NCBI RefSeq assembly: GCF_024449025.1
Contig: NZ_JAHLKM010000004.1
Span: 1 to 64,000 of the forward strand
Origin: Natronomonas aquatica
Lineage (GTDB): Archaea > Halobacteriota > Halobacteria > Halobacteriales > Haloarculaceae
Direction: 5' to 3'
Length of the DNA: 64,000 nucleotides
The notes beneath the pieces are model-generated. The model saw nothing but the letters and a program-made list of their open reading frames with translations. It searched no databases and was not told the DNA's origin. Position numbers and translations under genes: made by a program. The number at the start of each line of letters is the position of its first letter. Position 1 is the stretch's first letter. This document shows positions 1 to 64,000 of the stretch, piece by piece.

Positions 1-149
1 ACCCAGTTCATGAACTGGTCGAACTTCGTGAGGATAAACGGCGTCGAACCGAACGCCTCCCGGAGCTTCGAGTTGAATCGGCTGTCGACGCCCTCGCCCA
101 TTCGGGCTTCCTGCGTCGAGACTGTGTCGTTGTGTTGGTCGCTGCTCAT
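1..149 (-). CDS. nuoB: NADH-quinone oxidoreductase-like subunit B (N-terminal part, runs off the window)
   Basis: This is the beginning of the B subunit (PSST homologue, carrier of the terminal iron-sulfur cluster) of the membrane respiratory complex I-like enzyme. Only about 49 codons are inside the window. They read from MSSDQHND to a FDQFMNW segment, which is the variable N-terminal arm; the cluster-binding cysteines lie beyond the edge. The ATG shares bases with the stop codon of nuoA (ATGA), so the two genes are translationally coupled in one operon. The identification rests on the gene order nuoA-nuoB and on the N-terminal pattern I recognise from haloarchaeal homologues. Confidence 0.8.
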   Translation of the reverse strand, partial: MSSDQHNDTVSTQEARMGEGVDSRFNSKLREAFGSTPFILTKFDQFMNW

Positions 150-550
150 AGTTGGCTCTTGATCTCTACACGCTCGCTTCTGATCCAGCGAACGGCGCCG
201 TTGCGCCACGCCCACCCGAGTCCGACGACGAGGATCACGAGGAAGACGAGCATCGGTCCCAGTACCGATCCGAGTCCGAACTCCGCGACGGCGTCGCTGT
301 AGATCAGCGCCCACGGGAAGATGAGCACCGTTTCGATGTCGAAGACGACGAAAAGCAACGCCACCATGTAGTACTGGATGTTGAACCGGATCCGCGTGTC
401 CCCGGTCGGGACTTCGCCGGACTCGTAGACGGCGCGTTTCCCCTGTTCGGGCACGCTGGGGCGGAGAAGACTCGAGACGACGATCATCGATATCGGGATG
501 GCGAGCCCTACAAGCGCCAGCGCGCCGACGGCGATCCATGGATCACTCAT
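146..550 (-). CDS. nuoA: NADH-quinone oxidoreductase-like subunit A
   Basis: Small membrane subunit of the complex I-like proton-pumping oxidoreductase; in haloarchaea the electron donor is uncertain because the NADH-input module is usually missing. The 134 residues give three hydrophobic segments (about 6-28, 60-82 and 92-113). The family motifs YESGE and, in the second helix, FDIETVLIFPWA are present; the latter is the conserved acidic FD(I/L)E stretch of NuoA. Its stop codon overlaps the nuoB start. A TATA-like stretch around 586-593 lies about 40 bases upstream, so this is probably the first gene of the nuo operon. Confidence 0.93.
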   Translation of the reverse strand: MSDPWIAVGALALVGLAIPISMIVVSSLLRPSVPEQGKRAVYESGEVPTGDTRIRFNIQYYMVALLFVVFDIETVLIFPWALIYSDAVAEFGLGSVLGPMLVFLVILVVGLGWAWRNGAVRWIRSERVEIKSQL

Positions 551-682
551 GCGGTCTGTATCGTACGCAAATTCGGAAGTCAGCCTAATAAGGATTGTTG
601 AGTTGCGTGACGGCGGCGTGACACGTTCGGGACGAACGTCCGGTATGTCCGGTATCGCCCCGCGAAGGCGACTCCCGCGTGG

Positions 683-1303
683 CTACCGGTTCTCGCGGAA
701 CCGCTCGGTCCCGTCGCTGTGGAGCCGCTTCGAGACCGCCCCTACCCCCTCCTGCAGGTCGTCGTGGTACTCCTCGAGCCGTCCCTCCAGTTCGGGGTGG
801 GCCCGCGAGAGGATCTGTACGGCCGACAGCGCGGCGTTGAACGACTTGCCGGCGTCGACGGCGACGATCGGCGCGCCGGTCGGCATCCCGATGACCGAAC
901 TGACGGAATTCTCCTGGACCGGGACCCCGACGACCGGGATCGGGTAGGCGATCGAGGCCGTCATGTTCGGCAAATCGGCCGATTTCCCGCCCGCCCCGGC
1001 GATGATGACGTCGAGGCCACGATCGCGGGCGGTCTCGCCGTAGGCGTACATCAACCCGGGCGTCCGGTGGGCCGAGACGACGAACGTCTCGAAGGTGAAC
1101 CGACTCTCGGGGGGGTCGTCGTAATCCGTCACTTCCTCGAACCCGAGTTCGGTCAGCGCCTCGTATGCCCCGTACATCGTATCGAGATCCGAGTCCGACC
1201 CCATGACGATCCCGACTTCGGGCGTCTCCTCCTCGGAGCGATCGCGGTCGGCCTCGGCTTCGAGAAGATCGATGAGGTCCCGTACCCCGGCGGAGCGTGT
1301 CAT
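683..1303 (-). CDS. purE: N5-carboxyaminoimidazole ribonucleotide mutase
   Basis: Converts N5-CAIR to CAIR in de novo purine synthesis. The phosphate-binding loop GSDSD (residues 35-39) and the SAHRTP motif with the catalytic histidine (about residue 79) are intact, which fits a class I mutase working with PurK. The protein has 206 residues; the first 30 are an acidic extension compared with bacterial enzymes. The ATG at 1303 has no better in-frame alternative before the conserved core. purK lies on the same strand upstream, but a lipoprotein gene in the opposite direction sits between them, so they are not one transcript here unless it reads through. Confidence 0.95.
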   Translation of the reverse strand: MTRSAGVRDLIDLLEAEADRDRSEEETPEVGIVMGSDSDLDTMYGAYEALTELGFEEVTDYDDPPESRFTFETFVVSAHRTPGLMYAYGETARDRGLDVIIAGAGGKSADLPNMTASIAYPIPVVGVPVQENSVSSVIGMPTGAPIVAVDAGKSFNAALSAVQILSRAHPELEGRLEEYHDDLQEGVGAVSKRLHSDGTERFRENR

Positions 1304-1465
1304 ATCGAGGTCCCCGTCCGGCGGGCGCTTGGGCGTTGTGGTTCGGTGCCCGCGTCCGGACCGGATCCGTGGTGGCGACTCCGATATATGCCGTCCGCGA
1401 CGATCCGTGAAACGCCCCTTTCAGTTTCCGGCAGGACTTTTTTCGACGCCCTCCCCTTCGGACGC

Positions 1466-1888
1466 ATGAACCGGCGGGAACTGCTCCGGTGTTCCGGCGC
1501 CGTCGGCGCGCTGGTCCTCGCCGGTTGCGTCGGCGAACGCCCGCGGGATCGGCTGGCCGTCGAGGGATCGTCCCCGACGATCGGGCCGGGCGATGACGCT
1601 ACGATCGTGGCTCGCATTTATCGGGCGGATCGGGTCGCGTTTTCCCTCCCGGCCGCCGACCGAATCGAGGCGACGGGGACGGACGTTTCGCCGTCACCGG
1701 ACGGGCAGGCGGACAGCTTCCCGCCGATATGGCTCTGGGACGACCCCCAGCAGTCCATCGAAGCGACGCTCGATGTCTCCGTCGCGTCCGATGCCGACAC
1801 CGGCGCGTACACCTACAGCGTGACCGCATCGAACGGGACCAGAGAGATCGTCGCCGAGTTCACGGTCACGGTCGGTGACACTGCCTGA
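1466..1888 (+). CDS. Predicted lipoprotein, function unknown
   Basis: A 140-residue secreted protein. Residues 1-21 carry a twin arginine (RR, 3-4), a short hydrophobic stretch and the lipobox LAGC with Cys21, typical of haloarchaeal Tat-exported lipoproteins. The rest looks like a beta-sandwich domain: a TIGPGDDATIVARIY segment followed by strand-like repeats ending in REIVAEFTVTVGDTA. I chose the ATG at 1466 because the open frame extends far upstream only as an antisense shadow of purE. It lies head to head with purE and tail to tail with purK. No specific function can be assigned. Confidence 0.75.
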   Translation: MNRRELLRCSGAVGALVLAGCVGERPRDRLAVEGSSPTIGPGDDATIVARIYRADRVAFSLPAADRIEATGTDVSPSPDGQADSFPPIWLWDDPQQSIEATLDVSVASDADTGAYTYSVTASNGTREIVAEFTVTVGDTA

Positions 1889-1989
1889 AGGGGGATCGAC
1901 TGGTTCTGACTCGACGGTACTGGCCGTGATCTCGTCACATCCGTATCAAAACTCATTCGTCCGCCCCGAACCGGGCCGACATCCTCCGG

Positions 1990-3141
1990 CTACTTGAAGG
2001 ACACCGAACCGACCAGCTTTCGCGCCCGCGAGAGAAGCGTGTCCCGGTCGGCGTCGGCCTCGGTCAGCGTCACGTGACCCATCTTCCGGAGCGGGCGGGC
2101 CTCGCGTTTCCCGTACCAGTGCAGTGACGCCTCGGCTGTCCCGAGGATCGACTCCGTGCCGGCGAGCTCGGCGACCCGTGGGTCCGTGACGTCGCCCAGC
2201 AGGTTCGCCGTCACTGCGGGCGAACGGAGCGACGCGTCCCCCAGCGGCCACCCGAGCACGGCCCGGACGTGCTGTTCGAACTGCGAACAGCCCGCGCCCT
2301 CGATGGTCCAGTGTCCGGAGTTGTGCGGCCGGGGGGCGATCTCGTTAACCAGGATCTCGCCGTCGGCCGTCTCGAACAGCTCGATCCCGTAGACGCCGCG
2401 GCCCTCGAGGATCTCGAGGACGTCGAAGGCGATCTCCCGCGCCCGCGAGCGGACGGCCTCGTTGGTCCGGGCCGGTGTGACCGATTCTCTGAGGATCTCT
2501 TCTTCGTGGATCGTCTCGGTGACCGGATACGCACGCGTTTCGCCGTCGCCGACTGCGCCCATGACGGCGAGTTCCCGCTCGAAGTCGACGAATTCCTCGG
2601 CCAGCGCCGCACCGCCGACCTCTTCGAGCGCCTCGGCCGCCGCTTCGGGCCCCTCGACCGGGCGGTTCCCCCGGCCGTCGTAGCCGCCCTCGCGGGCCTT
2701 GAGCATCACCGGCCAGCCCAGTTCCTCGCCCGCCTTTCGGAGGTCGGCCTCCGTATCGACCCGCCGGAACGCGGGGACCGGTAACCCACCCTTCTCGAGC
2801 GTCCGGTTCTGGACGAGTTTGTCCTGGATCGTCCGCAGCGTTCCCGGGTCCGGATGGATCGGCGTGTCGGTCTCCTCGCCGACCCGCTCCATCGCGTCCG
2901 GGTCGGCGAGTTCGATCTCGAAGGTGAGGACGTCGGCGCGTTCGGCGAGCGTTCGGATCGCCTCGTAGTCTTCGAAGTCACCGACGACTTGATCGCGCAC
3001 GACCGGGGCGGCCGGGCAGTCCGGCGTCGGGTCGGAGACGACTAGCTCGACGCCGAGCGGACCGGCGGCCTCGCCCATCATCCGGCCGAGCTGACCGCCG
3101 CCGACGACGCCGACGGTCGCGGCTGGAGTGCGGTGGTCCAT
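1990..3141 (-). CDS. purK: N5-carboxyaminoimidazole ribonucleotide synthase
   Basis: ATP-grasp enzyme that carboxylates AIR to N5-CAIR, the step before PurE. The 383 residues start with the GGGQLGRMM nucleotide-binding motif of PurK (about residues 14-22). The ATP-grasp core follows, with GWPVMLKAREGGYDGRGN, the glycine-rich lysine strand, and the C-terminal EIAPRPHNSGHWTIEG motif that places the metal-binding residues. Length matches the family. It is the only gene between the rps19e end and the lipoprotein gene on this strand. Confidence 0.96.
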   Translation of the reverse strand: MDHRTPAATVGVVGGGQLGRMMGEAAGPLGVELVVSDPTPDCPAAPVVRDQVVGDFEDYEAIRTLAERADVLTFEIELADPDAMERVGEETDTPIHPDPGTLRTIQDKLVQNRTLEKGGLPVPAFRRVDTEADLRKAGEELGWPVMLKAREGGYDGRGNRPVEGPEAAAEALEEVGGAALAEEFVDFERELAVMGAVGDGETRAYPVTETIHEEEILRESVTPARTNEAVRSRAREIAFDVLEILEGRGVYGIELFETADGEILVNEIAPRPHNSGHWTIEGAGCSQFEQHVRAVLGWPLGDASLRSPAVTANLLGDVTDPRVAELAGTESILGTAEASLHWYGKREARPLRKMGHVTLTEADADRDTLLSRARKLVGSVSFK

Positions 3142-3218
3142 ACCCGTCTTTGGTCGTCCGTCGACTGATAAGGTTGCTGTTCGGACCGGACAGCGGAGAG
3201 AACTTACGGATAATCGAG

Positions 3219-3254
3219 GAGAAAGCCTCGCGCTTCAGCGCGGGGAGGATGTCA
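3219..3254 (+). mobile_element. Possible relic of an IS200/IS605 (TnpB) right end
   Basis: Bases 3226-3245 form a hairpin: CCTCGCGC, loop TTCA, GCGCGGGG (8 bp with one G-T pair), followed by AGGATGTCAA. From memory this combination, a GC hairpin then AGGATGTCA, resembles the right end of haloarchaeal IS605-type elements, which is also the 3' part of the TnpB guide RNA. No tnpB reading frame accompanies it, and the last bases overlap the stop codon of rps19e on the other strand. It could equally serve as a hairpin behind rps19e. The match is by recollection, not by alignment. Confidence 0.4.
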
Positions 3255-3707
3255 AGCGTAGCGTTCGAGTTCGGGCCGGTCGAGCTCTTCGAGCACTTCC
3301 TCGGCGGTCTCGTCTAAAAGAGCCTTTCCCTCGCCGGTGACGGTCCGGCCGCGCTTCTCGGAGGTATCGACGTAGCCGGCCTCCTCGAGCTGCTGGAGCG
3401 CCGTCCGGATGATGTTCCCGGAGCCGTCACGTTTGTGATTCGGCCGGACGCGGTACCGTGTCGAGCCGTTCGCAGCGTCGCCGTAGGCGGATCGGAGCCG
3501 CTGGACGCCGACGGGGCCGTCCTCGGCGACCTTTCGGAGCAGACTGGCCGCACGGCGGCTCCAGAAGTCTTCCTGCTCGGGCGGGAGCTCTCGGCCGGTT
3601 CCGGTCGTCACGAACTCGAGCCACTCGGGCTCCTCGAGGTCGTCTTCGAGCTTCTCGGCGACCGCCTCGATGAGGTTTTCGGCGGGAACGTCGTAGAGTG
3701 TCGTCAT
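3252..3707 (-). CDS. rps19e: 30S ribosomal protein eS19
   Basis: Archaeal/eukaryotic ribosomal protein of the small-subunit head. The 151 residues begin MTTLYDVPAENLIEAVAEKL and contain the family core WSRRAASLLRKVAEDGPVGV, then the RLRSAYG and G-x-G-N-IIRTALQQLEEAGYV helix-turn-helix-like part, ending in a variable tail. The frame stays open upstream to 3857, but conservation begins at the ATG at 3707. It is divergent from thiL; the start codons are about 130 bases apart. Confidence 0.97.
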   Translation of the reverse strand: MTTLYDVPAENLIEAVAEKLEDDLEEPEWLEFVTTGTGRELPPEQEDFWSRRAASLLRKVAEDGPVGVQRLRSAYGDAANGSTRYRVRPNHKRDGSGNIIRTALQQLEEAGYVDTSEKRGRTVTGEGKALLDETAEEVLEELDRPELERYA

Positions 3708-3838
3708 TACGTTCCGGTTCCGCTCGGGCGCGTTTAACGCTGTTGATGTCCGGCGCCCCGTAATGATCCGTCCGTGAGGGTCTCCCGGGGTCGATCGCGC
3801 ACCGACGGGCCTATTGTTCGGGCACTCGACGGGCCGAT

Positions 3839-4708
3839 ATGGACGAACGGGCGGCACTTTCGCTCGTCGGTGACACCCTCCCCCATGCGGGTGACGACTG
3901 TGCGGTGTTCGATGATCTCGTACTCACTACCGACATGCTCCACGAGACGACGGACTTCCCGGACGGGGTAACCCGATACACCGCGGGCTGGCGGGCCGTC
4001 GGCGCGTCGCTTTCCGACGTGGCGGCGATGGGTGCCGAGGCCGACGCCGCCCTCGCGGTCTATGCCGCCCCGCGATTCGAGGCCGCCGAACTCGGGGCGT
4101 TCATCGAGGGCTGTGTCGACGTTTGTGAGGCCGTCGACGCGGCCTACGTCGGCGGCGACCTCGACGGTCACGAGGAGTTCACCGTCTCGACGACGGCCGT
4201 CGGCCGGACGGACGCTCCGGTCTACCGGTCGGGGGCCGAGCCGGGTGACGCGGTCTGTGTGACGGGGACGTTCGGTCGGAGCGGGGCCGCACTCCGGCTG
4301 TTCGAGGCCGGCGAGACCGACCGGGCGAACGATCTCTTCCGGTTCGAACCGCGTGTCGCGGCCGGGCTGGCGCTGGCGCCGTACGCGACAGCCATGATGG
4401 ACTCCAGCGACGGGCTCGCCCGGTCGTTGCACCAACTCGCCGAGGCGAGCGGTTGCGGGATGGCGGTCACCTACGCGGACGTGCCGGTCGACCCGGCCGT
4501 CGAGGCGGTCGCCGCAAGCCCGACCGAGCGGCGCGAACTGGGCGTTCACTTCGGGGAGGACTTCGAACTCGTCTGTACGGTCCCCGAAGCCGCCCTTTCG
4601 GAGGCGAAAACCTCCACCGCGGTCGAGCTGACGCGGATCGGGACCGTTACCGACGAGGGCGTTCGGATGGACGACGATCCCCTCGAAGATCGGGGGTTCA
4701 CACACTGA
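3839..4708 (+). CDS. thiL: Thiamine-monophosphate kinase
   Basis: Phosphorylates thiamine monophosphate to the cofactor thiamine diphosphate. The 289 residues show the ThiL/PurM-like fold: the AGDDCAVFDDLVLTTDML metal and nucleotide motif near residue 20, the GASLSDVAAMGA motif, YVGGDLDG, VTGTFGRSG, and MDSSDGLARSLHQLAEASGCG with HFGEDFELV towards the C terminus. Two ThDP-dependent enzymes in this window (39983-41734 and 46039-47682) depend on its product. Confidence 0.95.
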   Translation: MDERAALSLVGDTLPHAGDDCAVFDDLVLTTDMLHETTDFPDGVTRYTAGWRAVGASLSDVAAMGAEADAALAVYAAPRFEAAELGAFIEGCVDVCEAVDAAYVGGDLDGHEEFTVSTTAVGRTDAPVYRSGAEPGDAVCVTGTFGRSGAALRLFEAGETDRANDLFRFEPRVAAGLALAPYATAMMDSSDGLARSLHQLAEASGCGMAVTYADVPVDPAVEAVAASPTERRELGVHFGEDFELVCTVPEAALSEAKTSTAVELTRIGTVTDEGVRMDDDPLEDRGFTH

Positions 4709-4729
4709 TGTGGCCCGACGGTCGCGGGG

Positions 4730-5902
4730 TCACCCGCCGACGATCTGGATCGGCACCGGCGTGAAACAGAGCACCCCGAGGACGAGCGTCAGAACCCCGA
4801 CCGCGATCCGCCTCCGGTCGAGCGGTTCGTCGAAGATCGGGGTGACGGGGCCGACGTAGGCGAGCGCCATCGTTACGAGCCCCCAAAACCCCCACAGAAC
4901 GGGCGCGTTCTGGCTCACGTTTCCGAAGGTGAGCAGATACGCCGCCAGCGAGAGGAGGGCGGCCGGGACGAGCGATCCGACGGTCTCGGCTCGCTCGCCG
5001 ATCATCGAACGGACCATGTGGCCGCCGTCGAGCTGGCCGACCGGGAGGAGGTTGAGAAACGTCACGAAGAGCCCGACCCACGCCCCGAAAATAACCGGAC
5101 TGGCGACGAGTTCCGGGGATTCGTAGGTGAGCTGTTGACCCGTCGCCCACGCCAGGAACTCGAGCAGCGGCGGGTACCCGAGTTCGATCATGACCGACGA
5201 CTCGCTTTCGAGGACGTGTTCGGGGACCTGAATCGGATCCAGATGGAGGCCGATCACTGCGACGGTGACTGCCGCGATGAGGCCGGCAAGCGGTCCCGAG
5301 ACGCCGATGTCGAAAAGCGCCTTCCGGTCGGGGATCCGCCCCCGGATCGAGATCATAGCCCCGAACGTCCCGATGAAGGTAGGCACCGGGATGAAATACG
5401 GCAGGCTCGCGTCGACGCTGTGGTACCGCGAGAGGGCATAGTGGCCGAGTTCGTGGACCGCGAGCACGCCGAGGACGGCGGCGGCGAAGGGCCACCCGGC
5501 GAGGAGATCGAGCGGTCCCTCGATGGGCTGGTAATACCAGATCGTCCCGGCATACAGCGTCGTCAGCACCGTCGCCAGAAACATCACGACGTTCGTCCAC
5601 GGGACGCCGCCGCCCCCGACCCGCCGTGGTTTGGCGACGAGCGCACGGCGCGTCTCTCCGACCTCGACACCAGTGATCGGGTCGGGCTCGCTGTCCTGTA
5701 CCGTCTCGAACCGGACCTCGTATCCCTGTTCGCGGAACAACGGCCACACTTGGCGTTCGAGCTGGCGGACGCCGGTCTGGGGGTGGCCATAGTAGATGAG
5801 GCGGCCGTCGTCGGTTCGTTCGATATCGGTCGTCCGAAAGGCCGGCAAAAGCGCCTCGGGTGACGGGCCGGCGCGGTCCGACGACCGATGGGGGACATCC
5901 AT
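4730..5902 (-). CDS. Site-2 protease family membrane metalloprotease
   Basis: Intramembrane zinc protease of the M50 family. The protein has 390 residues. After a soluble N-terminal domain of about 105 residues come several membrane segments, with the zinc motif HELGH in AVHELGHYALSRYH (about residue 148) and the second ligand motif NLLPVGQLDGGH (about residue 291). Such enzymes cut transmembrane segments of regulators; the target here is unknown. I chose the ATG at 5902 because a TATA-like TTTATTCC box lies 25-34 bases upstream, which fits a leaderless transcript. It converges on thiL. Confidence 0.9.
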   Translation of the reverse strand: MDVPHRSSDRAGPSPEALLPAFRTTDIERTDDGRLIYYGHPQTGVRQLERQVWPLFREQGYEVRFETVQDSEPDPITGVEVGETRRALVAKPRRVGGGGVPWTNVVMFLATVLTTLYAGTIWYYQPIEGPLDLLAGWPFAAAVLGVLAVHELGHYALSRYHSVDASLPYFIPVPTFIGTFGAMISIRGRIPDRKALFDIGVSGPLAGLIAAVTVAVIGLHLDPIQVPEHVLESESSVMIELGYPPLLEFLAWATGQQLTYESPELVASPVIFGAWVGLFVTFLNLLPVGQLDGGHMVRSMIGERAETVGSLVPAALLSLAAYLLTFGNVSQNAPVLWGFWGLVTMALAYVGPVTPIFDEPLDRRRIAVGVLTLVLGVLCFTPVPIQIVGG

Positions 5903-5926
5903 CGTTCGAACCGAACGCGTCTGAAA

Positions 5927-5936
5927 GGAATAAATC
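5927..5936 (-). promoter_or_regulatory. TATA-like box of the site-2 protease gene
   Basis: On the minus strand the bases read TTTATTCC within a GC-rich background, centred about 29 bases before the ATG at 5902. This spacing is that of archaeal leaderless promoters and supports the chosen start. Confidence 0.5.
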
Positions 5937-6078
5937 CCTTGGCACCGACGGCGTCTGCCGGTTGGTAGGTACCGCGGGACGATACGGCGGAAGACGGGGA
6001 CCACGGGCAACGGTCGGTGTCGCCCCGCCGGCTGGCGGGTCGGCCGGAGGGATCAGCGGATACCGCCGAGCGGCCCTG

Positions 6079-6318
6079 CTACCCGTGTGTCACGCGCCAC
6101 GTGGTCGCGGACGTGTAGGACCACTTTTCGATCTCGAGTTCGGCCGCGGAGTCGCGCAGCTTCACCATCAGGGCGCCGATCTCCTTCGGCGAGAGGTTCA
6201 CGTCATCGGCGATGAACTTGCTTTTGATGTAGACCTCGCCGTCCTCGGCTCGCTGTCGGAGGTACTCGCGGAGCCGCGTTTCCTTGCTGTCGGTGGAGGG
6301 TTCCGTTGTGGCGCTCAT
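6079..6318 (-). CDS. Small conserved haloarchaeal protein (DUF7123-like)
   Basis: A 79-residue soluble protein rich in charged residues, with a winged-helix-like pattern: LREYLRQRAEDGEVYIKSKFIADDVNLSPKEIGALMVKL, then a strand-like end SYTSATTWRVTHG. I recognise it as the small haloarchaeal family usually named DUF7123; a nucleic-acid-binding role is plausible but inferred. The ATG at 6318 is preferred over the in-frame GTG at 6327 because GAGGTG sits 6 bases before it. A paralogue lies at 11602-11862, and the upstream regions of the two transcription units resemble each other. Confidence 0.8.
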   Translation of the reverse strand: MSATTEPSTDSKETRLREYLRQRAEDGEVYIKSKFIADDVNLSPKEIGALMVKLRDSAAELEIEKWSYTSATTWRVTHG

Positions 6319-6354
6319 GTATGACACCTCACTCCCCCCTTTCCCTCGGAGGGG

Positions 6355-6362
6355 TATATAAA
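6355..6362 (-). promoter_or_regulatory. TATA box of the DUF7123-like gene
   Basis: TTTATATA on the minus strand, about 40 bases before the ATG at 6318, followed by a short leader with a GAGGTG ribosome-binding sequence. The gene at 11859-12119 has the same TTTATATA at the same distance from its start. Confidence 0.7.
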
Positions 6363-6389
6363 CGAGTGAAGCTTCGGCTCACTTCGGCC

Positions 6390-6480
6390 CGATTCGGAAT
6401 AAATCGACGTTAAGGGTTCGTTTTACTATCCGCTTAAATGTTTTAGAACGTTTTATGAACTCCCTAGAATATTCTATTCA
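6390..6480 (-). promoter_or_regulatory. AT-rich upstream region, copy A, shared with the second DUF7123-like operon
   Basis: This AT-rich stretch, unusual in the window, can be aligned by eye with 12182-12290. Shared blocks are CGATTCGG, TTAGGG/TTAAGGG, GTTCGTTT, CGCTT-AAATG, TTAGA and CTTTTAT/GTTTTAT, in the same order and at a similar distance from a TATATAAA box (plus-strand reading). This could be a common regulator site, an untranslated RNA, or the trace of a duplication. Confidence 0.45.
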
Positions 6481-6570
6481 AAATTTTTGTCTAGAAATTA
6501 ATAACCGGCGTCGGGCCCGGTTTCGGGGCGAAAGCCTCCTCCGTCGGCGGCCTCGGCGGCGTTTCCGACG

Positions 6571-7350
6571 TCACTCGCGTTCGTGAACCCAGAACGTCTC
6601 CCCGTCGGTGACCTCCTTTTTGAACAGCGGGACTTCGTCCTTCAGGCGGTTGATACCGTCCTCGACGGCGGCGAACGCCTCCTCCCGGTGGCCGGCGAGC
6701 ACGACGACGAAGACGATGTCCTCGCCCCCGGGGATCCGCCCGGTGCGGTGGTGGAGCCTGACGTCCAACACGCCCTCGCGGTCCTCTAGGTCCGTCTCGA
6801 TCGCTTCCATTCGGTCCTCCGCGACGCCGTCGTACTTTTCGAACTCCAGATACCGCGTTCGTTCGTCCGCCGGGTCCTCCTTCGCGCGGACACGCCCGGT
6901 GAAGGTCGCGATCGCACCCGAGTAGGTCGCCTCGTCGCTCCGTTTCACCGCGGCGGCGAGCGATTCGAGCGTCTCGTAGGGTTCGGTCCCTTCGACCGCC
7001 TCGATCGTCGCCGCCGGATCGAGCGCGTCGGCGCTCGGAGCCGAAACGAGCGCGTCGGCCCGTTCCTCGCCCACGACGATCTCCGGGAGCCGCGCACCCG
7101 GCGCTCCGATCACGAAGGCGTACCTGTGATCGGGCGCGAGCCGGTCGATCGCGCCGGTGACAGACAGCTCCGTTCCGCTTCCGTGCCAGCCGTCGTCGAC
7201 GACGTACTCGGTCCCGTATCCGGCTTTCAGGACGCCGCCGTCCGTGTCGGTCGGTTCGTGTCGGACGATCCCGACCCGGCCGTCGGCCGCGGCCGAGAGC
7301 CGTTCGACCGCCCGCGCCGCCTCCGGGCCGAGTACCGAGACTGCATACAT
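6571..7350 (-). CDS. moaE: Molybdopterin synthase catalytic subunit MoaE with an N-terminal MobB-like domain
   Basis: Transfers sulfur from a ubiquitin-like MoaD/SAMP partner to precursor Z, making molybdopterin. The C-terminal half (about residues 120-259) is MoaE: YSGAIATFTGRVR, RYLEFEKYDGVAEDRM, RLHHRTGRIPGGEDIVFVVVLAGHREEAF and the catalytic RLKDEVPLFKKE segment. The first ~115 residues resemble a MobB-type domain (AFVIGAPGARLPEIVVG) but without a recognisable P-loop. This fusion is known in haloarchaea. The ATG at 7350 is chosen; the longer open frame upstream is the antisense of pyrH. It is divergent from pyrH, 82 bases away. Confidence 0.92.
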   Translation of the reverse strand: MYAVSVLGPEAARAVERLSAAADGRVGIVRHEPTDTDGGVLKAGYGTEYVVDDGWHGSGTELSVTGAIDRLAPDHRYAFVIGAPGARLPEIVVGEERADALVSAPSADALDPAATIEAVEGTEPYETLESLAAAVKRSDEATYSGAIATFTGRVRAKEDPADERTRYLEFEKYDGVAEDRMEAIETDLEDREGVLDVRLHHRTGRIPGGEDIVFVVVLAGHREEAFAAVEDGINRLKDEVPLFKKEVTDGETFWVHERE

Positions 7351-7365
7351 ACACGTCCCTTCGCC

Positions 7366-7395
7366 TCGGACGGCTTGTAGGTGTCGGACGGCTTG
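7366..7395. repeat. 12-base direct repeat in the moaE-pyrH divergent promoter
   Basis: TCGGACGGCTTG occurs at 7366-7377 and again at 7384-7395, a period of 18 bases, between the two divergent start codons. It may be a protein-binding site or chance repetition in GC-rich DNA. Confidence 0.4.
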
Positions 7396-7432
7396 ATAAC
7401 GCTTAAGACCGGAACACGGCAACCGGACCCCA

Positions 7433-8116
7433 ATGAGAGTCGTTATCTGTATCGGCGGGAGCGTACTCGTGCCCGGACTCCAGGCCGATCGTGTGGACGC
7501 ACACGCCGGCGTCATCGACGGGCTGGTCTCGGATGGCCACGAGGTCGCGACCATCGTCGGGGGCGGCGACGTCGCCCGCCGGTACATCGGGACGGCTCGG
7601 GATCTCGGGGCGACCGAGTACGACCTCGACGCGATCGGGATCGACGTGACGCGGCTGAACGCCCGGCTTTTGATCACCGCTCTGGAGAGTTCGGCGACGC
7701 CGGAACCGGCCGAGAGCCACGAGGACGCGCGCGCTTCGCTCCGTCGCGGCGAGGTCGCCGTGATGGGGGGAACCGTCCCCGGTCACACGACTGACGCCGT
7801 CGCTGCACTGCTGGCGGAGATGGCCGGGGCCGATCTGCTCGTTTACGCGACGAGCGTCCCCGGCGTCTTTTCGGCCGATCCGAACGAACGCGACGACGCC
7901 GAGCGATACGACCGGCTGACCGCGGGTGAACTCGTCGACGTGATCTCGACGATCGAGACGGCTGCCGGCTCGAAGGCGCCGGTCGATCTGCTCGCGACGA
8001 AGATCATCGAGCGATCCGGGCTCCGCGCCGTCGTGCTCGATGGGACCGAGCCGTCCCGGATCGCCGACGCCGTCGCCGGCAACGCCGACGGGACGGAGGT
8101 CGTCCCCGATGGGTGA
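7433..8116 (+). CDS. pyrH: Uridylate kinase (UMP kinase), archaeal type
   Basis: Phosphorylates UMP to UDP. The 227 residues have the amino-acid-kinase fold: ICIGGSVLVPG at the N terminus, VGGGDVARRYI (about 39-49), DAIGIDVTRLNARLL, the GGTVPGHTTDAVAALLAE substrate segment, YATSVPGVFSADP, and KAPVDLLATKIIERS near the C terminus. The pattern is that of archaeal UMP kinases rather than bacterial PyrH. The gene ends 8 bases inside lysS, so the two are translated from one transcript. Confidence 0.95.
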   Translation: MRVVICIGGSVLVPGLQADRVDAHAGVIDGLVSDGHEVATIVGGGDVARRYIGTARDLGATEYDLDAIGIDVTRLNARLLITALESSATPEPAESHEDARASLRRGEVAVMGGTVPGHTTDAVAALLAEMAGADLLVYATSVPGVFSADPNERDDAERYDRLTAGELVDVISTIETAAGSKAPVDLLATKIIERSGLRAVVLDGTEPSRIADAVAGNADGTEVVPDG

Positions 8117-9758
8117 CCCCTACGAGATCGGGACCGGCGAACACCGCGCCTTCTGGGCCGACGCGGCCGCCGACGAGGTCGAGACACGCGTCGGCGACCC
8201 CGGAGAGCCGATCGTCATCAAGGGCGGCGTCTCCCCCTCCGGCGTCCCGCATCTCGGCCATTTCAACGAGATCATGCGGGGGTACTTCGTTGCCGAGGCG
8301 CTCAGAGAGCGCGGCTACGGGGTCCGGCAGGTGTTCACGACCGACGACAGGGACCGCCTGCGAAAGCTGCCGCGAAAACTCGCGGATCTGGAGTGGAACG
8401 TCGTCGGTCTCGGGGAGGTCGACGCCGGCGCCCTCGGTCGAAACCTGGGAAACCCCTACACCGATATCCCCGATCCGTTCGGCTGCTGTGACTCCTACGG
8501 CGCACATTTCACCGAACTGCTCCGACGCTCGGCGGCGGCGATCGGCGTCCCGATCGAGACCGTCTCCAACACCGAGCAATACGAGTCGGGCGGCTTCGAC
8601 GAGGCGATCGCACACGTCCTTGAGAACCGCGAGACGGCCCGGGAAGTCCTCGGAGAGTTCCAGAACAAGGTCGACGAGGAGTACGTCCCCTTCTTCGCGC
8701 AGTGTTCGGAGTGTGGGCACCTCACGGAGACGATCACCGACGTCGATCTCGACGCCGAAACCGTCGGGTACGTCTGTGCGGACGTCACCGCCGGCGACGA
8801 GACGATCGAGGGCTGTGGCCACGAGGGGACGGCGACGTTCCGGGAGGGGAAGCTCCCGTGGCGATTCGAGTGGCCGGCCCAGTGGGTGACGCTCGGCGTC
8901 GACTTCGAGCCGTTCGGCAAGGACCACGCCGAGGGCTCTTGGCCCTCCGGCGAGACGATCGCCCGGGAGGTATTCGGCCTTGAGCCGCCGGTTCCGATGG
9001 TTTACGAGTGGTTCACGCTGAACGGCGAGGCGCTGTCGTCGTCGGCCGGCAACCTCATCACCGTCGCGGAGGTACTCGAACTGCTCGAGGTCGAGGTGCT
9101 CCGATATTTCTTTACGAAGAACCCGCAGAAACAGCGCGATTTCGACGTCGGGAGCCTCGATCGGCTGGTCGATGAGTTCGACCGGTTCGAGGCGATCTAC
9201 TTCGGCGACGTCGAGGCCGACGACACGGAGACGGAACTGGCCGAACGCGCCTACCCGATGGTCGCACCGGAGAACGCCGGGAGGGACGACCGGCCGATCC
9301 GGATCCCGTATACGTTCGCCGCCGTCCTCGGGATGACCGACGACCGGGATCTGCGTGTACGGATGGCCCGGCGGTCGGGACACCTCCCCGAGAACGCCGC
9401 CGAGTCAGAGATCGACGCCGCCTTAGAACGCGTCGGGAAGGCGCGGGCGTGGGCGGTCCGGACCGACAACGCGTTCAACTACCGGCTCGCCGAGACGCTC
9501 CCCGACGTCGAGTTCGACCCGGCGACGGCGGCGGCGCTGGACGAACTGGCCGACTTTATTTCGGCGGAATCGCCCGACGAGGGGACGCTCCAGGAGGAAA
9601 TATACGAGACCGCACGCCGAAACGACGTCCCCGTCGGCGACCTCTTCGAGGCCGGCTACCGGCTGTTCCTCGACGAGGACGAGGGTCCCCGGCTGGGCCC
9701 GTTCCTCGCGGCGATGGAGGAGTCGTTCGTCGTCGACCGACTCCGACGCGACCGGTAG
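8109..9758 (+). CDS. lysS: Lysyl-tRNA synthetase, class I
   Basis: Charges tRNA-Lys; the class I form is typical of Archaea. The 549 residues show the class I signature PHLGH (residues 47-51), a zinc-ribbon-like insertion with CSECGH, YVC and GCGHEG, and a KMSKS-type loop in the form SSSAGNLI (near 312). The C-terminal helical domain binds the anticodon. The ATG at 8109 overlaps the end of pyrH by 8 bases; the frame continues upstream but without conserved sequence. Confidence 0.95.
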   Translation: MGDPYEIGTGEHRAFWADAAADEVETRVGDPGEPIVIKGGVSPSGVPHLGHFNEIMRGYFVAEALRERGYGVRQVFTTDDRDRLRKLPRKLADLEWNVVGLGEVDAGALGRNLGNPYTDIPDPFGCCDSYGAHFTELLRRSAAAIGVPIETVSNTEQYESGGFDEAIAHVLENRETAREVLGEFQNKVDEEYVPFFAQCSECGHLTETITDVDLDAETVGYVCADVTAGDETIEGCGHEGTATFREGKLPWRFEWPAQWVTLGVDFEPFGKDHAEGSWPSGETIAREVFGLEPPVPMVYEWFTLNGEALSSSAGNLITVAEVLELLEVEVLRYFFTKNPQKQRDFDVGSLDRLVDEFDRFEAIYFGDVEADDTETELAERAYPMVAPENAGRDDRPIRIPYTFAAVLGMTDDRDLRVRMARRSGHLPENAAESEIDAALERVGKARAWAVRTDNAFNYRLAETLPDVEFDPATAAALDELADFISAESPDEGTLQEEIYETARRNDVPVGDLFEAGYRLFLDEDEGPRLGPFLAAMEESFVVDRLRRDR

Positions 9759-9832
9759 ATCCCCTTGTCCCCGTCCACCCGACCTGCTTTTATGATAATT
9801 CCTATCTGTGCCCGAGACCGTAGGGGAACACG

Positions 9833-11605
9833 ATGAATACGCTGCTGTGGATACTGGTCGGGATCCTCCTGTATATGTCCGCGGCGATGGCGCTGAAATC
9901 GCGGGGACTGTTGCCCGACGCGGTCAAGGTGTCCGGCCCGATCGTCACCGTCCACACGAAGCGCGGGCGGGCGTTCCTCGATCGACTCGCGGCGCCGAAG
10001 CGACTCTGGCGCGCCTGGGGAAACTTCGGCGTCGGCATCGCTTTGGTCCTCATGGTCGGCTCGTTTCTCGCCGTGCTTCTGTCGGGAATCAGTTCGTTCA
10101 CCGACCCCCAGACTGCGGGGTTCGTCAGACCGCAGGACGCCCTGGTGATCCCGGGTGTCAACCAGTTCCTGCCGTGGGCGGCGGCGGTCGATATCGTTGT
10201 GGGGCTGCTCGTCGGGCTGGTCGTCCACGAGGGCGGCCACGGGATCCTGTGTCGCGTCGAGGACATCGACATCGACTCGATGGGGATCGCGCTGTTCGCG
10301 TTCGTCCCGATGGGCGCGTTCGTCCAGCCCGACGAGGACAGCCAGGAAGCCGCCGACCGCGGCGGGAAGACCCGGATGTTCGCCGCCGGCGTGACGAACA
10401 ACTTCCTCGTGACCGTGATCAGCTTCGCGTTGCTCTTTGCGATCGTCGGGAGCCTCGTTTCGGTCGCTCCCGGCGTCGCTGTCGGCGGCACCCTTCCGGG
10501 TTCGGCCGCCGAGGAGGCGGGGATCGAGCGCGGGGACGTGCTGGTCGGCGTCGACGGCGAGTCGGTCGACGGCGAGTCGTCCTTCTCGGCGGCGTTGTCC
10601 GACGCCGACAGGGAGGTAACAGTCGATCGAAAGGACGGCGACCCGGTGACTGTCCGGCGGGATCTCATCGTTACCCGCGCGGTCGTCGACGGGCCGATCG
10701 CGACCGGCACCGAGATCCGGCGCGTGAACGGCGAGCAGGTCTTCACCGAATCGGCCTTCGTCGCGGCGGTCGACGGCGAGGAGACCGTCGACCTCGGGAC
10801 CGAGAACGGGACCGTTCGACTCCCGGTCGGCACGTTCGTGAGTACGGTCCCGTCCGACGGGCCGCTCGGGAGCGAGGGCGCCCCCGACACGCCGACGATC
10901 GTCCACAGCGTCGGCGGCGAACCGACGCCGGATCCGGAGGCACTCTCTTCGGTCCTCTCCGGGACCGCCCCCGGCGACACCGTCGAGGTCGTCGTCTACC
11001 ACGGGGACGAAAGCGACGATCCCTGGGGCGGCGACCGGGCGGTCTATGAGGTCACGCTCGGCGAACACCCGAGCGAGGACTACGGTTTCCTCGGCGTCGG
11101 CGGGATCCAGACGGGAACGAGCGGGATCGCCGTCGACGATTTCGGTATCGACGCCTATCCCGCCGACCGGTATCACGCGACGTTGGGCGGGTCGGGCTTG
11201 GGCGAGGACCCGGTAACGACGTTCGTCTCCCGGACGTTCGCTGCGCTCGTGTTGCCCTTCATGAGCATGATCGATCCGAACGCCGGCTACAACTTCGCCG
11301 GATTCAACGGCGAACTCACGAACTTCTACTCGGTGTCGGGACCGCTTGGCGCCGGCGTCGTCTTCGCGCTCGTCAACGTTCTCTTTTGGACCGGGTGGGT
11401 CAACATCAACCTCGGGATCTTCAACTGCATCCCCTCGTATCCGCTCGACGGCGGCCACATCCTCAGATCGAGCGTCGAAGCGACGCTCGCCCGCCTCCCG
11501 GGCGACGGGAGTCAGGTCACGGTCAGCGCGATAACGGGGGTGATAAGCGTCGCGATGATCCTCAGCCTGCTCGGTATGCTTTTCGCTCCGTGGCTTTTGG
11601 GTTAG
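9833..11605 (+). CDS. Site-2 protease family protein with PDZ domain
   Basis: A 590-residue membrane metalloprotease of the M50 family. The first helix (about 1-20) is followed by more membrane segments; the zinc motif HEGGH lies in VVHEGGHGIL (about 132) and the second motif NCIPSYPLDGGH near 535. Between them are about 300 residues of exposed sequence with a PDZ-like part (GSAAEEAGIERGDVLVGVDGE, about 223-243) and a second PDZ-like or spacer region. The layout resembles RseP/S2P proteases that use PDZ domains to gate cleavage. A TATA-like stretch (TTTTATGATAA) precedes the ATG by about 40 bases. Confidence 0.92.
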   Translation: MNTLLWILVGILLYMSAAMALKSRGLLPDAVKVSGPIVTVHTKRGRAFLDRLAAPKRLWRAWGNFGVGIALVLMVGSFLAVLLSGISSFTDPQTAGFVRPQDALVIPGVNQFLPWAAAVDIVVGLLVGLVVHEGGHGILCRVEDIDIDSMGIALFAFVPMGAFVQPDEDSQEAADRGGKTRMFAAGVTNNFLVTVISFALLFAIVGSLVSVAPGVAVGGTLPGSAAEEAGIERGDVLVGVDGESVDGESSFSAALSDADREVTVDRKDGDPVTVRRDLIVTRAVVDGPIATGTEIRRVNGEQVFTESAFVAAVDGEETVDLGTENGTVRLPVGTFVSTVPSDGPLGSEGAPDTPTIVHSVGGEPTPDPEALSSVLSGTAPGDTVEVVVYHGDESDDPWGGDRAVYEVTLGEHPSEDYGFLGVGGIQTGTSGIAVDDFGIDAYPADRYHATLGGSGLGEDPVTTFVSRTFAALVLPFMSMIDPNAGYNFAGFNGELTNFYSVSGPLGAGVVFALVNVLFWTGWVNINLGIFNCIPSYPLDGGHILRSSVEATLARLPGDGSQVTVSAITGVISVAMILSLLGMLFAPWLLG

Positions 11606-11862
11606 CTTCGTCGCCGTGAGACCCGCCAGACCGTCCGTGGCGACCGGGCGGCGATCGAAAAGGAAAGCCCCGGCGTCGAGCCCGAAAGCTCCCGGAGGAG
11701 TCGATCGATCTTCCCCGGCGGGAGATCCAGCGCCGGAGCGAGACGGTCGCCGTTGACGTAGACGTCGCCGCCCGACCGTTCGGTCTCCTGATGGAGGTAT
11801 TCCGTCAGCTGTTCGACCTGATACGAACGGGGCGACGATCTCCCGAGGCTGTTCGTGCTCAT
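11602..11862 (-). CDS. Small conserved haloarchaeal protein, paralogue of the DUF7123-like protein
   Basis: An 86-residue protein with the same pattern as the product of 6079-6318: a helix YQVEQLTEYLHQETERSGGDVYV, then LAPALDLPPGKIDRLLREL, and a basic, strand-like end RTVWRVSRRRS. A winged-helix fold is likely, function unknown. Its ATG overlaps the stop of the upstream membrane-protein gene (ATGA), so it is the second gene of a two-gene operon. Its stop codon meets the stop of the PDZ protease on the other strand (4-base overlap). Confidence 0.75.
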   Translation of the reverse strand: MSTNSLGRSSPRSYQVEQLTEYLHQETERSGGDVYVNGDRLAPALDLPPGKIDRLLRELSGSTPGLSFSIAARSPRTVWRVSRRRS

Positions 11863-12119
11863 GATCGACCACCTCCGGGGGTGTGTTCGTGTCCGACGAC
11901 GGCACAGATCACGTTGAGCGCCAGCACGCCGGAGAGAACCGCGGGATACTGACCGACCGGCGCGGACACGATCGCGAGTATCACGGCGAGCGGCAGGACG
12001 GCGGCGCTCCAGAAGGCTGTCGCCCGGACCCCGGCGACGATCCGGTCGGTCCAGGCCGCGAGGGCGCTTCGGTCGTCTGCGGTGAGAGGGGCAGGACGGG
12101 AGGGCGTGGCGCTTGACAT
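11859..12119 (-). CDS. Small membrane protein, function unknown
   Basis: An 86-residue protein with two hydrophobic segments (about residues 33-53 and 58-78: FWSAAVLPLAVILAIVSAP and AVLSGVLALNVICAVVG) after an N-terminal stretch that may lie along the membrane. The ATG at 12119 is chosen because AGGAG lies 7 bases before it. An upstream ATG at 12143 would add 8 residues but lacks a binding site and lies close to the TATA box. Translationally coupled to the DUF7123-like gene behind it. Confidence 0.7.
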   Translation of the reverse strand: MSSATPSRPAPLTADDRSALAAWTDRIVAGVRATAFWSAAVLPLAVILAIVSAPVGQYPAVLSGVLALNVICAVVGHEHTPGGGRS

Positions 12120-12156
12120 GGGTGATCTCCTCACTCGAGCCATGGGTCCGTACCCC

Positions 12157-12164
12157 TATATAAA
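12157..12164 (-). promoter_or_regulatory. TATA box of the small-membrane-protein/DUF7123-like operon
   Basis: TTTATATA on the minus strand, about 40 bases before the ATG at 12119, with an AGGAG ribosome-binding sequence in the short leader. Same arrangement as at 6355-6362. Confidence 0.7.
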
Positions 12165-12181
12165 CCCCAGAGCCTTCGCGT

Positions 12182-12290
12182 CGATTCGGGAACGTTCGCA
12201 CGCTTTAGGGCGAGCGAAACGGCGCCCTGTTCGTTTAACAACGCTTCAAATGACGCTTAGAGCTTTTATAATGTTCTCTAATGGCTTATT
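12182..12290 (-). promoter_or_regulatory. AT-rich upstream region, copy B
   Basis: Counterpart of 6390-6480. The order of shared blocks is the same, with about 19 extra bases (12211-12229) between the TTTAGGG and GTTCGTTT blocks. The region also lies upstream of pitA on the other strand, whose ATG is about 120 bases further on, so it could serve both directions. No reading frame of note is present between 12120 and 12412. Confidence 0.4.
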
Positions 12291-12412
12291 ATCGTCACGA
12301 GCCGTATCCGTACGGGCGCGGTCCGCCGCCGGTCGGGATCCGCGTCGTGGCGACTCCGGCCGGGAGCGCGGACACAAAAGCGACATTACTCGGGCGGCCG
12401 AACGGTTTCAGT

Positions 12413-14287
12413 ATGCAACAGCGACGACCACCGGGGACGGAGGAGGGCTGGTACGCTCTCCACGACCTCCGCCGGATCGACTGGGATGCCTGGCGCGACG
12501 CCACGGAACGGGAACGCGAGCGGGCCCTCGAGGAGGGCATCGAGTACTTGCGGGCCCACGTCGAGGTGACCGACAGCGAGGAAGGCGGCTCGGCGGCTTT
12601 CACCGTCGTCGGTCACAAGGCGGATCTCATGGTGCTTCACTTGCGACCGACGCTCGAGGACCTCGACCGGGCCGAGCGCCGGTTCGAATCGACCGCGCTC
12701 GCCGAGTTCACCGAGCGGGCCTCCTCGTACGTCTCCGTGACCGAGGTCTCGGGGTACATGCACGAGGAGCTCGCCGACGGGATCGAGGACATCGAGGACG
12801 CGGGGATGCGAAACTACATGAAACAGCGCATCTACCCGGAGATCCCCGACGCCGAACACGTCTGTTTCTACCCGATGGACAAACGCCGCGATCCGGAGTA
12901 CAACTGGTACGATCTGCCCTTCGAGGAACGGAGCGAACTCATGTCCGCCCACGGCGATATCGGCCGCGAGTACGCCGGGAAGGTCAGCCAGATCATCTCC
13001 GGCAGCGTCGGTCTGGACGACCACGAGTGGGGGGTGACGCTCTTCGCTGACGATCCGACCGATATCAAGCACCTGCTCTATGAGATGCGGTTCGATCCCT
13101 CCTCGTCGAAGTTCGCCGAGTTCGGCACCTTCTACGTCGGCCGGCGGTTCCCGCCGGCGGATCTGCCGGCTGTCTTCGCCGGGGAGACCGTACCGACAGA
13201 GGGCCCGGATACCGGGACGGGTGAATCCGGGACTGACCGAGCCGAGGACGAACGCCACCCCGGCGGGACGGACGAGGGCTCAGGTTCCGGTTCCGGATCC
13301 GGCGGCCGCCCCGACACAGGCGGCCCCGACCACGAGGAGATCGACGCCGGGACGCTTTCGGCCCGGCTCGGGCAGTTCGGCGTCGATCTCGAGGAGTACC
13401 CCGAGGCCGGCTACGGCCTCCTGTTTCGCTCGGACGCCGACGCCGAGGAGCTCAACGAGGCCGTCGAGGGGCTCCGGGGGAACTTCGACCACTACGATAC
13501 CCACGTTCTGACGGCGGTGCGGGCCGATTCAGGCGAGACGGCCGTCGTCTCGCTGTGGCGAAACGAGCGGGCCGCGAACACCGCCTCGGGGTTTCTGGCC
13601 GACCTCCCCGGCGTCGGAAGCGGGACCGGGGCGGCGTTCGAGACCGACAGCGCCGACAGCGCCGACAGCACTGACACGGAAACGCACGGCACCGACGAGG
13701 ACGGCGATATCCGCGGGCAACTCGAGGATCTCGATATCTACGCCGGCACACCCCACGGCGAGGACGTCTACGCGTTGGTGTTGTACTCGGAGGCCGACCC
13801 CGATCGGCTCCGGTCGGAACTGAGCGACCTCGGTGAACGGTTCGACCACTACGATACCCACGTCAAATCAGCCGTCTACGCCGACGAACACGGCGGCGGT
13901 CGCTCGGCGATCGTCTCGATCTGGGAGACGAAAGACGCCGCCGACACCGCGGGCGGGTATCTCTCGGAACTGCCGGGGATCGTCGCCCGCGCCGGCGAGG
14001 AAAGCGGCTTCGGCACGATGGGGATGTTCTACACCGTCAAGCCGGCACACCGCGAGGACTTCGTCGAAACCTTCGGAGAGGTCGGGGGGATCCTCGAGGA
14101 GATGGACGGCCACCTCGAGACGGCTCTCATGACCAACGAGACCGACGAAAACGACATGTTCATCGCCAGCCAGTGGCGCGACCGGGAGGACGCCATGGAG
14201 TTTTTCCGCTCGGAGGCGTTCCGCGAGACCGTCGAGTGGGGTCGGGAGGTCCTGGCCGACCGGCCACGACACGTCTTTCTGGCGTAG
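12413..14287 (+). CDS. pitA: PitA-like heme-binding protein: chlorite dismutase-fold domain plus three monooxygenase-like domains
   Basis: A 624-residue protein. Residues 1-250 are a chlorite dismutase/HemQ-family domain with NWYDLPFEERSELMSAHG, where His180 is the expected heme ligand, then DDHEWGVTLFADD and YEMRFDPSSSKFAEFGTFYVG. An acidic Gly/Ser/Asp-rich linker (about 260-305) leads to two related domains of about 90-110 residues, each containing FDHYDTHV (near 358 and 476). A final antibiotic-biosynthesis-monooxygenase-like domain (535-624) follows. Haloarchaeal PitA is known as a Cld-Abm fusion; the two extra middle repeats are what I see here. Its function, perhaps coproheme or heme handling, is inferred. 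I chose the ATG at 12413, where conservation starts. Confidence 0.85.
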   Translation: MQQRRPPGTEEGWYALHDLRRIDWDAWRDATERERERALEEGIEYLRAHVEVTDSEEGGSAAFTVVGHKADLMVLHLRPTLEDLDRAERRFESTALAEFTERASSYVSVTEVSGYMHEELADGIEDIEDAGMRNYMKQRIYPEIPDAEHVCFYPMDKRRDPEYNWYDLPFEERSELMSAHGDIGREYAGKVSQIISGSVGLDDHEWGVTLFADDPTDIKHLLYEMRFDPSSSKFAEFGTFYVGRRFPPADLPAVFAGETVPTEGPDTGTGESGTDRAEDERHPGGTDEGSGSGSGSGGRPDTGGPDHEEIDAGTLSARLGQFGVDLEEYPEAGYGLLFRSDADAEELNEAVEGLRGNFDHYDTHVLTAVRADSGETAVVSLWRNERAANTASGFLADLPGVGSGTGAAFETDSADSADSTDTETHGTDEDGDIRGQLEDLDIYAGTPHGEDVYALVLYSEADPDRLRSELSDLGERFDHYDTHVKSAVYADEHGGGRSAIVSIWETKDAADTAGGYLSELPGIVARAGEESGFGTMGMFYTVKPAHREDFVETFGEVGGILEEMDGHLETALMTNETDENDMFIASQWRDREDAMEFFRSEAFRETVEWGREVLADRPRHVFLA

Positions 14288-14381
14288 GATTAACAGCTAA
14301 CGTCCGAAGCCGCTTTTCGATTTACATGGGACGGTCGTTATAGTGACAGTTTTAACGTGATGGGGGGTCAAGCTGAGGTAC

Positions 14382-15533
14382 ATGAGCACTGACACACCGG
14401 TCGTCGTGAAAGCGTACCGAACCCCCCTCGGCAAGGAGGGCGGCGTCTTCGCCGACGTCCGCCCCGAGGACCTGTCGATCCCGCTCATCGATCGGATCCT
14501 CGAGGAGACCGACCTGACCGGCGGGGACGTCGACGACCTCAAGTGGGGCTGTGCCCAGCAGCGGAGCGAGCAGGGCAACAACATGGCCCGCGTGATCGCG
14601 CTGATGTCCGGGCTGGGCGAGGCCACGCCGGCGTCGACGATCAACCGCTGGTGTGCCTCCTCGGCGGAGGCGATCATCAACGCGGCGGACGCGATCCGCG
14701 CCGGCCAGCGGGAGTGTATCATCGCCGGCGGCGTCGAGTCGATGTCCCGGGTCCAGATGGGCGAAAACGACGAGATCCACCCCGGACTCGACGAATACCA
14801 CAACATCGCGGATCTACGGATGGGGATGACCGCCGAGACAGTCGCCGAGCGATACGACGTGACCCGCGGGATGCAGGACGAGTACGCCGCCCAGTCCCAA
14901 CAGCGCTCGGTCGCGGCGACCGAGGCGGGCCGCTTCGACGACGAGATCGTCCCGATCGAGGGCCACAACGAGGACGGCGAGTCGATCACTGTCACCGACG
15001 ACGAGGGGCTCCGACCCGGCACGACCGCCGAGAAACTCGCGGAACTCCCGACCGTCTTCAAATCCGACGGGACGGTCACCGCCGGCAACGCCTCCCAGCG
15101 GACCGACGGCGCCGCCGCGCTGTTGATCACCTCCCGCTCGTTCGCCGACGAACACGGCTTCGAGGAGATCGCCGAGGTCGGCAACAACGCCGTCGCCGGC
15201 GTCGAGCCGGAAGTGATGGGGATCGGCCCGGTCCCGGCATGCCGGCAACTCTTCGAGCGTTCGGGGACCGGTGTCGACGATTACGATCTGGTCGAACTCA
15301 ACGAGGCCTTCGCTTCCCAGTGTGTCTACTGTCGGGACGAACTGGGCTTCGACAACGACATCTACAACGTCAACGGCGGGGCGATCGCTATCGGCCACCC
15401 GCTGGGAGCGACCGGCGCGCGGCTCCCCGTCACCCTGATCCACGAGATGCACAAACGGGATGCAGACCGCGGGCTCGCGACCGAGTGTGTCGGGTTCGGA
15501 CAGGGCGCAGCCATCGAGTTCCTCGTCCAGTAG
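14382..15533 (+). CDS. Thiolase family protein (acetyl-CoA C-acyltransferase)
   Basis: Condenses or cleaves acyl-CoA with CoA. The 383 residues carry the thiolase catalytic set: Cys91 in [11 protein letters not shown], the [10 protein letters not shown] motif, [17 protein letters not shown] with the catalytic His near 341, and a second Cys near 368 in [10 protein letters not shown]. This is a full-length degradative or biosynthetic thiolase; substrate length cannot be read from sequence. It stands alone, without acyl-CoA dehydrogenase or hydroxyacyl-CoA dehydrogenase next to it. Confidence 0.93.
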
Positions 15534-15590
15534 GGACGCGAACGGTGGGCCGGCCGGTATCTCCCCGAAACCAAACCATTATTATCGCAA

Positions 15591-17294
15591 TTGTCCATTC
15601 TCCGGACACTCTTGACCGGATTATACGGGTGGACCATCGTGCTAGGCTCGCTGGCCGCCGGCGTCGGGAGCCTTGCTTTGGTTCAGTATCTCTCCCGGTA
15701 CCGCGGGGACGCCGGCGCGACCTGGTTCATGGCTACCCTCGCGATCCAGGCGGTGCCCGCGTTCGCCTACGGTGGTGGACTCCTGCTCTTCGATCCGGCG
15801 TGGCGGGCGTTCGCCGAGGCGTTCGTCTGGATCGGACTGGCCTGGATCGGCCCGCTCTTTTTGGGGTTCGCCCTCGAGTACACCGGTAGAGGCGAAGCCG
15901 TCCGTTCGAACTGGTTCCGGTTACTGTTCGTGTCACCGGTCGGCACGACCCTTCTGGCGTTGACCCATCCCTTCCATGACCTGCTGTGGCGCGGGTTCCG
16001 CCTCGCTCCCGTCCTCGATCTGGCGACGGTGCTGTACACGATCCGACCCTGGGGCTACGTCGCCGTCGGGATCACGCTGGCTACGGCCGGCGTCGGTGTG
16101 TTGTTGATGCTCGAGACGATCCTCTCGTACGGCCCGCTCTATCGGCGGGAAGCGGTCGCCGTCGCGCTCAGCACCGCTCCGCCGACGGTCGCGCTGTTGG
16201 TCTGGCTCGCGGGGGTCGGTCCGTGGCCGGCGCTCAACCTCGCGCCGCTGTTTCTGTTGCCACACGTCGCACTCGACGCGTACGCATTCGTCGGCACCCA
16301 TATGTTCGAAACGAACCCGGTGACGCGGCGAGCCGCCGAGCGGAGCGCCAGCAACGCGCTCAGAGATCCGATGCTCACGGTTGACACCGAAGAGCGGATC
16401 GTCCATCTCAACGGTCGGGCGAGGGAACTGTTCGGGGTCGACGAGAGCGACGCGCTGCCCGTCCCGCTCGCCCGTCTCACCGGTACGGGGCTCGACGGGA
16501 TGCGATCGACCGGCGAGATCGACGTGTCGGGGAGCGACGGCGGGGTGTTTGCGGTCTCGTACACGCCGCTGACCGACCCCCGGGCTGAATCGGTCGGCGG
16601 CGTGATCGTCCTGTACGACGTCACCGAGGAGCGACAGCGAAAACAGCAACTCGCCGTGTTCAACCACGTTCTCAGACACAACCTCCGGAACGAGATGACC
16701 GTGATCAGGGGACACGCGAAATCGATCCAATCCAGCGCCGGTGACCCGACCCTCGAAAAGCAAACCGGGGCGATCGTCGATTCTGGACAGCGGTTGTTGT
16801 CCATCGCCAACAAAGCAAAGAAGTTCGATCGCATCCAGGAACGCGAGCGGCGAACGGTGGCGGTTTCGGTTCGGGAGTCCCTCGAGGAGATCAGGGCCGG
16901 GATGGCCGCGGACCACCCTGACGCCGACATCGCCGTCGAGATCGGAATGTCCGATCCACGCGTTCGGACCGATCCGGAACTCCTCTCGTTGATCCTCTCG
17001 AACCTCGTCGAGAACGCGGTCGTTCATACGTCCCGACCCGACCCGGGCGTGACCGTCCGCGTCCGTGAGACCGAAAACGGCTCGGAGGGGACCGCCTTCG
17101 AGGTCCGGGACGACAACGAACGGATCCCCGACATCGAGATCGACTCCATTCGGGCGGGCGACGAGACGCCGCTGCAGCACGGAACCGGGGTCGGGCTGTG
17201 GCTCGTACAGTGGTGCGTGACCGCCCTCAACGGCACGCTGACGTTCGAATACGATGACGGCAACGTCGTCACTGTCGTGATCCCGGCATCGTGA
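15591..17294 (+). CDS. Membrane-bound sensor histidine kinase with 7TM N terminus and PAS domain
   Basis: Signal-transducing kinase, 567 residues. About 220 N-terminal residues give seven hydrophobic segments typical of the haloarchaeal histidine kinase 7TM domain. A PAS-like domain follows (about 245-345, [19 protein letters not shown]). The phospho-acceptor box is [20 protein letters not shown] (His near 363), and the ATPase domain has NLVENAVVH (N box) and GTGVGLWLV (G box). No response regulator is adjacent. The start is a TTG at 15591; no ATG or GTG lies before the first membrane segment, so the exact start is less certain. Confidence 0.9.
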
Positions 17295-17362
17295 ACGTTG
17301 GCTTCGCCTCGCCACCGCTCTAACGGGTCAGCCTCGGCGTGGTTCGCTCACAGCCGGGAAAG

Positions 17363-18808
17363 CTACGGGTCCGGATACCGGCCGGCCCACGGCCGGGCTT
17401 CCTCGAGCGCCGCCGCGACGGCCAGTACGTCCGCTTCGGCGTACCGACCGCCGACGACCTGTAGCCCCACCGGAAGCCCATCGTCGGTAACGCCCGCCGG
17501 GACCGACGCCGCGGGGTGGCCGGTCAGGTTGAACACCCACGTCAGCATGGCGTCTGTCGGGACGCCGCGGACGGTCTCGCCGTCGATCTCCGTCGGGAAG
17601 GGATCCCCGAGGTGCTTGCCGTACGGCGGGACGGTCAGCGTCGGCGTAATCAAAGCGTCGTGACCGGAGAGGGCCGCTTCGATCCCGTCGTAGGCGGCGG
17701 TCCGGGGAACGTTCCGGCTCCGTTCGTCGGTCGCCTCGATCCCCTCCGCCAGATCGATCGTCGCCCGGACGGTCGGCTCCAGATCGGCGGCCCCGAAATC
17801 GAGGCCGTATCCCTCGGCGATCCGGTCGGCGAAGGCGCCGAAGAACGCGCCGACCTGCGTGACGTACGCCATCGAGAGTTCCTCGTAGGGCGGCAGCGAG
17901 ACCCCGGTCGGATCGACTCTCGAACCGGCGGCTGCCAGATCGTCGACGGCCGCCCCGACCGTCTCGCGAACCTCGGGGGCGACGGGCTGTAGATCCAGGT
18001 TCGGGCTGTAAGCGACCGAAAGCTCCCCGGCGGGCCGGTCTATCGCTCCGGCGTAGTCGGCGTCGGTTTCGGGGACGCTGTGGGGATCCCGGCCGTCCGG
18101 CCCGGCGAGGACGTCCAAAAGGAGGGCGGTGTCCGCGGCGCTCCGGGCCATCGGGCCGCTCACCAGAAACGGGGTGTGGGCGCTGAACCCGTCGGACGGA
18201 TCGCGTTCGGGAACGACGCCGAGCGTCGGCTTCAGCCCGACGACGTTACAGCAGGCGGCCGGGACACGCAGCGAGCCGCCGATGTCCGACCCGGTCGCCA
18301 GGCGGACGCTCCCGGCCGAAAGCGCCGCCGCCGATCCGCCCGACGACCCGCCCGCCGAACGCTCCCGGTCGAACGGCGTCGGGGTCGCCCCGACGAGGCG
18401 GTTCTCCGTTCTGATCGTGTGTCCGAGCGCCGGCGTGCTCGTGGTCCCGACGATCACGGCGCCGGCCGCCTCCAGCCGCTCGACACCGATCGAATCCGAG
18501 TCCGCGATGTTCTCCGAGAGCTGTTCGAGTCCGAGCGTGTGTCTGACGCCCCGCTTTCGGTTCCGGAGGTCCTTGATCGCGACCGGGACGCCACACAGTG
18601 GGCCGGGATCCTCGCTGCGGACGACGGCGGCGTCGATCTTTCGGGCCTGCTCGCGCGCCTCGTCGCCGAGAACTGTAATAAAGGCGTTCAGGTCGGCGGT
18701 CGCTTCGATCCGGTCCAGCACCGCCTCGACGAGACCGAGTGCCGAACGGCGCCCCTCGCGGACGGCGGCGGCCGACTTCCGGACGGACGGCTCCGGTGGG
18801 GTACTCAT
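17363..18808 (-). CDS. Amidase family protein
   Basis: Hydrolase of the amidase-signature family with a Ser-Ser-Lys triad. The 481 residues show the lysine in GVPVAIKDL (about residue 72) and the signature GSSGGSAAALSAG followed by ATGSDIGGSLRVPAA with the catalytic serines. Ring-forming enzymes of this family include GatA, but the ordinary GatA partners are not nearby and the sequence has the pattern of a general amidase. Substrate unknown. Divergent from the NikR-like gene. Confidence 0.9.
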   Translation of the reverse strand: MSTPPEPSVRKSAAAVREGRRSALGLVEAVLDRIEATADLNAFITVLGDEAREQARKIDAAVVRSEDPGPLCGVPVAIKDLRNRKRGVRHTLGLEQLSENIADSDSIGVERLEAAGAVIVGTTSTPALGHTIRTENRLVGATPTPFDRERSAGGSSGGSAAALSAGSVRLATGSDIGGSLRVPAACCNVVGLKPTLGVVPERDPSDGFSAHTPFLVSGPMARSAADTALLLDVLAGPDGRDPHSVPETDADYAGAIDRPAGELSVAYSPNLDLQPVAPEVRETVGAAVDDLAAAGSRVDPTGVSLPPYEELSMAYVTQVGAFFGAFADRIAEGYGLDFGAADLEPTVRATIDLAEGIEATDERSRNVPRTAAYDGIEAALSGHDALITPTLTVPPYGKHLGDPFPTEIDGETVRGVPTDAMLTWVFNLTGHPAASVPAGVTDDGLPVGLQVVGGRYAEADVLAVAAALEEARPWAGRYPDP

Positions 18809-18900
18809 GCCGGCGTTATCTCGCTCTCGGAAAATAAGTCCGGGGGACCCCCGTGCTGTCGGGCCCGGATCGTACCGACGCCCCGGGTTATACGTAATCC

Positions 18901-18929
18901 TTAATATTTGAGCGTGGTTCAGTTAATAT
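18901..18929 (+). promoter_or_regulatory. Promoter of the NikR-like gene with repeated TTAATAT
   Basis: TTAATAT occurs at 18901-18907, where it can act as TATA box (about 25 bases before the ATG at 18930), and again at 18923-18929 directly before the start. The spacing of 22 bases is two helical turns, so a dimeric repressor such as the gene's own product could cover the promoter. This last point is inference. Confidence 0.45.
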
Positions 18930-19355
18930 ATGACCGTCGTCAGCGTCTCGATGCCCGACTCACTTCTGGACCGCCTCGACGAGTTCGCCGAGGAACACGG
19001 CTACACGGGCCGCAGCGAGGTCGTCCGTGAAGCCTCCCGGAACCTGCTGGGCGAGTTCGAGGACCGGAAACTGGAGGGCCGGGACCTGATGGGCGTCGTC
19101 ACCGTCGTCTTCGATCACGAGACCTCAAGCGCCGAAGAGCGGATGATGAGCATCCGACACGACCACGAGGGGCTGGTCGTCTCGAACATTCACAACCACG
19201 TCGGCGACCACTACTGTATGGAGCTTTTCACCCTCGAGGGAACTCTCGAGGAGATCTCGACGTTCGTCGGGAAGGTCCGGGCGACGAGCGATATCCTGTC
19301 TGTGGATTACTCGGTCGTCCCGATCGACGACTTTGGGGCGGCACTCGCCGAGTGA
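18930..19355 (+). CDS. NikR-type metal-responsive ribbon-helix-helix regulator
   Basis: Transcription regulator of 141 residues. The N-terminal ribbon-helix-helix ([34 protein letters not shown]) binds DNA. The C-terminal ACT-like domain binds nickel or cobalt: the ligand set H (in RHDHEG), H-x-H ([11 protein letters not shown]) and Cys is conserved relative to NikR. It lies directly before cobO, so a role in cobalt/cobalamin or nickel balance is plausible. No transporter gene is adjacent. Confidence 0.88.
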
Positions 19356-19497
19356 CGGGGCTCGCGGCCCGCTCACACCCCGTTGACGGTCACGTCGAGG
19401 TCGCGGCCGACGGCCGCGACGGTCACCGTCGTCGCCCGGTCGGTCGGCGCCGCGCCGGCGAAAGGAGCTATACGGACGGCCCCCTACGTTCCGGGCG

Positions 19498-20163
19498 ATG
19501 AGTGACCGCGACACGCCGGGGCGGGGGCGAACGCCCGAACCCCGCGAGATCGAACCGGCCGCGCCCGAATCGTTCGGCCTGACGCAGGTGTGGTGGGGCG
19601 ACGGCAAAGGAAAGACGACTGCGACGCTGGGGATGGCCTTCCGGGCGGCGGGCCACGGCTTTCGGGTCCACGTCCTGCAGTTCATGAAAGGCGGCGCCGA
19701 CAGCGTCGAGGACGTTCGCGGGGAGTACAACGCCATCGCCGCCTTGCCCGGTCTGAGCTACGAGAACCTCGGTCACTACGGCTGGCACGCGATGAACGAC
19801 GGGACCGAAGAGCGCGACCACGAGGCCGAAGCACGGGCGGGCTTCGAGCGCGCTAAAGAACTCGTCGAGGCGGCAGACGCGGCCGATCTGACGACGCCGT
19901 TCGATCTCGACGGCGATCCGGACGACGGGGTTCACATGCTCGTTCTCGACGAAATCCTCTATGCCGCCGACCGGGGGCTCGTCGACTCCGGGGCGGTCCT
20001 CGAGTTGATCGAGGACAAACCCGAATCCCTGGAACTCGTGTTGTCGGGGAGCCACAGCCGCCCCGGGTATCTCATGGAGGCGGCCGACCTCGTCACGAAC
20101 GTCCGAAAAGAGAAACACCCGATCGATGCCGGCCAGCGCGCGCGGAAGGGAACAGAGTACTAG
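19498..20163 (+). CDS. cobO: Cob(I)yrinic acid a,c-diamide adenosyltransferase
   Basis: Adds the adenosyl group to corrinoids in cobalamin synthesis or salvage. The 221 residues have the CobO/CobA P-loop GDGKGKTTATLGMAFRAAGHG (starting near residue 34), VHVLQFMKGG, the MLVLDEILYAADRGL Walker B-like strand and LVLSGSHSRPGYLMEAADLVT near the end. Length fits the family. The preceding 140 bases contain no convincing gene. cbiP, another cobalamin gene, lies 2 kb downstream beyond acs. Confidence 0.94.
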   Translation: MSDRDTPGRGRTPEPREIEPAAPESFGLTQVWWGDGKGKTTATLGMAFRAAGHGFRVHVLQFMKGGADSVEDVRGEYNAIAALPGLSYENLGHYGWHAMNDGTEERDHEAEARAGFERAKELVEAADAADLTTPFDLDGDPDDGVHMLVLDEILYAADRGLVDSGAVLELIEDKPESLELVLSGSHSRPGYLMEAADLVTNVRKEKHPIDAGQRARKGTEY

Positions 20164-20182
20164 ACGGCCGAAGCGGCGGCGG

Positions 20183-22153
<1,971 letters not shown>

Positions 22154-22177
22154 CGTGTCCTAACCGACAGTGTCGTG

Positions 22178-22184
22178 TATAATA
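22178..22184 (-). promoter_or_regulatory. TATA-like box of acs
   Basis: TATTATA on the minus strand, in CATTATTATACAC, 25-31 bases before the ATG at 22153, fitting a leaderless acs transcript. Confidence 0.5.
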
Positions 22185-22291
22185 ATGATTGTTGTCTGTA
22201 AACACGCTCGTACGTCTCGCGCCGGTCGGATGCCCGAGCGTCACGTCCCCGAGGGCGTAAGCCGTATGTCTCTGCCATCCTCAGAAACGAT

Positions 22292-23785
22292 GTGCCACGC
22301 GCCGAGACGGTCCTCGTCGCCGGGACGGCGAGCCACGTCGGGAAGTCGACGGTCGCCGCCGGACTCTGTCGGTACCTCGCCGACCGCGGGGTCGACGTCG
22401 CCCCGTTCAAGGCCCAGAACATGTCCAACAACGCGCGTGCGGTCGCCCGAGCCGACGGCGAGGGGTTCGGCGAAATCGGCGTCTCACAGTACGTCCAGGC
22501 CAACGCCGCCGGGATCGCGGCGACGACGGACCACAACCCCGTCCTGTTGAAGCCCCGTGGCGACGGCGAGTCACAGCTCGTCCTCGACGGCGAGGCGGTC
22601 GGTCACTTCGAATCCGGCGCGTACTACGACGACCACTGGGAGCGCGCCCGCGAGACCGCCCGGAGGGCCCACGGACGGCTGGCGGCGGCCCACGACGTCG
22701 TCGTCGCCGAGGGTGCCGGCTCGATCGCCGAGATCAACCTCCACGATCGGGACCTGGCGAACCTCGAGACGGCCCGTTTCGCCGACGCCGACGTCCTTCT
22801 GGTCGCCGATATCGAACGCGGCGGCGTCTTCGCCGCCCTCGTCGGAACGCTCGAGCTCCTGCCCGCCGACGTCCGCGAGCGCGTCGTCGGCGCGGTCATC
22901 ACGAAGTTCCGGGGCGACCGATCGATCCTCGAACCGGGGCTGGAGGCGTTCGAAGACCGAACCGGTGTACCGATACTGGGAGTACTCCCGTACGACGATC
23001 CCGGGTTGCCGGAGGAGGACAGCGTCTCGTTGCCCGCCCTCGACGCCGCGGCGACGATCGGCGACGACGGCGTCGACGAGCGGAACGCCGTCACGATCGC
23101 GGTTCCACGGTTCCCGAGGGCGTCGAACGTCACCGACGTCGAACCGCTCGCCCGGATTCCCGGCGTCAGGGTTCGGTTCGTCCCCCTCGATTCGCCGCTT
23201 TCGGCCGACGCCGTCGTCCTCACCGGCACGAAAAACACCGTCGACGACGCGATCGCGGCCCGGGAGGGGGGACTGTACGGACGGCTCCGGGATTTTGCGG
23301 GCCCGATCGTCGGGCTGTGCGGCGGCTACCAGTTGCTCGGCGAACGGCTAGAAAACGCCGAAATCGAGGGGACGGGCGACACCGGGACCGTTCCGGGCGT
23401 CGGGCTGTTGCCGATCGAGACCCGCTTTAGTCCCGACAAGACCGTCGAGCCGGTGGAGCGACGACTGGACGGCTGTGGCCCCCTCACCGGCGCCGAGGGA
23501 ATCGTCTCGGGTTACGAGATCCACATGGGCGACAGCATCCTCCTCGAGGCCGTCGAGCGACCCTTCGGGGACGACGGCGCCGCCGCCGGCGACGTCCTCG
23601 GGACCTACCTGCATGGGCTCTTCGAGAACCGGCTCGCACGGGAGGCGTTCCTCGATCGCGTCTACGAGTCGGCCGGACGCGTTCGACCCGAAACGGGGGG
23701 AGACGACGGGTCGCCCTACGATCGAGCCGCCGATCTCGTCGTGGGGATCGACCTCGGACCGCTCGGGTTCGACCGCGTCGAGTGA
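22292..23785 (+). CDS. cbiP: Cobyric acid synthase
   Basis: Amidates four side chains of the corrin ring with glutamine and ATP. The 497 residues have an N-terminal dethiobiotin-synthetase-like domain ([60 protein letters not shown]) and a C-terminal class I glutamine amidotransferase domain with the nucleophile Cys in [10 protein letters not shown] (near 333) and the His of YLHGLFEN. The start is a GTG at 22292; the ATG just before it is in another frame. Length matches CbiP/CobQ. Confidence 0.95.
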
Positions 23786-23800
23786 CCGCCGAGGCGACGG

Positions 23801-24580
23801 CTACAGCCGCCCGACGACGATATAAAAGGGGACGGTCTCCGTGCGGCGGTACTCGCCCTGTTTGAGCTGTGCGAGCGCCTCCCGGCCCATCTCGCGCCAG
23901 GCGGCGCGCAGCGAATCGAGCGCCTCCTCGCTACCCGCCATCGTCTCCCGCCGATCGCGGAGCCCCGCGCCGCTTGCCTTCCGGCCGACTGCCGTCACGT
24001 CGGTGTCGGTGTAGGGCGGCTCGATCGCGAGCCGTTGCTCGTACCGGGCCGTCGTTACCCCAGCGAGCCCGGCCTCACGGAGCAGCCCGGCGGCGTCGGC
24101 ACCCAACGCGACGTCCGTGTCGACCCCCTCGAGATACCGGCGTCGGGCCGTCTCCGCGAGCCGGCCCTCGGACTCGACGCTCGATTCGACCGTGACCGCG
24201 CCGTTGTCGGGTTCGATGCAGGCGACCCGATCGCGGCTCACGCGGGCGAACTCCTCGATCGCCCGCCCGGGATCTGGGAGGTTGATCAAAAGCGCCTGAC
24301 AGACAACGAGATCGAAACTGTCGTCCGCGAAGGGCAGCCGGTAGGCGTCGCCCCGGACGGTCGGCCCTTCGAGTTCGGTCAAAAGGCGGGCGTCCCGGTC
24401 GCAGCCGACGACCTCGCCGGGGGACTCCTCGCGGAGCACCCGGGTCAGCGCGCCCTCGCCACAGCCCACATCGAGGACGCGATCGCACGACTCGAGTCCG
24501 AGCCCCGAAAGCGCCGCCCGGCCGTCCTCCCACATCCCCCGGCGGGTTTCCCGCAAGTAGTCGGCATCGAACTCCCGCAT
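23801..24580 (-). CDS. SAM-dependent methyltransferase, substrate unknown
   Basis: Class I methyltransferase of 259 residues. Motif I is VLDVGCGEGALTRVL (about residue 34), followed by an acidic residue in VGCDRD, LPFADDSFDLVVCQALLINLPDP (motifs II-III) and a C-terminal half that is family-specific. The pattern is that of the UbiE/COQ5-like group, which methylates small molecules. I chose the ATG at 24580; the TTG 27 bases upstream adds nine uncharacteristic residues. It converges on cbiP but no link to corrin methylation can be claimed. Confidence 0.85.
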   Translation of the reverse strand: MREFDADYLRETRRGMWEDGRAALSGLGLESCDRVLDVGCGEGALTRVLREESPGEVVGCDRDARLLTELEGPTVRGDAYRLPFADDSFDLVVCQALLINLPDPGRAIEEFARVSRDRVACIEPDNGAVTVESSVESEGRLAETARRRYLEGVDTDVALGADAAGLLREAGLAGVTTARYEQRLAIEPPYTDTDVTAVGRKASGAGLRDRRETMAGSEEALDSLRAAWREMGREALAQLKQGEYRRTETVPFYIVVGRL

Positions 24581-24633
24581 CGGCGGCCCTTGGGCGGTAC
24601 CGCTCAAAAGCCCTCCGCCCTCTCGGGGGACTG

Positions 24634-25839
24634 TCAGCGCCGGAGCAACGGATACCCGACCGCCCCGGCCGCGAGGATTACGACGCCACAGACGACGAGG
24701 AGGAGCCGATATCCGGTCGACGGCGTCGGAAAGAAGGTCTCGGCGAGGAAGGTAAAGGCGATCGGCCCGGCCGTCTGGCCGAGCCGGAGGACGCTGGTCC
24801 GCATCCCCATCATGCCGGCCCGGAGCCGATCGGGGACGGCGGTCACGATGGCGGTATCGATCGACGGCATCACGAGCCCGAAGCCGACGCCGAAGATCAA
24901 AAGCGAGGCGCCGACGAAAAGCGGCGACGGCGCCAGCCGGACGCCCAGCAAACTACACCCGTAGGCGAGAAAGCCGAGCGCGATCAGTTCGGGCGCGCTC
25001 CGCCACTGGGAGATCCGACCGTACTGCGAGGAGACGACGGCGCTCGCGAGCGAGACCATAGAGAGCGTGAGGCCGATCCCTCCCGAGGAGAGGCCGAACT
25101 CGTCGGTCAAAAGCAACGGCAGCGCGGTCTGGACCGCGCCATAGAAGACGAAGAAGACGATAAATATTGCCGCAAAAATCGCGAGCGCCTCCGGGCTGGT
25201 CACCACGTCGGAGAGCCCGCTGAGGTACGTCCGGATGTCGTCCGGCTCGGTCCCCTCCGGTTCCGGGAGGGCGACCAGGGCGACCAGTGCGACGACAATA
25301 CCGATCCCGAAGAACAGAAACGGGAGGTTCCACCGGACGCTCGCCAGGGCGCCGCCGATCAGCGGGTACAGCGCCGCCCCGGTCCCGATCGTACTCGAGT
25401 TGACGCCCATGACGGCGTTGCGGCGCGCGCCCTCGTAGACGTCGCCGATCAGCGTCACTGCGAGTGTGACGAGCGCGCTCGCGCCGATGCCCTGGAGGAA
25501 CCGGAGAGCGAGTACCGCCCGGAAGCTGTGTGCGACGGCGATGCCGGCCCCGCCGATCCCGAAAACGAACAAAAGCGGGATGATGACCCGCCGCCGGCCG
25601 ATCCGGTCGGCGACCAGTCCGATAAAGGGCGTCAGAAACACGCCCGGGAGGGTATAGACGGTGATGACGAGCCCGATCTGGGCGTCGGAGACGCCGAATA
25701 CGCCCCGGAGGGACGGCAGCAGGGGGCTGATGAGCGAGACGCCCATCACGCCCATGAGCGAACTCGCGAGGATGACGTGCAACGTCGCCGACCGCCACGG
25801 CACGATCGAGCCTCCGCGTTCGTCGTTCCCGTCGGACAT
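24634..25839 (-). CDS. MFS transporter
   Basis: A 401-residue secondary transporter with about twelve hydrophobic segments. The loop 2-3 signature GLVADRIGRRRVIIPLLF of the major facilitator superfamily and the motif LRFLQGIGASALVTLAVTLIGDVYEG are visible. The pattern resembles drug/metabolite efflux proteins of the DHA1 type; the substrate is unknown. It stands apart from its neighbours by 50-75 bases and may be its own transcript. Confidence 0.9.
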   Translation of the reverse strand: MSDGNDERGGSIVPWRSATLHVILASSLMGVMGVSLISPLLPSLRGVFGVSDAQIGLVITVYTLPGVFLTPFIGLVADRIGRRRVIIPLLFVFGIGGAGIAVAHSFRAVLALRFLQGIGASALVTLAVTLIGDVYEGARRNAVMGVNSSTIGTGAALYPLIGGALASVRWNLPFLFFGIGIVVALVALVALPEPEGTEPDDIRTYLSGLSDVVTSPEALAIFAAIFIVFFVFYGAVQTALPLLLTDEFGLSSGGIGLTLSMVSLASAVVSSQYGRISQWRSAPELIALGFLAYGCSLLGVRLAPSPLFVGASLLIFGVGFGLVMPSIDTAIVTAVPDRLRAGMMGMRTSVLRLGQTAGPIAFTFLAETFFPTPSTGYRLLLVVCGVVILAAGAVGYPLLRR

Positions 25840-25914
25840 CCTCGCGTACGTCTCCCCCGTGGGCGGATCAGGGGTTAAAAAGCGCGGTTCGGTTCCCCGC
25901 CGGGCGCGCCGCGT

Positions 25915-26748
25915 CTACGCCCCGTGAAGCTCCCGGACCCGCTCGACGTTCCACCCGTAGGACTTGCCGTCCTCGGTCGGCGTCTCGAGGACGAGGGGAA
26001 CCTCCGCCACCGCGTCGTGGTTTATGAACGCGCGCATCCCCGCTTCGCCGATCAGCCCCTCGCCGACGTGGGCGTGTTCGTCTTTGTTCGTTCCACACCC
26101 GTGTTTCGAGTCGTTGAGATGGACACACTCGAGGTGTTCCAGCCCGACGACCGAATCGAAGGTATCGAACGTCCCGTCGACGCCCTCGGGCGTCGAGAGG
26201 TCGTAGCCGGCGGCGAACATGTGTGCCGTATCGAGACAGACGTCCAGGTCCAGCGAACAGCGATCCAACACGCCCGCCAGCTCCTCGAACGTGCTGCCGA
26301 GTTTCGTCCCGCCGCCGGCGTCAGATTCGACGAGTACGCTGACGCCGTCGGGAACGTCGAGTTCATCGAGCGCCGAGGCGGCGTTGTCGAGGCCCCCTTC
26401 GACGCCCGCGCCCGTGTGTGCGCCGAGGTGGACGTTGACGTAGGGGATATCGAGTTTCGACGCGGCGTCGAGTTCGGCCTGCATCGAGGCGATCGACTTC
26501 TCCCGGAGGCCCTCCTTCGGCGTACAGAGGTTCACAAGGTACGAACTGTGGATGACCCACGGTTCGACGCCGCCTTCGGCCGAGCGCTCGCGGAACCGCT
26601 CGGCCTCCTCGTCGTCGATGTTCGGCTCCTGCCAGACCTGCGGCGAGTGGGTGAAGATCTGCCCGCAGTTGCCGTCGTACTCGAGTTGCTCTTCGACTGC
26701 GTTGTAGACGCCCCCCGCGATGGAGGTATGTGCGCCGATCCGGAGCAT
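25915..26748 (-). CDS. nfo: Endonuclease IV (AP endonuclease)
   Basis: Cuts DNA 5' of abasic sites in base excision repair. The 277 residues have the TIM-barrel metal ligands of the family: [12 protein letters not shown] at the start, [63 protein letters not shown] and LETP. All nine usual ligands seem placed. The ATG at 26748 is chosen, since the eight extra residues upstream are not family-like. Confidence 0.96.
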
Positions 26749-26812
26749 ACGCTCTCTCGGGGCAGACGGCACATAGGGGCGTCGGATCGCGACACTCGCC
26801 CGGGGCGGCGGC

Positions 26813-27616
26813 TCAGCCGGTCGGATCCGTCCGGGAGCGCACCCACCGGTCGTGGCCGTACTTCTCGGCGACGAGCTCCTCTGCGCGTTCGCGCTCCGAA
26901 TCGCTCCAGGACCCGCGCTCGGCGTCAGCCCACCCGGCGAGGGCGTCGGTCAGACGATCGACGAACGTCGATCGATCGAGCGTTCCCGCCGTGATGTCCG
27001 TGAGGCCGCATACCCGATCGGCGAACTCGGCCGTCGAGACCGGCGGATCGACGAACGGCCCCAGATGGGCGGCGGGATCGGACTCGAACGTCAAAGATCC
27101 ATGTTGGACGATCGCCTCGCTGGTCCGGTACTGGGCGTTACCGGCGATCTTCCGGCCGTCGGGGCCCACGAGGTCGTGGGCGGGGTCGAGCCCGAGCAGG
27201 TAACACAGCGGGCCCCACAGCGTCCCGGATTCGGCGTCGGCGAACCCGACCTCGGTGCCGACGGCCTCGAAGGCCTCGAAGACGGGTTTTAGGAGCTGTC
27301 GGTAACACTCGGTGACGTCGCCCGGGAACTCCGAGGCGGGGGCGACGATCGAGTAGGCCACGTCGCCGAACCCGTCGTGGTAGATCGCGCCGCCGCCGGT
27401 CTGCCGTCTGGTGACGTCGATAGCGTGTTCGGCACAGTACCTCCAGTCGACGATGTCGGCGTCGTTGCCGTAGCCGAGCGAAACGGTGCTCGGGGTCCAC
27501 CGGTAGAGCCGTACCGTCGCCGGACCCCCCTCGGCGACCGCCTCGGCGGCGACTTCGTCGAGCGCCATCGCGGTCGGGCCGCCGATCCGTTCTTCGGGGA
27601 TGAGCCGCCAGTCCAT
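26813..27616 (-). CDS. lplA: Lipoate-protein ligase A family protein
   Basis: Attaches lipoate to E2 or H proteins. The 267 residues show the family core [22 protein letters not shown] with the lipoyl-AMP loop, and the catalytic lysine in GRKIAGNAQ (about 167). In haloarchaea these enzymes may act on the glycine cleavage H protein or the 2-oxoacid dehydrogenase complexes; biotin ligase-like alternatives are less likely because of the KIAGNAQ motif. Neighbouring genes give no further hint. Confidence 0.88.
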
Positions 27617-27724
27617 ACGTGCGGTGTCGGCGGGGGAATAAAAGCGGTTGCGGATCGACTGTACACGCTGACTTTCGCGGCGCGTCCCCCGACTGTGAAC
27701 GCCGAACGGCCACGGCCGAGAACG

Positions 27725-28456
27725 TCAGGGCAAAAGCTTCCGATCGAGCCGTTCGACGGTCCCCTCGGCGACCGTCCGCAGGTTGACCGCGTCCTCGCGG
27801 TTGTACGAGACGAGCGTCTCGAGGGCGCCGTCGACGCCGCGTTCGTGTTCGCGCCACAGCCGGACGGCGTCCTCCCCGGAGATGTCCGGGCGGTCGCGTT
27901 TGACGCCCACCTCGGGTTCGATGGCCTTCAGCCCGCCCGTCAGGCCGACGCGCCGGCAGGGGTACATCAGGTCGAGATGCGGCGAATCGACGTCGAGATC
28001 AAACGACGACTCGAGGAACGGGACGTCGAACCGGGCGCCGTTGAACGTGACGAGCAGGGGCACGTCCAGTAGCTCCCGGAGGTTCTCCCGGGTCAGGTCA
28101 TCGCCGCGGACGAGCGTCTCCGTCCGGCCACCTTGATGGAAGCTCACGCAGGTGACCGCGTCGCGGTCGCGGTCCAGTCCGGTCGTCTCGATGTCGAAGA
28201 AACACGCCGCTTCGCTGAAGTTCTCGTAGAGCCGCCAGCGTTCGCTTTTCGGTAGCGCCCGCTCGAAGAACGTCGAATCGCCCTCGGCCAGCCGCGGGCG
28301 GGCGCGATCGATGAACGACCCGATCCGGTCGGCGGTCCGCGAGCCACACAGCGTCGGATCGAACTCCGACCAGGTCAGTGCGCCGGACTCCCACAGCTTC
28401 CGTTCGGTCGTCTCGCCGACCCCGTCGACGCCGATGTAGGTGTTTTCGAGTCGCAC
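27725..28456 (-). CDS. RNase H-like exonuclease domain protein (YprB-like)
   Basis: A 243-residue protein with a 3'-5' exonuclease-like core: the first acidic motif is FFDIETTGLD (about residue 90), followed by VTFNGARFDVPFL (second) and a closing YNREDAVNL (third), the DEDDy-like arrangement of the YprB group. The N-terminal part GVDGVGETTERKLWESG resembles a helix-hairpin-helix element. The start is a GTG at 28456. It may act in nucleic-acid repair or RNA turnover; that is inferred from the fold. Confidence 0.85.
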   Translation of the reverse strand: MRLENTYIGVDGVGETTERKLWESGALTWSEFDPTLCGSRTADRIGSFIDRARPRLAEGDSTFFERALPKSERWRLYENFSEAACFFDIETTGLDRDRDAVTCVSFHQGGRTETLVRGDDLTRENLRELLDVPLLVTFNGARFDVPFLESSFDLDVDSPHLDLMYPCRRVGLTGGLKAIEPEVGVKRDRPDISGEDAVRLWREHERGVDGALETLVSYNREDAVNLRTVAEGTVERLDRKLLP

Positions 28457-28524
28457 GCCTATTGGTGTGCGGGCAGTCCTCTAAAAACGCTCGCTCGTCG
28501 GCCGTCGCTTCGATGGGAGCACGG

Positions 28525-29424
28525 TCAGTCGGGAAGCGGGTGCTCGAAGAGCCGATCGCCCGTCTCCTCACAGACGACGGCGACGACCGTCTCGGAGCTA
28601 CAGCAAGAGGTCACCGTCTCCTCTGTCAGCTCGACGCCACCCTCGGCGGTCGGACACGTCTCCAGGAACATCCGGAGCCCCCCGGGGAGCCGTCCCTTCG
28701 CCTCCGGCCCGTAGGCGTCCCAGTCTTCGAGCCACGATCCGAGCCGCCTGCTCGCGGCGATGTCGGCGACCAACGCGGCGTAGGACGGCCACGTCCCGGC
28801 GTTGCGCCTGCGGCCCTCGTCGCTTTCGCTTCCGTACTGGAGCGCGTAGGCGCCGTTTCCCTTCTCTTCGAGGTCGAACGCCGCCGGACCGTCCTCGAAC
28901 CCGAACGCCCCGACGACCGCCCCGGTATCGACCCCCGACTCGAGGACCGAATCGATCGCGTCGATCCACTCGGCCTCGAACGCCCCGGTGAGCTGGAGGT
29001 CTCCGTCGCTTTCGCGCGGTTCGAGGATCCCGGCCTCCAGGAAGTACGTCTCGAGGTCCTCCGGAACCGTCGCCGCTCCGCCGTCGTCCCCGGCGGTCGG
29101 TCCCGACCGACGTTCGCCGTTCGCGGCAGGTTCGGCGTCGACTCCGACCGCGAGGCCGGGATCCGGCTCCTTCCCGAACCACCGCAGTACCGACGGCGGG
29201 AGGTACCGCTTCGTCAGTTCGGGCGTCCCCGGGACCAGATACCCCCGGAGGTAGATCAGCCCGATCGAGACGACGGTGACGGCCGCGCCGGCCGGTTTCG
29301 ACCGCCGCGAAACCAGCGCCCCGAGAGCGGCCGCGAGAAGCACGTTCACCACGGTACACGGCGGGCACCGGTTCTCGCCGGTATGCTCCGGTTGCCGCAC
29401 CGCTTCGAGGACGTCGCGTATCAT
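28525..29424 (-). CDS. Conserved haloarchaeal membrane-anchored protein with CPPC motif
   Basis: A 299-residue protein of unknown function. Residues 20-23 are CPPC, followed immediately by one or two hydrophobic segments (about 24-62). The rest is acidic and soluble, with an alpha-helical look (LETYFLEAGILEPRESDGDLQLTG) and a cysteine-rich piece TSCCSS near the C terminus. CPPC is a common redox or metal-binding dyad. I see no catalytic motif in the remainder. Divergent from the RadA-like gene at 29544. Confidence 0.7.
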   Translation of the reverse strand: MIRDVLEAVRQPEHTGENRCPPCTVVNVLLAAALGALVSRRSKPAGAAVTVVSIGLIYLRGYLVPGTPELTKRYLPPSVLRWFGKEPDPGLAVGVDAEPAANGERRSGPTAGDDGGAATVPEDLETYFLEAGILEPRESDGDLQLTGAFEAEWIDAIDSVLESGVDTGAVVGAFGFEDGPAAFDLEEKGNGAYALQYGSESDEGRRRNAGTWPSYAALVADIAASRRLGSWLEDWDAYGPEAKGRLPGGLRMFLETCPTAEGGVELTEETVTSCCSSETVVAVVCEETGDRLFEHPLPD

Positions 29425-29513
29425 TCGACCGTCTCTCGGTGTTCGTCGGCCAACTGTGTTCCGGGATCCGGCGACCGACGCCGGCAGAATTGAACGCTGA
29501 GTCGGAGTGAGCT

Positions 29514-29521
29514 ATTATATA
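29514..29521 (+). promoter_or_regulatory. TATA-like box of the RAD55-type ATPase gene
   Basis: ATTATATA about 26 bases before the ATG at 29544, consistent with a leaderless transcript. Confidence 0.55.
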
Positions 29522-29543
29522 CGATATTTACCCTGTACTACGT

Positions 29544-30236
29544 ATGCGAGTTTCAAGCGGCGTCTCCGGTCTGGATCCGCTCGTTGGGGGTGGGTTGCCC
29601 GCGGGCCGTCTCTACGTGCTTTCCGGTCCGCCCGGGAGCGGGAAGACGACGATATCCACGCAGTTTCTGGTCGAGGGGGCCCGACAGGGCGAGAACTGTC
29701 TGTTCGTGAGCATGCACGAATCGCGCGCCGACATCGTCGAGGACATGTCGGGCTACGAGTTCGGGTTCGACCGGGCGATCGAGACCGACCGGCTGACGTT
29801 CGTCGACGTGTTCTCCTCGGAGGGGAAACGGCTCTTTCGGCCCCCCGGGAAACACCGGGACGCCTCGAGTCTCGTCAACCGGCTTACCGGGTTCATCGAT
29901 TCCAACGGGATCGATCGGGTCGTCATCGATTCGACGATGCTTCTGGATCACTTCCTCGCGGACGCCGAGAGCAACACCATACAGTTTCTGACCTCGCTGA
30001 AGCGCACCGACGCGACCGTCGTGTTGATCTCGGAGATGACCGACCCGACCGCCTACGCCGACGAACACTACCTCGCCCACGGGGTCGTCTTCCTGCATAA
30101 CTTCCTCGAGGACGGCGGGATGCAGCGGGGGATCCAGGTGCTGAAGATGCGCGGGACGGCGATCGATACCGACATCCACGACCTCTCGTTCGACGATAGC
30201 GGGGTCTCGGTCGGGACGAAGCGAACCGAGAGATGA
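29544..30236 (+). CDS. RAD55/KaiC-type RecA-superfamily ATPase
   Basis: A 230-residue single-domain ATPase. The Walker A motif GPPGSGKTT starts at residue 28, the Walker B strand is RVVIDSTMLLDHF (about 128), and the fold is that of the KaiC/RadA family. Such archaeal RAD55-like proteins act in signalling or recombination accessory functions. The next gene overlaps by 4 bases (ATGA), so the two proteins are made together and may interact. Confidence 0.88.
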   Translation: MRVSSGVSGLDPLVGGGLPAGRLYVLSGPPGSGKTTISTQFLVEGARQGENCLFVSMHESRADIVEDMSGYEFGFDRAIETDRLTFVDVFSSEGKRLFRPPGKHRDASSLVNRLTGFIDSNGIDRVVIDSTMLLDHFLADAESNTIQFLTSLKRTDATVVLISEMTDPTAYADEHYLAHGVVFLHNFLEDGGMQRGIQVLKMRGTAIDTDIHDLSFDDSGVSVGTKRTER

Positions 30237-30628
30237 CGATGTACGACCGATACTTCGACGAACGGGAAGAGTACACCACAGAGGAGGTACTCAGGCGGGC
30301 CTACGCGCTCGGCGTCGCGTCGGTCTGTGGCGACCCCGACGACGGGGCCTACGAGCGACTCAAAGAGCGCTCGCCGGACACCTACGACCGGAGCATCGTC
30401 GAACTCGCCTACGAGGAGGGGCGGGCGGAGGCGCTCGAACTCGAGGCGACCGTCGGGGACGACGAGGAGATCTGGGACCGGCTCGTCGAGACGACGCTGG
30501 ATCCCGGGACGACCGACGGGGCGGACCTCCCGGCGGGGCTCCCCGATCTGCTCTCGAGGGAGGGGACGTCCGGCCCGGCGGCGGACCTCCCCGAGCATCT
30601 CGATCTCCCGTCGTTTCTGCGCCGGTAA
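30233..30628 (+). CDS. Small acidic protein coupled to the RAD55-type ATPase
   Basis: A 131-residue, very acidic protein (YFDEREEYTTEEVLRRAYALGVAS and repeated Glu-rich helices) without known motifs. I do not recognise a family. The start ATG lies within the stop of the ATPase gene (ATGA); a second ATG 6 bases later is also possible. The coupling suggests a partner or regulator of the ATPase. Confidence 0.7.
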   Translation: MTMYDRYFDEREEYTTEEVLRRAYALGVASVCGDPDDGAYERLKERSPDTYDRSIVELAYEEGRAEALELEATVGDDEEIWDRLVETTLDPGTTDGADLPAGLPDLLSREGTSGPAADLPEHLDLPSFLRR

Positions 30629-30669
30629 GATCGGTGTCCCGACCGTCCCAGCACCACCCTGCGTCGTGA

Positions 30670-31434
30670 CTATTCACTGTCGATCTCGTCGTCGACACGG
30701 AGCGTTTCACCGCGATCTGGCTCGGGGATCGACGTGATAACCATCACGGTATAGAGATGTTCGAACGCGTCCTCGTCGATCCACTCCGGGAGGGTTTCTC
30801 TGCGTCGTTCGATGAATCGCTGTCGGAACTCCTCGATCGGTTCGCCGGTATCCGGATCGCGTGTGGGAACGACACAGCGCCCGCAGGCTTCGGCTCCCTC
30901 GAGGCGGATCCCGTCGATCTCGAACCCGGACGGATCGTCGCCGAGGAACCGGTCCTCCCAGAAGGCGGGGACGCCGCCGACCTCGACGTTGGGGCGGAGC
31001 CGCCGGCGCGCGCCGTCGGCCGTCATCCCCTCGAACCACGAGGCGATCTCCTCGAGGGTTCCGGTGCTGATGACCGAGGGACCGAGCGCCGGGCGGTCGA
31101 CGAAGGCGGGCGGCTCGCGGCGGCGCAACTCGATCGGTTCGCCGGCGAAATCGCTGAACCACTCGCTGGCCTCGTCCCGCTCCGTGGTGAGATCGAACCG
31201 GCGCGTCGTATCGGCCTCGCGTACGGTGAGAACGTCCGTCTCCGGGTCGAACCGCGAGGTAATCTCGTTGATGTCGTCGATCTGTTTCCCGTTGAGCGTC
31301 TCCCCGTCCGAACCGACCATCGCGTATTTCCGATCGCCCTTCAGCGTCCCGGCGCCGGAGACAGTAACCGACTCGATTGCCGTCGGATCCAGTCCTTTGA
31401 CCGGGTAGATACGGATGTTCTCGACGTGTGCCAT
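30670..31434 (-). CDS. MOSC domain-containing protein
   Basis: A 254-residue protein with an N-terminal beta-barrel domain (ENIRIYPVKGLDP, typical MOSC N-terminus) and a C-terminal MOSC domain with the conserved cysteine in EACGRCVVPTRDPDTGEP. MOSC proteins include mitochondrial amidoxime-reducing-like molybdenum enzymes that bind the sulfurated molybdenum cofactor. Together with moaE and the tungstate transporter it is one of several Mo/W-linked genes of the window, though they are not in one operon. Confidence 0.9.
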   Translation of the reverse strand: MAHVENIRIYPVKGLDPTAIESVTVSGAGTLKGDRKYAMVGSDGETLNGKQIDDINEITSRFDPETDVLTVREADTTRRFDLTTERDEASEWFSDFAGEPIELRRREPPAFVDRPALGPSVISTGTLEEIASWFEGMTADGARRRLRPNVEVGGVPAFWEDRFLGDDPSGFEIDGIRLEGAEACGRCVVPTRDPDTGEPIEEFRQRFIERRRETLPEWIDEDAFEHLYTVMVITSIPEPDRGETLRVDDEIDSE

Positions 31435-31572
31435 TAGAGGGGTCTCGGGGATCGTCCCCTAAAAGATGGTACCTCCGGGGGCAGACCTGATTTGATATCG
31501 CGCTATACGGTTTATTTTATTTCCGGCCGTACACGGGGCGTTTTTGCCTGTGGGGCCACTAGAACCGCCGAG

Positions 31573-32484
31573 ATGGTACAGAACGTCGCCACGCGGATGG
31601 CCGAGTTGGAGGAGGGGGACTTCCATCTACTCTCGGGGATCGAACACGGGATGCGCTTTTCGGATTGGGTGGCCGAGGGGAAGCTCCCGGAGTTCTCCCG
31701 GCTCGATCCGGGAGAGATCGACTACCGGATCGACCGCTGTATGGACCGCGAACTCCTCGAGCGGAAGACGATCCAGTACACCGGCTACCGGCTCACCTTC
31801 GAGGGGTACGACGCGCTCGCGTTGCGGACCTTCGCCGAGCGGGAGACGATCGACGGCGTCGGCGCACCGCTCGGCGTCGGCAAGGAAAGCGACGTCTACG
31901 AGGCCCGCTCGTTTCAGCCGCTCGCGCTCAAATACCACCGCGAGGGGTATACGAACTTCCGGGCGGTCCAGAAGGAACGGGAGTACACCGCCGACAAGGA
32001 ACACCGGTCGTGGCTCTACACCGCTCGAAAGGCCGCCGAACGCGAGTACGACGCACTCGAGGCGCTGTATCCCGACGTCTCGGTCCCCCGTCCGGTCGAC
32101 CAGAACCGCCACGCGGTCGTCATGGAGCGGATCGATGGGGTCGAACTCTCCCGGGCGAAACTCGATCCCGAGCAGGTCGTCGGCGCCCTCGATCTCGTCT
32201 TAGAGGAGATGGCGGCGGCCTACCGGGCTGGCTACGTGCACGCCGATATGAGCGAGTACAACGTCTTCGTCGCCAGCGACGGGGTGACCGTTTTCGATTG
32301 GCCGCAGGCCGTCCCGACCGACCACGAGAACAGCCGCGAGTTGCTGGCCAGGGACGTCGAGAACCTGCTCGGACACTTCAGCCAGAAATATCCGCAGGAA
32401 ACCCCGGATGTCGGCGAAGAGACGCTCACAACGGAGCTGGCGGAGGGGACGTTCGAAACCGTCAGAACGACCGTAAACCAGTAA
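31573..32484 (+). CDS. rio2: RIO2-type serine/threonine protein kinase
   Basis: Atypical kinase needed for small-subunit ribosome maturation. The 303 residues have the N-terminal winged helix (MAELEEGDFHLLSGIEHGMR, then DRCMDRELLERKTIQYTGYRLTFEGYDAL) and the RIO kinase core: GVGKESDVYEA, ALKYHREG, HADMSEYNVFV (catalytic loop) and VFDWPQA (metal loop). The ATG at 31573 is chosen; the upstream extension of the frame is not family-like. Divergent from the MOSC gene. Confidence 0.95.
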   Translation: MVQNVATRMAELEEGDFHLLSGIEHGMRFSDWVAEGKLPEFSRLDPGEIDYRIDRCMDRELLERKTIQYTGYRLTFEGYDALALRTFAERETIDGVGAPLGVGKESDVYEARSFQPLALKYHREGYTNFRAVQKEREYTADKEHRSWLYTARKAAEREYDALEALYPDVSVPRPVDQNRHAVVMERIDGVELSRAKLDPEQVVGALDLVLEEMAAAYRAGYVHADMSEYNVFVASDGVTVFDWPQAVPTDHENSRELLARDVENLLGHFSQKYPQETPDVGEETLTTELAEGTFETVRTTVNQ

Positions 32485-32681
32485 CGACGATACAAAACCG
32501 ACTCCGAACCGCCCGAAGCGAGCGCGGCGGCTCCCGGAGCAAGCCGGTATCCAGAGGGCGGTCCCGTTCTTCGTCCGCGACGACCGCCGGCGGGCGTCGG
32601 GCCCGGATCGTGCGACCGCCGATCCGGCGTTCGTGATGATACCGTCGGATCCCGACCGGTCGAACCGGCGAACGGAGGCTG

Positions 32682-33371
32682 CTACGGGTCGGCCGTGATC
32701 GCCCTCGCGGCCGTCGTTTTGAACGCGGCGACCACGTCCGTCCCTTCCGTGATACCGAGTCGGTCCACGCTCTCTTCGGTTACAACCGACTCGATCATTA
32801 CGCCGTCGTCGATCTCGACGGTCACGGTGGCGATCGCGTCGTCGATCGCGACCCCGGTGACGACCCCCGGGATCTGATTGCGGATGCTCGTCCGGTCGTG
32901 TGCCGGCGATCGGGGTTCGATAAGGACAACGGCGTCGGCTCGCACGGCGATCTCTACGTCCTCCGCCCGCGTCGGGACGCGGGCCGTCATCTCTCCGGCG
33001 GCCGTACGAACGGTCGCCAGTTCCCCCGACCGCTCCGTGACTGTTCCGGAGATGACCGATTCGGGAACCGTCGTCACGCCCGAGAGTTCGACCCGCAACC
33101 GTTCGAACTGCCGGATGAGACCGAGCGCGTCGGGCGTCAGTTGCGTGCCGCCCCCGCCTTCGCCCCCCCGAACCCGCTCCGTTAGCTGACCGATCGCCTC
33201 CTCGAGTTCGACCACGCGCCGCTGGAGGTGCGGATACGATCGCCCCAGTTCGTTCGCCGCCTCGTGCATCGACCCGAACCGGTCGATCGCACGGAGCATC
33301 TCGATATCCCGGCCGGTGACGGTCGTCTCGCCGATCGCGAGATGGGGTTCGAAGCCTTTTTCGAGCGTCAT
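32682..33371 (-). CDS. ModE-like molybdate/tungstate-responsive regulator
   Basis: A 229-residue regulator. An N-terminal winged helix of the ModE/LysR type (GRDIEMLRAIDRFGSMHEAANELGRSYPHLQRRVVELE, with LTERVRGGEGGGGTQLTPDA) binds DNA. Two TOBE-like segments follow: one around 105-150 (ISGTVTERSGELATVRT) and one around 160-225 (SIRNQIPGVVTGV). TOBE domains bind molybdate or tungstate. It is the last gene of the tup cluster and likely controls it. Confidence 0.9.
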   Translation of the reverse strand: MTLEKGFEPHLAIGETTVTGRDIEMLRAIDRFGSMHEAANELGRSYPHLQRRVVELEEAIGQLTERVRGGEGGGGTQLTPDALGLIRQFERLRVELSGVTTVPESVISGTVTERSGELATVRTAAGEMTARVPTRAEDVEIAVRADAVVLIEPRSPAHDRTSIRNQIPGVVTGVAIDDAIATVTVEIDDGVMIESVVTEESVDRLGITEGTDVVAAFKTTAARAITADP

Positions 33372-33414
33372 CGGTGGGAACGGTCGCGTGGATGGTTCGC
33401 GGGCACGTGTCCGG

Positions 33415-34179
33415 TCAGTATACCAACTCGCCCGAAATAAATTTCCGGGTGCGCTCGTTCGAGGGGTGCTCGAAGATCTCCTCGGTCGGACCGATCTCCG
33501 TGATGCTGTCCCCGAGCAACACTGCGGCCCGATCCGCGACGCGCTCCGCCTGGTGCATATCGTGTGTGGCCACGACGACCCCGATCCCCCGATCCCGGGC
33601 CTCGGCGATCGCCTCCTCGATCACGGCGGTGTTTCGCGGGTCCAGATCGGACGTCGGCTCGTCGAGCAGCAGGACGTCCGGATCGTACGCCAACGCCCGG
33701 GCGAAGGAGACCCGCTGGGCTTCACCACCGGACAGCGACGCTACATGCTGGTTCGTTTTGTCGGTCAGCCCGACGACATCGAGGGATTCGCGGACGGCCT
33801 CGTTGGTCCCGTCCGGGCGCACGGTCGAGCGGAGTCCCTCACGGAGCCGCTCGGACCACGACCGGCGAATACGGAGCCCGTATTCGACGTTCCGGGCGAC
33901 CGAGGCGTCGAAGAGGCTCGCCTCCTGAAACACCATCCCGACCCGTCGCCGCAGCGAGAGCCGTTCGGCTTCCTCGAGGGTCCATGCGTCCGCGCCGTCG
34001 AAGGTGACGGCCCCGCCGTCCGGCTCGAGAGACAGGGCGAGCGTTCGCAGCAGCGTCGTCTTCCCGACCCCCGACGGTCCGATGACGGCGACGACCTCAC
34101 CCGCGTCGATCCCGATGGAAAGCTCCCGGAACACCGATTCGTCCCTGTAGGACTGTGAGACGTCGGTCGCTCGAAGCAT
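33415..34179 (-). CDS. tupC: Tungstate ABC transporter, ATP-binding protein
   Basis: ATPase of the uptake system, 254 residues. Walker A GPSGVGKTT (about 34-42), signature LSGGEAQRVSFARAL (about 148), Walker B VLLLDEPTSDLD and the ATHDM switch are intact. The ATG overlaps the stop of tupB (ATGA). Which oxyanion is bound depends on TupA. Confidence 0.93.
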   Translation of the reverse strand: MLRATDVSQSYRDESVFRELSIGIDAGEVVAVIGPSGVGKTTLLRTLALSLEPDGGAVTFDGADAWTLEEAERLSLRRRVGMVFQEASLFDASVARNVEYGLRIRRSWSERLREGLRSTVRPDGTNEAVRESLDVVGLTDKTNQHVASLSGGEAQRVSFARALAYDPDVLLLDEPTSDLDPRNTAVIEEAIAEARDRGIGVVVATHDMHQAERVADRAAVLLGDSITEIGPTEEIFEHPSNERTRKFISGELVY

Positions 34180-34895
34180 CAGCGTTGCACCCCCCGATCG
34201 CCGAAGCGAACGACGACGGCGTTGACTGCCAACACGAGCACGACCAGGATCGCCCCCAGTACCATCGCCGTCTCGTATCGCCCCTGGCGGGCTTCGAGCT
34301 GGATGGCGGTCGTCAGCGTCCGGGTCTTCGAGATCCCGTCCGAGCCGGTGATGTTGCCGCCGACGATCAGGACCGACCCCACCTCGCTGATGGCGCGGCC
34401 GAACCCGGCCAGGATCGCCGTCGCGATCCCGTATCGCGCTTCCTTGAGGACGACCAGCGCCACGTCGAGCCGCGTCCCGCCGAGAACGTGGGCCGCACCG
34501 CGGACGTTCTCGTCGACGCCGGTGATCGCCGCGAGGCTGATCGCCGTGATCGGCGGCGTCGCTAGCACGAACTGCGAGATGATCATCGCCTCCCTGGTGA
34601 AGACGAGCTCCAGGGACCCGAGCGGCCCCTGGTTCGAAACGGCGAAAAGGACCACGAGCCCGACGACCACGCTGGGAAATCCCATCCCCGTGTTGATAAC
34701 CGACTTCACGAACCGCTTGCCGAAGAAGTCGTTAAAGCCCAACACGACGGCGACCGGGACGCTGAACAGCGTACTCAGCGTCACGGCGGTGAGACTCACG
34801 TACAGCGAGACGTAGATGATACTCGGAACGTAGCCCTCCCTGAACGGGGAGTCGAAGACGGCCAACAGCAGCTCTGTGAGTGGTTCCAGTGGCAC
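34179..34895 (-). CDS. tupB: Tungstate ABC transporter, permease
   Basis: A 238-residue membrane protein with about six hydrophobic segments and the permease loop [30 protein letters not shown] that contacts the ATPase. The start is a GTG at 34895, 3 bases after the stop of tupA; the 3' end overlaps tupC. The order tupA-tupB-tupC-modE-like is that of a tungstate-uptake operon. Confidence 0.93.
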
Positions 34896-34897
34896 GC

Positions 34898-35881
34898 TTA
34901 CTCGTCGGTGGAGCCGCTACTCCACCCCTCGGGGACGTACTGCTGGAAGTTCGGATCCTCCGAGACGGCCTCGGGGAAGAACAGCTGTTCGCCGTTCGCC
35001 CGGTACTCCGCGATGGCTTCCTGGGCTCCGGGGCTGGTGATCCACCCGATGTAGGCCATCGCCAGATCGTAGTTGGCGTTCTCGTGGACGCCGGGGTTGA
35101 CCGCCATGACTCCGTAGGGGTTCGAGAGGATCTCCGGGCCGCCCTCGATGGGGCCTTCCACGAGGACGGTGAGGTCGATCTCCGAGCGCTGTGAAATGAA
35201 GGTCCCCCGGTCCGAGAGCGTGTAGGCGCCCTGCTGGTTGGCGTTGTTCAGCGCCTCGCCCATCCCGCCGCCGATCTCCTGATACCACTCGCCGCCCGGT
35301 TCGGTTCCGGCGGCCTCCCACAGGTTCAGCTCCTTGGTGTGGGTTCCGGAGTTGTCCCCCCGCGAGACGAACGGCGCCCCCGCCTCGGCTATGGTGCCGA
35401 GCGCCTCGGTCGCGGACTCCGTCCCCTCGATCCCAGCCGGATCGTCCGTCGGCCCGACGATGACGAAGTCGTTGAACATGAGATCGCGGCGGTTGATCCC
35501 GTAGCCGTTGTGCATGAACTCGTCTTCGAGGCCGCGGGCGTGGACCATCACGATGTCCGAGTCCCCGTTGCGGGCGGTCTCCAGGGCCGCCCCGGTCCCC
35601 TGGGCGACCGCGTCGACGGTCACGCCGTACATCTCCTCGAAGTCGGGGTGAATCGCATCGAGCAACCCGGTGTCGTAGGTACTCGTCGTCGTCGTGAGCG
35701 TCAGCCTTTCGCCGGCCACGTCCGGCTGGTTGGCACTCCCGCTGTCCGCCCCGCCGCCGTCTTCGCCGTCGGATCCGCCGTCGGTTCCGTCGCCGTTCCC
35801 TCCGGCCTGTGCACATCCGGCAGCGCTCGCCAGTGTCCCTGCACCTATCGCCGCGATGAACCGTCGGCGTTGTATCGACAT
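34898..35881 (-). CDS. tupA: Tungstate ABC transporter, substrate-binding lipoprotein
   Basis: A 327-residue extracellular binding protein. The signal peptide has a Tat twin arginine (RRR at residues 5-7) and a lipobox ending in Cys23 (SAAGC), then an acidic Gly-rich tether. The TupA pattern [53 protein letters not shown] and [13 protein letters not shown] is clear and points to tungstate rather than to phosphate or molybdate. The ATG at 35881 is supported by a TATA-like box 23-32 bases upstream. Confidence 0.93.
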
Positions 35882-35903
35882 AGATACACCGTCGAACTGA
35901 TAA

Positions 35904-35913
35904 CAAATATACC
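35904..35913 (-). promoter_or_regulatory. TATA-like box of the tup operon
   Basis: GGTATATTTG on the minus strand, about 27 bases before the tupA ATG, giving a leaderless tup mRNA. A palindrome lies directly upstream. Confidence 0.6.
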
Positions 35914-35927
35914 TTCCGCAATCCATG

Positions 35928-35943
35928 TAACCAATAGTGGTTA
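35928..35943 (-). promoter_or_regulatory. Palindromic candidate operator of the tup operon
   Basis: TAACCA-ATAG-TGGTTA is a perfect 6-bp inverted repeat with a 4-base centre, ending about 15 bases before the TATA-like box of tupA. The dyad symmetry and place suit a dimeric repressor or activator; the ModE-like protein encoded at the end of the same cluster is the obvious candidate. That link is inference. Confidence 0.55.
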
Positions 35944-36060
35944 TCGACGACCGGAGCAAAAACCGACACTTCGATACAAGCGGTGCAAGCTACCGCATTC
36001 GAACCGCTCGGCCGTTTTCCGGAGAAAGGGTGTATCCACAAACGGTTACGTCAGCCCGCT

Positions 36061-36621
36061 TCAGAACACGACGAACAGCCCACCCACGAGGCCGATCGTG
36101 ACGACGAGCCGGCCGAGGCTCCCGAGGAACGTCGCCGCGGCGAACCGGACGTAGTCACGTTCGAGCACGGCGAAGGCGTAAATCGAGATCGTATCGGGGA
36201 AGAACGGAACCGACAGCGCGATCGCGAGGCCGCCGTACCCGTACCGCTGTGCGAGCTGGACCGACCGCTTTTCGGACCACTGCATGACGTCCCACCGGGA
36301 GCGGCGCAACCACCGGACGATCGGCCCGGCCCGTTTGACCTCCTGGCCGATGTGGAACGCGAACACGCTGCCGATGGCCTTCCCGGTCGCGCTGACGAGC
36401 ATGATGCTCCCGAGGCGGGCCCACCGCGACAGGCCGAGATCGATCGGCGCCGCGAGGACGACCTCGCTTGGCCCCGGCAGTATGAACGCGATCAGAAACG
36501 AGTACACGAAGATGATACCCATCCCGGGCCATCCGGTCGCCGATTCGACGACCGCTTCCATCGTCCCGGCCAGCGGGATCCCCGAGAGACCGATCGCGAA
36601 CGACGGGACGGTCACGACCAT
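36061..36621 (-). CDS. VTT-domain (DedA/YqaA-like) membrane protein
   Basis: A 186-residue membrane protein with about four to five hydrophobic segments. The part FVYSFLIAFILPGPSEVVLAAP followed by GSIMLVSATGKAIGSVFAFHIGQ matches the VTT (VMP1/TMEM41/TVP38) fold seen in YqaA and DedA proteins, which have been linked to lipid scrambling. Function here is unknown. Its upstream neighbour is the GtrA gene on the same strand, about 100 bases away. Confidence 0.8.
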   Translation of the reverse strand: MVVTVPSFAIGLSGIPLAGTMEAVVESATGWPGMGIIFVYSFLIAFILPGPSEVVLAAPIDLGLSRWARLGSIMLVSATGKAIGSVFAFHIGQEVKRAGPIVRWLRRSRWDVMQWSEKRSVQLAQRYGYGGLAIALSVPFFPDTISIYAFAVLERDYVRFAAATFLGSLGRLVVTIGLVGGLFVVF

Positions 36622-36727
36622 GGTGTTCGAACCTTCCCGGAGTCGGGTGTGTTTTTCGTTTCCCCGGCGGGTCGGCCGGGGACCGGCGGTTCGACGCTGT
36701 GACGGGACGGAACCGGCATCGCTACTT

Positions 36728-37150
36728 TTATCCCCACGTCCACCGGGCGTCCAGGACGTACCGGTACACGCCGCTGATCACGATCGCGATGCCGTTCGCC
36801 GGCAGATACGGGACGAGCAACCACTCTACGAACACGAAAAGGACCGAGAGCTGGATCGGGATCGCGGTCCCGCGGACGAGGTTGGTCTTGACTAGCCCGA
36901 CGAGATAGCCGACGGTTCCGGTGTTCTGTATCTGTTGAAACGTCCAGGCGTTGTTGAGCACGTACGAGAGGGCGATCGTGATTTCGATGGCGATCAGGGC
37001 GCCGAGGATGTAGTTCACGCCAGCGAGTTCGACGAAAATCCAAAGCAGCAGCATCTGTGTGCCGGCAGCGACGGCGCCGACGAGGACGAACCGCCGCAGC
37101 CGCAGCGCGAGCGCGCCGCTCAGGAGGTTGCGGAGGAACGCCCGGAGCAT
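36728..37150 (-). CDS. GtrA family membrane protein
   Basis: A 140-residue protein with four hydrophobic segments and the GtrA pattern (RFVLVGAVAAGTQMLLLWIF, then ALSYVLNNAWTFQ). GtrA proteins help lipid-linked sugars cross membranes. Its ATG directly follows the stop of the sulfatase-fold gene with no space, so the two are co-translated; together they suggest modification of a surface glycan or lipid. Confidence 0.9.
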   Translation of the reverse strand: MLRAFLRNLLSGALALRLRRFVLVGAVAAGTQMLLLWIFVELAGVNYILGALIAIEITIALSYVLNNAWTFQQIQNTGTVGYLVGLVKTNLVRGTAIPIQLSVLFVFVEWLLVPYLPANGIAIVISGVYRYVLDARWTWG

Positions 37151-38590
37151 CTATCGGTAGCCCAGTGCCTCCAGCCGGTGTCCGAGGTCCTCGTCGACGT
37201 CCTGGCTCCGGTCCCGAACTGACTCCCCGTCGGGTCCCGCCCGGAGCAGCCGCGCGTGACCGTCGGCGATCGAGCCGAACCGATCGAGCACGCGTCGCCG
37301 TTCGGCGTCCCCACCGTCCGATAGATCCCGCTGTTCGTCCGAATCGCCGGGGCGGTAGTACAGCTCTTCGGTCCCCTGATCGATGTTCTCGATGTAGGTC
37401 CACTCCCGATCGCGGACGCTCACCACCAGATCGCCGTCCTCCAGCGATCGGGGGATCGGCTGTGTCGTCACTTCTTCGCCGCGAACCGTCACCGAGACCA
37501 CCGGCTCGTCGGCCGGGGGTTCCCCTTCGCGGACGGTCGGCGCGAGTGTCGATCCGGTCCACTCCGCCGGCGCCTCGACGCCCAGCAGGTCGGTCACCGT
37601 CGGCGGGATCGAATCGAGCCCCACCTGCCCGTCGATCCGGCGGCTGTCGGCGCCGGGGACGTCGACGACGAACGGCACCCGGATCAGTTCGCCGTACAGC
37701 TTCGGGTAGTGAGCGAGGTGGCCGTGTTCCTGAAACTCCTCGCCGTGATCGCCCGCGAGAACGACCGCGGTTTCGTCCCTGACGCCGCTCGCGGAAAGCG
37801 ACGCCAGAAGGCGACCGATGCTCGCGTCGACCTGCCGTACCGCCGCCTGATAGAGCGTCCGGAGGTCCGAAAGCGTCCGATCGCCGACCTCCCATCCGAG
37901 TCCGGTTCGCGTGTGGGCGTGGATCATCCGGTGGGTGCCGAGCAGGTTCGATGACACCTCCCGGATGTACCGTGGCGCCGGCACGTACGGCGTGTGGGCG
38001 TCCATGTAGTGGATCCAGAGGAAAAACGGTTCGTCGGTTTCCTCGATGAACGAGTTCGCGGCGTGTTCGACGTCGAACATCCGGGAGGTATCGAGGAACG
38101 GTCGGTCGTCGCTCTCCCCGCGGAGCCACGAACTCAGACGCCGGACGGGCGAGGTCGCGAACTGGAGCCACGCCTCGACCGTCGGGTGAGTGGCGAGATA
38201 CCGGCTGTAGATGCTGGACCCGACGCTGGCGACGAACGGTTCGAACTCGTCGAAGCCCTCGTCGTACCCCCAGTGTGAGGTGAGAAACCCGTTTGCGGCG
38301 TTGAACCCGCCCGTCGAGACGTCGGCTTCAGAAAGCGTCTCGGCGAGCGTCGGGGTTCCGTCGACGCCGATCCGGCCCGTATCCGCAAACACCGGCCGCG
38401 AGGCCAGCATCGACGGGAAGGAAAACGGCGTCCAGTTGCCGGTCGCGAAGGCCCGATCGAACACGGCGCCGCGATCGGCGAGCGAGTCCATGACCGGCGT
38501 GTGACGTTTCTCGTCGTAGGCGCCGATCGCATCTGCCCGGAGCGAATCGACCGTGACGAGTACGACGTTCGATATTTCGGTGTGGTCCAT
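37151..38590 (-). CDS. Sulfatase-fold (alkaline phosphatase superfamily) hydrolase
   Basis: A 479-residue enzyme with metal-site motifs VTVDSLRADAIGAY near the start and LAGDHGEEFQEHGHL (about 300). In true sulfatases a C/S-x-P-x-R motif is turned into formylglycine; here the region reads NWTPFSFPSMLASR, without that motif. So the nucleophile may be the Thr or Ser there, and the enzyme may be a phosphodiesterase or phosphotransferase rather than a sulfatase. No signal peptide; the ATG at 38590 starts the conserved part. Confidence 0.88.
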   Translation of the reverse strand: MDHTEISNVVLVTVDSLRADAIGAYDEKRHTPVMDSLADRGAVFDRAFATGNWTPFSFPSMLASRPVFADTGRIGVDGTPTLAETLSEADVSTGGFNAANGFLTSHWGYDEGFDEFEPFVASVGSSIYSRYLATHPTVEAWLQFATSPVRRLSSWLRGESDDRPFLDTSRMFDVEHAANSFIEETDEPFFLWIHYMDAHTPYVPAPRYIREVSSNLLGTHRMIHAHTRTGLGWEVGDRTLSDLRTLYQAAVRQVDASIGRLLASLSASGVRDETAVVLAGDHGEEFQEHGHLAHYPKLYGELIRVPFVVDVPGADSRRIDGQVGLDSIPPTVTDLLGVEAPAEWTGSTLAPTVREGEPPADEPVVSVTVRGEEVTTQPIPRSLEDGDLVVSVRDREWTYIENIDQGTEELYYRPGDSDEQRDLSDGGDAERRRVLDRFGSIADGHARLLRAGPDGESVRDRSQDVDEDLGHRLEALGYR

Positions 38591-38799
38591 GTGTGTCGTG
38601 TGTGCTCCCGTCCGGTTGTCTCGGGCGATCGTCCGCGCGTTCGGCGGCAATCCCCGGGCCACCTACGCTGGTGGGAAGTGCCTCTAGCCCCGACGGCACC
38701 GGCTGACGGAGCGCTCACGTTGGCTATCGAACGGTCAGTTCGGGCTTTACTGTTTCGGTTCCACCGACGGCCCGACGACTCCTGGAACTCGCCAGACCC

Positions 38800-38818
38800 C
38801 CCGGTTCAGCCAACCGGG
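38800..38818 (-). terminator. Hairpin behind the TetR gene
   Basis: CCCGGTT-CAGCC-AACCGGG, a perfect 7-bp stem with 5-base loop, 30 bases after the TetR stop on the minus strand. No T-run follows, so a terminator role is uncertain. The remainder of 38591-38847 holds no convincing gene. Confidence 0.35.
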
Positions 38819-38847
38819 TTGGGTACAACAGCCCGTTCGATCTCCGA

Positions 38848-39459
38848 TCAGCTTCCCCGTTCACTCCCTTCCGAGAGGACCGAATCGACGTACTCTTCGG
38901 CGGCCCGCCGGCCGGTCCCGAGGGCCTCGAGGTCCTCGAGAACGACCGCCCGGGTTCGGGCACCGTTGGCGATCGTCAAAAGCGTCGTCGCCACGTGTTC
39001 GGCGTCGACTTCGGGGAAGGTTCCCTCCTTGATCCCGCGTTCGATTGCGGTTTCGAGCATGTAGCCGATGTACTCGTCGTTCTGCTGGAACCGCTCGCGG
39101 AACGTCCCGTTGTAGGGGGCCTGACTTTCCATCTCCAGCATCGAAACGAGCAGATCGTAGTGTTCCGCCGGTTCGACGAGCAGTTTGTTCAAAAGCAGCT
39201 CGAGCCGCTCGGCGGGGTTGATCGTCTCGACGCCGCGTACCGTCTCGACGAACCGATCGAGGATGTAATCCAAAAACGCCGCCAGGAGTTCGTCCTTCGT
39301 CTCGTAGTGATAGTGGACGGCGGCCGTCGACTTCCCGTACTCCTCGGCGATGCGTTTGATCGTCAGATCGGCGTAGCCGTGCTCCCGAAGCGCACGGTAG
39401 GTCGCACGCATGATCTCCTCATCGGATTCCGAGAAGGATCGTTCCGGCGGGTCAGCCAT
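38848..39459 (-). CDS. TetR/AcrR family transcriptional regulator
   Basis: A 203-residue regulator. The N-terminal helix-turn-helix is canonical: IMRATYRALREHGYADLTIKRIAEEYGKSTAAVHYHYETKDELL (about 15-58). The C-terminal ligand domain is not recognisable as to substrate. It lies 126 bases behind ilvN on the same strand, where haloarchaea often have ilvC. Confidence 0.92.
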   Translation of the reverse strand: MADPPERSFSESDEEIMRATYRALREHGYADLTIKRIAEEYGKSTAAVHYHYETKDELLAAFLDYILDRFVETVRGVETINPAERLELLLNKLLVEPAEHYDLLVSMLEMESQAPYNGTFRERFQQNDEYIGYMLETAIERGIKEGTFPEVDAEHVATTLLTIANGARTRAVVLEDLEALGTGRRAAEEYVDSVLSEGSERGS

Positions 39460-39585
39460 TGCTACCGCATAACGGTTTTGACCAGCGATCAGGGTTCGGT
39501 GGTCGGTCCCCGCCGGCCCCGGGCGCTCTCCGGTGGCGTGGAATCGACGGACAACTGACGACGCTTCCGTCGGGCGCGAGGGGTC

Positions 39586-39981
39586 TTAAGATTCGTTAAC
39601 CGAGGCGGTGAGCTCTTCGGCGGCTTCGAGATCGAGTTCCTCGACCGAGATGACCGGCAGGAGCTTCTTGAGTTGCCTTTTCACCTGATCGACGCCGGGG
39701 TGAGGTGGTTCGACGACGAACGTGATCCGCGAACGCGTCCCGTCGCCCATCGGCTCGCCGACGATGCGTTCGATGTTGACCTGTCGACGGGCGAACAGCC
39801 CGGTTATCTTGGCGGTCACGCCCGGTTCGTTTTTGACGACCGTCGTCAGCACCGCCCGCCGTTCGTCGGCGTCCCTGTCGGGGGGCGTCTCATCCATGTC
39901 GATCCGCGTCCCGTCGGGGTTCCGCCGGCCCGACGGCTGGGCGCGCTCGTGAGGGCCCGGATATCCGGTTTCACCGCTCAT
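39586..39981 (-). CDS. ilvN: Acetolactate synthase small subunit, short form
   Basis: Regulatory subunit of acetohydroxyacid synthase, which gives feedback control by branched-chain amino acids. Only 131 residues: an acidic N-terminal extension, then one ACT domain, LTTVVKNEPGVTAKITGLFARRQVNIERIV to VKRQLKKLLPVISVEELD (about 43-118). The C-terminal activation domain, present in the roughly 200-residue forms known from other haloarchaea, is absent; the frame ends 13 residues after the ACT domain. E. coli IlvN also consists of just an ACT domain, so it may work. The ATG follows the ilvB stop by one base. Confidence 0.85.
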   Translation of the reverse strand: MSGETGYPGPHERAQPSGRRNPDGTRIDMDETPPDRDADERRAVLTTVVKNEPGVTAKITGLFARRQVNIERIVGEPMGDGTRSRITFVVEPPHPGVDQVKRQLKKLLPVISVEELDLEAAEELTASVNES

Positions 39982-39982
39982 C

Positions 39983-41734
39983 TCACAGTTCCTCCAGTTG
40001 GGCCTCGTTCATCGCGAACTTCGTGTTGTCGCCGCCGCTTGGGACCATCGGGTAGACGTCCTCCTCGGGGTCGACGTGGGCGTCGACGACGGCGGGGCCG
40101 TCGTACTCGTAGGCCGCCCGGAGCGTCTCGTCGACCTCCTCGTAGGTCTCGATCCGGAACCCACGGGCGCCGAACCCCTCCGCGAGGACGTCGAACCCGG
40201 GCACCCACGGGTACTCCGAAGCCATCCGACGGCCTTCGAAGAAGGCGTCCTGCCACTGTCTGACCATCCCGACGGCGGCGTTGTTGAGCACGACGACCGT
40301 GATGTCTAGTTCCTCCCGGACGGCGACGGAGAGTTCCTGTAGCGTCATCAAAAAGGAGCCGTCGCCGTCGAAGCAGACGACCGACTGGTCGTCGTCGGCC
40401 GCAAAGCGGGCGCCGATCGCCGCCGGCAGCCCATAGCCCATCGTCCCCAGCCCGTGCGAGGAGACCCACGTTCGGGGGTGGCGGTACGTCCAGTACTGCA
40501 TCGCCCACATCTGGTGTTGGCCGACGCCGGTCGTGACGACCGTGTCGTCGGGGGTCAGTTCGTCCATCGCCTCCACGAGGAACTGCGGCTTGACCGGTTC
40601 GTCCTCGGAGGCCGAGTACTCCAGCGGGTACTCTTCACGCCACTCCCGGCACTGTTGGCGCCACTCGCCGGCCTCGGGCGCGGCCGGCATCGCGTCGTGG
40701 AGCTGATCCAGCACCGTCCCGGCGTCGCCGACGAGCGGGTAATCGGCGTGGACGATCTTCGAGATCTCGGCGGGATCGATGTCGACGTGGACGATCTCGG
40801 CGTCGGGTGCGAACGTCTCGACGCCGCCGGTCAGCCGGTCGTCGAAGCGCGTCCCGAGGGCCAACATGACGTCACAGTGTTGCAGCGTCATGTTCGCGTA
40901 GCCGGTGCCGTGCATCCCGGCGACCTCCATCGCCAGATCGTGGTCCTCCGGGAACGATCCGATCCCCGGCATCGTCGTGACGACGGGAACCCCGTACTCG
41001 GTCGCGAACGCCCGGAGTTCCTCCCACGCCTCGCCCTTGATGACGCCGCCGCCGGAGAGGATCGCGGGCCGCTCGGCGTCGGCCAGCGCCTCGGCCGCCT
41101 CCGCGACGGTTTCGCCGTCGGCCGCGTCCGGAACGTCGAAACCGTCGGGGAGTTCCGGCCCGACCGGCTCTCCCGCCGAGTCGGCCTTCGTGACGTCCTT
41201 CGGGAGGTCGACCAGCGTCGGTCCCGGTCGCCCCTCCCGGGCGAGCGCGAAGGCCTCACCCACGGTGTGGCCGGTCGTGTCGGGATCGGTGCTCACGTAG
41301 TTCGTCTTCGTCACCGGCATCGTGACGCCCGTGGTATCGGTCTCCTGGAAGGCGTCCCGGCCGAGGAAGTCCGTCGCGACCTGTCCGGTCAGCGCGACCA
41401 TCGGGTCCGAGTCCATGTCGGCGTCGGCGAGCCCCGTCACCAGGTTCGTCGCGCCGGGGCCCGAGGTGGCCAGACAGACGCCGGGGTCGCCGGAGACGAT
41501 CCCGTAGGCGTCGGCCGCGTGGGCGGCGCCCTGCTCGTGGCCCATCGTGACGTGCTGGATGTCGGAGTGATACAGCGCGTCGTAGACGGGCATGATCGCA
41601 CCGCCCTGCAGGCCGAAGGCGTGTTCGACGCCGGCGGCCTCGAGCGCCACGATGGCGGCGTCGGCGCCGGTCGGGGCTGATCGTCCGGGCGATTCGTCGG
41701 TCGGTTCTTCGGGGGCGGTCGTTCGTTTTGACAT
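39983..41734 (-). CDS. ilvB: Acetolactate synthase large subunit
   Basis: ThDP enzyme making 2-acetolactate or 2-aceto-2-hydroxybutyrate, the first shared step of Val, Leu and Ile synthesis. The 583 residues show AFGLQGGAIMPVYDAL, the catalytic Glu in GHEQGAAHAADAYG, TSGPGATNLVTGLADA, the quinone/FAD region GTRFDDRLTG, and the ThDP motif GDGSFLMTLQEL to VVVLNN. The characteristic WQ of acetolactate synthases is in VRQWQDAFFEGRR. The ATG at 41734 is chosen; 94 bases separate it from an upstream leader ORF. Confidence 0.96.
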   Translation of the reverse strand: MSKRTTAPEEPTDESPGRSAPTGADAAIVALEAAGVEHAFGLQGGAIMPVYDALYHSDIQHVTMGHEQGAAHAADAYGIVSGDPGVCLATSGPGATNLVTGLADADMDSDPMVALTGQVATDFLGRDAFQETDTTGVTMPVTKTNYVSTDPDTTGHTVGEAFALAREGRPGPTLVDLPKDVTKADSAGEPVGPELPDGFDVPDAADGETVAEAAEALADAERPAILSGGGVIKGEAWEELRAFATEYGVPVVTTMPGIGSFPEDHDLAMEVAGMHGTGYANMTLQHCDVMLALGTRFDDRLTGGVETFAPDAEIVHVDIDPAEISKIVHADYPLVGDAGTVLDQLHDAMPAAPEAGEWRQQCREWREEYPLEYSASEDEPVKPQFLVEAMDELTPDDTVVTTGVGQHQMWAMQYWTYRHPRTWVSSHGLGTMGYGLPAAIGARFAADDDQSVVCFDGDGSFLMTLQELSVAVREELDITVVVLNNAAVGMVRQWQDAFFEGRRMASEYPWVPGFDVLAEGFGARGFRIETYEEVDETLRAAYEYDGPAVVDAHVDPEEDVYPMVPSGGDNTKFAMNEAQLEEL

Positions 41735-41754
41735 CCGTCTGTGGTGTCCGTGGC

Positions 41755-41774
41755 GTCGCCGGAACACCGGCGAC
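41755..41774 (-). promoter_or_regulatory. Second hairpin of the ilv leader, just before ilvB
   Basis: GTCGCCGG-TGTT-CCGGCGAC on the minus strand: a perfect 8-bp GC-rich stem with 4-base loop, ending 20 bases before the ilvB ATG. No T-run follows. It may be a pause or translation-control structure, or part of an attenuator with the hairpin at 41825-41843. Confidence 0.5.
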
Positions 41775-41824
41775 AGGGTTAGTTATCGAGCGTTTCGAGC
41801 CGGATCGAAAAGTAGTGTTTTGGT

Positions 41825-41843
41825 GGGGCTACTGGGGAGCCCC
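41825..41843 (-). promoter_or_regulatory. Candidate attenuator hairpin over the end of the ilv leader ORF
   Basis: GGGGCT-CCCCAGT-AGCCCC on the minus strand: a 6-bp stem that begins right after the last two Ile codons and contains the stop codon of the leader ORF. About 14 bases later comes a short T-run (TTTT, 41808-41811). A ribosome held at the Ile codons would cover its left arm. Confidence 0.5.
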
Positions 41844-41933
41844 AATAATACCGATGATACCGATGATACCGGTAGCGCTATCGGAGATACCGCTGGTGAC
41901 GAGGGTGGACTCGGGTGCGGTACTCCGCGTCAT
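41829..41933 (-). CDS. Leader peptide of the ilvBN operon (Ile-rich)
   Basis: A 34-codon ORF starting with ATG at 41933: it begins MTRSTAPESTLVTSG and ends TGIIGIIGIIGAPQ before TAG. It holds one Leu, one Val and seven Ile, six of them in three Ile-Ile pairs (ATC ATC, ATC ATC, ATT ATT), right before a hairpin. Leader peptides with runs of the regulated amino acids control ilv operons in bacteria by attenuation. A TATA-like box lies 28-34 bases upstream, giving a leaderless start. The Ile run comes from a nine-base repeat, so chance cannot be excluded. Expression is not shown. Confidence 0.6.
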   Translation of the reverse strand: MTRSTAPESTLVTSGISDSATGIIGIIGIIGAPQ

Positions 41934-41960
41934 GTAGTTGAAACAAGTGTCATCTATGCT

Positions 41961-41967
41961 TATTAAA
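41961..41967 (-). promoter_or_regulatory. TATA-like box of the ilv leader and operon
   Basis: TTTAATA on the minus strand in AGTTTAATAAGC, 28-34 bases before the leader ATG. Transcription would begin only a few bases before that ATG, so the leader ORF would be the first thing translated from the ilvBN mRNA. The rest of 41968-42145 holds no gene that I can support; rpl15e starts at 42146 on the other strand. Confidence 0.55.
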
Positions 41968-42145
41968 CTTACTGTCGGGCTCGATCGTCGATCCGCCGTT
42001 CGCGGCGTTTCGAAGCGCTTAACCGCGGTTGTCGTGAAAACCGTCACAACTCGCTGGACGACGGGCACCAGCGGGCGCCTGTCCACACAGGTCGGGATGT
42101 GATTCCCACCCGGGAATTGAACCACACAACGCCCGTGGTGAAACC

Positions 42146-42736
42146 ATGGCACGAAGCTTCTACTCACACATCCGGGAGGCGTGGAAGACGCCGAAGGAAG
42201 GAAAGCTCGCGGAACTGCAGTGGCAGCGCCAACAGGAGTGGCGCGACCAGGGATCGATCGAGCGCATCGAGCGCCCGACGCGGCTGGATAAGGCGCGCTC
42301 GCTCGGCTACAAAGCCAAGCAGGGCGTCGTCGTCGCTCGCGTCTCGATCCGGAAAGGCAGCGCCCGCAAACAGCGGTTCAAGGCCGGCCGCCGCTCGAAG
42401 CGGCAGGGTGTCAACAAGATCACCCGCCGGAAGAACCTCCAGCGCATCGCCGAAGAGCGCGCCGGACGGAAGTTCCGGAACCTCCGCGTTCTGAACAGCT
42501 ACTGGGTCGGCGAGGACGGCTCCCAGAAGTGGTTCGAAGTGATCCTCCTGGATCCCGAACACGGGGCGATCGAAAACGACGACGATCTGGGCTGGATCTG
42601 TGCGGACAGCCAGCGGGGCCGCGCCTACCGGGGCCGGACCTCCGCCGGCCAGCGCGGTCGGGGGCTCCAGCAACGCGGCAAGGGAACCGAACACACCCGT
42701 CCGAGCGTCCGCGCGAACGACAACCGCGGCAAGTAA
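42146..42736 (+). CDS. rpl15e: 50S ribosomal protein eL15
   Basis: Large-subunit protein of Archaea and eukaryotes. The 196 residues start MARSFYSHIREAWK and carry the strongly conserved parts DKARSLGYKAKQGVVVARVSIRKG, RFKAGRRSKRQGVNKITRRKNLQRIAEER and RKFRNLRVLNSYWVGEDGSQKWFEVILLDPEH, ending in a basic tail. Length and start fit the family. Divergent from the ilv leader, with about 210 bases between. Confidence 0.98.
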   Translation: MARSFYSHIREAWKTPKEGKLAELQWQRQQEWRDQGSIERIERPTRLDKARSLGYKAKQGVVVARVSIRKGSARKQRFKAGRRSKRQGVNKITRRKNLQRIAEERAGRKFRNLRVLNSYWVGEDGSQKWFEVILLDPEHGAIENDDDLGWICADSQRGRAYRGRTSAGQRGRGLQQRGKGTEHTRPSVRANDNRGK

Positions 42737-43049
42737 CGCCGCCGCGACCCCGGTTTTCGGCTTACATCACGCCGGAACAGCGACAGCTATCTGTGCAGGG
42801 TCGATCGAAAGCGACTCTCGGTCTCCTAGAAGACGGACGTCCAAGCGAACCGATATCCGTTCCGTCGGATCGAGTGCGCGTACCCGCTATCCCGCCCGAC
42901 AGAACGGCTGATACGCCCGATCGGAACCGCTCCGGGCCGACGGCGTAAAACATCTGTCCGACGGGAGAACGAGCGTCGATCCCTCTGTAATGAATATTAT
43001 ATGTCACTTCAGGTGAAGATTTATTATAATCAAAAATTAATATGGTATT
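42737..43049. other. Intergenic stretch with promoter at its end
   Basis: About 310 bases without a gene. The first 240 are GC-rich and I see no feature in them. The last 60 turn AT-rich; TTTATTATAA at 43020-43029 is a TATA-like box about 25 bases before the ATG at 43050, so the next gene is probably leaderless. Confidence 0.55.
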
Positions 43050-44309
43050 ATGGCACAAGATACGACGAAAGAAAACACCCTGGTGGCGTTTTACAACGAA
43101 CGAATCACGGAACCGTCGACGAACGACGAGGTGTACGGCTACTGGCTGTTCGCGCTCGGACTCGTAGCCAGCGTCGTCGGCGTCGTGTTCTTCATGTACA
43201 GCGGGACGTATCCGCGGCCACCGGCCTCGGAGGGCGGTACTTACTGGCTGTTACGCGAGATCGGCGGTGTCTTCATCGGGGTGGGCTTTCCCCTGTTGCT
43301 TGGTGGGGTTGCTATCCGGCTTCCCCTCCGACAGTTAGCAACCAGGGTCGTCGGTGTCGGCGTCGTGCTCTGTCTGGCCGCCGTCCTGTGGTTTATCGTG
43401 GTGTACCCGGCCGGTGGATGGCCCGTCTCGACCGGTCACACGGGCGTCATCGGGCTCTACACCGTCGGGCTCGCGGCTATCGGGATCGCATTGATCGTCG
43501 TCCCGATGCTCTCTCGCGCGGAGACGGAGACCGAAAGCGAGCGGGTAACACGGGAACAGGACAAAGCGGAGCGGTCCGAACTCGAAGCCGAAAAGGCGGA
43601 ACTCGAGGAGAGAACGACCGAACTGGGAGCGGATCTCGAGTCAGCACGCGAAGAGCGCGACGAGGCGGCGGCCGCGACCGAGGCCGCCGAGGCCGAACTC
43701 GAGGCGCTCCGGCAGTCGAAGGCCCGATTCGAGATCTATCGGGACAGGGGTGGCGGCCACCGCTGGCGGCTCCGGCACCGCAACGGCAACATCATCGCCA
43801 CCAGCGGCGAGGCCTACGCCAGCCGACAGAAGGCCCAGCAGGGCATGCACAGCGTGATGCGGAACGCCCTGGGTGCGGCGGTGATGACGATCGAACCCGA
43901 GGATCCGGAAACCATCGAGGGGGAGACCGAGACCGACCCGATAGAGATCGAGAGCCGGGCCGAGTTCGAACTCTACGAGGATGCGGCGGGCGAGTACCGC
44001 TGGCGGCTGGTCCACGACAACGGGAACATCATCGCCGACTCCGGCGAGGGCTACGCGTCGAAAAGCAACGTCAGGCGGGCGATGGATAGCGTCCGAAAGC
44101 ACGCCGAAGCCGCCGACTACCTCAGGATCGATCCGACAGGCTTCGAGGTCTATCGGGACGCGGCGGGCGAGTACCGCTGGCGGCTCGTCCACCAGAACGG
44201 CGAAATCCTGGCCGACTCCGGGCAGGGCTATGCGAGCCGACAGAAGGCACGACAGGGCGTCGACAGCGTCCGCGATAACGCCGGCGAGGCCGACATCGAA
44301 GAACAGTAA
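43050..44309 (+). CDS. Membrane protein with coiled coil and three YegP (DUF1508) repeats
   Basis: A 419-residue protein of unknown function. It has four hydrophobic segments in residues 28-160, an acidic coiled coil (about 165-225, rich in Glu, Ala and Arg), then three YegP-type repeats of about 50 residues starting near 227, 306 and 365 (pattern F-E-x-Y-x-D-x-x-G-x-x-x-WRL-x-H-x-NG-x-I-x-x-S-x-x-x-Y-x-S). A haloarchaeal protein of this fold, HVO_2922, is a small homodimer. The repeats are probably cytoplasmic adaptor or binding modules on a membrane anchor. The gene behind it carries two more copies. Confidence 0.8.
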   Translation: MAQDTTKENTLVAFYNERITEPSTNDEVYGYWLFALGLVASVVGVVFFMYSGTYPRPPASEGGTYWLLREIGGVFIGVGFPLLLGGVAIRLPLRQLATRVVGVGVVLCLAAVLWFIVVYPAGGWPVSTGHTGVIGLYTVGLAAIGIALIVVPMLSRAETETESERVTREQDKAERSELEAEKAELEERTTELGADLESAREERDEAAAATEAAEAELEALRQSKARFEIYRDRGGGHRWRLRHRNGNIIATSGEAYASRQKAQQGMHSVMRNALGAAVMTIEPEDPETIEGETETDPIEIESRAEFELYEDAAGEYRWRLVHDNGNIIADSGEGYASKSNVRRAMDSVRKHAEAADYLRIDPTGFEVYRDAAGEYRWRLVHQNGEILADSGQGYASRQKARQGVDSVRDNAGEADIEEQ

Positions 44310-44336
44310 TCCGACCGACCAACCGATCCAACAACA

Positions 44337-44693
44337 ATGAGCAAGGCAACATTCGAACTGTACGAGGACGCGGCGGGCGAGTACCGGTGGCGGCTCCGGC
44401 ACCGCAACGGGAACATCATCGCCGACTCCGGCGAGGGATACAACAGCAAGTCATCCGCGCGTGAGGCGATCGAACGGGTCCAGGGATACGCCCCCGAGGC
44501 GGACGTTCTCGACGTCGGCCAGGCCTCCTTCGAACTCTACGAGGATGCGGCGGGCGAGTATCGCTGGCGGCTCCGGCACCGCAACGGCAACATCGTCGCC
44601 GATTCCGGCGAGGGATACTCCTCGCGGAGCGCGGCGGAGGACGCAGTCAACAGCGTCAAACAGAACGCGCCGGGGGCAGAGGCGACCGACTAA
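44337..44693 (+). CDS. Tandem YegP (DUF1508) repeat protein
   Basis: A 118-residue protein made only of two YegP repeats (starting at residues 5 and 63), each with FELYEDAAGEYRWRLRHRNGNI followed by ADSGEGY. It lies 27 bases after the preceding gene, probably in the same operon. The two repeats, and the second and third of the neighbour, share long identical DNA stretches such as GCGGCGGGCGAGTA, which points to recent duplication or gene conversion. Function unknown. Confidence 0.85.
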   Translation: MSKATFELYEDAAGEYRWRLRHRNGNIIADSGEGYNSKSSAREAIERVQGYAPEADVLDVGQASFELYEDAAGEYRWRLRHRNGNIVADSGEGYSSRSAAEDAVNSVKQNAPGAEATD

Positions 44694-44751
44694 CCCGTCG
44701 CGGAACCCGATTATCCGGCAGCGTTTTCCGGCCGGCCGACGACTGAGGAAC

Positions 44752-45909
44752 ATGCGTAGCTTCGAGATCGGCCGGATCACCGGTATTCCGATCCGGCTCA
44801 ACATCACCCTCGTCGTCTTCCTGCCTCTTCTGGCGTGGCTCATCAGCCGCGAGGAACAGCTCGGGTTCTACACCGACGTGGTCAACGAGCTCTCGCCGCA
44901 GGCCATCGACATCGCCGTGATCCAGTCGGGTTCGACGCCGATCGTCGCCGGCGCGGCGACCGCCGTCGGGCTCTTCGTCGGCGTGTTGCTCCACGAACTC
45001 GGCCACTCCTGGACAGCCCGCCGGTACGGCGTGACGATCAGCTCGATCACCCTGTGGATCTTCGGCGGGATGGCCCACATGGAGGACCTCCCGGAGGACT
45101 GGGACGTCGAACTCTACGTCGCGCTGGCCGGCCCGGCGATGAGCGTCCTCGTCGCCGCGGTCTGTTACGGGCTGCTCTTTGTCGTCCCCGCACAGCCGGT
45201 CTTTCTCTTCGTCGTCGGCTCGCTCGCCGTGATCAACGCGGTGCTCGCGGTCTTCAATCTGCTCCCGGCGTTTCCCATGGACGGCGGTCGCGTGCTTCGA
45301 GCACTGCTTGCTCGCAACCGTCCGTACGCCGAGGCGACCCAGACCGCCGCGACCGTCGGCAAGTTCATGGCGATCCTGATGGCGGTCTTCGCGGTCTTCG
45401 CGTTCGCGCCCATCCTGTTGCTCGTCGCGATGTTCGTCTACATCGCCGCCGGGGCGGAATCACGGACGACCGTTCTCCGGGATCTGCTCCGTGGAATGAC
45501 CGTCCGGGAGCTGATGTCGAGTGACGTCCGGACCGTCACGCCGGAGACGACCGTCGCGGAGTTCTTCGATCGCGTCCTCACCGACCGGACGACCGCCTAC
45601 CCCGTGATGGATCGGGGCACGGTCACCGGTCTCGTCACGCTCGAATCGGTCCGGGGGATCGCCCCCGACGCCCGCGAGACCACGACCGTCGCCGACGTGA
45701 TGGGGCCTGCGCCGCCCTCGCTCGAACCCGACGCCGACGCCTTCGAGGCGCTGGTCGCGATGAGCGCCGCGCGCGGTGACCGGATACTCGTCGTCGAGGA
45801 CGGCCGGTTCCTCGGCCAGCTCACTGCGGGGGACTTCACGACCGCGATCGAGGTCTTACAGGGGCTCGGCCCCCGCCGGGAAATCGATCTCCCCGACGGG
45901 TACGCCTGA
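44752..45909 (+). CDS. Site-2 protease with C-terminal CBS domain pair
   Basis: A 385-residue M50 membrane protease. The zinc motif is HELGH in LLHELGHSWTARRYG (about residue 81) and the second motif NLLPAFPMDGGR (about 175). Six hydrophobic segments frame them. The C terminus has two CBS domains (about 245-300, VRELMSSDVRTVTPETTVAEFF; and 308-365), which in such proteases bind nucleotides and gate activity. The ATG at 44752 is chosen because the upstream frame is antisense/out-of-frame YegP sequence. Its stop codon touches the inverted repeat behind it. Confidence 0.93.
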   Translation: MRSFEIGRITGIPIRLNITLVVFLPLLAWLISREEQLGFYTDVVNELSPQAIDIAVIQSGSTPIVAGAATAVGLFVGVLLHELGHSWTARRYGVTISSITLWIFGGMAHMEDLPEDWDVELYVALAGPAMSVLVAAVCYGLLFVVPAQPVFLFVVGSLAVINAVLAVFNLLPAFPMDGGRVLRALLARNRPYAEATQTAATVGKFMAILMAVFAVFAFAPILLLVAMFVYIAAGAESRTTVLRDLLRGMTVRELMSSDVRTVTPETTVAEFFDRVLTDRTTAYPVMDRGTVTGLVTLESVRGIAPDARETTTVADVMGPAPPSLEPDADAFEALVAMSAARGDRILVVEDGRFLGQLTAGDFTTAIEVLQGLGPRREIDLPDGYA

Positions 45910-45990
45910 TACTGTCGGCTATAGCTATTTGGAGATATTCGCTCCCCGGTAACGCGATATATTCACGAAATTATAGCCGACAGTATGAGG
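45905..45990. mobile_element. MITE-like element: 86 bases with near-perfect terminal inverted repeats
   Basis: ATACTGTCGGCTATA at 45909-45923 is matched by its exact reverse complement at 45972-45986; with flanking bases the arms match at 18 of 19 positions. The arms are separated by 48 AT-richer bases without a reading frame. The left arm begins at the last base of the protease stop codon. I see no clear target duplication. A MITE or a long-stem terminator/regulator are the alternatives. Confidence 0.5.
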
Positions 45991-46038
45991 GACGGTCGGA
46001 CGGGTAATTTTTAGGCCCCCCTCCGTCCCACTACGGGT

Positions 46039-47682
46039 GTGAACGTCAACGAAGCGATCATCGACTGTTTGACCGAGAACGGTATCGATGCCCTGTTCGG
46101 CATTCCGGGCAAGCAGTCGCTCCCGCTGAACGAGGCGATCAGCGAGCGAGACGACATCCGGTTCGTCGTGGCGCGCCACGAGACCGCCGTCTCACATCAG
46201 GCGTGGGGGTACGCCGAAACCAGCGGCGGGATGGCCGGGACGGTCGTCATCCCCGGTCCGGGCGATATGAACGCGATGAACGGGCTCAAGAACGCGTTGA
46301 ACGACTGTACCCCGCTTCTCCACGTCGCCGTCGAGACCGAACCGGAGATCCGCGGCGGCGACGGGATCCACGAGACGCCGCCGGACACCTACGACAACGT
46401 CGTCAAGGAGAACATCACCGTCGAGACGCCACAGAGTACGGTCGCGGAACTCCAGCGGGCGATCGACGCCGCGAGGACCCCCCCGAAGGGGCCGGTTCGG
46501 ATCGGCATCCCGAAGAACTTCCTCTCGATGGACGTCGAACTCGCCGAGCGCGGCGAGACCGACCCGCCGTCGGTCGGCGGCGTTCCCGAGACGAAAGTAG
46601 AGGCGGCGGCGACGCTTCTCGCCGGGGCGTCGAAGCCGATCATCGTCGCCGGCGGCGGGGTGCGGGCCGCCGACGCGAGCGATGAACTGCGGGCCGTCGC
46701 CGAACGGCTCGAGGCGCCGGTCGTCCCCACGTACAAAGGCAAAGCCGTCTTTCCCGACGAACACGAACTCATGGGAGGTGTACTCTGTGGCGGGGCCGGG
46801 CGCCCCACGAAGGAACTGATCGCCGACGCCGACGCGGCGCTGGGGGTCGGCACCGACTTCGACGCGGTCAGCTTCCGCCACTGGTCGATCGAGATCCCCG
46901 AGGATCTGGTACACGTCACGCTCGCGGCCGACGACATCGGCACCGGCTACGATCCGGCCGTCGGGATCGTCGCCGACGCGGCCCGGACGCTCGATGCGCT
47001 CGATGCCGCCTTGGCCGAACGGTCGATCGCGAGCGAGACCGGCCCCGAGCGCGCCGCCGATACGCGGGAAGCGATAGACAGCCGGCTCGCGGAACTGCGG
47101 GACGTGACCGAACCGCCGCTGACCTCGGTCGCGGCGCTGGATGCGATCCGGGAGGCCACGCCCCGGGACGCGGTCGTGAGCCCGGACGCGGGCGGGTTCC
47201 GGCTGTGGGCGCTGGTGTCGTTTCCGGCGTACGAACCCCGCGATTGGGTCACGCCGGGATCGTGGGCGACGATGGGATCGGGCGTGCCGGGCGCCATCGG
47301 GGCGAAACTGGCCAACCCCGACCAGGACGTCGTGGCACTCACCGGCGACGGGGGGCTGTTGATGTGTCTTCACGAACTGCACACTCTGGCACACGAGGCG
47401 ATCGACGTGACTGTTGTCGTCCTCGACAACAGCGACTACGCGATCATCAGCGAGGAGGCCGGCCGGAGCTACCGGATGGACGACGGCGAGTACGGCTGGG
47501 GAGAGACTCCCGTCTCGTATACGACCGTCGCCGAGGGTCTCGGCCTCGACGTCGAGCGGGCCGAAACCCCCGACGAAATCGAGACGACCGTCGCCGACGC
47601 GATCGAAAGCGACGGGGCGACGCTCGTCGAGATCCCCACCGATCCCTACGAGCCACAGTCCGGCGTCTGGATGAACGAGTGA
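46039..47682 (+). CDS. Acetolactate synthase-like ThDP-dependent enzyme
   Basis: A 547-residue ThDP enzyme of the IlvB/benzoylformate decarboxylase family. The N-terminal part GIDALFGIPGKQSLPLNEAI, the catalytic Glu in RHETAVSHQAWGYAE, the central nucleotide-like domain and the ThDP motif GDGGLLMCLHELHTLA to VVVLDN are all intact. It lacks the WQ motif of true acetolactate synthases, so a decarboxylase or ligase acting on another 2-oxoacid is likely. The start is GTG at 46039. The gene converges with an HpcH/HpaI aldolase, another 2-oxoacid enzyme. Confidence 0.88.
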   Translation: MNVNEAIIDCLTENGIDALFGIPGKQSLPLNEAISERDDIRFVVARHETAVSHQAWGYAETSGGMAGTVVIPGPGDMNAMNGLKNALNDCTPLLHVAVETEPEIRGGDGIHETPPDTYDNVVKENITVETPQSTVAELQRAIDAARTPPKGPVRIGIPKNFLSMDVELAERGETDPPSVGGVPETKVEAAATLLAGASKPIIVAGGGVRAADASDELRAVAERLEAPVVPTYKGKAVFPDEHELMGGVLCGGAGRPTKELIADADAALGVGTDFDAVSFRHWSIEIPEDLVHVTLAADDIGTGYDPAVGIVADAARTLDALDAALAERSIASETGPERAADTREAIDSRLAELRDVTEPPLTSVAALDAIREATPRDAVVSPDAGGFRLWALVSFPAYEPRDWVTPGSWATMGSGVPGAIGAKLANPDQDVVALTGDGGLLMCLHELHTLAHEAIDVTVVVLDNSDYAIISEEAGRSYRMDDGEYGWGETPVSYTTVAEGLGLDVERAETPDEIETTVADAIESDGATLVEIPTDPYEPQSGVWMNE

Positions 47683-47719
47683 CCGATCAGCCCGGCGATT
47701 CGTTCGCCGTCGCTCCCGC

Positions 47720-48511
47720 TCACTCGCGGTCCTCGCGTTCGGTCTCGTAGGTCTCGCGGATCCGTTCGCCGGCCTCGATGAGCGTCGTCATGTCCTTGCC
47801 GGCGATCTGGTAGTCGAACCCCCGCTCGACGTGGTCCCCGACGTCGGCCCCCCGGACGGCGATCGTCCCGACTGGGGTATCGAGGGCTTCCCCCGCCTCG
47901 ATGACCTCGGCCATCGCCTCCTCGAGTTCGGGCGCGTCCCACTCCCCGAAGACGCCGAGCGAGGCAGAGAGGTCGGCCGGGCCGACGAAGAGCGCGTCGA
48001 TGCCCTCGACCCTCGCGATGTCGCCGGCGTTTTCGACGCCGGTCGGCGTCTCGATCTGGGCGATCGTCAACAGCGACCGGTGATCCGACTCGACGTACTC
48101 GAGGAAGCGCTGGCCGTACCCCGTCGCGCGCCCGGACGCGAGGCCGCGGTCGCCCTCCGGCGGGTACCTCGTCGCGCGCACCAGTTCCTCGGCGGCTTCC
48201 GCGGTGTCGATCATCGGGACCATGATCCCGTCGACGCCGAGATCGAGGATCCGCTTGATCCGCACCGGGTCGTTCCAGGCCGGCCGGACGATCACGCCGA
48301 GCGATCCGGGCGCGGCCGCCGCCGCCCGGACGAGTTCGGCCACGGTCTCGAGGCTCATCTCGGTGTGTTCGGTGTCCACGAGGACGAAATCGAACTCGGC
48401 TCTCGCGGCCGCTTCCACGATCATCGGGTGCCCGATCGAAACCCAGGTACCGAGCGCGCTTCCGGCGTCGAATCGCTCTCTGAGTTCCTCTGTGGTCGAT
48501 TCTTCCGTCAT
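47720..48511 (-). CDS. HpcH/HpaI family aldolase
   Basis: A 263-residue class II aldolase that splits 2-oxo-4-hydroxy acids to pyruvate (or the reverse). The barrel motifs are VSIGHPMIVEAAARAEFDFVLVDTEHT, the metal-binding Glu and Asp in LTIAQIETPTGVENAG and VGPADLSASLG, and GVIVRPAWNDPVRIKRILDLGVDGIMVPMI. Substrate not determinable. It is convergent to the ThDP enzyme, 37 bases apart. Confidence 0.9.
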   Translation of the reverse strand: MTEESTTEELRERFDAGSALGTWVSIGHPMIVEAAARAEFDFVLVDTEHTEMSLETVAELVRAAAAAPGSLGVIVRPAWNDPVRIKRILDLGVDGIMVPMIDTAEAAEELVRATRYPPEGDRGLASGRATGYGQRFLEYVESDHRSLLTIAQIETPTGVENAGDIARVEGIDALFVGPADLSASLGVFGEWDAPELEEAMAEVIEAGEALDTPVGTIAVRGADVGDHVERGFDYQIAGKDMTTLIEAGERIRETYETEREDRE

Positions 48512-48726
48512 CGCGCTCGCCTCGGCTCGCTCCGGTGATCGTTCGGACCGGACACGCTCGTCGGACGGGACGGTCCCTCCGGAGCGACGGATCGGACGGC
48601 TTCACACTGGCTCGGTTCCATCGGTTCGTCGTTCCGATAGGAGTCCAAAGAACGTTCGGGTCCGTGCCGCCGCTCTTGGGAGATCGGACGCACGATCGAG
48701 ATAACCGGCCCGCTTCCGGACACGGA

Positions 48727-48733
48727 TTTATAA
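48727..48733 (+). promoter_or_regulatory. TATA box of the DUF6735-like gene
   Basis: TTTATAA, 24-30 bases before the ATG at 48757. It supports this start over earlier ones in the open frame and a leaderless transcript. The stretch 48512-48720 upstream shows nothing recognisable. Confidence 0.6.
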
Positions 48734-48756
48734 CCGAATACGCGCCCACGCGGCGT

Positions 48757-49344
48757 ATGGGCCATCGAACCCTCGTTGCATACGACAGGGACGGCTACGA
48801 CCTCCATTACGCACACTGGCGGGTCGATCCCGCGGCGCTCACCTCCGAGACGCCCTTCGGCGGCCGATCGGACGACGCCTGGGCACGCGAGCGGGCCGAA
48901 GAGTTGCTCGAGCCGGCGGGCGGACGGCTGAGCGAGCCACCCGGGACCGCCGTCGAGACGGATCCGATCGCTACGGAGCTTTCGTTCGTCGATCTGGAGG
49001 CGTACGTCGACCCGATCGAACACGAGGCGCTGTACGTCGTCGACGACGATTTCTCCGTGCGGACGTATCTCGTCTTCGGGATCGACGGATACGCCGTCGG
49101 ACGGGCCGATAGCCCCGCCGTCGCGCTCGTCGGATACGACGGCGAGGCCGACGCCGCTTACCTCCGCGGCTGGCTGGCCGGCGCGCGCGCCGTCCGCGGC
49201 GTCTGTGGCCCCGACGACGGGGCGATCGTCCGGGCGCTCCGGTGGCTCGACCCCGAGCGCGGCACGGTCGTGTGGATGCCAACCGGCGACGCCGGGGTCG
49301 GCGACCGTCCCGGGACGACGACGGGGACCGCGGACAGGCCGTGA
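48757..49344 (+). CDS. Conserved haloarchaeal protein (DUF6735-like)
   Basis: A 195-residue soluble protein of unknown function. It begins MGHRTLVAYDRDGYDLHYAHWRVDP, which I recognise as the opening of a haloarchaeal family named DUF6735, and continues with DLEAYVDPIEHEALYVVDDDFSVRTYLVFGIDG and a C-terminal LRGWLAGARAVRGVC. No catalytic motif is visible. The family name is from memory. Confidence 0.75.
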   Translation: MGHRTLVAYDRDGYDLHYAHWRVDPAALTSETPFGGRSDDAWARERAEELLEPAGGRLSEPPGTAVETDPIATELSFVDLEAYVDPIEHEALYVVDDDFSVRTYLVFGIDGYAVGRADSPAVALVGYDGEADAAYLRGWLAGARAVRGVCGPDDGAIVRALRWLDPERGTVVWMPTGDAGVGDRPGTTTGTADRP

Positions 49345-49377
49345 TGAGCCGTCCGGAAGCCGGACCGTGGGCTCGAC

Positions 49378-51897
49378 TCACGCGTCGGGATCGTCGAGCA
49401 GCCGCCGCGAGGAGTTGCTCACCACGAGCAGGCTGCTCGTCGCCATCGCGGCGGCGGCGAAAAGCGGGTTCAACAGACCGGTCACGGCCAGCGGGATCGC
49501 GATCGCGTTGTACAGGAACGCCCACGCGAGGTTCCCCTTGATCCGCCGTCCCGCGGCCGCGGAGAGCTCGAAGACCGCCTCGACCGACCGGAGGTCGTCG
49601 TCGACGATCGCGACGTCGGCGGCGTCGACCGCCATCGCCGTGCCGCCGCCCAGCGCGATCCCGAGATCCGAGCGGGCAAGCGCCGGCGCGTCGTTGGTGC
49701 CGTCCCCGACCATGACGGTCTCGCCGCGGTCCGATAGCCGTGCGACCGTCTCGGCTTTCCCCTCCGGCGGCACGCCGGCGAACACGCGGTCGACGGCCTC
49801 GTGGTCCCGGAACACCGCGGCGGCGCGCTCGTCGTCGCCGGTCAGTACGACGATCTCGACGCCGCGCTCGGAGAGGGACTCGACCGTTTCCGCCCACCAC
49901 TCGCGGATCTCGTCCCCGACGACGACGATCCCCTCGGCGCGTCCCTCGTGGCCGACGACGACCGGGACGCGCCCGACGTCCCTGGCTGTCTCGGCCGAGG
50001 TGGCGATCTCCGGCGGAAGGTCCCATCCGAGTTCGGAAAAGAGGTCCGGATGGCCGACGACGACGCGCCGACCGTCGACGAGGCCCGAGACACCGTTGTC
50101 GTGGCTCTCGAATGACTCGACGGCGGGGCGATCGCCGGGGTCGGTGTCGGCCGCGTCGTCGGCCACCCGCTCGCGTTCCCGTTCTCGCTCGATCGACCCG
50201 CCGTCGGTGGCCGCCGGGGCCGCGTCCCCGGAGCCGTCGACGAGGGCGGCGATCGCCTTCCCGACGGGGTGGGCAGACCGGCTTTCGAGGGCCGCGGCGT
50301 CTTCGAGCAACTCCGGCGAGAGGGTCGACTCCACGACGTCCATCTCGCCGGTCGTCAGCGTCCCTGTCTTGTCGAAGACAACCGTGTCGGCCTCCCGGAG
50401 CCGTTCGAAGACGGTCTCGTCGAAGACGACGATCTGCCGCCGTAGCGCGTCCCGGATCCCGGCGGCGACCGCAAGCGGCGTCGCCAACCCGAGCGCACAC
50501 GGACAGGAGACGATGAGGACCGTCAGCCCGACGAGCAACGCCCCGGTGATCCCGCCGCCGACCGCGAGGGTGAAGGCAGCCGCGAGCGCCGCGATCGAGA
50601 GCACGAGCGGGACGAACACCGTCGCGAGCCGGTCGGCCAGCCCCTGAATCCCGCTGTTGGCGCTCTGGAGATCCCAGACCAGCTCCGTGATCCGATCGAG
50701 GCTGCTCGTCGCCCGCTCGTCGACGCCGACGGTGACGGCCCCGTCCGCAACGACGGCCCCGCCGACCACGCGGTCGCCCTCGCGTTTGTCGACGGGCATC
50801 GACTCCCCGGTGACGACGGATTCGTCGACGGCGGCCTCGCCCTCCCGGACTGTTCCGTCGACGGGGATCCGCTCGCCCGTCCGGACGAGGATCCGTTCGC
50901 CGGCCTCCAGGTCCTCGACGGCGACCTCCTCGTAGCTTCCGTCCTCCCGGCGGCGACGCGCCTCGTCGACCTGTACCGAGGTGAGCTCCGAGAGCCGCTC
51001 TGTCGCCCGGCGCTTGAGGCTGGACTCGTGGTAGTTGCCGACGGTGACGACCACGACGATCGCGACCGTCACGTCGTAGTAGACGTGCGGTTCCTCGACG
51101 ACGATGACGGCGAGTGTGCTGTAGAGGTAGGCGCTGACCGCCGCGATGGCGACTAGGAGGTCCATGTTCGGGGTCCGGGTCCGGACGGCGACGTAGGCGC
51201 CCTGGAGGATCGGCTTCCCGGTCACGAGCAACACGACCGTCGTCAGCACGGCGACGACGATGAAGAAGGGCGTGCCGCCCTCGTGGGCCATCGCGTCGGC
51301 CAGAAACTCCGCCGTCCGCTCGTCGTAGTAGAGCCCGCCGAAGTACGTCGGATAGATGATCGTGATGTACTGCAACATCACCGCCATCCCGACGAGGACG
51401 CCGACTGCGACCCGGACCGTCTCCATGTGGTTCGCCTGCCGCTGGCTGTAGGCGTCCTCCCGGGGGAAGGCGGTGTACCCGAGCCCCGAGATCACCTCAC
51501 ACAGCTCCCCGACCGAGACCCGATCGGGATCGTGATCGATCCGGACGGTCTCGGTGACGTAACTGACACTGACCGAGCGGACGCCCTCTGTTTCGCGTGC
51601 GATCGATTCGATGAACGCCTCGCAGGTCGCACAGTACATCCCCCGCACTTCGAGGAACGTCCGCTCGTAGCCGTCGGGCAGCGACGGCGCCGTTTCCTCC
51701 CGGTCCCCCTCCGGGGCGTCGGTCCGGTCGATGCGCTCTCTGACGTCGTCGGCGTCGACCGAATCGACTCGATCGAGGCTCTCGTGGACGTCGAGACAGC
51801 CACGACAGCAGAACGGGTTGCCGTCGGCGTCGGTGATATCGCTCCCGTCGGTCGGGAGGTCACACAGCGTACAGCCGGCGTCGGTATCGTTCGTCAT
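49378..51897 (-). CDS. Heavy-metal P1B-type ATPase with FixI/CcoI-like N terminus
   Basis: An 839-residue copper-type transport ATPase. The N terminus has a cysteine cluster (C9, C12, C30, C31, C34), as in FixI/CcoI pumps that feed cytochrome oxidase, then a heavy-metal domain with MYCATC (C89, C92). The membrane metal site SCPCALGLATPLA is near 465, the phosphorylated Asp in DKTGTLTTGE near 509, SAHPVGKAI further on, and GDGTNDAPAL close to the C terminus. The membrane CPC points to Cu(I). The nearest genes do not encode oxidase subunits. Confidence 0.93.
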   Translation of the reverse strand: MTNDTDAGCTLCDLPTDGSDITDADGNPFCCRGCLDVHESLDRVDSVDADDVRERIDRTDAPEGDREETAPSLPDGYERTFLEVRGMYCATCEAFIESIARETEGVRSVSVSYVTETVRIDHDPDRVSVGELCEVISGLGYTAFPREDAYSQRQANHMETVRVAVGVLVGMAVMLQYITIIYPTYFGGLYYDERTAEFLADAMAHEGGTPFFIVVAVLTTVVLLVTGKPILQGAYVAVRTRTPNMDLLVAIAAVSAYLYSTLAVIVVEEPHVYYDVTVAIVVVVTVGNYHESSLKRRATERLSELTSVQVDEARRRREDGSYEEVAVEDLEAGERILVRTGERIPVDGTVREGEAAVDESVVTGESMPVDKREGDRVVGGAVVADGAVTVGVDERATSSLDRITELVWDLQSANSGIQGLADRLATVFVPLVLSIAALAAAFTLAVGGGITGALLVGLTVLIVSCPCALGLATPLAVAAGIRDALRRQIVVFDETVFERLREADTVVFDKTGTLTTGEMDVVESTLSPELLEDAAALESRSAHPVGKAIAALVDGSGDAAPAATDGGSIERERERERVADDAADTDPGDRPAVESFESHDNGVSGLVDGRRVVVGHPDLFSELGWDLPPEIATSAETARDVGRVPVVVGHEGRAEGIVVVGDEIREWWAETVESLSERGVEIVVLTGDDERAAAVFRDHEAVDRVFAGVPPEGKAETVARLSDRGETVMVGDGTNDAPALARSDLGIALGGGTAMAVDAADVAIVDDDLRSVEAVFELSAAAGRRIKGNLAWAFLYNAIAIPLAVTGLLNPLFAAAAMATSSLLVVSNSSRRLLDDPDA

Positions 51898-52096
51898 GGG
51901 TTGTCGTGATCCGGAACCCGCGGGTCGGCTTTCCCCGGACGGACGAGGTCGGCCGCGGGCGGCCGGCGGCGATCGTGGTCGTTACCGTCCGGTAGGGTTT
52001 CGTCGCTTCTAAACGTTCGTATCGCCGGCCGCGATCGCGGGCGACAGACACCGCGAGAGCAGGGGACTTAATCCCCGGCGGCGACTACTCGTCCCC

Positions 52097-52843
52097 GTGA
52101 ACGAGGATCGACCGTCCGGGGGGTTCCCACAGTCCCTGCAGGATCCGACGGTGACAGAGGCGGCGGCGCTCGTTTCCGACGCGCTCGATCGGGCGGCACT
52201 CGTGACGCTCTTCGGGCGGTGTACGGTCGAGTACGAGGGGCGTGCGGCCTCCGAACTCGCTCCCGGCGACAGACACGTCATGCTGAAGCCGGACGGCACG
52301 CATCTCGTCCACGGCGACGAGGGCCAAAAGCCGGTGAACTGGCAGCCGCCGGGCAGCGAGCACGACTGTCGAATCGAGGACGCCGCCCTGGTGATCGAGA
52401 GCGTCCGGACGAACCCCGAGGAACGGCTCGCCGTCACGCTCTCGACGGTCGTCCACGTCGCCGCCTTCGATCCCACCGACGACGAGTCGATCGATCTCGT
52501 CGGGACCGAGGCGGACCTGAAACGACGGATCCTGAAATCGCCCGACCTCGTCGAGGCGGGCTTTCGGCCCCTCTCGACCGAACGCGAGACGCCGGCCGGC
52601 GCGGTCGACGTCTACGGCGAGGATCGGGAGGGTCGGACGGTCGTCCTCGAGTTGAAACGGCGGCGGGTCGGCCCGGACGCGGTCGGACAGTTGAACCGGT
52701 ACGTCGAGGCGCTCGAACGGGATCTGCACGCCGACGCCGAGATCCGGGGGGTACTCGTCGCGCCTTCGGTCACCGAGCGGGCGAAGGCGCTGCTCGCGGA
52801 GCGTGGGCTTGAGTTCGTCTCGCTGACGCCACAGGCGGACTAG
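52097..52843 (+). CDS. nucS: Endonuclease NucS (EndoMS)
   Basis: A 248-residue nuclease that, in Archaea and Actinobacteria, cuts mismatched DNA. The N-terminal DNA-binding domain (FGRCTVEYEGRAASELAPGD, MLKPDGTHLVHGDEGQKPVNWQPPG) and the RecB-like catalytic part (GAVDVYGEDREGRTVVLELKRR, then QLNRYVEAL) are complete, with the D...E-x-K triad. The start is a GTG at 52097. Its stop overlaps the stop of the convergent Mrr-like gene by 4 bases; mutS follows upstream of that. Confidence 0.95.
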   Translation: MNEDRPSGGFPQSLQDPTVTEAAALVSDALDRAALVTLFGRCTVEYEGRAASELAPGDRHVMLKPDGTHLVHGDEGQKPVNWQPPGSEHDCRIEDAALVIESVRTNPEERLAVTLSTVVHVAAFDPTDDESIDLVGTEADLKRRILKSPDLVEAGFRPLSTERETPAGAVDVYGEDREGRTVVLELKRRRVGPDAVGQLNRYVEALERDLHADAEIRGVLVAPSVTERAKALLAERGLEFVSLTPQAD

Positions 52844-54159
52844 ATCAGACCGATCGCAAGCCCCACGGCGACGAGCACCCCCAAGACGAGGACGGCGGTT
52901 AACCGCGGGTTCTCCAGCGCCTTCCGGTAGAACGGCATCGCCTCGTACCGGTTTCGGAACGTCTCGGCGTTTTCGGTATCGAAGAAGTGTTTCTCGGCGA
53001 AAAAGAACGACTCCGTGACCGAACAGCCGGTACAGACCGGTTCGCCGGTGAGCCGTTCGGTCTCGGTGTGGCTCTCACAGGCGATCGCGCCGCAGTTCTC
53101 ACAGTAGGTGTACGCCTCCTCGTCAGCGTCGGCGTCGGTTCCACAGTGGACACACCGCCGTACCGCGTCGTTTCGAGTCGCGTGTCGGTTCCCGCCGGCG
53201 TCGTACTCGTAGCTGTGGGTGTAGTCCCCCGTTTCGACGGCGACCTCGACGCGGGGCACGTAGATCGGCTCGACGGACCGAAACGAGACGTCGTCCGGGG
53301 TAGGCCGGCAGTCCCTGGTGTAGGTGACGTTGTTGTCGCCGGTGTAGGTGACGGTCGTCTCGAGGGCGTCACACAGCCGTTCTCTGGCCCACTCGCGGTA
53401 GTCGGATTCGGTCCACCCGAAGCGGCGGGCCTCGCCGCCGTGTCTCGATCGGGCCTCAGAGAGCGCGATCGGGTCGGTGTCGACGATCCCCGAAAGCCCC
53501 TCGGGCGCCACTCGCGGCCCCGAGGGGTCGGCCTCGACGACGAGGTGATCCCGGCGGTCGATCCGGTGGATGACGCCGACGCTCGTCTCGAACGTCGCCC
53601 GCGTGTGGGCCCGGACGTCCACGACCGGACGGTACGTGACGCCGACCGACGGCTCCGGCAGCGTCGCAGGGGCGTTCTCGACCGCTTCGAAGACCGCCGC
53701 GAGGACCGCCTCGGGCTCGCCGACCGGCAGCGTCTCCTCGCAGACGATCTCGATGCGGCCGTTATACAGGTCCATCCCGACCGGCTCGCCGAGTTCCCGG
53801 AGGGCACGGCCGTCGATCAGTTCGATCGGGTGGGGATCGCCGTTCTCCCTGAGCCGTTCGGCGTAGGCCTCGGCGGGCCCGGTGAACCGGCCGGAGGTGA
53901 CGACCATCCCCCGCCTCGGGCCGTCGTGGGGGTAGGTCGCGACCGCCGAGTGGAGCTTCTGGACGACCGGCCGCGAGACGGTGTCGGTGTGTTTGCACTC
54001 GACGACGTAGGCCGTCCCGTCGTCGTACATCGTGATGTCCCGCCCCTCGTCGGCGACGCGGGTCGCGACGGAGACATCGTCGTACCCGAGCGCGCGGAAC
54101 AGCGAGGCGACCGCGTCCTCGAACTCGTACCCCGAAAGCTCGTCTAAAAGCGTCGTCAC
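52840..54159 (-). CDS. Mrr-like restriction endonuclease-fold protein with zinc ribbon and membrane anchor
   Basis: A 439-residue protein. Residues 5-100 form an Mrr-type nuclease domain: YEFEDAVASLFRALGYDDV, then DEGRDITMYDDG and VVECKHTD, giving the D...E-x-K site. A long middle region of about 230 residues has no motif I recognise. A zinc-ribbon-like CxxC pair set (CVHCG ... YCENCGAIACESH ... CTGC) follows, and the C terminus is a hydrophobic segment (LTAVLVLGVLVAVGLAIGLI). The start is a GTG at 54159; the open frame beyond is mutS antisense-independent shadow. It sits 38 bases behind mutS on the same strand. Confidence 0.85.
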   Translation of the reverse strand: MTTLLDELSGYEFEDAVASLFRALGYDDVSVATRVADEGRDITMYDDGTAYVVECKHTDTVSRPVVQKLHSAVATYPHDGPRRGMVVTSGRFTGPAEAYAERLRENGDPHPIELIDGRALRELGEPVGMDLYNGRIEIVCEETLPVGEPEAVLAAVFEAVENAPATLPEPSVGVTYRPVVDVRAHTRATFETSVGVIHRIDRRDHLVVEADPSGPRVAPEGLSGIVDTDPIALSEARSRHGGEARRFGWTESDYREWARERLCDALETTVTYTGDNNVTYTRDCRPTPDDVSFRSVEPIYVPRVEVAVETGDYTHSYEYDAGGNRHATRNDAVRRCVHCGTDADADEEAYTYCENCGAIACESHTETERLTGEPVCTGCSVTESFFFAEKHFFDTENAETFRNRYEAMPFYRKALENPRLTAVLVLGVLVAVGLAIGLI

Positions 54160-54197
54160 TGTCGGGGGCTTCTCGCGGAGACACAAAAACCGTGGCC

Positions 54198-56777
54198 TCA
54201 CTCGCGTTCCGATTTGAGCCGCGAGAGCAGGTTCAACGCCTCGAGCGGCGTCGTCTCGGCGAGATCGACCGAGTCGAGTTCGGCGAGGATAGCCTCCCGG
54301 CCGCCGTCGGTGGAGGCTGTCTCGGAGATAGTCGCTTCGGCGTCGGTCGGGGTCGGTGAATCGACCGCCGCCAGCAGTTGTCCAGCGCGATCGACCACCT
54401 CGGCCGGCACGCCCGCCATCTCCGCTACCTCGACGCCGTAGGAGGCCTCGGCCGGCCCCTCCCTGAGATCGTGTTCGAACTCGACGCCGTCGGCGGTCCG
54501 GGCGGCCGAGAAGTGGTAGTTTCTCGCCCGTGGGAGCCGTTCGGCCACGTCCGTGAGTTCGTGGTGATGCGTCGCAAAGAGCGTGTACGCCCCGATCTCG
54601 TCGTGGAGGTGTTCCGTCGCCGCCTGCGCGATCGCGTAGCCGTCCCGCGTCGAGGTTCCCCGGCCGACCTCGTCCAAGACGACCAGCGAGTCCTCGCCGG
54701 CCTCGGCGAGAATGTCGGCGAGTTCGGTCATCTCGACCATGAACGTCGAGCGGCCGCCGGCGATGTCGTCGGAGGCGCCGACGCGGGTGAAGACCCGATC
54801 GACGACCGGGAGTTCGGCGCGCTCCGCCGGGACGAAGCTCCCGAGCTGGGCGAGCACACAGATCAGCGCGACCTGTCGCATGTAGGTGGATTTCCCGGAC
54901 ATGTTGGGGCCGGTGACGACCGCCATCGGCCGATCGCGGGGGAGATCGACCGGGTTCGGGACGAACGCGGATTCGGTCCGTTCGACGACGGGATGACGGC
55001 CCCCCTCGATGTCGATCCCGTCGGCGCCGACCGCCGGCCGGCAGTAGTCGTACTCGGCGGCGACCGACGCGAGCGAACACAGCGCGTCCAGCCGGGCGAT
55101 CGCCGAGGCCGTCCGCTGTATCCGTTCGGTCGCCTCCGCGACCCGACTCCGGAGTTCGGTGAACAGTTCGTACTCCCGTTCGTCCGCCCGCCCTTCCGCG
55201 CGGATGATCTCGTCTTCGCGCTCCTTCAGCTCCGGCGTGTAGAACCGTTCGGCGTTCTTCAGCGTCTGCCGGCGGTGGTAGTCCCCGGGGACGGCATCGA
55301 GGTTCGGATCGGTCACCTCGATGTAGTACCCGTGGACGGAGTTGTGACCGACCTTCAGCGAGTCGATCCCGGTCCGTTCCCGCTCCTCGGCCTCGAGGTC
55401 CTCGATCCAGGCCTTCCCCTCTCGTTCGGTCGTCCGCAACGAATCCAGCGTCTCGTCGTACCCCTCGCGGACGAGACCGCCCTCGGTGATCTCTGCGGGC
55501 GGGGACTCGACGATCGCGGCGTCGATCAGTTCCCGGACGTCGGGACAGTCGTCGAGGTCGTCGGCGATCTCTGTGAGAACGTCGCTTCCTGTCGCCGCTT
55601 CGTCGAGACACGCCCGGAGGTCGGGGACGACCGACAGCGTCGACTCCAGCGCCCGGAGATCACGGGCGTCCGCCCGTCCCCGGGAGATCCCCGCGACGAG
55701 CCGTTCGAGGTCGTAGACGTCCGCGAGCAGTTCGCTCGCCCGTTCCCGCTCGCCGACACGCGCGAGCAGCGCCTCGACGGCGTCGAGGCGGGCGTCGATG
55801 CGGTCCGGGTCCAACAGCGGTCGCCGGAGCCGATCGCGTAGCTCCCGACCGCCGAGAGCGCTCGCCGTCCGGTCGATCGTCTCCGAGAGCGCCGCCCCCT
55901 CCAGCCCGTGGACGTGTCTGGGTTCGAAGATCTCCAGCGAGCGGGTCGCGACCGCATCGAGCAGCATGTACTCGCGTGGATCGTACCGGGTGAGGTGGTT
56001 GAGATACGAGAGGCGGGTCGTCTCGCCGTCGGTCCTCGCGCCGCGGGCGTACTCCGCGTAGGCGAGCAGGGCGCCGCAGGCCCGGACTTCGGCGTCGCTG
56101 GCCAGCGAGATTTCCCCGAAGTACGATCGGACCTTCTTTCGGGCCGTCTCGAGTTCGAACGCCGACCGCTCGTAGGGTGTGACCATGCAGTTCGACCCGA
56201 ACGGCTCCGTCGGGGCGTCCGGACCGACGACGGCCTCGGCGGCGTCGAAGCGTTCGAGTTCGTCGGCGACGGCGTCGATCCGGTCGAGCCGTGTCGCGTA
56301 GAAATCGCCCGTCGAAACGTCGAGCACGGCGAGCCCGTACCCGTCGGTCAGACAGGCGACGAAGTTGTTGTCGCCGTCGGCCAGAAGCTCGGTTTCGGTG
56401 AGCGTTCCGGGCGTGACGACCCGGGTGACGGCCCGATCGACCAGCCCGGAGGTCTCCTCGGGCGCTTCGACCTGATCGGCGACGGCGACCCGATACCCCG
56501 CATCGAGCAGCGTCTCGATGTACGACTCGGCGTTGTCGATCGGGATCCCGGCCATCGGATACGTCCCGGTCGAGTCCTCCCGCTGGGTGAGCGTGATCTC
56601 CAGGATGCGGGCGGTCGTCTCGGCGGCCGCACAGAACGTCTCGTAGAAGTCCCCGACCTGGAACAACACGAGGGCGTCGTCGTAGCGTTCACACAGCTCG
56701 AGGTACTGCGACAGCATCGGCGTGAGGTCGTCGGCCTTCTCGGCCATCTCGGGCGGCGGTCCCAGCGCCTCGTCCAT
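54198..56777 (-). CDS. mutS: DNA mismatch repair protein MutS
   Basis: Recognises mismatches and small loops. The 859 residues have the MutS1 layout: the mismatch-contact motif GDFYETF near residue 47, connector and lever domains, and the ATPase with [17 protein letters not shown] (near 622-637), [16 protein letters not shown] and ATHHHELT. All domains of a repair-type MutS are present. The Mrr-like nuclease gene follows on the same strand; mutL is not in the window. Confidence 0.96.
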
Positions 56778-56917
56778 ACCCGACCCTGCGGCTCGCCGGT
56801 CAAATACTCACCGGACGCCGGGGTCGGGGTCGGTACCGGCGACGGAGCCGCCGCCGGCGCCGGGAACCGGGAGGTGAACACCGTTACCGTTTTCGGCGCC
56901 TCGGCCGAACCGGGCGT

Positions 56918-57331
56918 ATGGCAGCCGACGAGCCAGAGACGATCACGCTCGCGTTCGAGCTGGCGGCGCTGGAACGGCTCGCCGATCCCGCGGCCGTCGT
57001 CCGTGACACCCAACAGTGGACGGATCACCTCGGCCTCGTGAGCGACGAGCCGACCCACCTCGTCAGAAAGCGGGCCCGCGATTACGCCTTCAATCCCGAT
57101 TTCCTCCCGGGACCGCGGGAGAAACACCAAAGCCTCGTGAAGATCAGAAACCAGCCCGAACACGGCGCCGACCGGTACATCCTGGTCGCCGTCGACAGGG
57201 ACATCGAGGAGGCCGCCGAAGCCGCCGGCTGGGAGTTCCGACCGGTCGAGGAGGCCGCCGAGACCGCCGGCTGGCGGCTCGCTCGCGAGCCGGCCGAAAG
57301 CGACGACGACGAGCGGACCGGCTGGCCCTGA
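56918..57331 (+). CDS. Conserved haloarchaeal protein (possibly DUF7124)
   Basis: A 137-residue acidic protein of unknown function. It begins MAADEPETITLAFELAALERLADPAAVV and has an internal near-repeat EAAEAAGWEF/EAAETAGWRLA at the C terminus. I associate the opening with a haloarchaeal family called DUF7124, from memory. Divergent from mutS; 140 bases separate the starts. Confidence 0.7.
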   Translation: MAADEPETITLAFELAALERLADPAAVVRDTQQWTDHLGLVSDEPTHLVRKRARDYAFNPDFLPGPREKHQSLVKIRNQPEHGADRYILVAVDRDIEEAAEAAGWEFRPVEEAAETAGWRLAREPAESDDDERTGWP

Positions 57332-57466
57332 CATCGACTTCGGCGAAGCTCACGCTGTTCTGTCGGCCTCCGTCAGCGTGCGATCCCGTGTCGATATCGT
57401 TCCGTCCGGCTACGACGACCGCCCCAACGTCGGCAGGTTTAACAGCCGACTCGAACAGTCGAACGT

Positions 57467-58039
57467 ATGGACTTCCGCGAGGAGGTGTGGTCCATCTACC
57501 GGGAGGCGTTGCCGATCCTGCTCGTCGCGCTTCTCGGCGGGCTCTTCTCCGGGCTGGTTCTGGAGGAACTGCTCGAGAGCGTCGAGCGGTTCCCCGGGCT
57601 GTTGGTGATGGTCCCCGTCTTTCTGGCCACCCGCGGGAACGTCTACGGCGCCCTCGGCGGCCGGATCGCAAGCGGCCTCCATCAGGGGCTCATACCCCCG
57701 TCCTTCGAGTGGGACGAGCGGCTGGTGAACGCCGTCGTCGCCTCCTTCGTCAATGCGATCGCGATCTCGGCCGTCATCGGCGTCATCTCGTGGGTGGCGC
57801 TGCGACTCCTCGGCTGGCCGGCGGCCGCGCCCTACGAACTCGTCGCGATCATGCTGATCGCCGGCTCTCTGACCTCGGTGGTCCTCGTCTTCGGCCTGCT
57901 CGCGGTGCTTTTTGCCGGCTACAACGCCGGCTACGACCCGGACAACCTCGTCGGACCGATCGTCACGACGCTCGGCGATATCTTCGGGATGCTGTTTCTG
58001 TTCGTCGCCGTCGCCGTCGTCGAGGTGGTGTTCGTCTGA
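57467..58039 (+). CDS. MgtE/SLC41-like membrane transporter, first half
   Basis: A 190-residue membrane protein with about five hydrophobic segments and the SLC41/MgtE-type motif VMVPVFLATRGNVYGALGGRIASGLHQG. In MgtE the membrane domain forms a dimer; here this gene and the next encode two related proteins of equal length. Divalent cation (Mg) transport is the family role; the true substrate is unknown. The stop overlaps the next start (TGATG). Confidence 0.88.
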   Translation: MDFREEVWSIYREALPILLVALLGGLFSGLVLEELLESVERFPGLLVMVPVFLATRGNVYGALGGRIASGLHQGLIPPSFEWDERLVNAVVASFVNAIAISAVIGVISWVALRLLGWPAAAPYELVAIMLIAGSLTSVVLVFGLLAVLFAGYNAGYDPDNLVGPIVTTLGDIFGMLFLFVAVAVVEVVFV

Positions 58040-58611
58040 TGGCCGCTCGGGGATCGCTCGAATCGTGGGACGCCCGCCGGATCGTCCGGAACATGTTTCC
58101 GCTGCTTTTGGTCCTCTGTGTCGTCGTCCTCTGGGCGGGGATCACCTTAGAGGAGGCGGGCGAACTGCTGGAGGAGTACGGCGTGCTCGCGGTGATGGTG
58201 CCGACGATGGTCGGCGCCGGCGGCAACCTCGGGACGATCCTGAGTTCGCGGCTCACGACGCGGCTCCATCTGGGGACCACGGAGTTCGACCCCTACGACC
58301 GCGTGCTGTGGGCGAACGTCTCGGCGATCCTGGCGCTTGCGGCCACGGTCTTTGCCGCCCTCGGGGTCGGTGCCTGGCTCGTCGGGCTCGTGGTCGGCTC
58401 GACGATCGGCTTTTGGACACTTCTGACCATCTCGCTCGTCTCGGGGCTGTCCGTCGCCGTCATCGCCGTCGTTCTCAGTTTCGCGACGACCTACGGTTCC
58501 TATCGGCTCGGGATCGACCCCGACGACACGACGATCCCGATCGTGACGAACGTCGTCGACGTCTTCGGGATGCTCATCTTCATCGGCGTCTCGACGCTCC
58601 TTTTGGGCTGA
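58039..58611 (+). CDS. MgtE/SLC41-like membrane transporter, second half
   Basis: A 190-residue partner of the preceding protein with five hydrophobic segments and the matching motif VMVPTMVGAGGNLGTILSSRLTTRLHLG. The overlap of stop and start (TGATG) makes a fixed 1:1 heterodimer likely. The 3' end, including the stop codon, is part of a 37-base tandem repeat. A PhoU/TrkA-C protein gene converges on it, a combination that fits regulation of the transporter. Confidence 0.88.
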   Translation: MAARGSLESWDARRIVRNMFPLLLVLCVVVLWAGITLEEAGELLEEYGVLAVMVPTMVGAGGNLGTILSSRLTTRLHLGTTEFDPYDRVLWANVSAILALAATVFAALGVGAWLVGLVVGSTIGFWTLLTISLVSGLSVAVIAVVLSFATTYGSYRLGIDPDDTTIPIVTNVVDVFGMLIFIGVSTLLLG

Positions 58612-58672
58612 TCGCTCCATCGGCGTCTCGACGCTCCTTTTGGGCTGATCGCTCCATCGGCGTCTCGACGCC
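58581..58672. repeat. 37-base tandem repeat, two and a half copies
   Basis: The unit starting CATCGGCGTCTCGACGC occurs at 58581-58617 and 58618-58654 and, for 18 bases, at 58655-58672. The first copy holds the last codons and stop of the transporter gene; the others lie behind it. Copies one and two are identical. Confidence 0.95.
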
Positions 58673-58703
58673 ACCGCCGGGCCGATCGCGCCCGAGCCGC
58701 CGA

Positions 58704-59906
58704 TCACCCCGCGAGTCCCTCGAACTGTTCGGCCGCCGTCCGGGTCCCCTTGGCGATGACGACGTCGCCGTCCCGGAGTGTGACGTCCGTGTCGGCGACG
58801 AGGATCCACCCCTCGTCCGGGCGACGGACCGCGATAACGGACATCGTCACGTCGGCGTCCGGCACCCCGGCCGTGACCGCCGTCCCGTCGAGGGCACTCG
58901 CAGGTTCGATCTCGACGCGGGTGAGTATCTCGTCGCTCTCCTGGACGGCCATCCTGACGACGGGATGGGCCTCGATCTCCCGGAGGACGCCTTCGCTGAT
59001 CTCGACGGCGGCGTCGCTTATCGCCTCGGTGCTCGTCCCGAGATGGATCAATCCCCGGAGCGAGACCGGATCATCGATGTCGGCCGCCGCCCGGAGCACC
59101 CACGCCTCGAAGCGCGATTCGAGCGCGTCGACCTCGACCTCGAGGTTCCGGACCTCCTCGGCGAGCTCCTCGCTGTCGAAGAGGACGCTGCTGTAGGCGA
59201 GATCGACCGCCAGCTCCGAGAGGTTCTTCATGTGGACGATCGTGTCGACGGCCCGCCCGAGGTCGTCGATGGCCTGTGGGGCGCTCGCCGGCGGCTCGTA
59301 CGCCGTTTCGGTCAGTTCCCGGTAGACGGCCGGGATCTCCGAGTCCGGCCCCCGGAGCAGGGCGACGTCGTCGGCCTCGATCTCCGTTTCCGGGCCGGGG
59401 TTCAACAGCCACTCCGTGCCCCGCCGGAGCGCGATCACCCGGACGCCGGTCTCGGACTCGAGGTCGATATCCTTCAGCGTCCGACCAGCATAGCCCGAAC
59501 CGGGGTCGACGACCCCCCGGACGAGCGTCTCGACGGCGTCCGGCAACGCCGCCCGCATCGCCTCGGGCAGGCCGATTTCTTCGAGGACGATCTTCGAGAT
59601 GTCGCCCGCCGCGTCGCTGATCGTGTCGGCGGCCGTGACGATCCCGAGTACCGGCGCGAGCTGTTCGGCGTCGTCGGGGCTTCTGGCCGCCATCAGGAGG
59701 CTCATGCGGGCCCGCATCTCGAGGACGTCCATCCGCTCTTCCAGCCGGAGTACCTCCTCGGCGAGCGCCTCGCTGCGGTGCAGCACCGACGAGTACGAGA
59801 GGTCGATGAGCAACTCCGCCGTGTCCTTCATCTCGACTAAGACGTCCTTGACACTGACGGGTTCGTACTCGATCGGCGACGAGGCCTCGCCCTCGAGGGG
59901 GTCCAT
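58704..59906 (-). CDS. PhoU/TrkA-C domain protein, two repeats
   Basis: A 400-residue soluble protein built twice from a PhoU-like helical part and a TrkA-C (RCK_C) part: helices at about 20-110 (MKDTAELLIDLSYSSVLHRSEALAEEVLRLEERMDVLEMRAR) and TrkA-C at 130-200; helices at 225-310 (MKNLSELAVDLAYSSVLFDSEELAEEV) and TrkA-C at 325-398. TrkA-C domains bind ligands and gate ion transporters. It converges on the MgtE-like pair, its likely target. The ATG at 59906 is chosen. Confidence 0.9.
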   Translation of the reverse strand: MDPLEGEASSPIEYEPVSVKDVLVEMKDTAELLIDLSYSSVLHRSEALAEEVLRLEERMDVLEMRARMSLLMAARSPDDAEQLAPVLGIVTAADTISDAAGDISKIVLEEIGLPEAMRAALPDAVETLVRGVVDPGSGYAGRTLKDIDLESETGVRVIALRRGTEWLLNPGPETEIEADDVALLRGPDSEIPAVYRELTETAYEPPASAPQAIDDLGRAVDTIVHMKNLSELAVDLAYSSVLFDSEELAEEVRNLEVEVDALESRFEAWVLRAAADIDDPVSLRGLIHLGTSTEAISDAAVEISEGVLREIEAHPVVRMAVQESDEILTRVEIEPASALDGTAVTAGVPDADVTMSVIAVRRPDEGWILVADTDVTLRDGDVVIAKGTRTAAEQFEGLAG

Positions 59907-59990
59907 ACCGGCTACAGCCGGCGCCAATAAAAAAGGGTTTCCCGGTCCCGGTCTCAGTCTCGGTTCCCTCCGGCGGTCCACTCCCGGGTA

Positions 59991-60344
59991 TTACTGGTTG
60001 AGCTTCGATCGGGCGATGCTGACCCCGCCGGGCGTGATGATGATCTGGTCGTCCTCCTTTTGAACGATGTCGCCGCCGACCTCGTTTGCGACCTGTTTCA
60101 GCTCGTCGACGATGTGTTCCATCGTCCGGTCGCTCGTGGTGTGTCTGATGATGTCGGCGATGACGATATCGCCGTCGTAGACGGCGTCTTTGATGTCGAT
60201 GACGTCGTTCTTGTCACTGATGTCCGCAAAGCGGATCTGGACGGTCGCGGCCGCGCCGTCGGCGTCGAAATCGTCGACGTCGAGTTCGACGTAGTCCTCG
60301 GCGCTGTTTGCGCTGTTGCCGAGGAGCTTGCTCATAAGTCCCAT
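59991..60344 (-). CDS. sepF: Cell division protein SepF
   Basis: A 117-residue protein that in haloarchaea anchors FtsZ to the membrane. The N-terminal MGLMSKLLG is the amphipathic membrane-binding helix, and the SepF core follows (IRFADISDKNDVIDIKDAVYDGDIVIADI, DELKQVANEVGGDIVQKEDDQIIITP). The ATG at 60344 keeps the targeting helix at the very N terminus; the longer frame would bury it. Confidence 0.93.
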   Translation of the reverse strand: MGLMSKLLGNSANSAEDYVELDVDDFDADGAAATVQIRFADISDKNDVIDIKDAVYDGDIVIADIIRHTTSDRTMEHIVDELKQVANEVGGDIVQKEDDQIIITPGGVSIARSKLNQ

Positions 60345-60417
60345 GTTCCAGTGACCGACTGCCCGAGACATAGGTCTTACGTCCGTCGTTCGGCTGCCGG
60401 GCGTCTGACGCCGGAAC

Positions 60418-60897
60418 TCAGGCGTGGAACTCGTAGAGATCGTCGCCGACGTGGTGCAGCGACTCGACGACCTTTCCGGATTCGCCGGCCATATCCGATC
60501 CGTCCGTCCCAGCGCGGCCGACCGCCAGCGCCTTCTCGTGGGTCTCCTCGACGACGACGACGAGATCGCCGGGTTCGATGTCGTCGGTCGCCGCCGTGAT
60601 CCCGGGCCGCATCACGTTCGCGCCGTCGGAGACGAAGGAGATCGCCCCCGCATCGACGGTGACGACGTGGTTCTCGGGTGGATACTCGTTTGCGCCCCGG
60701 ACAGTGAGAAAGAGTTCGCCGTCGAAGGAGGCCACGAGCGGCTCGCCGTCGACGAGGACGACCTCCCGGTCGGTGTCGGCGAACTCCACGCGTTCGTAGT
60801 CGTCCCCGTCGAGGTCGATTCCGAGGTGGTCGGCCAGCGACGTCTCGAGGGCGTCGATTTCGTCGGACCGGAGGTGGTGGCGGGATTTCACCTGCAT
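60418..60897 (-). CDS. PUA domain RNA-binding protein
   Basis: A 159-residue protein with an N-terminal domain of about 75 residues (MQVKSRHHLRSDEIDALETSL, as in archaeal PUA proteins) and a C-terminal PUA domain (VTVDAGAISFVSDGANVMRPGI, DLVVVVEETHEKALAVGRA). The architecture is that of archaeal PUA proteins near tRNA/rRNA modification enzymes; the RNA bound is unknown. Same strand as sepF, 73 bases upstream. Confidence 0.9.
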   Translation of the reverse strand: MQVKSRHHLRSDEIDALETSLADHLGIDLDGDDYERVEFADTDREVVLVDGEPLVASFDGELFLTVRGANEYPPENHVVTVDAGAISFVSDGANVMRPGITAATDDIEPGDLVVVVEETHEKALAVGRAGTDGSDMAGESGKVVESLHHVGDDLYEFHA

Positions 60898-61028
60898 ACC
60901 CGGCCTTCGACCCCTCGAAGATTAAAAACCGCCGGTCGGGGCGCCCCGCCGTGGCAGCCGAGGGAACTTCCGTCGGGGGTGCCGACTCGAACGCAGTCCT
61001 TTTGCGGCGAACGCACGTTGGATCGGGT

Positions 61029-61712
61029 ATGAGCGACTTCGATCGCGAGGCCGAACGGGAGAAGCTACGCGAGAAGTACGAACGCGACAAAGAAAAGCGA
61101 GAAGCCTCCGAACGGATGAGCGAACTCCTCCTGCAGGGGGCGACGATGACGAACCGACACTGTCCGGAGTGTCACTCGCCCGTGTTCCGGTACGAGGGCC
61201 GGCAGTTCTGCCCGACCTGCGAGAAAGAGATCACCGAGGAGGACGACACCGACGCCGACGCCGACGACGCCGGACGATCGAACGCCGACCCGGACGGAGC
61301 GACCGCCGAAAGCGCTGGCTCGGCTGCCGAGACGGCGGCCGACGACGCACCGGAGAACGCCCGGCCGGACCGATCGGCCGACGACCGACGGCCGCCCTCC
61401 TCCGAAACGCCGGACGATCGAACGCCGACGCCGGCCGGCGAGCGACGACCGGCGCGGGTTCAGCCCCCGGCCCCTCGGGACGAGCAGTCCCCCGAAAGGC
61501 GGGACCGCGAGACGACCGGCGACGACCGGCGGGACGCAGACCGTCGATCCGACGCCGGCGGGGAGTTCCGCGACGCCGAGGCGTCGCTGCGGCGGGAGAT
61601 CGGATCGTTGACCCGGCGGGCCGAAGAGACACGCGACGTCGGCCGGAAGCGCGAGCTGCTCGCGGCGGCACGGGAGGCCGCCGAGACGCTCGGAGCGATC
61701 CGTCGGCTCTGA
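61029..61712 (+). CDS. Sjogren syndrome/scleroderma autoantigen 1-type zinc-ribbon protein
   Basis: A 227-residue protein. The first 80 residues match the p27 autoantigen family: an acidic/basic helix (REKYERDKEKREASERMSELLLQGATMTNRHC) and a zinc ribbon CPECHSPVFRYEGRQFCPTC. The middle is a disordered Asp/Ala/Arg-rich stretch (about 82-185), and a C-terminal helix closes (RREIGSLTRRAEET). Role unknown. The ATG at 61029 is chosen. Ends next to the stop of the convergent gene. Confidence 0.85.
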   Translation: MSDFDREAEREKLREKYERDKEKREASERMSELLLQGATMTNRHCPECHSPVFRYEGRQFCPTCEKEITEEDDTDADADDAGRSNADPDGATAESAGSAAETAADDAPENARPDRSADDRRPPSSETPDDRTPTPAGERRPARVQPPAPRDEQSPERRDRETTGDDRRDADRRSDAGGEFRDAEASLRREIGSLTRRAEETRDVGRKRELLAAAREAAETLGAIRRL

Positions 61713-62342
61713 TCAACAGACCGGCTTCGGATCGACGCCCATCCCCTCGAGGGTGTCGGCGTACTCGGCGTAGGCGACCTCGATCGCCTCGCCCGCCGAC
61801 TCGAGTGCGCGGTCGAACGCCCCGTCGGCCTCACAGAGTTCGACGACGAGTTCGGCGCCGTCCTCGGCCGTCCCGTCGGTGTCGCCCCGGAGCGTCCGGA
61901 ACGTCCCGGCTGCGTCGGTCTCGCCTTGGTTGACGAAGAAGTTGATCACCTGAAGCAGCGTCCGGGAGGCGACCAGCGGACGGCCGACGAGGCCGGCGGC
62001 GACGCGGGAAAGCGTCGAATCGAGTTCCCGGAGGTGCGAATGGAGCGCGTCGGCCGGCGGGTCCTCGGCCGTCCCGCCCAACTCGGTGACCTGCCGGCAG
62101 TGGTCGCGTTCGCTCTCGGCGGCTTCGCGGAAGGCCGCCGCGACGCGCTCGTTCGGCTCGTCGTCGGCCCACCGGTCGAACGTCTCGGCAGCACGGGCCT
62201 CGGCGGCGGCGGCCGCGTCCAGAACGTGATCGCGATCCAGGTGTGCGGCCGTTTCCGCCACGAGCGCCTTCTCCGAACCGAGTCGGTCGAGTTCGGTGTT
62301 GTTTGCCTCCCGCACCGCATCGAGGAACGTGTTCGCGTCCAT
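61713..62342 (-). CDS. Rubrerythrin-like (ferritin-fold) protein
   Basis: A 209-residue all-helical protein. The Glu- and His-containing helices (ETAAHLDRDHVLDAAAAAEARAAETFDRWADDE, then AAESERDHCRQVTEL) resemble the four-helix core of rubrerythrin relatives, but I cannot confirm a full diiron site, and there is no rubredoxin domain. Some haloarchaeal relatives are called transcription antitermination proteins, without evidence I know of. Divergent from the rhodanese-MBL gene, 97 bases apart. Confidence 0.7.
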   Translation of the reverse strand: MDANTFLDAVREANNTELDRLGSEKALVAETAAHLDRDHVLDAAAAAEARAAETFDRWADDEPNERVAAAFREAAESERDHCRQVTELGGTAEDPPADALHSHLRELDSTLSRVAAGLVGRPLVASRTLLQVINFFVNQGETDAAGTFRTLRGDTDGTAEDGAELVVELCEADGAFDRALESAGEAIEVAYAEYADTLEGMGVDPKPVC

Positions 62343-62439
62343 GCCCGGTGTTGGAAACGGGGGTACACAACGTTTTGGTGGTGACGACACGACGCGGCTT
62401 CCCGGACCGTTCATGCCGATCGCGTGCGTACCCGACGGT

Positions 62440-63585
62440 ATGTCCGAACACGACGCCGACCAATCGAGTGCCGTCTCGCCCGAGGAACTGGCGGATGCGG
62501 TCGAGTCCGGTGAGTCGATCACGCTTTTGGACGTCCGGAACCGCGAGGAGATCGACGCCTGGCGGATCGAGGGCCCGAACGTCGAGTCGGTCCACGTCCC
62601 GTACATGCGGTTCGTGAGCGCGAACGTGACCGGCGACGTCGGATCGCTCGTCGATCCCGAACGATCCTACGTCGTCGTCTGCCCCCGGGGCGAGGAGAGC
62701 GCCGAAGTGGTGGGAATGCTCGAAGACGAGGGGATCGACGCCCGGAACCTCTCCGGCGGGATGGCTGGTTGGGCGGACGTCTACCGTCGGCGCGAGATCG
62801 GCTCGACGGCGACCGACGCGACGGTGTTTCAGTATCACCGCCCCGCGACCGGCTGTCTCGGCTACACTGTCGTCGACGGCGGGGAGGCGGTCGTCGTCGA
62901 TCCGCTCGCAGCCTTCTCGGACCGGTACCTCGAGGACGTCGCCGACCTCGACGCGGAGGTCGTCGCCGTCGTCGATACCCACGTCCACGCCGATCACGTC
63001 AGCGGGCTTCGGGCGGTCGCCGACGCCGCCGGCGTGTCCCCGTCGATCCCGGCCGCCGCCGTCGAACGGGGGATCGACTACGCGGTCGAGGGCCGCGAGG
63101 ACGGCGACGCCATCGAGGTCGGCGGGAGCGAACTCCGGTTCCGGGCGTCGCCGGGACACACGACCGGCTCGGTGTCGCTGCTGCTCGGGGACGTGTTGTT
63201 CTCCGGCGACGCCCTCTTTTTGAACGGTGTCGGACGGCCGGACCTGCAGGGCGGGGACGCCGATCCGTCCAACCTCGCCGGGGAACTGCACGCGACGCTC
63301 ACCGAGCGGTTCGCCGAACTGCCCGACGACACGGTGGTCGCGCCCGGACACGTCCGTCCGGAGACGGCCGCCCCCTACACCGCGGCACTCGGCGCGCTCC
63401 GGGCGCGGCTGTCGGCGTTCTCCGAACCGCGGGCGGCGTTCGTCGACCGGATCGTCGGGTCGGTCGGGGAGCCGCCGGCGAACCACGGCCGGATCGTCGC
63501 GATCAATCTCGGCCGGGAGGTCGTCGACGACGCGGCGGCGTTCGAACTCGAACTCGGGCCGAACAACTGTGCCGTCGCCGATTGA
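62440..63585 (+). CDS. Rhodanese and metallo-beta-lactamase fold hydrolase
   Basis: A 381-residue fusion. Residues 10-105 are a rhodanese domain with the active-site Cys in VVVCPRGEESAEV and GGMAGW after it. Residues 125-340 are an MBL domain with the metal motif THVHADHVSG, GHTTGSV, LFSGDALFL and APGH. This order is that of sulfur-dioxygenase-like (ETHE1/CstB-type) enzymes, which oxidise persulfides. The ATG at 62440 begins the conserved part. Confidence 0.92.
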   Translation: MSEHDADQSSAVSPEELADAVESGESITLLDVRNREEIDAWRIEGPNVESVHVPYMRFVSANVTGDVGSLVDPERSYVVVCPRGEESAEVVGMLEDEGIDARNLSGGMAGWADVYRRREIGSTATDATVFQYHRPATGCLGYTVVDGGEAVVVDPLAAFSDRYLEDVADLDAEVVAVVDTHVHADHVSGLRAVADAAGVSPSIPAAAVERGIDYAVEGREDGDAIEVGGSELRFRASPGHTTGSVSLLLGDVLFSGDALFLNGVGRPDLQGGDADPSNLAGELHATLTERFAELPDDTVVAPGHVRPETAAPYTAALGALRARLSAFSEPRAAFVDRIVGSVGEPPANHGRIVAINLGREVVDDAAAFELELGPNNCAVAD

Positions 63586-63597
63586 AGCGCCCCGGCC

Positions 63598-64000
63598 TCA
63601 CTTGCTTCCGGGGTAGGGGCTTTCCGTGACTGTCCGGATCCGGTCGGCCGTCACCTCGCCGACGCCCTCGACCGCGAGCAGCGCCTCCTCCTCGGCCGAC
63701 ATGACCGCCTCGACGCTGCCGAAGTGCTCGAGCAGCGCGCGCGCGGTGACCGGGCCGACCTCGGCGACGGATCCGACGACGTACTCCTGCTGTTCGGCGA
63801 GCGTCTTGCCGCCCTTCTCGCCGTGGACCGAGACGGTACGGTCGTCGGTCTCCTGTTCGCGTCTCGCGATGACCTCGAGCAGGTCGGCGGTTTCCTCGGC
63901 GTCTTCCGTCTGCATGACGCTCGCGCCGAAATCGACCGCGAGCGACGCCAGTGCCCCTCTGATCGCGTTCGGGTGGACGTTCCGGGATCCATAGAGGTCC
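63598..64000 (-). CDS. hef: Hef-type nuclease/helicase, C-terminal end (runs off the window)
   Basis: The last 133 codons of a protein that continues beyond the window. They contain the end of an ERCC4/XPF-type nuclease domain (NAIRGALASLAVDFGASVMQT, then EQQEYVV) and a tandem helix-hairpin-helix (VGPVTARALLEHFGSVEAVMSA, VEGVGEVTADRIRTV). The pattern is that of the archaeal fork-processing helicase-nuclease Hef; a short XPF nuclease without helicase cannot be excluded from this fragment. It converges on the rhodanese-MBL gene. Confidence 0.85.
   Translation of the reverse strand, partial: DLYGSRNVHPNAIRGALASLAVDFGASVMQTEDAEETADLLEVIARREQETDDRTVSVHGEKGGKTLAEQQEYVVGSVAEVGPVTARALLEHFGSVEAVMSAEEEALLAVEGVGEVTADRIRTVTESPYPGSK

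Follow-up and report, generated by a model that had tools for sequence, protein, structure and literature searches.

A short, isoleucine-rich open reading frame (ORF) upstream of ilvB in the haloarchaeon Natronomonas aquatica raises the question of whether an archaeon can regulate amino acid genes through a translated leader peptide. Ribosome-driven attenuation is a textbook bacterial mechanism that demands tight coupling of transcription and translation. The preliminary description of this locus, which proposed that the bacterial logic applies here, held that attenuation by a leader peptide was not established in Archaea, and we found no prior report of an archaeal case in the open literature; subscription papers and the two main haloarchaeal ribosome-profiling papers were outside the scope of this search, and the priority of an archaeal case cannot be certified. 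Attenuator logic itself is already known from bacteria, and what is new is the domain, the leaderless start, the anatomy of hairpin and terminator and the involvement of several gene families.

The window, by which we mean the whole 64,000-nucleotide stretch of N. aquatica DNA that was analysed, carries the locus on its minus strand. The large subunit of acetolactate synthase is encoded by ilvB (39983-41734; TIGR00118, 1.9e-205), with an ilvN-like gene for the ACT-domain small subunit (39586-39981) directly downstream, and the gene was thus correctly identified at the outset. Upstream of ilvB, a scan places the start of a TATA-like box, TTTAATAA (41960-41967), 33 nt from the ATG of a leader ORF (41829-41933) that encodes the 34 residues MTRSTAPESTLVTSGISDSATGIIGIIGIIGAPQ and a stop codon, as first described. 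The spacing predicts a leaderless transcript beginning at or beside this ATG. Towards its end the ORF contains the putative regulatory codons ATC ATC GGT ATC ATC GGT ATT ATT (six Ile, 41844-41867), so that both the three Ile-Ile pairs and their origin in a 9-base repeat hold true. A hairpin had been placed at 41825-41843, holding the stop codon and followed by a T-run; the stop codon and a TTTT are indeed there, and the hairpin is slightly larger, with the sequence TGGGGCT-CCCCAGT-AGCCCCA (41824-41844) forming a 7-bp stem between 41844-41838 and 41830-41824 (-11.7 kcal/mol, z -2.2). The leader TAG (41831-41829) straddles its loop and 3' arm. On the 3' side follows a G-free, pyrimidine- and A-rich tract (41807-41828, TTTT at 41811-41808) that is G-poor in aligned relatives and may serve as an archaeal T-tract terminator or as a site of factor access, its function being inferred. 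The second hairpin reported just before ilvB, GTCGCCGG TGTT CCGGCGAC (41755-41774), is likewise real: it has a perfect 8-bp stem, scores z -3.9 and lies about 20 nt before the gene.

The window gene, which is 86% identical to ilvB of a Natronomonas isolate, is one of two ilvB copies in its genome; the other (G000:C39:151079-152779) is 69% identical to it. The window copy is a paralogue also present at two further loci, L088 and L090, both of which have a GC hairpin of different sequence near the position of the second window hairpin. The main copy of the same genome is preceded by a class-typical element (G000:C39:152914-152957, locus L002) in which the key Ile codon is ATG (Met), the peptide ending ...SGMVGA. 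When the window leader is aligned with those of relatives, its last ATT ATT falls opposite ATT GTA (Ile-Val) in most of them. The triple Ile-Ile expansion is peculiar to the window copy, and the conserved core consists only of the last Ile-Ile or Ile-Val pair and the hairpin.

Relatives that keep ilvB without a small ORF bearing branched-chain codons would have refuted the original proposal. Nearly all have one: a counterpart of the leader, with a peptide ending in I(I/V)G, is kept in 98 of 100 ilvB loci. The typical end, ...(I/R/G)IVGA(x) before the stop codon, is found upstream of nearly all of the roughly 100 haloarchaeal ilvB genes, and its DNA reads T-ATT-GTA-GGGG-C, then a stop codon, then CCCC a few bases on, after which G is almost absent for 20 nt; the window family has ATT in place of GTA (Ile-Ile). 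A covariance model built from the ilvB leader element, R1, matches 142 of 145 genomes and 55 of 58 genera of the class Halobacteria. Elsewhere in the phylum R1 found only weak, scattered sites, which we take as chance, and we regard the element as confined to the class. The stop hairpin of ilvB and valS leaders shows compensatory changes (GGGGC/GCCCC to GGGGT/ACCCC, GGGC/GCCC and others), among them GGGGTT/AACCCC at L088 against GGGGCT/AGCCCC in the window. A search of six genomes for the pattern GGGGCN(1-4)TAGCCCC returned essentially those of ilvB and valS, with isolated matches elsewhere.

To ask whether the ORF frame is itself maintained, we took the best TATA box of each locus and then the first ATG 22-48 nt on, so that the start was chosen blind to frame. 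The start so chosen shares its frame with the Ile/Val codons in 87 of 91 ilvB loci, against an expectation of one third. The distance from TATA box to ATG is mostly 30-33 nt, which on sequence grounds has the appearance of a leaderless mRNA, and the leaders are 13-50 codons long. The majority of Haloferax volcanii mRNAs are leaderless (PMC4983044). In a close group of relatives all gaps within the leader ORF are multiples of three, and the stop codon is TAG, TAA or TGA, 3-8 codons past the key codon. Evolution in the 5' half of the leader is unlike that of an ordinary protein, with no excess of synonymous changes and an entropy by codon position of 0.61/0.69/0.61; in trpS and pheS leaders (see below) this half codes for an RNA arm, which is also the case in bacterial leaders. 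Constraint in the ilvB leader thus seems limited to its frame, last codons and arms. Chance together with the 9-base repeat, named in the preliminary description as the main alternative, is rejected as the sole explanation by this class-wide conservation and by the leaders of other gene families.

Half of the genomes carry a second R1 match, and 19 of the 20 that were fetched sit upstream of valS. The leaders matched in this way (valS-hp) mostly end in (T/A)VFVGA or VVVGA before the stop codon, with Val and no Ile. A second valS design (valS-I), present also in the window's own genome, is an unrelated mini-leader such as MRVGSTVVRV or MSATRSVVRGL with the codons GTA GTA. Within the class, distinct groups of valS loci (L185-L213) each have their own leader design, and in the Haloferacales valS loci scanned no leader was recognised and valS itself is leaderless. 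We examined pheS and trpS because a dRNA-seq start-site map of H. volcanii lists upstream ORFs of 26 aa and 23 aa, respectively, in long 5' UTRs before both genes (PMC4983044, Table 2). The trpS upstream ORF is reported there as 23 aa and 2743 Da, with no sequence in the table; the trpS leaders of Haloferax mediterranei and H. larsenii, unannotated in the records shown, are 23 aa with masses of 2703 and 2728 Da. Leaders of pheS read ...GFGFFF(A)R before the stop codon, although several pheS loci have no recognised leader and not every lineage has every leader. The leaders of a second trpS read ...WRWR or WRWW..., with WRW/WRWW in 29 of 30 loci. As with ilvB, the valS, pheS and trpS leaders are short ORFs that have a start and a stop of their own and lie between promoter and gene. 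This leader-bearing trpS is a second copy that occurs in 35 of 126 genomes, often on megaplasmids (L385-L388, L355-L384), and among the loci scanned the usual trpS has no Trp-rich leader.

The match between codons and gene was then assessed under one rule common to all families, namely an ATG with a TATA box 28-35 nt before it opening an ORF of 6-50 codons within 450 nt, which is stricter than the survey by hand and gives lower counts. The resulting matrix of gene family against amino acid is essentially diagonal: W.W occurs in 10 trpS loci, FFF in 11 pheS loci and terminal I(I/V)G in 89 ilvB loci, each of them nowhere else. Under the same rule ORFs of this kind are almost absent before ileS and leuS, and no cognate run occurs among them; a general role in front of every tRNA synthetase gene is rejected, ileS and leuS being leaderless and without a leader. 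No Trp-rich leader was found before trpE within the loci fetched, where trpE may not be first in its operon. The Ile and Val codons of the leaders are rare ones. GTA makes up 0.6% of Val codons in ilvB as against 37% in ilvB leaders and 38% and 58% in the two valS designs, and ATT makes up 7% of Ile codons in ilvB as against 72% in the leaders. Conservation of GTA may be partly structural, since it lies inside an RNA stem. The pheS and trpS leaders of this codon survey had been chosen for their F or W content, and the unbiased test is the common-rule matrix.

In trpS and pheS leaders, covarying hairpins enclose the putative regulatory codons or end on them. In essentially all 29 trpS leaders two arms of 8-13 bp flank the Trp codons, for example GTCCGCTCCC/GGGAGCGGAC, TCCACTTCCC/GGGAAGTGGA and TGTCCGCTGGCG/CGCCAGCGGACA; in a few an arm extends into the Trp codon that opens or closes the run. 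In pheS leaders the first Phe codon is paired to an arm that follows the start codon (CCGAATCCC/GGGATTCGG, CCGAACCC/GGGTTCGG). When whole arms were shuffled among species, as many double changes arose in 0 of 10000 trials for trpS and 17 of 10000 for pheS, without correction for relatedness, and RNAalifold recovered the trpS stem unaided. The 1:2 pairing is well supported in both families; a 2:3 pairing, in which arm 2 would join an arm 3 farther downstream, is possible by eye only and was not recovered by RNAalifold. In folding of the window leader the hairpin forms when nothing is blocked and is lost when the stretch of Ile codons or that of the stop codon is blocked. Overall, the hairpins covary and extend over the regulatory and stop codons, and their dependence on ribosome position is inferred.

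Downstream of the leaders, T-rich motifs are enriched in some families. TTTT and TTCTC are enriched after ilvB leaders, where TTTT follows 32 of 96 (7 expected); TTCTC follows 8 of 9 valS-I leaders (0.3 expected) and 16 of 29 trpS leaders (2.6 expected). No enrichment of T-tracts was seen after pheS or valS-hp leaders. The T-tract lies about 13 nt past the hairpin, unlike that of a bacterial intrinsic terminator. Both T-stretches and hairpins have been reported near H. volcanii termination sites (PMC7237163), and the factor FttA has been proposed to act as a check on uncoupled archaeal transcription (PMC11616081; PMC12548453).

Taken together, we hold it to be probable that the window element works in its archaeal host as a ribosome-mediated leader-peptide attenuator. 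Comparison of loci, which is evidence from sequence alone, indicates a conserved TATA-phased ORF, a match between codons and gene, and hairpins with compensatory changes, and places the window copy in a class-wide set of putative leaders before ilvB, valS, pheS and trpS whose codons correspond to the amino acid made or charged; translation of the leader, ribosome stalling and a response to amino acids are inferred. The strongest support for attenuation of the bacterial type is that valS, pheS and trpS leaders hold Val, Phe and Trp codons, a result unforeseen when the proposal was made. In the proposed mechanism, RNA would start at or beside the leader ATG as a leaderless mRNA, and the first ribosome would trail RNA polymerase along the short leader. 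When charged Ile-tRNA, and in most relatives Val-tRNA too, is scarce, the ribosome would stall on the Ile/Val codons before the GGGGC arm (at ATT ATT in the window) and cover this arm, the stop-codon hairpin could not form, and ilvBN expression would continue. When charged tRNA is plentiful, the ribosome would reach the stop codon and leave, allowing the hairpin to form ahead of the G-free, T-containing tract, and transcription would end early at the T-tract or through the archaeal factor FttA/aCPSF1. A free hairpin and tract would thus lower expression, and stalling would relieve this. We prefer transcription termination over translation of the downstream gene as the output, and this is the least certain step. 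H. volcanii ilvB1 mutants require Ile, Leu and Val (PMC4300041). With less assurance, we favour on balance the wider claim that haloarchaea possess a regulon of amino-acid-specific attenuators (ilvB, two designs for valS, pheS and trpS) that would have evolved independently of the bacterial ones, act on leaderless mRNAs, use termination at T-tracts or by FttA, and be the first in Archaea.

Many ilvB loci have a second conserved mini-ORF between the leader hairpin and the gene (loci L010-L107 and others). It is about 14-45 codons long and often reads MYTRDTNRRYR... or MTHYRTPxDRxxxAGGNR; an example is MHTRDTNRRYRATNDDAERTEGRR followed by a stop codon at L107.

Control by charged tRNA need not act on transcription. 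The ribosome's position on the leader could instead alter the mRNA fold or coupling and hence affect initiation, whether at the second mini-ORF or at the gene, with no premature termination of transcription. An ATG-started second mini-ORF whose TGA overlaps the ilvB ATG is present in 87 of 100 ilvB loci, an overlap that likely represents translational coupling, and such overlaps are known to couple translation in H. volcanii (PMC12548453); the lack of T-tract enrichment after pheS and valS-hp leaders fits such control as well. We nonetheless consider it unlikely, though still a serious competitor, given the enrichment of T-tracts after ilvB, valS-I and trpS leaders, the absence of the second mini-ORF from the window copy and the distance of the hairpins from the gene start in many loci.

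A different sensor could also be imagined, in which the conserved peptide end (IVGA, VFVGA or VVR) itself arrests the ribosome on a free amino acid. TnaC arrests the ribosome in this manner in response to tryptophan. The peptide end is indeed strongly conserved beside the stop codon, but its conserved GA is read from the GGGGC arm of the hairpin and finds its explanation in the RNA, the unrelated valS designs have only Val codons in common, and the gene families differ in sequence save for the cognate amino acid; we judge a nascent-peptide sensor very improbable.

No more credit can be given to the idea that a DNA operator or a protein-binding RNA hairpin (ATTGTAGGGGC...GCCCC) controls ilvB and valS, with the mini-ORF as a by-product. 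Its appeal lies in the high nucleotide conservation of ATTGTAGGGGC, which includes the third-position T before ATT. Against it stand an ATG that is placed by the TATA box and in phase at 87 of 91 loci, a stop codon that shifts in identity and position yet always closes the frame, and the entirely different hairpins of pheS, trpS and valS-I, which nevertheless come with cognate codons. The spacing between the arms of the stop hairpin varies from 4 to 13 nt, which argues for RNA and against a DNA operator. A trans-acting microprotein as the mini-ORF product is barely conceivable: bacterial leader peptides can gain trans roles, as is reported for peTrpL (PMC7298713), but the haloarchaeal sequences are variable beyond cognate codons and arm-encoded residues, and equally so at all codon positions.

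How does the preferred reading, leader-peptide attenuation, compare with known systems? In E. coli trpL, ilvL and pheL, cognate codons lie inside or beside a hairpin, and the other arm is freed upon ribosome stalling. The placement of Trp codons between arm 1 and arm 2 of the haloarchaeal trpS leaders resembles this arrangement, whereas for haloarchaea there are only hints of counterparts to the E. coli 2:3 antiterminator and 3:4 terminator. With respect to targets, our comparison suggests that the closest bacterial leader-peptide attenuators are those of Actinobacteria (ilvB, trpS and leuS, PMC1262725), together with Corynebacterium ilvBNC (PMC11857589, PMC10272879). They too have a short ORF, cognate runs overlapping a hairpin and U-tracts, and they too stand before ilvB and before a tRNA synthetase gene. 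However, the bacterial leaders have poly-U terminators, whereas in haloarchaea the T-tract is set off from the hairpin or absent, and the haloarchaeal leader ORFs differ from the actinobacterial ones in appearing leaderless behind a TATA box and in having no Rfam match. In Streptomyces coelicolor, altering the candidate regulatory codons of a similar-looking ilvB leader gave no response (PMC1262725), a fair warning for our reading of haloarchaeal ilvB. T-box riboswitches of Gram-positive aminoacyl-tRNA synthetase and amino acid genes share the target class and the signal, uncharged tRNA, but T-box RNA itself captures tRNA and does not depend on translation of a leader, unlike the proposed haloarchaeal leaders. 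Neither the window leader nor the leaders at eight ilvB loci gave a T-box match to Rfam covariance models, and the Rfam ilv, leu, phe and trp leader families gave no match at E <= 1 in the window or E <= 0.5 in the eight loci. The upstream ORFs mapped in long 5' UTRs before H. volcanii trpS and pheS are like the leaders described here; in the portion of that article available, no attenuation role is proposed and ilvB and valS are unlisted (PMC4983044, Table 2).

If the cognate leaders at four gene families act as proposed, archaeal ribosomes would trail RNA polymerase closely enough to regulate it, and haloarchaeal control of these synthetases without T-boxes would be explained. Haloferax would then offer a genetically tractable system for studying coupling and FttA-dependent termination in vivo, and attenuator leaders may account for the two upstream ORFs already mapped in H. 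volcanii.

Several minor observations concern acetolactate synthase-like sequences and the neighbourhood of the leader. A thiamine-pyrophosphate enzyme of the acetolactate synthase superfamily, 32% identical to IlvB, is encoded at 46051-47652 on the plus strand, about 4 kb from the ilvB leader. Elsewhere in the genome, G000:C82:92823-92990 (L007) matches the first 56 residues of window IlvB at 50% identity within an 86-residue open frame, and is either an isolated N-terminal IlvB fragment or a chance match. Finally, rpl15e (42146-42736, plus strand) is divergent from ilvB, so that the two promoter regions stand back to back, and an eL15-Euryarchaeota ribosomal protein leader (Rfam RF03144, E 1.3e-6) lies directly upstream of it at 42078-42128 on the plus strand.
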